Source: Betaproteobacteria bacterium (GTDB taxonomy: Bacteria; Pseudomonadota; Gammaproteobacteria; Burkholderiales; Casimicrobiaceae). Taken from it: 37,344 nt of DNA. Location: the NCBI GenBank assembly GCA_018971195.1, contig JAGXBK010000015.1, positions 1-37,344 of the forward strand, in the 5' to 3' direction. The stretch's first letter is position 1. The number at the start of each line of letters is the position of its first letter. This document shows, one piece after another, positions 1 through 37,344 of this stretch. Below the pieces are notes generated by a model. The model was not told the DNA's origin and ran no database searches. It worked only from the letters and a program-made list of their open reading frames with translations. The position numbers were made by a program, and so were the translations under genes.

Positions 1-144
1 GGGGGTTCCACGCGCCGCAGCGCCCCGCCGCCGGCGCGCGCGCTAGCGCTGCCGCAGGCGGCCGACGGCGGCGACGGCGATGCTGCGCTCGAGCGCCGGC
101 GGCGGGCCCCGGCAGGGAGCGGGCTCCGGGGCGCGGACGCCCGG
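1..144. other. Window edge, no gene recognised
   Basis: Very GC-rich sequence downstream of greA. I see no convincing open frame or recognisable protein on either strand. In related genomes a small membrane protein gene often follows greA, but nothing here supports it. Confidence 0.4.
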
Positions 145-621
145 TCAGGCGTAGCGGACGGCAACGACCTCGTAGCTCGTCACGCCGCCGGGCGCCTGCA
201 CGTCGGCGGTGTCGCCTTCGGTCTTGCCGATCAGCGCGCGGGCGATGGGTGAATTGACCGAGATCTTGGAGGCCTTGATGTCGGCCTCGTCGTCGCCGAC
301 GATCTGATAGGCCTTGCGGTGGCCGCTTGCAACGTCCTCGATCTCCACTGTCGCGCCGAACACGACGCGGCCGTCGGCGTCGATGGCCGCGGGATCGATC
401 ACCTGGGCGTTGGCGAGCTTGGACTCGATCTCGGAGATGCGGCCCTCGATGAATCCCTGGCGCTCCTTGGCCGCATCGTAGTCGGCATTCTCCGACAGGT
501 CGCCGTGCGAACGCGCATCGGCGATCGCCTGGATCACGGCCAGCCTGTCGACCGTCCGCAGCTTGTGCAGCTCGGCCCTGAGGCGCGCCGCACCTTCGAC
601 CGTCATCGGAACCTTGCTCAT
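145..621 (-). CDS. greA: Transcription elongation factor GreA
   Basis: GreA rescues backtracked RNA polymerase by stimulating cleavage of the 3' end of the nascent RNA through the secondary channel. The 158-residue product has the usual family length. The N-terminal coiled coil (about residues 1-75) carries the tip motif [14 protein letters not shown], which contains the acidic residues that reach the polymerase active site. The C-terminal FKBP-like domain fills residues 80-158 and includes [11 protein letters not shown]. The start is placed at MSKVPMT, because the longer frame upstream has no GreA-like sequence. The gene is last in a carA-carB-greA order, 130 nt after carB, and may have its own promoter there. 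Identification is secure from sequence. Confidence 0.97.
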
Positions 622-645
622 TCGGATTCCCCAAAAAGCGAACGA

Positions 646-668
646 CCGGAAGCGGTAACCGCCTCCGG
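646..668 (-). terminator. Hairpin between carB and greA
   Basis: CCGGAAGCGGT and ACCGCCTCCGG form an 11-bp stem with one mismatch and a one-base gap. On the minus strand a short T run (CTTTTTGG) follows about 10 nt after the stem, just before greA. It could partly terminate carB transcripts or shape the greA leader. The T run is too far away for a textbook terminator, so the role is inferred. Confidence 0.35.
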
Positions 669-679
669 CCGGAATGTGC

Positions 680-685
680 ATTCTA
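680..685 (-). promoter_or_regulatory. Candidate -10 element for greA
   Basis: The minus strand reads TAGAAT here, 58 nt before the greA start. The hexamer 17 nt upstream (TGGTTG) is a poor -35. It would give greA a promoter separate from carAB. Seen only as a motif. Confidence 0.3.
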
Positions 686-751
686 CGCGATTCGCCGATC
701 CGCAACCAGCGCGGCGCACGCGCTGCAGTTTGCCGGGGCGGCGCCCGCGTC

Positions 752-3982
<3,231 letters not shown>

Positions 3983-3984
3983 GG

Positions 3985-5163
3985 CTACCTCTTCTCCATC
4001 ATCTTCGCGAAGCGATCGAACAGGTACGCGACGTCGTGCGGTCCGGGGCTCGCTTCCGGATGCCCCTGGAAGCTGAACGCCGGCCGGTCGGTGCGCGCGA
4101 TGCCCTGCAGGCTGCCGTCGAACAGCGACACGTGGGTCACGCGCAGGTTCGGGGGCAGCGATGCGGCATCGACGGCGAAGCCGTGGTTCTGGCTGGTGAT
4201 CACGACCCGCCCGGTGTCACGGTCGAGCACCGGGTGGTTCGCGCCGTGGTGCCCGAATTTCATTTTCACCGTGCGCGCGCCCGAGGCGAGCGCCAGCAAC
4301 TGGTGCCCGAGGCAGATGCCGAACACCGGGATCGCGGCATCGACGAGTTCGCCAATCGCAGCGATCGCGTAATCGCAGGGCTCGGGGTCGCCCGGGCCGT
4401 TCGACAGGAAGATGCCGTCCGGCGCGAGCGCCAGCGCATCGCGCGCCGAGGTCTGCGCCGGCACGACCGTCAGGCGGCAGCGGCGCTCCGCGAGCAGGCG
4501 CAGGATGTTGTGCTTGATACCGAAGTCGTAGGCGACGACGTGGAACCTGTGCTCGCCGGCGTTGCGGTAGCCGGTGCCGAGACTCCATGCGCCCGATGTC
4601 CAGGCGTGGGGCTCGCTGCACGAGACCACCTTCGCCAGGTCCAGCCCCGCCATCGACGGCGCCGCGCGCGCGCGGGCGATGGCATCGGCGACGTCGGCAT
4701 CGGTGATCTTCGTCGCCGCTGCGATGCAGGCGTTCTGCGCGCCGCCTTCACGCAGGATGCGCGTCAACCTGCGGGTGTCGACGTCGGCGATGCCGACGAC
4801 GCCCGCCCGGCGCAGGTACGTCGGCAGGTCCTCGCTGCTGCGCCAGTTCGACGCGAGCGATGGAACGTCGCGGACGACGAGACCGGCGGCAAACACGCGC
4901 CGCGACTCGGCGTCTTCCGGGTTCACGCCGACGTTGCCGATGTGCGGGTACGTCAGGGTGACGATCTGGCCCGCGTACGACGGGTCGGTCAGGATCTCCT
5001 GGTACCCGGTCATCGCGGTGTTGAATACGACCTCGCCGACCGCATGCCCGCTCGCACCGATCGCACGGCCCCGGAGCACCGTTCCATCCGCCAGCGCGAG
5101 GATTCCCTGCGTGCGAGCCGGGAACAGCGCGGGCATCGTGGCGGAGGCTTCCTCGGCGGTCAT
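3985..5163 (-). CDS. carA: Carbamoyl-phosphate synthase, small (glutaminase) subunit
   Basis: CarA hydrolyses glutamine and channels ammonia to CarB. The N-terminal domain has the typical [20 protein letters not shown]. The C-terminal class I glutamine amidotransferase domain has the nucleophile motif [15 protein letters not shown] and the His/Glu motif [13 protein letters not shown], so the catalytic triad is intact. Length (392 residues) is slightly long for the family. An alternative start at Met10 (position 5136, MPALFPAR) would match homologues as well or better, and a GAGGAAG stretch lies upstream of it. The gene is first in carA-carB-greA, with a candidate sigma-70 promoter about 130 nt upstream. 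Confidence 0.98.
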
Positions 5164-5252
5164 CGCGAGCTCGATCAGGAGGCAGACAGGGTCACCACGG
5201 GCGCATTGCGCGCATGCCGCGAGGCGCGCGTTGCGCGCTCTGGACGTGCAAA

Positions 5253-5274
5253 CGGGGAAGGTTTCCCTTCCCCG
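5253..5274 (-). terminator. Hairpin in the carA leader / downstream of the dehydrogenase gene
   Basis: CGGGGAAGG and CCTTCCCCG form a perfect 9-bp stem with a TTTC loop. On the minus strand it is followed by TTTGC. It lies 41 nt after the short-chain dehydrogenase stop and also inside the predicted carA leader. It may terminate the upstream gene or act as an attenuator for carAB. The sequence cannot separate these two. Confidence 0.45.
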
Positions 5275-5289
5275 CTCCGAAGCTTGTGG

Positions 5290-5318
5290 ATTCTACCGGA
5301 AAACGCCCGGTCGCTCAA
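5290..5318 (-). promoter_or_regulatory. Candidate sigma-70 promoter of carAB
   Basis: On the minus strand TTGAGC (5318-5313) and TAGAAT (5295-5290) are separated by exactly 17 nt. The -35 overlaps the stop codon of the upstream dehydrogenase gene. The predicted transcript would have a leader of roughly 120 nt before carA. Confidence 0.55.
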
Positions 5319-6079
5319 TACGATGCCGCGAATCCGCCGTCGATGTGAAGCAGGTGTCCGGTGACGTAATCCGCCGCCGCCGACGCCAGGAACACCGCCC
5401 CGCCCGCGATGTCGTCGGGCACCGCCCAGCGGCCCGCGGGGGTGCGCCGCTCGACCCATGCGACGAACTCAGGATCGGCCATCACGTCGGCGTTCATGTC
5501 GGTGTTCACGAACCCCGGGACGATGCCGTTCACCTGCACGTTGAACGGCGCGACCTCCACGGCGAGCGCGCGCGTCAGCATCCGCAGCGCACCCTTGCTC
5601 GCCGCATAGGCGACGATCCGCGGCCTGCCGAGATCGGCGGCGAGCGAGCACAGGTTGATGATCTTGCCGCGGCGCCGCGCCTTCATGCCGGGCAGGACCG
5701 CGCGCGTCACCAGGAACGGGCCCTCGACGTTCGCCGCCTGGACCTCCCGCCATGCCTCGAGTGTCATCGCGTCCAGCGCCGCGCGGTGATTGACGCCGGC
5801 ATTGTTGACGAGGATGTCGACGCTGCCGTGGCGCTGCTCGATCGCGCTGATGCCCGCGCCGACCGCGGCGGCATCGCCGACATCGAACGCCTGCACCGAG
5901 ACCGCGAGTCCTTCACGCGCGAGGTCCGCGGCGGCAGCGTCGAGCTTTCCGGCATTGCGGCCGTTCAGCACGACCTGCGCACCGGCTCGCCCGAGCGCCC
6001 GCGCGATCCCGAGCCCCAGCCCTGAGCCGCCCCCGGTGACCAGCGCGATGCGCTCGCCCAGATCAAACGGATTGTCCAC
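5315..6079 (-). CDS. SDR-family NAD(P)-dependent oxidoreductase
   Basis: A classical short-chain dehydrogenase/reductase of 254 residues. The cofactor loop is TGGGSGLGLGIA (from residue 15), followed by NNAG and the catalytic Tyr-x3-Lys in YAASKGAL. Near the C-terminus are PGFVNTDM and the usual IDGGF ending. I chose the GTG at 6079 because GGAGGGG lies just upstream and the protein then starts a few residues before the Rossmann fold, as usual; the longer frame is Arg/Ala-rich and unlike SDRs. It overlaps the end of the LysR gene by 17 nt on the same strand, so they are probably co-transcribed. Substrate is unknown; the fold suits a sugar or hydroxy-acid dehydrogenase or a 3-oxoacyl reductase. 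Confidence 0.9.
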   Translation of the reverse strand: MDNPFDLGERIALVTGGGSGLGLGIARALGRAGAQVVLNGRNAGKLDAAAADLAREGLAVSVQAFDVGDAAAVGAGISAIEQRHGSVDILVNNAGVNHRAALDAMTLEAWREVQAANVEGPFLVTRAVLPGMKARRRGKIINLCSLAADLGRPRIVAYAASKGALRMLTRALAVEVAPFNVQVNGIVPGFVNTDMNADVMADPEFVAWVERRTPAGRWAVPDDIAGGAVFLASAAADYVTGHLLHIDGGFAASY

Positions 6080-7079
6080 GATCCCCTCCGCCTCCTCGGG
6101 TCGTCCTGCCGGTCGTGCCCCGGCGCGAGCACGCCTCTTCAGTACGCTCGCGGACGATCTGCGCAAGCCGCAACGTGCCGGGGCCGGCATTGTCGCGATC
6201 AGCGTACACGAGGTAGAGCTCGATGAAGCGCTCGCCGCCGTCGCGCATCGGAAGCTCCTTCAGGGTGCCGGCGGCGAGCTCGCGCCGGATGCGATCCTCC
6301 GCATACCATCCAAAACCGAGCCCCATCGTCGCCGCCGTGATTGACGTCGAGATGTGGCTCACCGTCCAGCGCTGCGCAGCCTCGAGCGTCGGCTTGGTCG
6401 CGCGTCTGGCGTCCGACTCGCGCACGACCAGCTGGCGCTGGCCGCGCAGGTCGCGCTGCGTCAGCGGGCGAGCGAGCCGGTGCAGCGCGTGGTCCGGATG
6501 TGCGGCAGGGATCAGGCGCAGGCGGGCGAGCGCCTCGAACGCGTGACCCTGCGGGACCTGCCCGCTGATCGCGAGGTCCGCGCGCCGCTCGGTCAGCGCC
6601 TCGCTGCTGCCCATCAACACCGATTCGATCAGCTCGATCCGCGTGTGCGGACTCTCGGCGCCGAAGCGATCGAAAGCCTCGAGCAGGAGGTCATATGGAA
6701 AGACGATGTCCGCCGCGATCCGGATTTCCGGTTCCCAGCCCGCCGACACGATCTTCGCCGCTTGCTCGATACCGCGCGCCTCGTCGAGCAGGATCTTCGC
6801 GCGCCGGTGCAGCATGCCGCCGGTCGGCGTCAGGACCGCCCTGCGGCCGCGGATTTCGAATGCCTTGACCCCGAGCAGCGACTCGAGTTTCTGCACGGCA
6901 TAGGTAAGCGTCGATTGGCTCTTGTGGAGCGCCTGCGACGCCTTCGCATAGCTCCCGGCGTCCACGACGGCGACCAGCGCCTGCCACTGCTCCAGCGTGA
7001 CGCGCGGCTCGGGGGTTCCCGCCCGCTCGTCACCCGCGCGGGGCGGGGCACGCCCGGAAGAATCCGTTTTCGAGATCAT
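6063..7079 (-). CDS. LysR-family transcriptional regulator
   Basis: The N-terminal winged helix-turn-helix (about residues 28-87) contains SYAKASQALHKSQSTLTYAVQK and a following GRRAVLTPTG wing; a substrate-binding-like effector domain follows from about residue 115. It has 338 residues; the first 27, before the HTH, and a Gly/Arg-rich tail are longer than usual. The start at 7079 is the only ATG before the HTH but has no Shine-Dalgarno, and an inverted repeat begins 2 nt upstream. It is divergent from the azoreductase-like gene, the standard arrangement for a LysR regulator and its target, and overlaps the dehydrogenase gene downstream. Inducer unknown. Confidence 0.93.
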   Translation of the reverse strand: MISKTDSSGRAPPRAGDERAGTPEPRVTLEQWQALVAVVDAGSYAKASQALHKSQSTLTYAVQKLESLLGVKAFEIRGRRAVLTPTGGMLHRRAKILLDEARGIEQAAKIVSAGWEPEIRIAADIVFPYDLLLEAFDRFGAESPHTRIELIESVLMGSSEALTERRADLAISGQVPQGHAFEALARLRLIPAAHPDHALHRLARPLTQRDLRGQRQLVVRESDARRATKPTLEAAQRWTVSHISTSITAATMGLGFGWYAEDRIRRELAAGTLKELPMRDGGERFIELYLVYADRDNAGPGTLRLAQIVRERTEEACSRRGTTGRTTRGGGGDRGQSV

Positions 7080-7080
7080 T

Positions 7081-7106
7081 GATCCAAATTATGGATTGTT
7101 TGGATC
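7081..7106. promoter_or_regulatory. Inverted repeat, likely LysR-type operator
   Basis: GATCCAAA (7081-7088) and TTTGGATC (7099-7106) are perfect 8-bp arms around a 10-nt spacer. A further TGGAT at 7092-7096 gives three half-sites about one helical turn apart. It sits in the divergent lysR/azoreductase gap against the lysR start. The rest of the gap is AT-rich, with two ATTGAA copies (7125-7130, 7133-7138). An autoregulatory site is the natural reading. Confidence 0.55.
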
Positions 7107-7189
7107 GACATTTTGCGCTTTTTAATTGAACCATTGAATAGAACAATGAAGGTATCGGGCAATGACGCTCGATTCCGAGGATCGATGCC

Positions 7190-7807
7190 ATGACTTTGCT
7201 ACAACTGAAGACCAGCATTTTCGGCGACGCCGGACAATCGAGCCGACTCGCGGACGCGTTCGTGGCCAGACGCCGCGCCACCGAACCGCGGACCGAAATC
7301 ATCGTGCGCAACCTGGCGCGTGACCCGGTGCCGCACCTTACCGCCGAGCGCTTCGGGGCCTTTCTCGCCAAGTCCGAGGCGCGCACGGCGGAGCAGCGGG
7401 CCGTCGTCGCCGCGTCGGACGTCCTCATCGCGGAACTGAAGCGCGCGGACACGATCGTTCTGGGCCTCCCGATGTACAACTTCGGAATCCCATCGGTGCT
7501 CAAGGCATATTTCGACCACATCGCCCGTGCCGGCGTCACGTTCCGCTACACCGAGAACGGTCCCGTCGGGATGCTGACCGGCAAGAAGGCTTACGTGTTC
7601 GCGACCCGCGGCGGACTCTATGCAGGTACGCCCCGCGACCTGCAGACGGCGTACGTGCGCGACTTCCTGGGTTTCCTCGGGATCACCGACGTCGAGTTCG
7701 TCTATGCCGAAGGCCTTGCGATCAGCGACGCGGACCGGCAGGCGGCGCTGGCCAAGGCCGCGATCGAGATCGATCGGCTCGGTACGCGCGAACGCGTCGC
7801 CGCATAG
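7190..7807 (+). CDS. azoR: FMN-dependent NADH-azoreductase-like oxidoreductase
   Basis: A 205-residue flavodoxin-fold quinone/azo reductase. Members use FMN and NADH for two-electron reduction of quinones and azo compounds in the cytoplasm. Family marks include LLQLKTSIFGDAGQSSRLAD at the N-terminus, the flavin-binding motif LGLPMYNFGIPSVLKAYFDH near residue 90, and ATRGGLYAG in the second half. The N-terminal phosphate-loop region reads KTSIFGDAGQSS, as in AzoR rather than flavodoxins. It is divergent from a LysR gene, so induction by quinones or electrophiles is likely but inferred. The physiological substrate cannot be read from sequence. Confidence 0.9.
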   Translation: MTLLQLKTSIFGDAGQSSRLADAFVARRRATEPRTEIIVRNLARDPVPHLTAERFGAFLAKSEARTAEQRAVVAASDVLIAELKRADTIVLGLPMYNFGIPSVLKAYFDHIARAGVTFRYTENGPVGMLTGKKAYVFATRGGLYAGTPRDLQTAYVRDFLGFLGITDVEFVYAEGLAISDADRQAALAKAAIEIDRLGTRERVAA

Positions 7808-7818
7808 TCCCCGCCCCA

Positions 7819-7949
7819 GGAAATCCGGGACGCACCACGTTTAAAAACGGGGACGCACCACGTTTTCCGTCGCCGTAGTGCGCAAGCGCTTCAACGGAGG
7901 GAAAACGTGGTGCGTCCCCGTTTTTAAACGTGGTGCGTCCCGGATTTCC
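7819..7949. repeat. REPIN-type element with 50-bp perfect inverted arms
   Basis: Positions 7819-7868 are the exact reverse complement of 7900-7949, with a 31-nt loop (7869-7899) that itself contains GCGCAAGCGC. Each arm holds two tandem copies of GGACGCACCACGTTT, so four copies occur in all. This resembles the REP sequences mobilised by RAYT (REP-associated tyrosine) transposases, whose common motif is a similar GGGACAGACCACG. No transposase is present in the window. The element fills the gap between convergent azoR and dapB and may end both transcripts. Confidence 0.85.
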
Positions 7950-7960
7950 GCCGGAGGCGC

Positions 7961-8791
7961 TCAGCGAATGCCGAGCACGTCGGCCATGTCGAAAAGGCCG
8001 GTGACCCGCTCGGCGCGCTTGGCGGCGACGAACCGCGCAGCGCGCAGTGCGCCGGCGGCGAAATTGCCGCGCGAGCTTGCGCGATGCGTGAGCTCGACGC
8101 GCTCGCCAGGGCCGGCGAAGACCACCGTGTGCTCACCCACGACGTCACCTCCGCGCAGGGTGGCGAAGCCGATCGCCCCGGGCTTGCGCTCGCCGGTCGT
8201 GCCTTCACGCGCGTAGACAGCGTGCTCCGCCAGCGACAGGCCCGCACCCTTGGCCGCCGCCTCGCCGAGGCGCAGCGCCGTGCCCGATGGCGCATCGACC
8301 TTGTGCCGGTGATGCATCTCGACGATCTCGATGTCGAACTCGGATCCGAGGCGCGCGGCCGCGAGCTCGACCAGCTCGGTCAGGACAGTGACGCCGACGC
8401 TCATGTTCGGCGCGAAGACGATCGGTACCCGGCGCGAACGCTCGACGATCTCGTCCCTGGCGGCAGGATCGAACCCCGTGGTTCCCACGACCGCCGCGAC
8501 ACCGAGCCGCTCGCATGCGGCCAGGTGCGCGAGGGTGCCTGCGGGACGGGTGAAATCGATCAGGACATCCGAGGTGCGCAGCGCAGCGTCGATGTCGGCA
8601 GCGATCCGGATGCCGGTCGTCCGGCCACTGCGTGCGCCGGCATCGGATCCAAGTGCCGGGCTGCCCGCGACGTCGAGCGCGGCCGCGAGCTCGATTCCGG
8701 ACGCGGCGGCCACGGCGTCGATCAACGCCTGTCCCATCCGCCCACCGGCGCCGGCGATCGCAACCCGCACGCGCTTTACTTGCGCGGTCAT
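7961..8791 (-). CDS. dapB: 4-hydroxy-tetrahydrodipicolinate reductase
   Basis: DapB performs the NAD(P)H-dependent reduction step after DapA in lysine and diaminopimelate synthesis. The 276-residue protein has the nucleotide motif VAIAGAGGRMGQAL near the N-terminus, VVGTTGF in the middle, and the catalytic/substrate motif EMHHRHKVDAPSGTA, so the active site is intact. The start at 8791 is 7 nt after the bamE stop, an operon bamE-dapB known in Burkholderiales. Downstream lies the 50-bp-arm palindrome. Confidence 0.98.
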   Translation of the reverse strand: MTAQVKRVRVAIAGAGGRMGQALIDAVAAASGIELAAALDVAGSPALGSDAGARSGRTTGIRIAADIDAALRTSDVLIDFTRPAGTLAHLAACERLGVAAVVGTTGFDPAARDEIVERSRRVPIVFAPNMSVGVTVLTELVELAAARLGSEFDIEIVEMHHRHKVDAPSGTALRLGEAAAKGAGLSLAEHAVYAREGTTGERKPGAIGFATLRGGDVVGEHTVVFAGPGERVELTHRASSRGNFAAGALRAARFVAAKRAERVTGLFDMADVLGIR

Positions 8792-8798
8792 TGAATCG

Positions 8799-9299
8799 TC
8801 ACTTCTTGCGGAAGATGTCGAGCAGACGGTCCCACCATCCCGCGCCCGCCGAGCCCTTGGGGGGCAGCGCCTTGGCGGCGGCGGAGCGGTTGAGCTCGAC
8901 GACCGACGCCGGCATCTTGTCGCCTTCCCAGCGAGTCACCTTGCCGTCGGCGAACCAGACGGTGAAATTGCGGTGCTCGCGCAGGTCACCCTGCTTCGCG
9001 AACTCGTAGACGTAGTCCCAGCGGTCCCTGCGGAACGGCGACTCGATCAGCGGCGTTCCGAGGATGAGGCGCACCTGCTGCTGCGTCATCCCGACCTTGA
9101 GCTTGTCGACCATGTCCTGCGACAGGTAGTTGCCCTGGTTGATGTCGATCTTGTACACGCCCAACGAACGCCACGTCGGCAGGTACTGGTCCGCCGTCGC
9201 GCAGCCGCCGAGGCCGGCGACGGCGGCTGCAAACGCCACTGCGGCGGCGAGCGTGCGCGCGCCGGGGGATGTCGTTCGGGGCTGCACTATGGGAATCAT
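8799..9299 (-). CDS. bamE: Outer membrane assembly lipoprotein BamE (SmpA/OmlA)
   Basis: BamE is a small lipoprotein of the BAM complex, which folds outer membrane beta-barrels. A signal sequence ends in the lipobox LGGC (Cys33), consistent with lipidation. The conserved domain follows, with LPTWRSLGVYKIDINQGN, LKVGMTQQQVRLILGTP and WDYVYEF, all family features. The C-terminal extension ends WWDRLLDIFRKK. The chosen ATG lies only about 15 nt from a perfect -10 element, so a slightly later start (GTG at codon 5) is possible. It is divergent from fur and followed by dapB. Confidence 0.95.
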   Translation of the reverse strand: MIPIVQPRTTSPGARTLAAAVAFAAAVAGLGGCATADQYLPTWRSLGVYKIDINQGNYLSQDMVDKLKVGMTQQQVRLILGTPLIESPFRRDRWDYVYEFAKQGDLREHRNFTVWFADGKVTRWEGDKMPASVVELNRSAAAKALPPKGSAGAGWWDRLLDIFRKK

Positions 9300-9312
9300 C
9301 CGGGCAAATCGC

Positions 9313-9319
9313 TATTATA
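9313..9319. promoter_or_regulatory. Shared -10 region between bamE and fur
   Basis: TATTATA reads as TATTAT on the plus strand (towards fur) and as consensus TATAAT on the minus strand (towards bamE). No clear -35 is seen on either side. Overlapping divergent promoters are known for omlA-fur in Pseudomonas. I see no Fur box that I would trust. Confidence 0.5.
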
Positions 9320-9359
9320 GCCGTGACGATTCACGCCACGCCGCCCTCCGGGGCCCTCA

Positions 9360-9800
9360 ATGAGCACATCCCAGGACCTCAAGAGCGCAGGGTTGAAGGC
9401 GACGGTTCCGCGCCTCAAGATCATCAACCTGTTCGAGACATCGAAGGTCCGTCATCTGACTGCCGAGGATGTCTACAAGCTGCTGCTGGCCGAAGGGCTC
9501 GACATCGGACTCGCCACCGTCTATCGGGTGCTGACGCAGTTCGAGCAGGCGGGCCTGCTCGTCCGCCATCATTTCGAGTCCGGCAAGGCGGTCTTCGAGC
9601 TGAACGAGGGCAAGCATCACGACCATCTCGTCTGCATGCAATGCGGCCGCGTCGAAGAGTTCTACGACGCCGAGATCGAGAAGCGCCAGGCGCGGATCGC
9701 GAAGGATCGCGGATTCGCGATCAGCGAGCACGCGCTCTACCTCTACGCCGATTGCACGAAGCCGCGCTGCCCGCACCGCAAAGGCAGCGGGCCGAACTGA
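9360..9800 (+). CDS. fur: Ferric uptake regulator Fur
   Basis: Fur is an iron-responsive dimeric repressor. The 146-residue protein has the winged helix in residues 1-85 ([27 protein letters not shown]) and the metal-binding domain after it: [20 protein letters not shown] provides regulatory-site ligands, then CMQCG (CxxC). A second Cys pair, CTKPRC, sits near the C-terminus. The motif set is that of Fur rather than Zur or PerR, but metal specificity is inferred. It is divergent from bamE. Confidence 0.96.
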
Positions 9801-9833
9801 TTAGCGGCCTTCGGTCCGGGTCCGTACCGCGAG

Positions 9834-9851
9834 CGGCCAAGGAGGGCCGCG
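9834..9851. terminator. Hairpin between convergent fur and murJ
   Basis: GCGGCC and GGCCGC pair around a 6-nt loop (AAGGAG). There is no T run on either side, so it is at best a weak bidirectional terminator. Confidence 0.25.
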
Positions 9852-9900
9852 CTTCGCAGCGGGCGCGTCGCCACGGCTCCCGCGCCGGGGCCCGTGTGCA

Positions 9901-11484
9901 TCACTGCCCGTCGTCCGGCTCCTGCGGGACGGTGGCCGGTAGCGGCGCCTCGCGGCGGCTGAAATGCGCGACCCGGAATCCCAGCGCGAACAGGACGCCG
10001 AAGTAGACGAGGCCCCCGGCGACGATCATGATCGCGAGGCGGCCGACCCTGCTCAGAATCCCGGCGTGCAGCCACGAGGCATCGGTGCCTGAAAGCCACG
10101 CGAGCAGCGCGGCGAGCGCGCCGACCGCGACCAGCACTTTGAGCGCGAACGCCGGCCAGCCGGGCTGGGGCCGGTAGTAGCCCTTGCGCCGCAGGAACCA
10201 CAGCAGCAACCCTGCATTGCAGCAGGCGCCGAGGCTCGTGGCCAGCGTGAGCCCCCCCTGCTGGAGTCCGAGCGGCCACGCGAGCGTGACCGCCATCGCC
10301 TGGGTCACCAGGACGGTGAAGAAAGCGATCTTCACCGGGGTCTTCATCACCTGCCGCGCGTAGAAGCCGGGCGCAAGGATCTTGACCAGGATCAGCGCCG
10401 GCAACCCGACGCTGTAGCCGAGCAGCGCAGCGCGCGTCTGCATCACGTCGTCGATCGTGAACCGGCCGTAGTGGTAGAGCGTCGATACCAGTGGAATCGC
10501 GAGCATCCCCAGCGCGATCGCGGCCGGCAGTGCAAGCAGGAACGCGAGACGCAGGCCCCAGTCGAGCAGCGCAGAATATTCGTGGTGGTCGTCGTCGCTG
10601 TAATGCTGCGCGAGCGACGGCAGCAGGACCGTGCCCAGCGCGACGCCCAGCAGCGCGCTCGGGAATTCCATCAGGCGATCGGCGTAGGTGATCCACGAGA
10701 TGCGGCCGTCGCCCAGCAGCGCCGCGAGCTGGGTGTTGAGCAATGCCGAGATCTGGGCCGCCGAGGTCCCGACCACCGCCGGCCCCATCGCGGCCAGCAC
10801 GCGGCGCACGCCTTCGTCGCGCCAATCGAATCCCGGTCTCGGAAGCATGCCAATGCGCATCAGCGGAACGACCTGCAGCGCAAGCTGCGCAACGCCGCCG
10901 ATGGCCACACCCCAGGCCAGCGCCTTGATCGGCTCCGCGAACCAGCGTGCGAGAAAAATCGTCGAAGCGATGATCGACAGGTTGAGAAGTACCGGCGTAA
11001 AGGCAGGAATCGCGAATCGCCGGTGGACGTTGAGGACGCCGCCGGCGAGCGACACCAGCGATATGAACAGGATGTAGGGAAAGACGATCCGGATCATCTG
11101 TGCGGTGAGCTCGACCTTGCCGGGCGTCTTCGCGAAACCTCCTGCAAGCACATAGACGAGCCAGGGCGCCGCGATCGATCCGGCGACCGAAACCAGGAGC
11201 AGGACGACCGCCAGCAGCGTGCCCACGTCGCCGACCAGCTTGCGCGTGGCGGCGACGCCCTTCTTGCGCTGATATTCGGCGAGGATCGGTACGAAGGCCT
11301 GGGAGAAGGCACCCTCGGCGAACAGGCGGCGCAGCAGGTTCGGCAGCCTGAAGGCGGCCTCGAACGCGTCCATCTGCAGACCGGCGCCGAACACGGTGGC
11401 CTTGAGCGTTTCGCGCAGGAGTCCGGCAATGCGCGACAGCAGCGTCATTGCGCTGACGGTCGACAGGGTTCGCAGCAGGTTCAA
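9901..11484 (-). CDS. murJ: Lipid II flippase MurJ (MviN)
   Basis: MurJ moves lipid II across the inner membrane during peptidoglycan synthesis. The 527-residue protein is hydrophobic throughout, with a pattern fitting the family's 14 membrane segments. Typical motifs are the N-terminal [15 protein letters not shown], the [20 protein letters not shown] segment and [20 protein letters not shown]. The frame begins with TTG at 11484; homologues start with MNLLR in the same place, so TTG is preferred over the ATG at 11448. No strong ribosome site is seen. It is divergent from rpsT, as in many betaproteobacteria. Confidence 0.97.
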
Positions 11485-11573
11485 GGGAGATTGGGCGGCG
11501 GTTCGGGAGAATCGGGCGGCTGCAGGCCGGGCGCGGCGCCGCGCCCTCGGACGAGGCCACGCCAGGCAAGTAT

Positions 11574-11602
11574 TTGCTGGCAGAGCAAAAACCGCGTATT
11601 AT
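11574..11602 (+). promoter_or_regulatory. Promoter of rpsT
   Basis: TTGCTG (11574-11579), a 17-nt spacer, and TATTAT (11597-11602) form a good sigma-70 promoter, followed by a GC-rich discriminator (GCGCGG) of the kind found at stringently controlled ribosomal promoters. ACCGCG and CGCGGT form a perfect inverted repeat around the -10. The leader to rpsT is about 95 nt. Confidence 0.6.
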
Positions 11603-11705
11603 GCGCGGTCTTTGTCGGCCCCTCCACGCCCGCGTTTCGCGGGGTTTGCGGAACAGCCGGCTGCGCAGCGATCCGCTGCATCATTTCGACCAAGGATCAA
11701 GAGTC

Positions 11706-11969
11706 ATGGCCAATTCGGCGCAGGCCCGCAAGCGCGCCCGACAGGCGGAGGCGACGCGCATGCGCAACGCCAGCCTGAAGTCGGCGCTGCGCACCGCGGT
11801 CAAGAAGGTGAAGAAGGCGATCACGACCGGCGACAAGGCGGCCGCGACGACCGAGATGCGCCAGTCGCAGGCGGTCATCGACAGGATCGCCGAAAAGAAG
11901 ATCGTCCACAAGAATCTCGCCTCGCGAACCAAGTCGCGACTGGCGCAGGCGATCAAGGCGATGCCCTAG
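11706..11969 (+). CDS. rpsT: 30S ribosomal protein S20
   Basis: S20 is a small basic primary binder of 16S rRNA. The 87-residue product starts [15 protein letters not shown] and ends [20 protein letters not shown], as the family does. The start at 11706 is fixed by this N-terminus; the open frame continues upstream but without S20 sequence. It has its own promoter and a downstream hairpin, so it is likely a single-gene unit divergent from murJ. Confidence 0.98.
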
Positions 11970-11995
11970 CCGGCGACGGCGCAGCGCGATCGAAG

Positions 11996-12021
11996 TCAGG
12001 GCGCCTTCCAGGGCGCCCTGA
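11996..12021 (+). terminator. Terminator-like hairpin after rpsT
   Basis: TCAGGGCGCC and GGCGCCCTGA form a perfect 10-bp stem with a TTCCAG loop, starting 26 nt after the rpsT stop. It is followed by TCGTTTGTG, a weak T tract. Confidence 0.65.
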
Positions 12022-12047
12022 TCGTTTGTGATCCGCCTATCGACCCG

Positions 12048-12252
12048 ATGAACGCCGCCGCAGCAGCGCTCTGGGCACAGCATTTCCGCGAACCCGAGCG
12101 GGCGTACCCCCGCGCGCAAGCTCGCGGACGCCGCGCTGGTCGACCTCGGTGACGACGCGCGCGCCCTCGACACGGTCGACCGGATGCCGTCGGGAGCGCC
12201 GGCGACGGTGGCGGCAGTCGCGAGGCGGCTGCGTGCTAGACTTTTGATTTGA
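12048..12252 (+). pseudogene. Possible frame-broken coding remnant between rpsT and argF
   Basis: This gap has protein-like codon use but no intact frame. From ATG 12048 one frame reads ALWAQHFREPERAYP and stops near 12150. In a second frame, entered just after a run of five C's, the sequence continues KLADAALVDLGDDARALDT and on to a stop at 12250-12252. A single-base indel in the C run would join the two. The N-terminal part recalls the helical start of some betaproteobacterial signalling proteins, but I cannot name it. It could also be chance in GC-rich DNA. Confidence 0.3.
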
Positions 12253-12289
12253 CGAGTGTCGGCGGCGCGCACGCGTCGCGACGCATGCG

Positions 12290-13219
12290 ATGGCCGTGAC
12301 GGCGCCCAGGCATTTCCTGCAGTTCCGCGACTTCTCCCGCGACGAGTTCGAGCACCTGTTCGAGCGCACGCGCTGGATCAAGGACCGGTTCAAGCGCTAC
12401 GAGCTCTATCAGCCGCTGCGCGACCGGACGCTCGCAATGGTGTTCGAGAAAGCGTCGACGCGCACCCGCGTCTCGTTCGAGGCGGGAATGAACCAGCTGG
12501 GCGGCATCGCCATCAACCTGACACGCAGTGACACCCAGCTCGCACGCGGCGAGCCGATCGAGGACGTCGCGCGCGTGGTCTCCCGGATGGTCGACGTCGT
12601 GATGATCCGCACCTTCGGCCAGTCGCTCATCGAGCGCTTCGCCGACCATTCGCGGGTGCCGGTGATCAACGGCCTCACCAACGAGTACCACCCCTGCCAG
12701 ATCCTGGCCGACATCTATACCTGGATCGAGCATCGCGGCTCGATCCAGGGCCGGACGGTGGCCTGGATCGGCGATGCGAACAACGTCTGCTACACGTGGC
12801 TGCAGGCCGCGCAGATCTTCGGCTTCCACGTCAACGTCTCGACCCCCCCGGGCTACGGAATGGACCCTGCAATCGCCGGCGCCTCCGGCGCCGCGCACTA
12901 CAGCTGCCACGACGATCCGCGCGCGGCCTGCCGCGGCGCCGATCTCGTCACGACCGACGTGTGGACGAGCATGGGCTACGAGGCTGAGAACGACGCCCGC
13001 CTGCGCGCATTCGCGCCCTGGCAGGTCGACGGCGCGATGATGCGCGAAGCGGCGCCCGACGCCCTGTTCATGCACTGCCTGCCCGCGCACCGCGGCGAGG
13101 AGGTCGCCGCCGAGGTGATCGACGGACCGCAGAGCGTCGTCTGGGACGAGGCGGAGAATCGCCTGCACGCACAGAAGGCGCTGCTCGAGTACCTGGTCTG
13201 CGGCCGCGTCGACGGCTGA
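12290..13219 (+). CDS. argF: Ornithine carbamoyltransferase
   Basis: ArgF joins carbamoyl phosphate and ornithine to make citrulline. The 309-residue protein has the carbamoyl-phosphate loop STRTR (residues 56-60), the ornithine-side motifs NEYHPCQ and DVWTSMG, and the catalytic HCLPAHRG. All key residues are present. The ATG at 12290 gives the usual N-terminus (RHFLQFRDFS follows); no good Shine-Dalgarno is visible. Its substrate supplier CarAB is encoded nearby, and argG lies downstream after one inserted gene. Confidence 0.98.
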   Translation: MAVTAPRHFLQFRDFSRDEFEHLFERTRWIKDRFKRYELYQPLRDRTLAMVFEKASTRTRVSFEAGMNQLGGIAINLTRSDTQLARGEPIEDVARVVSRMVDVVMIRTFGQSLIERFADHSRVPVINGLTNEYHPCQILADIYTWIEHRGSIQGRTVAWIGDANNVCYTWLQAAQIFGFHVNVSTPPGYGMDPAIAGASGAAHYSCHDDPRAACRGADLVTTDVWTSMGYEAENDARLRAFAPWQVDGAMMREAAPDALFMHCLPAHRGEEVAAEVIDGPQSVVWDEAENRLHAQKALLEYLVCGRVDG

Positions 13220-13280
13220 TCCCTCCTCGCACCGCTGCACACCGTCCCTTACCGCAACAGCGACGCCCCGGAGCGCCCCC

Positions 13281-14243
13281 ATGCTTGCACGATCGGTTCT
13301 CGCACTTGTCTTCGCGGCGCTGACAACGGCCTCCGCTGCCGCGCAGAGCTGGCCGGAGCGGCCGATCAGGTTCCTGATGTCGGCGCCCGCCGGCAGCTCG
13401 ATCGACGTGCTGGGCCGCGCGATCGCCGACAAGCTCGCGACGCGTCTGGGCCAGCCAGTCGTCGTCGAGGACAAGCCGGCCGCGGGCGGCACCGTCGCCA
13501 CGGCCGAGGTCGCGCACGCCGCGCCCGACGGCTACACGATGCTGCTCGCGTTCAACGGACCGCTGTCGTTCGCCCCGCTGCTGCAGAAGCTCCCGTACGA
13601 CGTCGGCCGCGACCTGGCGCCGGTGATCACCACGACCAGCCAGCCGAATGTCCTCGTCGTCAACGCCGAACTGCCCGTGCACGACCTGGCCGAGCTGGTC
13701 GCCTACGCCAAGGCCCGTCCCGGCAAGCTCAACTACGCGTCGGTCGGCAACGGCAGCTCGTCGCACCTGTGCATGGAGCTCTTCAAGCAGCTCGCCGGCA
13801 TCGACGTCGTGCACATTCCCTTCAACGGGTCGCCTCCCGCGGTGACGGCCACGATCAAGGGCGAGACGCAGATGATGTTCGCCGTCATGCAGCCGCTGCA
13901 GCCGCAGATCGAGGCGGGAAAACTGCGTGCGATCGCAGTGACGACGGCGAAGCCGTTCCCGCTGTTCCCGAACATACCGTCGATCGCGCAGGCGGGCTAC
14001 CCGGGATTCGAGGTTCTCGCCTGGAACGGCGTCATGGTCCCTGCCGGAACGCCGAAGCCGATCATCACCCGCCTCAACCGCGAGATCAACGCCATCCTCG
14101 CCGATCCCGAAATCGTCACCAGGATGCACCGGCTGGGCTTCGACCTCGTCGGCGGCACTCCCGAGCAGTTCGGCGCACTGGTCCGCGGCGAAACCGAGAA
14201 ATGGGCCCCGGTGATCAGGAAGATCGGCCTCAAGATCGACTGA
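13281..14243 (+). CDS. Tripartite tricarboxylate transporter substrate-binding protein (Bug/TctC family)
   Basis: A periplasmic solute-binding protein of the Bug family, which binds small carboxylates and is greatly expanded in Burkholderiales. A signal peptide (residues 1-22, ending ASAAAQ) precedes SWPERPIRFLMSAPAGSSID. Typical marks are GRAIADKLATRLGQPVVVED, KPAAGG, HAAPDGYTML, LNYASVGNGSSSH and HIPFNGSPPA. The 320-residue length is normal. GGAG lies upstream of the ATG. No TctA/TctB membrane genes are nearby, as with most orphan Bug proteins, so the ligand is unknown. It separates argF from argG. Its stop codon is also the first base triplet of a repeat unit. Confidence 0.93.
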   Translation: MLARSVLALVFAALTTASAAAQSWPERPIRFLMSAPAGSSIDVLGRAIADKLATRLGQPVVVEDKPAAGGTVATAEVAHAAPDGYTMLLAFNGPLSFAPLLQKLPYDVGRDLAPVITTTSQPNVLVVNAELPVHDLAELVAYAKARPGKLNYASVGNGSSSHLCMELFKQLAGIDVVHIPFNGSPPAVTATIKGETQMMFAVMQPLQPQIEAGKLRAIAVTTAKPFPLFPNIPSIAQAGYPGFEVLAWNGVMVPAGTPKPIITRLNREINAILADPEIVTRMHRLGFDLVGGTPEQFGALVRGETEKWAPVIRKIGLKID

Positions 14244-14350
14244 AATCGGGGTCAGTGAAATTGGGGTCAGAGCCGTATTACGGGCGCGGCTCGCGCATCT
14301 CCCCGCACGACTGCCCGCATGATCCTGCCCGCACTATGGCTCTGACCCCA
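14241..14350. repeat. REP-type inverted element ending in the argG start codon
   Basis: A 15-bp tandem (14241-14255 and 14256-14270, one mismatch, core GGGGTCAG) leads into the arm TGGGGTCAGAGCC (14262-14274). Its exact reverse complement GGCTCTGACCCCA lies at 14338-14350. Between the arms, CGGGC and GCCCG segments can pair further. The first tandem unit starts with the TGA of the preceding gene, and the last arm base is the A of the argG ATG. GGGGTCAGAG repeats are typical of another RAYT-associated REP family. Confidence 0.8.
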
Positions 14351-15570
14351 TGACCATCAAGAAAGTCGTACTGGCGTACTCCGGCGGCCTCGACACGTCG
14401 GTGATCCTCAAATGGCTGCAGGACACCTACGGCTGCGAAGTCGTCACGTTCACCGCCGACATCGGCCAGGGCGAGGAGGTCGAGCCCGCGCGCGCCAAGG
14501 CGCTGCAGCTCGGAATCAGGAAGAAGAACATCTTCATCGAGGACCTGCGCGAGGAGTTCGTGCGCGATTTCGTGTTCCCGATGTTCCGCGCGAACGCGGT
14601 CTACGAGGGCGAATACCTGCTCGGGACATCGATCGCGCGGCCGCTGATCGCGCGACATCTGGTCAGGATCGCGAAGAAAACCGGCGCCGACGCTGTCTCG
14701 CACGGGGCCACCGGCAAGGGCAACGACCAGGTGCGTTTCGAGCTGGGCGCGTATGCGCTGGCGCCGGACATCCGGATCATCGCGCCCTGGCGCGAATGGG
14801 AGCTGGGCTCGCGCGAAAAGCTGCTGGCGTACGCCGACAAGCACGGCATCCCGGTGGATTTCAAGAAGCGCAGGGGTGGCGCGCCGTACTCGATGGATGC
14901 CAACCTGCTGCACATCAGCTACGAGGGCGGGATCCTCGAGGATCCCGATTTCGCACCCGAGGAGTCGATGTGGCGCATCACCGTCTCGCCCGAGAAAGCG
15001 CCCGCCAAGCCCCAGGTCGTCGAGCTCGAATACCGCCAGGGTGACATCGTCGCCGTCGACGCCAGGAAGATGTCTCCCGCCGAGGTGCTGACGACCCTCA
15101 ACGCCATCGGCGGGCGGCATGGTATCGGCCGCCTCGACATGGTGGAGAACCGCTATGTCGGCATGAAGTCGCGCGGCTGCTACGAGACTCCGGGCGGGAC
15201 GATCATGCTCAAGGCGCATCGGGCGATGGAGTCGATCACCCTCGATCGCGAGGTGCTGGCGCTGAAGGACGACCTGATGCCGCGCTATGCCCGGATGATC
15301 TACAACGGCTACTGGTTCAGCCCCGAGCGCATGCTGCTGCAGGGACTGATCGACGCGTCGCAGGCGCACGTCAACGGCACGGTCCGCCTGAAGCTCTACA
15401 AGGGCACGATCATGTGCGTCGGGCGCTCGTCGCCGCGCGATTCGCTGTTCGACACGAAGATCGCGACGTTCGACGACGACGCGGGCGCCTACGACCAGAA
15501 GGACGCGGCGGGCTTCATCAAGCTCAATGCGCTGCGGATGCGCATCGCGGCGAACCGCGGGCGCCGCTGA
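14350..15570 (+). CDS. argG: Argininosuccinate synthase
   Basis: ArgG condenses citrulline and aspartate with ATP to argininosuccinate. The 406-residue protein begins [18 protein letters not shown], with the PP-loop SGGLDTS at residues 11-17. Further family motifs are [25 protein letters not shown] and [15 protein letters not shown]. The start is fixed by homology to the usual N-terminus. Odd feature: the 5' context is entirely repeat sequence, with no recognisable Shine-Dalgarno. Confidence 0.98.
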
Positions 15571-15597
15571 CCGCGCGCGCCCTCGCCCTCACCCCGG

Positions 15598-15621
15598 CCC
15601 TCTCCCGCAAGCGGGAGAGGG
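15598..15621. repeat. Short palindromic repeat downstream of argG
   Basis: CCCTCTCCCGC and GCGGGAGAGGG form perfect 11-bp arms with an AA loop. This is a very common intergenic palindrome in Proteobacteria. It sits between convergent argG and the secreted-protein gene and probably helps end both transcripts. A near copy is at 31716-31737. Confidence 0.75.
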
Positions 15622-15660
15622 CGCCGAGCGAAAGCGAGGCGGTTGACGGAGCGAGCCGGA

Positions 15661-16089
15661 TCACGACCACAGAAAGTCGATGTTGTCGTGGTGTCCCGCG
15701 GCGATATCGAGGCGCTGCGTCTTGACGTGGCCGTTGTAATCGGCACTGGCGGTGTAATGCCCGTCGGGAAGCCGGAGCAGCAGCAGCGGGCCGCTGTCGT
15801 GAACGTCCATGACGGTCCGGCCGCCCTGGCCGGTGACGCGCAGTTTCACGCCGGCGACGAATTCATTGCGACCCTGCTGGCGCTTCGCGAACGTCATCTC
15901 CACCGGCCATTTCGGCGCCATGTGGCGGATCGCGTCGGCCTCGGTCTGCCCGATGCCTCCGTTGACATAAGTCGCTACGCCTCGGGTCACGGCCTTCGGC
16001 GCCGACATCGCCTGTGCCGCGCCGGCATTCGCCATCAGCGCTGCGGCGAGAATCGCCGCGCCGACTCCTGCATATGTCCGTACGCTCAT
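15661..16089 (-). CDS. Secreted protein of unknown function
   Basis: A 142-residue protein with a clear signal peptide (about residues 1-27, ending ANAGAAQA). The mature part has [18 protein letters not shown] near its start and a C-terminal half rich in beta-strand patterns ([34 protein letters not shown]), like the carboxypeptidase-regulatory or transthyretin-like folds found in small periplasmic proteins. I recognise similar betaproteobacterial hypotheticals but no function. It stands alone, convergent with argG and divergent from yajQ. Confidence 0.8.
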
Positions 16090-16340
16090 GCTGTCCTCCG
16101 GGAATCCGTTGGGGTCCGGTGGACATGATGGGCCAGAGCGCCATCGCCGACCATCAGCCGGCGGCGCAAACGGATGTCGGATGGCGGCCTACGCCGCCGG
16201 GTCCATCGCAGCCCGCAACCTTCGGCAGACCGTCTGCATCAAACATGCCAAAATCAGCGCCGGTCGTGCGGCAGTCGCACGATCCGCCGCGGCGCCGCGG
16301 CATCGCGTCACACCCACGCGACAACCGGGAGAACGCCACC

Positions 16341-16826
16341 ATGCCATCGTTCGACATCGTTTCCGAAGTCAATCAGGTCGAGGTACGCAACGCCGTCGAC
16401 CAGGTGAACAAGGAAGTCTCGACGCGCTTCGACTTCAAGGGCTCCGACGCCCGCGTCGAATCCGCCGACAAGACCCTGACGCTCTATGCCGACGACGATT
16501 TCAAGCTCAAGCAGGTGACCGACATCCTGACCGGCAAGCTCGCGAAACGCCAGGTCGACGTCCGTTCGCTGAAGTACGGCAACGTGGAGAAGATCTCCGG
16601 CAACAAGGTCAAGCAGGCGGTGACCGTCCGAACCGGGGTGGAACAGGATCTCGCAAAGCGCATCGTCAAGTTGCTGAAGGACAGCAAGCTCAAGGTGCAG
16701 GGATCGATCCAGGGCGACGCGGTCCGGGTGTCCGGCGCCAAGCGGGACGATCTGCAGGAGGCGATCGCGCTGGTGAAGAAGTCGATCACCGACTTCCCGC
16801 TGCAGTACCAGAACTTCCGCGACTGA
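16341..16826 (+). CDS. yajQ: YajQ-family nucleotide-binding protein
   Basis: A 161-residue member of the YajQ (DUF520) family, whose members bind nucleotides; some bind cyclic di-GMP and act with LysR-type regulators. It starts [11 protein letters not shown] and contains [29 protein letters not shown] and the ending [11 protein letters not shown], all diagnostic. The start is the family's usual one, although the frame is open further upstream. It is convergent with the DUF3501 gene 16 nt away. A GGDEF/EAL protein is encoded about 5 kb away, so c-di-GMP binding is possible but inferred. Confidence 0.95.
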
Positions 16827-16842
16827 CGGCGCGGTCGCCGCC

Positions 16843-17427
16843 TCAGGCGAGGTCGGCAACCAGCGCGGCGCGCACCGGCTCCGGCAGCGCCGGGATCCGC
16901 GCCGCGTAGTTCGGATGGTCGACGCCCGCCGCGAGTGCGCGCCCCGCCCTCAGCGCGGCGACCATCTCGGGCGTGAACTCGAAGCGCAGGAAATGCACCG
17001 ACGAGGTCTTTTCCTCGTTCTCCCGCGCGAGGTCCTCGTCGGCGATGGCCCGCACCTCGGGAAACCCGTCGACACGCAGCCACACGTCGCCTTCGACGCC
17101 TCTGAGGCGAGCCAGCGCCTCGCGACGCTCGGCCTCGTCCTCGTACTCGATCAGCATCGTCGCCTTGAGGTTGCTGCCGTCGGGGATCAGCGGGTTGTAG
17201 GCATCGAGCTCGTCCTGGATGCCGGCTTCGTCGAAGGTCTTCTCGATACGCAGCATCTCCTGGACCTGGTAGCGGATCGTGAGCTCGTCCTCGAACAGCA
17301 GAGTCACGTGCTCGCCGAGGTGGACGCTGCGATCGCGTTTGTGCGCGAGGACACGCGCACGGAACGCCGGACGCTCCTTCGCGTACGCTTCCAGCGTCAT
17401 GAGGCTGTCGCGGGTGATGGCTGGCAT
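16843..17427 (-). CDS. DUF3501 family protein
   Basis: A soluble 194-residue protein of the DUF3501 family, function unknown. It contains RDSLMTLEAYAKERPAFRAR, HVTLLFEDELTIRYQVQEML and YNPLIPDGSNLKATMLIEYE, which are family hallmarks. I chose the ATG at 17427 because GGAG lies at normal distance before it. An earlier ATG at 17454 overlaps the Fe-S gene stop as ATGA and would add nine residues. It is the last gene of a rubrerythrin / Fe-S protein / DUF3501 operon, a combination seen in other betaproteobacteria. That suggests a shared role in peroxide handling, not demonstrated. Confidence 0.88.
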   Translation of the reverse strand: MPAITRDSLMTLEAYAKERPAFRARVLAHKRDRSVHLGEHVTLLFEDELTIRYQVQEMLRIEKTFDEAGIQDELDAYNPLIPDGSNLKATMLIEYEDEAERREALARLRGVEGDVWLRVDGFPEVRAIADEDLARENEEKTSSVHFLRFEFTPEMVAALRAGRALAAGVDHPNYAARIPALPEPVRAALVADLA

Positions 17428-17450
17428 CGGGAGCTCCGTGCTGATCCCGT

Positions 17451-18791
17451 TCATTCGATTCCGAAGGCGATCCGCAGCAGCGTCAGCGGATGCGCCTTTC
17501 GCGGTTCCGGCGCGCCCGACTGGGTGATGCCCTGCGCGATCCGGCGCCCCGCGATCGGACAGTCCGAGCTGATGTACTCGGGCTCGGGCTCGGCCATGCG
17601 CTGGAACACCGGCTTGCCGATCTTCATCGAGCTTGCATAGAACTCGCGCTTGACGCCGAAGGTTCCGTCGTGGCCGGCGCAGCGCTCGACGGTGTTGACC
17701 GTCGTCCCGGGCACCCACTCCAGCACTTCGCGCGTCTTCTGGCCCACGTTCTGCACGCGGGAGTGGCAGGGTATGTGATAGCTGACCTTGCCCAGCGGGT
17801 TCTTGAACTCGCGCTCGATCAGGCCGTCCTTGTCGCGCAGGACGAAGTACTCGAACGGGTCGAACATCGCGTCGCGCACCACCTCGACATCCTCGTCATC
17901 GGGGAAGATCAGCGGCAACTCCTGCTTGAACATCAGCGTGCACGACGGCACCGGCGACACGATTGCGTAGCCTTCGCGGGCCAGCGGGGCGAGCAGCGGA
18001 ATGTTGATGTCCTTCAGCCTCTCCACGCCGTCGAGGTCGCCCAGCTCGAGCTTGGGCATGCCGCAGCAGGCCTCGCCGGCAACCGTGACGTAGGTCACCC
18101 TGACGTGGTCGAGCAGCTTCAGGAGGTCGTGCCCGATGCCGGGCTCGTTGTAGTTGATGTAGCAGGTCGAGAACACGGCGACCTTGCCAGGCGTGCGTTC
18201 GCCGTCTCTGACCGGCCAGTGCAGCGACTGTCGCGCCGACTTCGGGAACGGCTTGCCCGCGTAAGTCGGGAGCCACGCGTCGGCCGCCACTCCCAGCGTG
18301 CGCTCCATCATCCTGCGCACCACCGGCGTCCTGTTGGCCCTGTTGACCGCGTGGACGACGACGGGGATGGTGGCGAGCTTGCCTACGGCGTCGGTGGAGC
18401 TCAGCATCCGGTCGCGCGCACGCACCGGAGCGTTCCTGAATTTGTACGCCTTGGCGCGCAGCATCAGGTGCGGGAAATCGACGTTCCAGGGATGCGGTGG
18501 AACGTACGGACATTTGGTCATGTAGCAGACGTCGCACAGGTAGCACTGGTCGACGACCTTCCAGTAATCCGCCTTGGCCACACCGTCGACCTCCGTCGTC
18601 TTGCTCTCGTCGACGAGGTCGAACAGCGTCGGGAACGCGCCGCACAGAGAGATGCAGCGCCGGCAGCCGTGGCAGATCTCGAAGACGCGCTCCATTTCCT
18701 TGAAGAGCGCTGCCTCGTCGAAGAACCCGGGATTGCGCCAGTCGAGCGGATGGCGCGTCGGCGCCTGAAGATTGCCTTCGCGGATCGTCAT
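17451..18791 (-). CDS. Heterodisulfide reductase-like / GlpC-like Fe-S oxidoreductase
   Basis: A 446-residue cytoplasmic or membrane-associated Fe-S protein. Two ferredoxin-type cluster motifs are near the N-terminus: C40-x2-C43-x2-C46-x3-C50 and C83-x2-C86-x2-C89-x4-C94. Two cysteine-rich CCG-type domains follow, with CYINYNEPG...CCGMPKLE and then [10 protein letters not shown]...[11 protein letters not shown]. The second reads CAG rather than CCG, as in GlpC relatives. The start at 18791 is immediately before the conserved part; the longer frame is low complexity. It lies 28 nt after rubrerythrin and overlaps or abuts DUF3501. It may pass electrons to rubrerythrin. Confidence 0.9.
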
Positions 18792-18819
18792 CGCCGGCGC
18801 GCTCCCGTCGTGCGGCGCG

Positions 18820-19242
18820 TCAGTCGGTGAGCGCGTCCAGGGCTTTCTGGAAGCGATTGGCGTGCGAGCGCTCGGCTTTCGCCAGCGTCTCGAACCAGTC
18901 GGCGATTTCCTCGAAGCCCTCGGCGCGCGCCGCCTTCGCCATGCCCGGGTACATGTCGGTGTACTCGTGCGTTTCGCCCGCAACCGCGGCCTTCAGGTTG
19001 TCGCGGCTCGCGCCGATCGGCAGGTCGGTCGCCGGATCGCCGACGATCGCGAGGTAGTCGAGGTGCCCGTGCGCATGGCCGGTCTCGCCTTCCGCGGTCG
19101 AGCGGAACAGCGCCGCGACGTCGTTCTGGCCTTCGACGTCGGCTTTGTTGGCGAAGTAGAGGTAGCGACGATTCGCCTGCGATTCGCCGGCGAACGCGGC
19201 CTTCAGGTTGTCGTGAGTCTTGGTGCCTTTCAGGGACTTCAT
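18820..19242 (-). CDS. Rubrerythrin family protein (diiron domain only)
   Basis: Rubrerythrins reduce peroxide at a diiron site in a four-helix bundle. This 140-residue protein has the ligands: Glu20 ([11 protein letters not shown]), E53xxH56 ([10 protein letters not shown]), the second-half pair around Glu90/Glu93 ([13 protein letters not shown]) and E124xxH127 (AERSHANRF). It lacks the C-terminal rubredoxin domain of classical rubrerythrin, so it needs an external electron donor, perhaps the neighbouring Fe-S protein. The start at 19242 has GAGGAG upstream. First gene of the operon. Confidence 0.93.
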
Positions 19243-19363
19243 GTCGAGCTCCTCTTCAGCGTTGGCGCCCGCACGGGTACGCGCGGGCAACGGACCGAGG
19301 ACCGGCGCGAATGCACCGCCGATCTCGTCGTGTATTGTGCGTCGCGATCGATGATACGTCCAA

Positions 19364-19391
19364 TTGACTAACGCAATGCACGTGATAGCTT
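19364..19391 (+). promoter_or_regulatory. Candidate promoter before the beta-hydroxylase gene
   Basis: TTGACT (19364-19369) and TAGCTT (19386-19391) are 16 nt apart on the plus strand, about 100 nt before the hydroxylase start. The divergent gap (19243-19495) also must hold the rubrerythrin promoter, for which I see no good match. Confidence 0.35.
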
Positions 19392-19495
19392 ACGGTTATG
19401 CGGGGCCGGGGGCGGCGGAGTCTTCGTGAAGTTGCGATCCATGCAGCGCCTCAGGTAAGGTTGGGGCGAGACGTCATTTCCAAATCGAAAACTCG

Positions 19496-20170
19496 ATGAA
19501 TTTCAGAGGCGATTTCCTGCTCCTCGGCAAGACCGACATTTCCGCACTCCGCGAGCGCGTGCTCGCGTTCGGGGAAGACGACTGGAATCGCGACGCCTGG
19601 CGCCGCAGCCAGTTCAAGGCCCACCAGCAGACGACGACCATCCCGCTCATTTTCGACGAGGATTTCCGGCACAGCCAGCCGACGGCCCGCCCCGATTACG
19701 CGCCGCTGCGCGAGGCGATCGAGCCGGCGCTCGGGCTCATCCGCGAACACTACGACCGGTCCGACGATCTCAGGCGCCTGCAGGACGCGAACGGACCGGC
19801 CTACCCGGTTCGCATGCTGCTCGCCCGCCTGTGCCCCGGCGGCACGATCCCCGCCCACATGGACAGGATTTTCAGCCTCGCCCACTCACACCGCGTCCAT
19901 CTGCCGATCGTGACGCACGATGACGTCAAGTTCGTCATCGATGGCCGCCGCCAGCCGATGAAGGAAGGCGAGGTCTGGGAGATCAACAATCGCCGGGCCC
20001 ACGAAGTCGAGAACGCCAGCCCGATCTACCGTGTGCACATGATCGTCGACTGGGTGATCCCGGGTGAACGCTGCTGCTGCTCGGCGCACGCCCACCCGAC
20101 CACGCCCTGCACGCCGGACAACTGCAGGGCGACGGATTTCCGCCCGATGCCCTGCGACTGCCTGCACTGA
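19496..20170 (+). CDS. Aspartyl/asparaginyl beta-hydroxylase-like protein with Cys-rich tail
   Basis: A 224-residue protein with the double-stranded beta-helix of the Asp/Asn beta-hydroxylase family, Fe(II)/2-oxoglutarate oxygenases. The metal ligands fit H121-x-D123 (IPAHMDRIF) and H169 (NNRRAHEVENAS), and Arg179 (IYRVHMIVD) suits 2-oxoglutarate binding. Residues 190-224 form an unusual tail with seven cysteines (193-195, 205, 210, 220, 222) and His198, His200 and His224. That composition suggests a metal site or disulfides and is not part of the core fold. There is no signal peptide. A sulfotransferase gene starts 9 nt later. The substrate is unknown; a protein or small molecule is possible. 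Confidence 0.85.
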   Translation: MNFRGDFLLLGKTDISALRERVLAFGEDDWNRDAWRRSQFKAHQQTTTIPLIFDEDFRHSQPTARPDYAPLREAIEPALGLIREHYDRSDDLRRLQDANGPAYPVRMLLARLCPGGTIPAHMDRIFSLAHSHRVHLPIVTHDDVKFVIDGRRQPMKEGEVWEINNRRAHEVENASPIYRVHMIVDWVIPGERCCCSAHAHPTTPCTPDNCRATDFRPMPCDCLH

Positions 20171-20179
20171 CCGCGGCGG

Positions 20180-21124
20180 GTGCTCTCACCACAACACCAG
20201 ACCCTGAGGCACGCGGCCGGGATCGTCGCCGAGCAGTATTCACCGACGGCCCTGCTCGAGCTGTTCCGGCAGCCGCTGGTCGTCCTGAGCGCACCGCGCT
20301 CGGGCAGCACCCTGCTGTTCGAGACGCTGCGCTGTTCGGATGCGCTGTGGAGCATCGGCACGGAATCGCATTTGATATTCAATGCGTTCCCGCAGCTCCA
20401 CCCCGCCGAGCGCAGTTTCGAATCCGGGGCGCTGGCCGAGGCCGACGCCACGCCCGGGCTGTGCCACCAGATGCGCGCCTGCTTTCTGGCCATGGCGCAG
20501 GACACCCGGGGACGCCGCTACCTCGACCTGCCCGAAAGCGAACGCCCGCGGCACATCCGGCTGCTGGAGAAGACGCCGCGCAACGCGCTGAACATCCCGT
20601 TCCTGCGCAAGCTGTTCCCCGACCTGCTGGGACTGTTCCTCCACCGCGAGCCGCACGAGGCCATCGCGAGCATCATGGAAGCCTGGCAGACCGGCTTGCG
20701 CCAGGGCGGGTTCGTCACCTTCGCCGACCTGCCCGGCTGGGACATGCGTCACTGGTGCCTGCTGCTGCCGCCCGGCTGGCGCGCCTTCAACGGCAAATCG
20801 CTCGCCGAAATCGGCGCGTTCCAGTGGCGCACTGCCAACGAAACGATCCTGCGCGATCTGCGCCAGCTCGGTCGCGATCGCTGGCTGCCCTTGCGCTATC
20901 GCGATCTGCTCGACGACACCGCCGCAACCGTTCGCCGGATCGTCGAATTCGCCGGCCTGCCGTTCGACGGTCCCTTGCGCGAGCGTGCATCCGCGCCGCT
21001 GCCGCTTTCGCGTTCCACCGTCTCGGCGCCAGACCGCGACAAATGGCGCCGTCACGCCGACGTCATCGAGGCGCTCGCGGCGCAGTGCGCGCCGCTGGCC
21101 CGGGAGCTCGCGAGCCTTCGCTGA
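20180..21124 (+). CDS. PAPS-dependent sulfotransferase family protein
   Basis: A 314-residue sulfotransferase. The PAPS 5'-phosphosulfate loop is VVLSAPRSGSTLLFETL (RSGST at 40-44) and the 3'-phosphate motif is LFLHREPHEAIASIMEAW (around 152-169, with Ser164). LLEKTPRNALNIPFLRKLFP between them is typical of the bacterial Sulfotransfer_3 group. It starts with GTG, 9 nt after the hydroxylase stop, so the two are probably one operon. No carrier or secretion gene is adjacent. Acceptor unknown. Confidence 0.88.
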   Translation: MLSPQHQTLRHAAGIVAEQYSPTALLELFRQPLVVLSAPRSGSTLLFETLRCSDALWSIGTESHLIFNAFPQLHPAERSFESGALAEADATPGLCHQMRACFLAMAQDTRGRRYLDLPESERPRHIRLLEKTPRNALNIPFLRKLFPDLLGLFLHREPHEAIASIMEAWQTGLRQGGFVTFADLPGWDMRHWCLLLPPGWRAFNGKSLAEIGAFQWRTANETILRDLRQLGRDRWLPLRYRDLLDDTAATVRRIVEFAGLPFDGPLRERASAPLPLSRSTVSAPDRDKWRRHADVIEALAAQCAPLARELASLR

Positions 21125-21156
21125 GCTGCGCCGCCGACCTGGAAAGGCGATTGCGA

Positions 21157-23829
21157 CTACGGGCTGGCGGACAGCGTCGCTGCAGGGTGCACGACACTGC
21201 CGGGCGCCAGGGCGGCCTTGTCGACCGTCGAGCCTGGCTGCCTGCAGTTGCGGCGGCGCAGGAACTGCGCACACTCCGACGCCCGCAACGGCGGGCTCAC
21301 CAGGAATCCCTGCACCTCGTCGCATCCATGCGCCTCGAGGAAGCGCAGCTGCTCCGGCGTCTCCACGCCTTCGGCCACCACCTCGAGACCGAGCGTGCTT
21401 CCCATCGCGATGATCGCATGGGTAATGGCCGCGTCCGAGCGGTCGTGCGGCAGGCCGGTGACGAATGCCCGATCGACCTTCAAGGTATCGAAGGCAAAGC
21501 GCTTGAGACGCCCGAGGGACGAAAAGCCGGTGCCGAAGTCGTCCAGGGCGACCCGCACGCCGACGGTACGCAGGCGAGCGAGCAGCGCCGCCACGCTGTC
21601 TTCCCCGCGATTGATCGCGCTCTCGGTAAGCTCGATTTCGAGCAGGCCGGGCGCGAGCCCGGTCGCGCGCAGCACCGTCTCGATCTGCTGCGCCAGACTC
21701 TCGTCCATGAACTGCCGCGGCGACACGTTCACGGCCATGCGAGGACCGCGGAAGTCCTCCGCCTGCCATGAGGCTGCCTGCGCGCACGCAGTATCGAGGA
21801 CCCATTTCCCGATGCCGGCGATCAAGCCCGTTTCCTCGGCGAGCGGAATGAAGACGTCGGGCGCAATCTCGCCTTGCTCCGGGTGACGCCAGCGCAGGAG
21901 TGCTTCGACGCACGTCACTTCGCCGGAACGAGCGCGGATTCGCGGCTGGTAGACGAGCGCCAACTGGTTGCGCTCCAGGGCATGGCGCAGGTCGGACTCC
22001 AGGCTGAGGCGATTCAGCGCCGCAGCATGGGGTTCATCGCTGTAGAACCTGCAGACGTTCTTGCCGGCCTCCTTGGCCCGATACATGGCGGCATCAGCCT
22101 TCTTCATCAGCGTCTGGTGGTCGTCGCCATGCTGCGGGCAGAGCGCAATGCCGATGCTTGCCGTCACCCGGCATTCCTGGCCCTGGATGTGGAACGGCAG
22201 CTCGATCGCGTCCAGGATCTTGCAGCCAACGAGCTCGACGTCTCGCCCGTCCTTGACGTCCTGTATCAGTGCCACGAACTCGTCGCCCCCCAGGCGCGCC
22301 ACGATGTCGCTCGAGCGCAGTGTTTCCCGGAGCCGCCTGGCCGCGTCGCGCAGCAGCTCATCCCCGGCATCGTGTCCCAGCGTGTCGTTCACGTTCTTGA
22401 ACCGGTCCAGATCGATGAACATGACGGCAAGGGACCAGCGATGGCGGCGCGCGTTGCCTATCGCAACGTTGAGCAGTTCGCCGAAGCTCGCGCGGTTCGG
22501 AAGCCCGGTCAGGGCGTCGTGCGCTGCGAGGTGGTGGATGCGCTTCTCATCGACCTTGCGCGAAGTGATGTCGCGACCCACGCCCCGGTAGCCCATAAAG
22601 GCGCCGGAGTCGTCGAAGACCGGCTCGCCGCTTATGCTGTACCATTTCTCGTCACCGGACCTGGGTCGGTAGCACAGTTCCAGATCCTGATACCGCCGGC
22701 GGGCATCGAGCCCGGCCCGGTGCGCTGCCCAGTCCCTGGCCGACAGGTTGACGTAGCCGAGTTCGCTGAGCGACTTGCCGAGTATCTCGGCCACGTTGAT
22801 CGTGCCCGAGGCGTCGCTCACCGCCGTGAATCGGTATTGTGGATCCTGCTCCCAGAAGATATCGGAGGACAGGGCGCACAGACTGCGAAAACGCGCCTCG
22901 CTCTCGCGGAGCCCCTCGTCCGCCCGCTTGCGCTCGAGGAACTGGCCGATCTGGCTGCCAATCGCGAGCACGGCCTGCATCAGGGGCTCGTCGGCAGGGC
23001 GGCTCTTGCGGCTGTTGAACGCGAGGACCCCCGTCACCTGGCCGTCGGCCTTGACCGGGAACACGAAGGCGCCGCGCAGGCCGCTCCTGGCGGGATCGGC
23101 CTTGTTGAGCGCGCCCGGCTCGCTACGCAGGTCAACGGACCACAGCGGGGCACTGGATTCCCATACCTTGCCGACCAGGCCCTGCCCCCGCTCGTATTCG
23201 ATATCGCGGGAGTCTTCGAGAAATGCCTGGATCTTCGGATCGTCGATGCCCCACCCGTCGCGCATCCTCAGCGTCGCCCCGGCGCCGGCCAGCTGAAAAT
23301 ACCGGCCACAGTCCCATTGCTCCGAGTCGCAGATCACCCGGACCACCGCCCGGACCGCGTCGGCGCTGCTTTCGGCATTCCCGATCAGCGCCGCGGCCGC
23401 ATAGCCAAGTTGGCGCAGCTGCTCCTCGCGCCGTCGCTGCGTCGCATCCGTGGTGATGGCAAACAGACCGCGCGTGCGGCCGTCGGGCCCGATGTGCGGA
23501 ATCAGCTCGACTTCGAGGTAGCGAAACGTTCCATCCTCGAGTGCTCGCACGCGCTGGTAGTGGCTCGGCCGCCCCGCGAGCACCTCGTCGAAAAACGGCT
23601 TGATCTCCCGGTAGGCGTCCTCACCGACGATCTCGCGCAGGTGCTTGCCGACGATGCTTCGCGTGGTGAGGCCGAAATACTCTGCGAAGCGTCGGTTCGC
23701 GAACAGGCAGCGCAGATCCTGGTCGTAGGCGATGGACATCGCCGGCACGCTGTCGGCGATGAGCCGCAGCTGCGCAGGATCGTCTTGCGGCGACTCCTCG
23801 CGCTCCGTCGCCCACCTCTGGCGCACCAT
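21157..23829 (-). CDS. PAS-GAF-PAS-GGDEF-EAL cyclic di-GMP signalling protein
   Basis: An 890-residue protein that could make and degrade c-di-GMP. Order: PAS (about 20-135), GAF (about 140-305), PAS with PAC (about 310-440), GGDEF (about 445-605) and EAL (about 625-870). GGDEF at 514-518 is intact and preceded by an I-site RSSD (505-508). The EAL domain has E642-A-L, NVSPRQF, ELTES, DDFGTGFSSLGRLK, KVDRAF and AEGVET, so the phosphodiesterase residues are all present. No membrane segment or signal peptide is seen, so sensing is cytoplasmic. Which activity dominates cannot be told. It is convergent with the sulfotransferase gene. Confidence 0.95.
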   Translation of the reverse strand: MVRQRWATEREESPQDDPAQLRLIADSVPAMSIAYDQDLRCLFANRRFAEYFGLTTRSIVGKHLREIVGEDAYREIKPFFDEVLAGRPSHYQRVRALEDGTFRYLEVELIPHIGPDGRTRGLFAITTDATQRRREEQLRQLGYAAAALIGNAESSADAVRAVVRVICDSEQWDCGRYFQLAGAGATLRMRDGWGIDDPKIQAFLEDSRDIEYERGQGLVGKVWESSAPLWSVDLRSEPGALNKADPARSGLRGAFVFPVKADGQVTGVLAFNSRKSRPADEPLMQAVLAIGSQIGQFLERKRADEGLRESEARFRSLCALSSDIFWEQDPQYRFTAVSDASGTINVAEILGKSLSELGYVNLSARDWAAHRAGLDARRRYQDLELCYRPRSGDEKWYSISGEPVFDDSGAFMGYRGVGRDITSRKVDEKRIHHLAAHDALTGLPNRASFGELLNVAIGNARRHRWSLAVMFIDLDRFKNVNDTLGHDAGDELLRDAARRLRETLRSSDIVARLGGDEFVALIQDVKDGRDVELVGCKILDAIELPFHIQGQECRVTASIGIALCPQHGDDHQTLMKKADAAMYRAKEAGKNVCRFYSDEPHAAALNRLSLESDLRHALERNQLALVYQPRIRARSGEVTCVEALLRWRHPEQGEIAPDVFIPLAEETGLIAGIGKWVLDTACAQAASWQAEDFRGPRMAVNVSPRQFMDESLAQQIETVLRATGLAPGLLEIELTESAINRGEDSVAALLARLRTVGVRVALDDFGTGFSSLGRLKRFAFDTLKVDRAFVTGLPHDRSDAAITHAIIAMGSTLGLEVVAEGVETPEQLRFLEAHGCDEVQGFLVSPPLRASECAQFLRRRNCRQPGSTVDKAALAPGSVVHPAATLSASP

Positions 23830-23949
23830 TCCCGCTCTCCGACGTTATCAGGTAGCAGCTGAGCAAGGACCGTGCCTGCAGATCCGGCCCCCCGCCAGCG
23901 ACTGCACCGGCTATGATCCCGGGTTGATGCTGGCCAAGGGGCAGAGGCG

Positions 23950-24507
23950 GTGACGACGTCGCTCGTGATGACGGTGATTGGCAGCGATCACCCCGGCATT
24001 GTCAAGCTGCTGTCCGATGCCGCCCAGCGCTATGGCGCCAACTGGGTCGGCAGCCGGATGGCGAGCCTTGCCGGCCAGTTCGCCGGCATCGTGCATCTCG
24101 ACGTTCCCGACGAGAATGCCGAGTCGCTCGCCAATGCGCTCCGCGGATTCATTTCCTCCGGGTTGCACGTCGTGATCGCGATGGGCGATTCGAGCGCGCC
24201 GCCGGCACGACAGCGGATCGTCAGGCTCGAGCTCGTGGGAAACGACCATCCCGGCATCGTGCGCGACCTGTCGGACCGCCTTGCCAGGCGCGGCGTCAGC
24301 ATCGAGGAGCTTCATACCGAGGTCGTGAGCGCCGCGATGTCCGCAGGCAACCTGTTCAGGGCCAAGGCGCGCCTGGCAGTCCCGGAGGGAACCGGCAACG
24401 ACGATTTGAAGCGCGAGCTCGAGGCGTTGGCAGCCGATATGATGGTCGACATCGATGTCGACGTCGACGGGCACGCGGCCGGTGGCGCCCCGCGCTTGAC
24501 GACCTGA
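23950..24507 (+). CDS. ACT-domain protein, GcvR-like (glycine cleavage system transcriptional repressor family)
   Basis: A 185-residue protein made of two ACT domains: the first begins TVIGSDHPGIVKLLSDAAQR and the second LELVGNDHPGIVRDLSDRLA, so the DHPGIV motif occurs twice. This is the layout of GcvR, which binds GcvA and senses glycine in E. coli. No gcv genes are in the window, so target and ligand are inferred. The frame starts at GTG 23950; ATG 23968 is an alternative. The C-terminus carries a short Asp-rich, Gly-rich tail. Confidence 0.85.
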   Translation: MTTSLVMTVIGSDHPGIVKLLSDAAQRYGANWVGSRMASLAGQFAGIVHLDVPDENAESLANALRGFISSGLHVVIAMGDSSAPPARQRIVRLELVGNDHPGIVRDLSDRLARRGVSIEELHTEVVSAAMSAGNLFRAKARLAVPEGTGNDDLKRELEALAADMMVDIDVDVDGHAAGGAPRLTT

Positions 24508-24559
24508 CGACCACGCAAAGGACATCCAGGGGCCGGATCGCGGCCACAATGACCCGACG

Positions 24560-25240
24560 ATGGCAGACACCCTCGGCCCAGCGGCCCCCTACCCGGTCGC
24601 ATACGACGTCGCGCCCCAGCTGCACGGCCGCAACCGGCTTACCGTCCTGTTCAGGCTCTTCCTGGCGATCCCGCAGCTGATCCTGGTCGGCGGGCCGGGC
24701 CTCGTGCTGGGCGGGGGACTGGCATGGCGATTCCCGGCCAACGGGGATTGGACCTGGGGCGTCCACTGGGGCGGTGGCGGCGTCCTCGGCGCGGTCGCCT
24801 TCGTGATGGCGATCATCGCGTGGTTCGCGATCCTCGTTGCGAACACCCATCCGCGCGGACTCTGGGACTTCGCGTGCTTCTACATGTCCTGGCGCGCACG
24901 CGCCATCGCCTACATCGCGCTCCTGCGCGATGAATACCCGCCGTTCGGGGATGGCGCCTACCCGGCACACTTTGCGGTCAGCCATCCGGACGGGCCGCGC
25001 AACAAGTGGTCGGTGGCGCTGCGGATCGTCTACGTGATCCCACAGGCGATCGTGCTCTTCTTTCTCGGCATCGCCTGGTGCATCACCGCGGTGATCGCCT
25101 GGTTCGCGATCCTGTTCACCGGCTCCTATCCCGAGCCGCTGTACCGATTCGCGGTCGGGTATCTTCGCTGGTCGCTGCGCGTCGAGTCGTACCTGCTGCT
25201 GCTGCGCGACGAGTACCCGCCGTTCTCGTTCGAGGCGTAG
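24560..25240 (+). CDS. DUF4389 membrane protein with internal duplication
   Basis: A 226-residue inner membrane protein of the DUF4389 family, function unknown. Hydrophobic segments lie at about 28-52, 72-95 and 140-168. The two halves are related: each has LFRLFLAIPQ-like or LRIVYVIPQ sequence, then AIIAWFAILVANTHPRGLWDF or AVIAWFAILFTGSYPEPLYRF, then LLRDEYPPF. This suggests an old tandem duplication. It is convergent with aceB and 52 nt after the ACT gene. Confidence 0.88.
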   Translation: MADTLGPAAPYPVAYDVAPQLHGRNRLTVLFRLFLAIPQLILVGGPGLVLGGGLAWRFPANGDWTWGVHWGGGGVLGAVAFVMAIIAWFAILVANTHPRGLWDFACFYMSWRARAIAYIALLRDEYPPFGDGAYPAHFAVSHPDGPRNKWSVALRIVYVIPQAIVLFFLGIAWCITAVIAWFAILFTGSYPEPLYRFAVGYLRWSLRVESYLLLLRDEYPPFSFEA

Positions 25241-25266
25241 CGCGCGGCCGCACGCCCCCCGGTCAC

Positions 25267-26868
<1,602 letters not shown>

Positions 26869-26907
26869 CACGATCCTTGTTTCCAAAGCGACTTGGGCAA
26901 ATGGGGC

Positions 26908-26913
26908 ATTTTA
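26908..26913 (-). promoter_or_regulatory. Candidate -10 element for aceB
   Basis: TAAAAT on the minus strand, 40 nt before the aceB start, in an AT-richer patch. No convincing -35 at 16-18 nt. Confidence 0.35.
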
Positions 26914-27003
26914 GCGCATGGCGCTGCGGCGCCTGGCGGGCCGCAGCAGCGCTCGCGTCCTGGCGCGCCGAGCACATCCGAGCCGCGCGGCCCGGCCTTG
27001 CGG

Positions 27004-28545
27004 CTACGCGGCAAGCTGGGGATTCAGCCGCTCGACGTTGGTATGCAGGCGGTTCAGCGCGTTGACGTAGGCCTTGGCCGAAGCGACGATGATGTCGGTG
27101 TCGGCACCGTTGCCGTTGACGATCCGCCCGTCGCGCTCGAGGCGCACCGTCACCTCGCCCTGCGCATCGGTGCCGCCGGTGATCGCGTTGACCGAATAGA
27201 GCAGCAGGCTGGCGCTCGATCCCGCCATGCGCTCGATCGCCTTGAACACCGCGTCGACCGGGCCGTCGCCGTCGGTCTCGGCGACGACCTCGCTGTCGCC
27301 GATGTTCAGCATGACGCGCGCATGCGGCACGGTTCCGGTTTCCGAGGTCACCTTGAGCGCGGCAAGCTTGTAGTACTCGTGTGCAGGGATGATGCCCTCT
27401 TCGGACACCAGGGCGTGGAGATCCTCGTCGAACACCTCGCCCTTCTTGTCGGCGAGCTCCTTGAATCGCGCGAATGCGACGTTGACCGCGTCGTCGCCGG
27501 GCAGATCGATCCCCAGTTCGGTCAGGCGCGTCTTGAATGCGTTGCGGCCGGAGAGCTTGCCGAGGACGAGCTTGTTCGCGCCCCAGCCCACGTCTTCGGC
27601 ACGCATGATCTCGTAGGTCTCGCGATGCTTGAGCACGCCGTCCTGGTGGATGCCGGACTCGTGCGCGAACGCGTTGGCGCCGACGATCGCCTTGTTCGGC
27701 TGCACCGCAAAGCCGGTGATCCCCGACACCAGCTTCGAAGCCGCGACGATTTGCGTCGTGTCGATGCGCGTCGTGCAGGGGAACACGTCCTTGCGCGTGC
27801 GCACGGCCATCACGATCTCCTCGAGCGAGGCATTGCCGGCGCGCTCGCCCAGGCCGTTCACCGTGCATTCGACCTGGCGCGCGCCGTTCATGACCGCCGC
27901 GAGCGAATTGGCCACCGCGACACCGAGGTCGTTGTGGCAGTGCACCGACCACACCGCTTTGTCGGAGTTGGGCACGCGCTCGCGCAACGAGCTGATCAAG
28001 GCGCCGAACTGCCAGGGCATCGTGTAGCCGACGGTGTCGGGGATGTTGACGGTGGTCGCGCCTGCGGCGATGGTGGCCTCGAGCAGCCTGCACAGGAAGT
28101 CGGGTTCCGACCGCCCCGCGTCCTCCGGCGAGAACTCGACGTTGTCGGTGTATCGGCGCGCCCACCCGACGGCCTTGACCGCCTGCTCGAGCACCTGCTC
28201 GGGCGTCATCCGCAGCTTCATCTGCATGTGGATCGGGGAGCTGGCGATGAACGTGTGGATGCGCATCGCTTTCGCGGGCTTCAGGGCCTCGCCGGCGCGG
28301 CGGATGTCGTTCTCGTTGGCGCGCGCCAGTCCGCAGACCGTGCTGTCGTGAATCGCCCTCGCGATGTCCTGCACCGCCTCGAAGTCACCGTTCGACGACG
28401 CCGGGAACCCCGCTTCGATGACGTCGACGCGCAGCCGCTCGAGCTGGCGCGCGATGCGCGTCTTCTCTTCCCTGGTCATCGAGGCGCCCGGGCTCTGCTC
28501 GCCGTCGCGCAACGTGGTGTCGAAAATGATCAGATGGTCGGACAT
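27004..28545 (-). CDS. leuA: 2-isopropylmalate synthase
   Basis: LeuA condenses acetyl-CoA and 2-oxoisovalerate, the first committed step to leucine. The 513-residue protein has the N-terminal [20 protein letters not shown], the metal-site [17 protein letters not shown] and [17 protein letters not shown], and the C-terminal LeuA regulatory domain that binds leucine. Upstream on the same strand are pssA, psd and the ilv genes, a conserved betaproteobacterial cluster. A leader peptide rich in leucine and two hairpins lie between pssA and leuA, so leucine-dependent attenuation is expected in addition to feedback inhibition. Confidence 0.98.
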
Positions 28546-28549
28546 CGGA

Positions 28550-28596
28550 ATCTCCGCGGGAGATGGATAGGCTTGAGCCGCCCTGGATCTGGCGGC
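28550..28596 (-). promoter_or_regulatory. Two hairpins in the leuA leader, one over the Shine-Dalgarno
   Basis: GCCGCC/GGCGGC (28577-28582 with 28591-28596, 8-nt loop) lies just after the leader peptide. ATCTCC/GGAGAT (28550-28555 with 28559-28564, 3-nt loop) pairs the leuA ribosome site GGAGA, 4 nt from the ATG. No T run follows either, which argues for control of translation, or Rho, rather than an intrinsic terminator. Confidence 0.55.
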
Positions 28597-28627
28597 GCGG
28601 GCAATGCTCGAAGCGAGGGGGGTGTAT

Positions 28628-28753
28628 TTATCTGCGCGCGGGGCGCAGCAGGAGCAGCAGGCCGGCCGGCAGGGGCGCCGATCCGGACAGGGACGTCCGG
28701 GCGCGAATTGCCGTGAAGCGGGCCGTGAAGGAGGTTGCGCTGCTCATGACCAT
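28628..28753 (-). CDS. Leucine-rich leader peptide of leuA
   Basis: A 41-codon frame in the pssA-leuA gap on the leuA strand, ending 82 nt before leuA. It starts ATG at 28753 with TAGG 5 nt upstream; an in-frame ATG at 28747 is an alternative. Seven of 41 residues are leucine, and residues 32-36 (28660-28646) are five Leu codons in a row (CTG CTG CTC CTG CTG), followed by RPARR and TAA. This is the expected design of an attenuation leader: scarce charged leucyl-tRNA stalls the ribosome at the run. It is too short to be found by ordinary gene calling. Function is inferred from position and composition. Confidence 0.75.
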
Positions 28754-28799
28754 TGAAGCCTAACCGAAACATCCGGCAGGCGCAAGCGGGGCGAGGGGC

Positions 28800-29573
28800 T
28801 CAGTGCGGCCCGCGGGCCCGCTGGCGACGCTCACGCAACAGCTGCCACGCCGAGACCACGTAGCCGGACATCGCGTAGGCGACGAAGCTCGCGAACAGCA
28901 CCAGCGGGGGCTGGTACACCAGCAACGCAAGCAGCAGCACGATCAGGAGGAGCACCACGAAGGAGACGCTCTTCTTCAGGTTGATGGTCTTGAAGCTGTA
29001 GTAGCGCAGGTTGCTGACCATGGTCAGCCCGGCGAACAGCGTCGTCGCGAACGCGACCCAGCGCAGCGCGTCGGGGTCGTAGCCCAGGTCGTCGACGACC
29101 CAGACCAGCCCCGCGACCACCGCGGCCGCCGACGGGCTCGGCAGGCCCTGGAACCAGCGCTTGTCAGCGACCTCGAGCAGGGTGTTGAAGCGAGCGAGCC
29201 GCAGCGCGGCGCCTGCGACATAGACGAACGCGGCGACCCAGCCGAGCTTGCCCAGGTCGCGCAGCGCCCATTCGTACATCACCAGCGCCGGGGCCGCGCC
29301 GAAGCTCACCATGTCGGCGAGGCTGTCGAACTCGGCGCCAAACGCGCTCTGCGTGCGCGTCATCCGCGCGACCCGGCCATCGAGGCCGTCGAGCACCATC
29401 GCGACGAAGATCGCGACCGCCGCGTTCTCGTAGTTGACGTTCATCGCCTGCACGATCGCGTAGAAGCCGGCGAACAGGGCCGCAGCGGTGAAGAGGTTCG
29501 GCAGCAGGTAGATTCCGCGCCGCCTTACGCGATTCTTGAGGACGACGCGCTCGTGCAGGTAGTCGTCGTGCAT
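28800..29573 (-). CDS. pssA: CDP-diacylglycerol-serine O-phosphatidyltransferase
   Basis: PssA makes phosphatidylserine from CDP-diacylglycerol and serine in the inner membrane. The 257-residue protein has the CDP-alcohol phosphotransferase signature DGRVARMTRTQSAFGAEFDS-LAD, with the Asp residues of DG(x2)AR(x8)G(x3)D(x3)D all present. Multiple hydrophobic segments follow. The ATG at 29573 is 1 nt after the psd stop, and the longer frame upstream overlaps psd and lacks homology. Psd, encoded just before it, uses its product. Confidence 0.96.
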   Translation of the reverse strand: MHDDYLHERVVLKNRVRRRGIYLLPNLFTAAALFAGFYAIVQAMNVNYENAAVAIFVAMVLDGLDGRVARMTRTQSAFGAEFDSLADMVSFGAAPALVMYEWALRDLGKLGWVAAFVYVAGAALRLARFNTLLEVADKRWFQGLPSPSAAAVVAGLVWVVDDLGYDPDALRWVAFATTLFAGLTMVSNLRYYSFKTINLKKSVSFVVLLLIVLLLALLVYQPPLVLFASFVAYAMSGYVVSAWQLLRERRQRARGPH

Positions 29574-29574
29574 G

Positions 29575-30249
29575 TCAGGCGCGGCGCAGCTGCGCGACGA
29601 TCGACTCGGTCGCGTGGACCCTGTCGCCGACGCGGATGCGGGGGATGGCGTCGGACGGCAGGTACAGGTCGACCCGCGAGCCAAAGCGTATGAATCCGTA
29701 GCGCTGGCCGCGGGCAAGATGGTCGCCGCGCTTCGCGTAGCATAGGATGCGCCGCGCGACGAGGCCGGCGATCTGCACGCAGGTAACCTCGGCGCCGGTC
29801 GAGGTCACGAGGTGCAGCGCGCTGCGCTCGTTCTCCAGCGACGCCTTGTCGAGGGCGGCATTCACGAAATTCCCGTTGTGGTACCACGTCTGCCGCACCT
29901 CGGCATCGACGGGACTGCGGTTCGAGTGCACGTTGAACACGTTCATGAAGACGCTGATCTTCAACGCCTCGCGCTCGAGCCAGGGGTCTCGAGCGAGGCC
30001 AACGCTGACCACGCGCCCGTCGGCGGCCGAGAGTACCGCATCGGCCTGGGATGGAATCGCGCGCGGAGGATCGCGGAAGAACTGCAGGACGAAGACGAAG
30101 GCGATCCACGCCAGCGCCGCCGGCAGCCACCACGACGCGATCGACAGCGCAACGGCGACGGCGAGGGCAACGAGCAGAAAGGGCCAGCCCTCGCGGGCGA
30201 TGATCGGATGCGGATAGGCTGCCAAGGTCTCGGGCGATTCCGGCGTCAC
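29575..30249 (-). CDS. psd: Phosphatidylserine decarboxylase proenzyme
   Basis: Psd converts phosphatidylserine to phosphatidylethanolamine. This is the short (224-residue) bacterial type. It has [13 protein letters not shown], a hydrophobic N-terminal segment, [21 protein letters not shown], and near the C-terminus RFGSRVD, where Gly190-Ser191 is the self-cleavage site giving the pyruvoyl group. The start is a GTG at 30249 that overlaps the stop of the upstream gene as GTGA; homology begins shortly after. The pssA start follows by 1 nt. Confidence 0.95.
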
Positions 30250-30530
30250 TTCGGGATGGCGGCGTCGATGCGCTTCTCCTGGTCGATCGCGTCCTGGCGG
30301 ACCTGCGCCTGCAGCGCGCGCGCGCGCGCCATCGCGTCGCGCGGCGTCACCGATGCGGCGTCCACCGCCTCGTTGCCGGAGGCCGTCACGTGCTTCGCCT
30401 TGGCCTCCGAACGCCCGCCAGCCAAGCCGTATTCCTTCAGGACCATGCGCGCCATCAAGGCGACGATAACCAGGGCCAGCACGAGGCCGATCAGGCCCAG
30501 CCACCCCTTCTGACGATGCGGGAACGCCAT
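30246..30530 (-). CDS. Small single-pass membrane protein between ilvC and psd
   Basis: A 94-residue protein with one N-terminal membrane helix (about residues 10-33) and a charged, Ala-rich C-terminal part likely to form a helix or coiled coil ([20 protein letters not shown]). GGAGGG precedes the ATG. It is coupled to psd by a 4-nt overlap. Small proteins in this position occur in related genomes; I know no function. Confidence 0.75.
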
Positions 30531-30637
30531 GGCGCCCTCCCCGATGCAGGCCGACGGGCCAAGTATACCGTCGGCCCGCGCGCGGCGGGCCACGCCGGCG
30601 TGTCAGCAGCGTCCATAGGCTGCGCCCCGATCGCGTT

Positions 30638-31759
<1,122 letters not shown>

Positions 31760-32251
31760 TCAGATCCGCAGTATCCGCTCGCCGCGCCCGATCCCCGATG
31801 CACCGGTGCGGACGGTTTCCAGTATCACGCCGGGCTCGATCGCCTGCAGGAACGCGTCGAGCTTCGAACCCGTTCCGGTCAGCTCGATGGTGTAGCTCTT
31901 GTCGGTGACGTCGAGAATCCGTCCGCGGAAGATGTCGGCGAGGCGCTTCATCTCGTCGCGATCCTTGCCGGCGGCCCGGACCTTCACCAGCATCAGCTCG
32001 CGCTCGATGTGGTTGCCCTCGGTCAGGTCGACCACCTTGACGACCTCGACCAGCTTGTTCAGCTGCTTGGTGATCTGCTCGACGACGTCGTCGGAGCCAC
32101 TGGTGACGATGGTCATCCGCGACATCGTCGGATCCTCGGTCGGCGCGACCGTCAGCGACTCGATGTTGTAGCCGCGCGCCGAAAACAGCCCCGAGATCCG
32201 GGACAGCGCGCCCGCCTCGTTCTCGACCAGGATGGAGAGGATATGCCTCAT
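31760..32251 (-). CDS. ilvH: Acetolactate synthase, small regulatory subunit
   Basis: The regulatory subunit that activates IlvB and confers valine feedback. The 163-residue protein has the N-terminal ACT domain HILSILVENEAGALSRISGLFSARGYNIESL and a C-terminal domain with RGRILDVTDKSYTIELTGT. The ATG at 32251 gives the standard MRHILSILVENE start. It is separated from ilvB by an 88-nt spacer made largely of repeat sequence. Confidence 0.97.
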   Translation of the reverse strand: MRHILSILVENEAGALSRISGLFSARGYNIESLTVAPTEDPTMSRMTIVTSGSDDVVEQITKQLNKLVEVVKVVDLTEGNHIERELMLVKVRAAGKDRDEMKRLADIFRGRILDVTDKSYTIELTGTGSKLDAFLQAIEPGVILETVRTGASGIGRGERILRI

Positions 32252-32260
32252 AGGATGACT

Positions 32261-32339
32261 GCCCCCACGCTTGCGGCTGACGCCGCTGCGCTGCCCCCGA
32301 AGGGGGAGCAACTCGCGGCTTGGGACGGCCCGGCGCCGC
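32261..32339. repeat. Interspersed repeat in the ilvB-ilvH spacer
   Basis: The spacer contains CCCCCACGCTTGCGGCT, then CTGCCCCCGAAGGGGGAG (CCCCC/GGGGG at 32294-32298 and 32302-32306), then a TTGGGACGGCCCGGCGCCGC segment. This matches my memory of a very common Burkholderiales intergenic repeat. Copy number cannot be checked here. Confidence 0.6.
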
Positions 32340-34046
32340 TCATAATTCCTCCGCCAGGATCATTTCGGTGAGTCCCTTGCCACCCGGCACCATCGGGAAC
32401 ACGTTCTCGGTCTGGTCGGTGATGAAGTCGAGGAACACCAGGCGCTCCTTCTGCGCGAAAGCTTCACGCAGGGCGCCTTCGACGTCGCCCGGCTTTTCGA
32501 TCTTCATTCCCACGTGGCCATAGGCCTCGGCGAGCTTCACGAAGTCGGGGAGCGCATCCATGTACGACTCGGCGTAGCGGTTGCCGTAGAAGAACTCCTG
32601 CCATTGCCGCACCATGCCCATGTAGCGGTTGTTCAGGTTCACGACCTTGATCGGCAAGTGGTACTGCTTGCAGGTCGAAAGCTCCTGGATGCACATCTGG
32701 ATCGACGCCTCGCCTGTCACGCAGACGACGGACGCGCGCGGATTGACGAGCTGGACGCCCATCGCCGCGGGCAGGCCGAAACCCATCGTGCCGAGGCCGC
32801 CCGAGTTGATCCAGCGCCGCGGCTTGTCGAACTTGTAGTACTGCGCCGCCCACATCTGGTGCTGCCCGACGTCGGAGGTGATGAACGCGTCGCCTTGCGT
32901 GACCTCGTAGAGCTTCTCGACGACGAACTGCGGCTTGATCAGCTTGCTGTCGCGGTCGTAGCGCAGGCAGTCCTTGCGCTGCCATTCCTTGATCTGTGCC
33001 CACCAGGACTTGAGCGGCGCTGCGTCGGGCCGCGCCGGCGACGATTCGACGATCTTGACCATTTCGTCGAGCACGTCGCGGACGTATCCGACGATCGGCA
33101 CGTCGACCTTGACGCGCTTCGAGATCGACGAGGGGTCGATGTCGATGTGGATGATCTTGCGATCGGCGCGATAGAAATGCGCGGGATTGCCGATGACGCG
33201 ATCGTCGAAGCGTGCCCCGACGGCGAGCAGGACGTCGCAATTCTGCATCGCCATGTTCGATTCGTAGGTCCCGTGCATCCCGAGCATGCCGGTGAACTGC
33301 GGATCCGTCGCGGGGAAGCCTCCCAAGCCCATCAGCGTGTTGGTGCAGGGGAAGCCGAGCAGGCGAACCAGCCGCGTCAGCGACTCGGCCGCATCGTTCA
33401 GCACGACGCCGCCGCCCGTGTAGACCATCGGCCGCTTCGCTTCCAGCAGCAGCTGCACGGCCTTCTTGATCTGGCCCGCGTGTCCCTTGGTCACCGGGTT
33501 GTAGGAGCGCAGCGTGATGGTCTTCGGATAGCTGTACTCGGCGAGCGCCTGCGATACGTCCTTGGGGATGTCGACCAGCACCGGGCCCGGGCGCCCGGTG
33601 GTCGCGAGATAGAACGCCTTCTTGACCGTCACCGCAAGGTCGCGGACGTCCTTGACCAGGAAATTGTGCTTGACGCAGGGCCGCGTGATGCCGACGGTGT
33701 CGCACTCCTGGAACGCATCCTGCCCGATCGCGTTGGTCGGCACCTGGCCGGTGATCACGACCATCGGGATCGAATCCATGTATGCGGTCGCGATGCCGGT
33801 GACCGCATTGGTGACGCCGGGCCCGGAGGTCACCAGTGCGACGCCGACCTGCTGCGACGAACGCGAGTAGCCGTCCGCCGCGTGCACGGCGCCCTGCTCG
33901 TGCCGGACCAGGACGTGCTTGACCTTGTGCTGCTTGAACAGCTCGTCGTAGATGTTGAGGACCGCGCCGCCAGGGTAACCGAAGACGTAGTCGACGCCTT
34001 CTTCCTGCAGACAGCGGATCAGGATTTCCGCACCCGTCAATTGCAT
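32340..34046 (-). CDS. ilvB: Acetolactate synthase, large catalytic subunit
   Basis: A ThDP-dependent enzyme that makes acetolactate and acetohydroxybutyrate. The 568-residue protein (start MQLTGAEILIRC at 34046) has GYPGGAVLNIYDEL, the catalytic Glu50 in VRHEQGAVHAADGYSR, and GVALVTSGPGVTN. The ThDP/Mg motif reads TGEAS (445-448) with NLNNRYMG downstream, where most relatives have GDGS or GEGS. The C-terminal ITDQTENVFPMVPGGKG is typical of the IlvI type (E. coli numbering). It opens the ilv operon and is divergent from the sigma factor gene. Confidence 0.97.
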   Translation of the reverse strand: MQLTGAEILIRCLQEEGVDYVFGYPGGAVLNIYDELFKQHKVKHVLVRHEQGAVHAADGYSRSSQQVGVALVTSGPGVTNAVTGIATAYMDSIPMVVITGQVPTNAIGQDAFQECDTVGITRPCVKHNFLVKDVRDLAVTVKKAFYLATTGRPGPVLVDIPKDVSQALAEYSYPKTITLRSYNPVTKGHAGQIKKAVQLLLEAKRPMVYTGGGVVLNDAAESLTRLVRLLGFPCTNTLMGLGGFPATDPQFTGMLGMHGTYESNMAMQNCDVLLAVGARFDDRVIGNPAHFYRADRKIIHIDIDPSSISKRVKVDVPIVGYVRDVLDEMVKIVESSPARPDAAPLKSWWAQIKEWQRKDCLRYDRDSKLIKPQFVVEKLYEVTQGDAFITSDVGQHQMWAAQYYKFDKPRRWINSGGLGTMGFGLPAAMGVQLVNPRASVVCVTGEASIQMCIQELSTCKQYHLPIKVVNLNNRYMGMVRQWQEFFYGNRYAESYMDALPDFVKLAEAYGHVGMKIEKPGDVEGALREAFAQKERLVFLDFITDQTENVFPMVPGGKGLTEMILAEEL

Positions 34047-34371
34047 GATTGCCGCCTCGTGCCGGTAAGTGATCGCTCGCGCCGCCGGCGGCGTGAGCGT
34101 CGGGTCAGGACTGCCGGTCGCACTCGCGTGGAGCACGTGCCCGCCAAGGCTCGATCGGGTAGAAAGCCGCGATTGGGGCTATAGCGACCGCACTCCTGGG
34201 GGGCTCGTTGACGCTTGTGGCGTCGCCGAGGGAGCATCTGCGGCCTTTGCTGCAATACAGCACCCGGGCCTCGCGGCCCGGAATTGCCACAGTACCGGCA
34301 AACGCCCGCGCCGGTCAAGCGCCGGATTGCTACGCCGCAGCATCGTCCGACCCCGGCGGCGCCCGGTGCCG
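34047..34371 (-). promoter_or_regulatory. ilvB leader and candidate promoter; otherwise no gene
   Basis: This 325-nt gap holds, on the minus strand, TTGACC (34318-34313) and TACTGT (34294-34289) separated by 18 nt, a plausible ilvB promoter. The transcript would begin near a perfect hairpin, CCGGGCC-TCGC-GGCCCGG (34264-34281), and have a leader of about 235 nt. I looked for an Ile/Val/Leu-rich leader peptide and found none. A second palindrome, CGCCGCCGGCGGCG, lies near 34080-34093. Confidence 0.45.
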
Positions 34372-34989
34372 ATGCGGCCGGGCCTTATAATCGCCGCGCC
34401 CCACGACGGACTCCTTCAACTGGCTGCCCAAGCGGAAATTTCGAGTTTTCTGGCGGGAATCGAGCGCCGCGCGTTCAAGCAGGCGATGTTCGCCGTCCGC
34501 GACGAGGATGCGGCGCTCGACATCGTCCAGGACGCGATGCTCAAGCTGACCGAGAATTATTCGGACAAGCCGGCCTCCGAGCTCCCGATGCTGTTCCAGC
34601 GCATCCTTCAGAACACGATCCACGACCATTTCCGCCGGCAAAAGGTGCGCGTGGCGTGGACGACCCTGCTCTCGGCCTTCGGAAACAAGAACGAAAAAGA
34701 CGACGATTACGATCCTCTGGAAACTTTGCAGGCGAAATCGGATTCGAACGCCACGGCCGATCCCGCAGGAATCGCGGAGCAAGCGCAGACGGTGGCGGCG
34801 ATCGAACAGGCGCTGTCCAGGCTGCCGATACGTCAACGCGAGGCGTTCCTGTTGCGTTACTGGGAGGAATTCGACGTCGCGGAGACGGCGGCGGCGATGG
34901 GCTGTTCCGAGGGCAGCGTCAAGACCCACTGCTCCCGGGCGGTCCGTGCCTTGGCCGAGATGCTGAAGGCGAGAGGAGTGACCCCATGA
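34372..34989 (+). CDS. RNA polymerase sigma factor (sigma-70 family, ECF-like)
   Basis: A small sigma factor with region 2 (FKQAMFAVRDEDAALDIVQDAMLKL... then HDHFRRQKVR) and region 4 (LSRLPIRQREAFLLRYWEEFD, AETAAAMGCSEGSVKTHCSRAV). A variable acidic linker joins them. The coordinates begin at the nearest canonical ATG, but a consensus -10 lies inside the first codons. Homologues, as I recall them, start about nine residues before FLAGIERRAFKQ, exactly at CTG 34420 (LAAQAEISS), so CTG may be the true start. The stop overlaps DUF3619 as ATGA. The target promoters are unknown. Confidence 0.92.
   Translation: MRPGLIIAAPHDGLLQLAAQAEISSFLAGIERRAFKQAMFAVRDEDAALDIVQDAMLKLTENYSDKPASELPMLFQRILQNTIHDHFRRQKVRVAWTTLLSAFGNKNEKDDDYDPLETLQAKSDSNATADPAGIAEQAQTVAAIEQALSRLPIRQREAFLLRYWEEFDVAETAAAMGCSEGSVKTHCSRAVRALAEMLKARGVTP
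34386..34391 (+). promoter_or_regulatory. Candidate -10 element of the sigma-factor operon
   Basis: A consensus TATAAT on the plus strand. If used, transcription starts near 34398, after the first ATG of the sigma gene (34372) but before the CTG at 34420. No good -35 is seen. Confidence 0.5.
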
Positions 34990-35387
34990 CCGACCATAAC
35001 GCCGAATTCGCCAGGAAGCTGATCCGCCACCTCGATCGTGGCGCCGCGCAACTGAAGCCGGGGATGGCCTACAGGCTCCAGCAGGCGCGGGCGCGCGCCC
35101 TTGCCGGGAGCACGGCGCGGCCGGTCGGCGCCGGCGAGCTCGCTCTGGGGGGGATCGGCGCCCCGGGCGCCGGAGGCCGGCATTCGGGCTGGGGCATGGC
35201 GGCCCGGTGGCTCGCGGTGGCCGTGCTGCTCGGCGGAATCGGTTTTGGATGGCAGCAATGGCACGCGGTGCAACAGGTCCGGGAATTCGCGGAAATCGAC
35301 ACGCAGCTCCTCGCCTCCGACCTACCCATCGATGCCTATCTGGATCGGGGATTCCAGAATTGGCTCAAGACATCATTCGAACGCTGA
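34986..35387 (+). CDS. DUF3619 family membrane protein
   Basis: A 133-residue protein with a soluble N-terminal part (1-70, FARKLIRHLDRGAAQLKPGM), one membrane helix (about 72-90) and a short C-terminal part ending PIDAYLDRGFQNWLK. The topology, and its 4-nt overlap with a sigma gene, resembles an anti-sigma factor; no zinc-binding HxxxCxxC motif is seen. DUF3619 is the family I recognise. The downstream DUF3106 gene overlaps its end by 28 nt. Confidence 0.85.
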   Translation: MTDHNAEFARKLIRHLDRGAAQLKPGMAYRLQQARARALAGSTARPVGAGELALGGIGAPGAGGRHSGWGMAARWLAVAVLLGGIGFGWQQWHAVQQVREFAEIDTQLLASDLPIDAYLDRGFQNWLKTSFER

Positions 35388-35875
35388 TCGCGGCGGCCGC
35401 CGCGCTGCTGCTTGCAGCCTCGGTCGCACAGGCCCAGATCACCCTCAAGTCCCCCTCCTGGAATGAGCTGAGCGCGCACGACCAGCAGGTTCTCGCTCCG
35501 CTCGCATCCGACTGGAACCGGCTCGACACCTCGCAGAAGCAGCAGTGGCTGGGGGTCGCGCATCGCTATTCGAAGATGCGACCCGATGCCCAGCAGAGGA
35601 TACAGGCGCAGATGCGCTCCTGGGCGGAGCTCTCGCCCGAGCAGCGCAAGGCCGCTCGCGCACGCTACAAGTCGCTCAAGTCCCTGCCCCCGGACAAGAA
35701 GAGCGAAGTCGCCGAGAAGTGGCGCGAATACCAGCGCCTGTCGCCCGAGCAGAAGCGCGCCCTTGCCGCCAGGAATGCGGCCGCCAAGCCTGGCGCCACG
35801 CGGAAAGCTGCGCCGCAGCCACCGACACCCCCGCCGCCCGCCGCCGCGCCTACGCCGGTCCCGGCCGGCCGGTGA
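35360..35875 (+). CDS. DUF3106 secreted protein
   Basis: A 171-residue periplasmic protein. It likely starts with TTG at 35360 (GGGGA upstream), inside the end of DUF3619. A signal peptide covers residues 1-25 (AAAALLLAASVAQA). The mature part is helical and charged, with repeated units such as LSPEQRKAARARY and LSPEQKRALAARN, and WNELSAHDQQVLAPLASDW near its start, typical of DUF3106. The last 30 residues are Pro/Ala-rich. Function unknown; the family looks somewhat like periplasmic stress sensors such as CpxP/Spy in composition, which is only a resemblance. Confidence 0.85.
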   Translation: MAQDIIRTLIAAAAALLLAASVAQAQITLKSPSWNELSAHDQQVLAPLASDWNRLDTSQKQQWLGVAHRYSKMRPDAQQRIQAQMRSWAELSPEQRKAARARYKSLKSLPPDKKSEVAEKWREYQRLSPEQKRALAARNAAAKPGATRKAAPQPPTPPPPAAAPTPVPAGR

Positions 35876-36426
35876 CCGCTCCGTCGATCGCCCGGGTGGG
35901 GAACGCTGCCGTTGGCGCGGACCTGCTCCGCCCACCGACCGCGAAACTGGCGCGGCGCATGGGCGCATTGGCCTACGAGGCGCTGCTGCTGGTCGCGATG
36001 GCGTTCGGCGTCGGTTTCGTGCTGCTGCCGCTCGTCTCGCCGTCTGCCGGCGCGATGCCGCACGACCTCGCGATTCCCTCGCCGCCCGCTCGCGCTATCA
36101 CGTTTTGCGCGCTGGTCGGCGGCGCCGCGCTGTATTACGCGTGGTGTTGGAGCCACGGGCGGCGCACGCTGCCGCAGAAAACCTGGCGCCTGCGACTGCA
36201 GAGCCGTGATGGAGGAACGCTGTCCTGGCCCCAGGCGCTGCTGCGCTACGCCGCGGCCTGGATCGGACCGGCGATGGCGCTCGCCGGATATGCGGCCTTG
36301 CAGGGCACCGATCACCCGCGCAACGCGCTCGCCTTCCTGCTGGTCAACTACTGCTGGGCACTGTTCGATCGCGACCGTCAGTTCCTGCACGACCGCATCG
36401 CCGGGACCCGCGTCGTCGCTGCCTAA
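35872..36426 (+). CDS. RDD family membrane protein
   Basis: A 184-residue inner membrane protein with the RDD domain: KLARRMGALAYEALLLVAMAF at the first helix, then KTWRLRLQSRDGG and a final DRDRQFLHDRIAGTRVV, which carries the typical Arg-Asp pair. It begins with GTG overlapping the DUF3106 stop (GTGA), so it is translationally coupled. It ends convergently with the exporter gene, their stop codons overlapping by 4 nt. The first ~25 residues look non-membrane. Function unknown; some RDD proteins are Na+/H+ antiporters. Confidence 0.88.
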   Translation: MTAPSIARVGNAAVGADLLRPPTAKLARRMGALAYEALLLVAMAFGVGFVLLPLVSPSAGAMPHDLAIPSPPARAITFCALVGGAALYYAWCWSHGRRTLPQKTWRLRLQSRDGGTLSWPQALLRYAAAWIGPAMALAGYAALQGTDHPRNALAFLLVNYCWALFDRDRQFLHDRIAGTRVVAA

Positions 36427-37344
36427 CGGCGGCGCGCGAGCGCGACGCCGCCCACGATCAGGCCCATGCCCACGAACGCTGCCACCCCGAGGCGCTCGCC
36501 GAACAGCAGATACGCCATCAGCGCAGTCACCGGCGGCACCAGGTAGAACAGCCGCGCGACATCGGCGACCGCGCCGTGGCGCAGCAGCCAGTACAGCAGG
36601 CTGATCGCGCCCACCGACAGCACGATCACCGACCAGCCGAGCGCAAACAGGAACTGCGTCGTGTAGGCGATCGGCTGCGGCTCGGCGAAAGCGACGATCG
36701 GGGCGTAAACCAGCGCGCAGGCGGTGAACTGGATCACGGCGCCGGCCCGCAGGTCGAGGTGGGAAGCGTGCTTCTTCTGGTAGAGGGTTCCGACGCTGAT
36801 GCCGACCAGCGCAGCGACGATCGGAACGAGCGTCGCGCCGTCTGCGCCCGCGCCGAGCTTGTGGCGCACGACCAGGTAGACGCCGGCGAGCCCCAGCGCG
36901 AGTCCCGCCCACTGGCGCGCAGCGACACGCTCGGATAGCCATACGCGCGCAAGGAACACCGTCAGGATCGGCTGGAGTCCGACGAGCATCGCACTGGTTC
37001 CGGCGGGCATGCCGCCGGCGATCGACATGAACACGCCGCCGAGATAGACCCCGTGCACGAGCCACGCCGCGATCGCCGCGTGGGCGATCTGCCGCGGGTT
37101 GCGCGGCCAGGTCGCGCCGCTCGCCAGCGCGACGGCGCCCATCAGCGCCGCGACCAGCGTGAAGCGCAACAGCAGGAACTTGAGCGGGGGCGCGTACGGC
37201 AGGCCGTAGCGCGCCGCGATGAACCCGGTGCTCCACAGAACGACGAACAGCGCCGGCAGCAGCGCCCCGGCGCGCGTTCCGGCGCGGCGCCCCCCGACGA
37301 CGATCTCTGGCCTTTCCCGTGCGCTGCTTGCTTCGGAAGCGCTT
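36423..37344 (-). CDS. EamA/DMT-family transporter, 5' end outside the window
   Basis: An inner membrane transporter of the drug/metabolite superfamily. The frame stays open to the window edge. Near the N-terminus it reads ALFVVLWSTGFIAARYGLPY, the standard first helix of EamA proteins, so the TTG at 37169 is not the real start and no ATG or GTG is available before the edge. Ten helices are expected; AMLVGLQPILTVFLARVWLSER (helix 4) and VPPVTALMAYLLFGERLG in the second half are characteristic. Substrate unknown. Convergent with the RDD gene. Confidence 0.88.
   Translation of the reverse strand, partial: SASEASSARERPEIVVGGRRAGTRAGALLPALFVVLWSTGFIAARYGLPYAPPLKFLLLRFTLVAALMGAVALASGATWPRNPRQIAHAAIAAWLVHGVYLGGVFMSIAGGMPAGTSAMLVGLQPILTVFLARVWLSERVAARQWAGLALGLAGVYLVVRHKLGAGADGATLVPIVAALVGISVGTLYQKKHASHLDLRAGAVIQFTACALVYAPIVAFAEPQPIAYTTQFLFALGWSVIVLSVGAISLLYWLLRHGAVADVARLFYLVPPVTALMAYLLFGERLGVAAFVGMGLIVGGVALARRR

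Follow-up and report, generated by a model that had tools for sequence, protein, structure and literature searches.

The enterobacterial leu attenuator (leuL; Rfam Leu_leader) consists of a short open reading frame (ORF) upstream of leuA, whose stop is closely preceded by a run of Leu codons. In tnaC, the Rho site begins at the leader stop, a stalled ribosome masks this site, and free tryptophan is sensed by arrest at the stop codon. The trpL leader of Sinorhizobium meliloti reportedly has a leaderless start, tryptophan codons and a classical terminator.

Systems that depart from the enterobacterial design are described as well. According to PMC1262725, the actinobacterial LEU element lies before leuA, has a leader ORF with a Leu run and no terminator, pairs the Leu codons with the Shine-Dalgarno (SD) sequence of leuA in its base stem, and forms a pseudoknot. 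Translational control via the leader has been proposed for this element. The same paper suggests Rho-dependent control for terminator-less mycobacterial cysteine leaders, and names Escherichia coli tnaC as a Rho-dependent case. Leaderless short polycysteine ORFs of mycobacteria (Canestrari 2020) are described in PMC13236596 as effecting translation attenuation of a biosynthesis operon; S. meliloti trpL (PMC7298713) is an amino-acid leader ORF in a proteobacterium.

For betaproteobacterial leuA, no report of a leader was found in searches that covered mainly open-access literature, and the element is therefore only putatively new. Rfam returned no match in the window (the whole stretch of 37,344 nucleotides analyzed here) at gathering scores, in positions 28400-28900 up to an E value of 5, or in 20 relatives up to an E value of 0.1. 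Here we describe a short frame upstream of leuA in this stretch that is very probably a leucine-codon leader controlling the leu operon.

A leucine-run frame upstream of leuA

The leader and its gene lie on the minus strand of the window:
27004-28545, minus strand: leuA, 2-isopropylmalate synthase
28628-28753, minus strand: leader frame of 41 codons as given in the preliminary description, from the ORF list
28628-28747, minus strand: leader ORF of 39 codons with the likelier start ATGAGC, from the comparison of starts with relatives
28646-28660, minus strand: five Leu codons CTG CTG CTC CTG CTG, the proposed regulatory run (coordinates checked; conserved across leaders)

The preliminary description of this stretch had reported a 41-codon frame from 28753 to 28628, with its stop 82 nt from leuA, and five consecutive Leu codons (28660-28646) near that stop. 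Both are confirmed; five codons follow the Leu run before the stop. The frame stands, but its first ATG probably does not: the second ATG, at 28747, is the likelier start and the earlier one is probably 6 nt too early, because the ATGAGC start is common to several relatives (L004, L030, L031, L005, L233, L235 and L236) and L004 has no in-frame ATG upstream at the position of the earlier start. The leader thus probably starts at 28747, which gives 39 codons. The fold of the window leader RNA is unremarkable against shuffles (z -1.13 over 281 nt and -0.84 over 106 nt); the argument is built on comparison with relatives.

On the opposite strand, an open frame of 1236 aa (25006-28716, plus strand) runs antisense to leuA and its neighbor, and further long plus-strand frames mirror genes. 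These frames are probably spurious products of GC-rich DNA.

Occurrence of the leader in relatives

LeuA was used as the query to collect upstream regions from 30 loci, ranging from genus to order. A further 80 regions were the best 80 of 588 relatives, whose titles are mostly betaproteobacterial with two Gammaproteobacteria, and another 88 came from 300 genomes sampled across the order, of which 252 have a window-type leuA. After removal of L154 as a duplicate, the set holds 197 distinct regions and is a sample, not a census. A leader was called where the final 10 codons of a frame included at least 3 Leu, the 24 nt past its stop held no more than 5 G, a hairpin spanned the stop and a start codon lay in frame.

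This rule is satisfied in 119 of the 197 leuA upstream regions, mostly betaproteobacterial (19/30, 39/80, 23/28 and 38/59 by source). The controls gave 27 hits among 985 dinucleotide shuffles and 6 among 197 reverse strands. One of the 119, L029, is false by eye. The preliminary description had named, as support for the leader, a short frame with a kept Leu run and an otherwise drifting sequence in related pssA-leuA gaps, and this is the arrangement found in these 119 regions. It had also held that gaps of the same gene order lacking any Leu-rich frame would count against the leader, and such gaps exist in part. The rule fails in 78 of the 197 regions, at least 14 of which show a leader by eye (L020, L028, L046, L057, L067, L071, L078, L089, L094, L108, L115, L158, L174 and L194). 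Several Dechloromonas loci are without a leader, with pssA running almost directly into leuA, and no leader was seen in more distant loci such as L021-L025 and L027.

A pattern for the C-terminal motif of the peptide matched in 63 of 110 upstream regions, where the matches in L045 and L110 are by chance. Removal of these two and addition of six leaders recognized by eye gave 67 leaders, 62 of them within length limits. In L106 and L108, on contigs titled Gammaproteobacteria, the leader ends in LLLR-L-LP* and has a different hairpin over the stop. Judged from these comparisons, the leader and its link to leucine synthesis are well supported.

One leader ahead of two leuA types

In two close relatives, L003 and L006, the leader is apparently absent ahead of the window-type leuA. 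Both have a second, long-form leuA directly upstream of the window-type gene, and the leader precedes this long form (L231 and L232; the L232 leader ends in GLLLLRLARR*). With the long-form leuA as the query, the leader was found in 26 of 30 loci, including 14 of the 15 from the same genus; the remaining one of these, L247, starts within the gene at a contig end, and the leader is missing in three other long-form loci (L255, L259 and L262). As the leader stands ahead of two leuA types, the element goes with the leucine operon and not with one leuA sequence. The expectation of a kept Leu run in related gaps fits this second type too, and leaders in 119/197 and 26/30 regions lend support, at the level of sequence, to the earlier reading of a leucine attenuator whose mechanism perhaps differs from the enterobacterial one.

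Many genomes of the window's genus (L231, L232; L233-L254) carry the long-form leuA, of about 570 aa, instead of the window-type gene or in tandem ahead of it. The enzyme gene has apparently been replaced behind an unchanged leader: the leader keeps its place while the gene behind it changes type.

Promoter spacing and the start of the leader

The region ahead of the leader start had been taken for a weak ribosome site. It is more likely the -10 element of a promoter:
28757-28785, minus strand: promoter with -35 TTGCGC (28785-28780), a 17-nt spacer and -10 TAGGCT (28762-28757)

The window hexamer TAGGCT has only a 3/6 match to TATAAT and lies 9 nt ahead of ATGAGC (28747); the same arrangement of TAGGCT, 9 nt and ATGAGC recurs in L233, L235 and L236. 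Among the 119 leaders, 115 have a -10-like hexamer (at least 4/6) 6-10 nt ahead of an in-frame start, 76 of them TATATT and 26 TATAGT. The distance from the -10 to the start is 6-7 nt in 90 of the 115 and 8-10 nt in 25, and the base preceding the start is C in 72% of them. An SD-like motif ahead of the leader start was found in none of these 115 loci, compared with 102 of 115 ahead of leuA. Starts lying 4-10 nt behind TATANT are in frame with the Leu-run stop, and open to it, in 113 of 113 cases, a result not fully independent of the leader rule, which already required some in-frame start. With this spacing the transcript should begin at the ATG or right beside it, which would make the leader ORF leaderless: we infer transcription from the ATG or from within a few nucleotides of it. 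The window transcript probably has a 5' leader of a few nucleotides ahead of the ATG at 28747.

A hairpin over the leader stop

Leu codons and hairpins were compared in 145 leaders, made up of the 119 found by rule and the 26 ahead of the long-form leuA; hairpin and low G were preselected in 119 of the 145. Counted back from the last Leu codon, the three preceding codons are Leu in 68%, 83% and 46% of these leaders, and all six synonymous codons (CTG, CTC, CTT, CTA, TTG and TTA) are in use. Two hairpins are considered in what follows:
28632-28648, minus strand: hairpin P1, CTGCGC-cccgc-GCGCAG, from the last Leu codon to the codons before the stop, supported by compensatory variants and RNAalifold
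28577-28596, minus strand: hairpin P2, GCCGCC-agatccag-GGCGGC, without a T run

P1 in the leaders is mostly GCGC-N5-GCGC and sits at the leader stop. Around the stop, the RNA is more stably folded than its shuffles (z -1.61, sem 0.09, n=116), in a set partly selected for the hairpin. A permissive scan for P1 finds it in all 145 leaders, yet also in 604 of 1450 shuffles. P1 was rejected as a signal unique in the DNA, the bare pattern occurring 72 times in the genome versus 58 for a backward control; only the position of the P1-like pattern is special, not the pattern itself.

The variants of P1 are more telling. In L241, a congener with a long-form leuA and a single genome, the hairpin reads CTGTGC-cccgc-GCACAG: both Arg codons have become Cys and His codons while the pairs are intact. 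Other paired variants are GCCC/GGGC in five loci, TGCT/AGCA in three and GCGT/ACGC in L177, and L108 has, by eye, a CTGCCC/GGGCAG form. In L014 and L173 the stop falls inside the P1 loop, so that the peptide tail is lost and the hairpin retained. RNAalifold on 31 leaders of the window's family (including L262, which has no leader) gives P1 as the only consensus helix, and no P2. Because of the paired changes, and because the hairpin is kept where the tail is lost, P1 looks conserved as an RNA structure rather than as a peptide motif.

The C-rich tract behind the stop

Directly past the stop the leader RNA changes in composition:
28603-28627, minus strand: G-poor, C-rich tract, the proposed Rho-binding site, recognized by composition and pairing

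In the window, the first 13 nt of this tract are without G, and the 78 nt past the stop contain 33 C and 18 G. The 62 leaders used for tract composition were picked by peptide pattern or by eye, with no G criterion; in these, G accounts for 3%, 4% and 3% of the bases at positions 1-5, 6-10 and 11-15 past the stop, and C for 31%, 53% and 50%. Over 78 nt past the stop, the median C/G ratio is 1.54 versus 1.07 further upstream, in a set partly selected for low G. Compared with composition-matched shuffles (sem about 0.1, n=116), the tract pairs less with the N-terminal part of the leader (z +0.53), with the Leu codons (+0.61), with P1 (+0.96) and with the P2 region (+0.79); it is apparently maintained in single-stranded form. 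At the end of the tract, in 28603-28627 (minus strand) and in relatives, lies a semi-conserved box near CAATTCGAG; ACAATTCG occurs within one mismatch in 41 of 146 sequences (which include L262, without a leader) versus 3 in shuffles.

The tract was also sought behind frames in other biosynthetic operons. In 9 of 30 relatives (L271, L274, L280, L281, L283, L284, L285, L290 and L291), short W-rich frames lie upstream of trpE, with 120-190 nt between their end and the trpE match, as in trp attenuators; they have 3-9 G in the next 24 nt and no G-poor tract, which argues that the tract is not general to leaders in these relatives. Ahead of ilvI, no leader was found in 30 loci under a rule of at least 7 I, L or V in the last 14 codons. 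H-rich frames before hisG, in 5 of 30 loci, look like chance readings.

Proposed mechanism

Comparison of the relatives establishes an ORF with Leu codons that is linked to two leuA types, its distance from the promoter and its lack of an SD, the hairpins P1 and P2, and the unpaired tract. Upon these we build the proposal of a near-leaderless leucine attenuator that would be Rho-dependent, with the tract as the Rho-binding site; its base composition and its scarce pairing would suit such a role. We put the probability of this explanation as a whole at about 0.55; the Rho step, taken by itself, we hold to be slightly favored.

In this proposal transcription would start at the leader ATG or within a few nucleotides of it, and the leader would be translated without a Shine-Dalgarno sequence. 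When leucyl-tRNA is ample, the ribosome would pass through the Leu codons, open P1 and be released at the stop. With the ribosome gone, the bare C-rich tract would be open to Rho, and transcription would end before leuA or early in it. When leucyl-tRNA is scarce, the ribosome would stall within the Leu codons, at the base of P1; adjoining the tract and trailing RNA polymerase, it would bar Rho, and leuA would be transcribed. P1 may in addition act as a pause hairpin that lets the ribosome catch up. P1 and the 5' edge of the tract are the parts whose state the leader ribosome can set directly; P2 lies at a greater distance.

A rho gene is present. Because stalling of a ribosome normally favors Rho polarity and less often prevents it, either occlusion of the site or ribosome-polymerase coupling must be assumed. 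We infer the exact transcript start, the stalled ribosome, the binding of Rho and which way the response runs.

Alternative explanations

The downstream hairpin gives a place to an intrinsic terminator, and in that account P2, either as it stands or, in GC-rich lineages, followed by a poor T run, would terminate transcription while a ribosome stalled on the Leu codons would permit an antiterminator. P2 lies about 30 nt past the leader stop, and in relatives its region is more stably folded than shuffles are (z -1.54, sem 0.11); a weak excess of P1 pairing with that region (z -0.38) might represent the antiterminator. Terminator-like sites are in real excess, found in 17 of 119 relatives versus 26 of 595 shuffles. 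Five of the 17 are P1 with a T-rich tract, and twelve are a downstream hairpin with a T-rich tail (L010, L018, L033, L040, L112, L114, L116, L117, L121, L126, L136 and L162). This excess suggests that some lineages may use intrinsic termination. Against it as the general account, the other 102 of the 119 loci are without such a site, and in the window itself the absence of a T-run terminator, already remarked in the preliminary description, holds: the three terminator-like sites in 28400-29000 are all on the plus strand inside leuA, with none on the minus strand. The tract, moreover, shuns pairing with the P2 region, and P2, to judge from footprint size, would lie beyond the reach of a ribosome positioned at the Leu codons or at the stop codon. 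We regard intrinsic-terminator attenuation as unlikely. Somewhat less likely still is translational attenuation, in which the position of the ribosome on the leader would govern access to the ribosome site of leuA. No terminator is needed for it, and the window has a suitable local structure:
28550-28564, minus strand: local hairpin ATCTCC-cgc-GGAGAT around the leuA ribosome site (GGAG, 28555-28552)

By eye this hairpin is also present in L004, and its absence from the other close relatives compared speaks against a general role; lineage-specific translational control is possible. Pairing of the SD region is in slight excess with the N-terminal part of the leader (z -0.38) and marginal at most with the Leu codons (z -0.21, sem 0.10, n=116). 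These values, along with that between the N-terminal part and the Leu codons (z -0.48) and that between P1 and the P2 region, are weak excesses, so alternative folds are possible. P1 shows no excess of pairing with the SD (z -0.06), and sequestration of the SD by the tract was rejected, as pairing is not above shuffles (z +0.61 in 62 leaders; +0.19 in 116). A peptide that is functional or arrests the ribosome through a conserved LLR-x-A-R end would account for the wide occurrence of the C-terminal motif (the 63 of 110 regions, two by chance). Yet the tail alters with paired changes in P1 (LLLLCPAHS in L241; LLLPPRG[HR] in L140, L179 and L199), the two loci with a stop in the P1 loop lose the tail and keep the hairpin, and the N-terminal part drifts, all of which makes such a peptide very improbable. 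That the frame is a chance one with no role could be argued from GC-rich DNA, which yields many open frames, and from the ordinary fold of the window; conservation far above shuffles and across two leuA types refutes it, and we give it next to no weight.

Returning to the Rho-dependent attenuator, we see about even odds that it constitutes an unreported betaproteobacterial leucine element, in which the supply of leucyl-tRNA would set whether the ribosome blocks or admits Rho, with neither alternative folds nor an intrinsic terminator. If true, it would add to leucine synthesis, in a major class of bacteria, a control element that is widespread and apparently without annotation, and would suggest that amino-acid attenuation is possible without a Shine-Dalgarno sequence and without an intrinsic terminator. 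With one ORF, one hairpin and one tract, it would also be a compact test case for the control of Rho by a stalled ribosome.

Comparison with known systems

The element resembles the enterobacterial leu leader in being a short ORF with a Leu run near its stop, upstream of leuA. It differs from that leader in lacking a leader SD, an Rfam match and clear antiterminator pairing and, in the window, a T-run terminator. With the actinobacterial LEU element (PMC1262725), it shares the Leu-run leader ORF before leuA and the lack of a terminator; unlike that element, it has only marginal pairing between the Leu codons and the SD, and a conserved hairpin over the leader stop. The nearest analogue in start design is found in the mycobacterial polycysteine ORFs (PMC13236596), which are leaderless short ORFs with a run of cognate codons, whereas they concern cysteine, belong to another phylum and are described there as translation attenuation. 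Like the trpL leader of S. meliloti, the present one is a proteobacterial amino-acid leader ORF that would start at or near the transcript start; trpL differs in its tryptophan codons and, reportedly, its classical terminator. The likeness to tnaC lies in the proposed Rho site, which starts at the leader stop and which a stalled ribosome would mask. Where tnaC responds to free tryptophan, however, the signal here would be a lack of leucyl-tRNA at the codons ahead of the stop.
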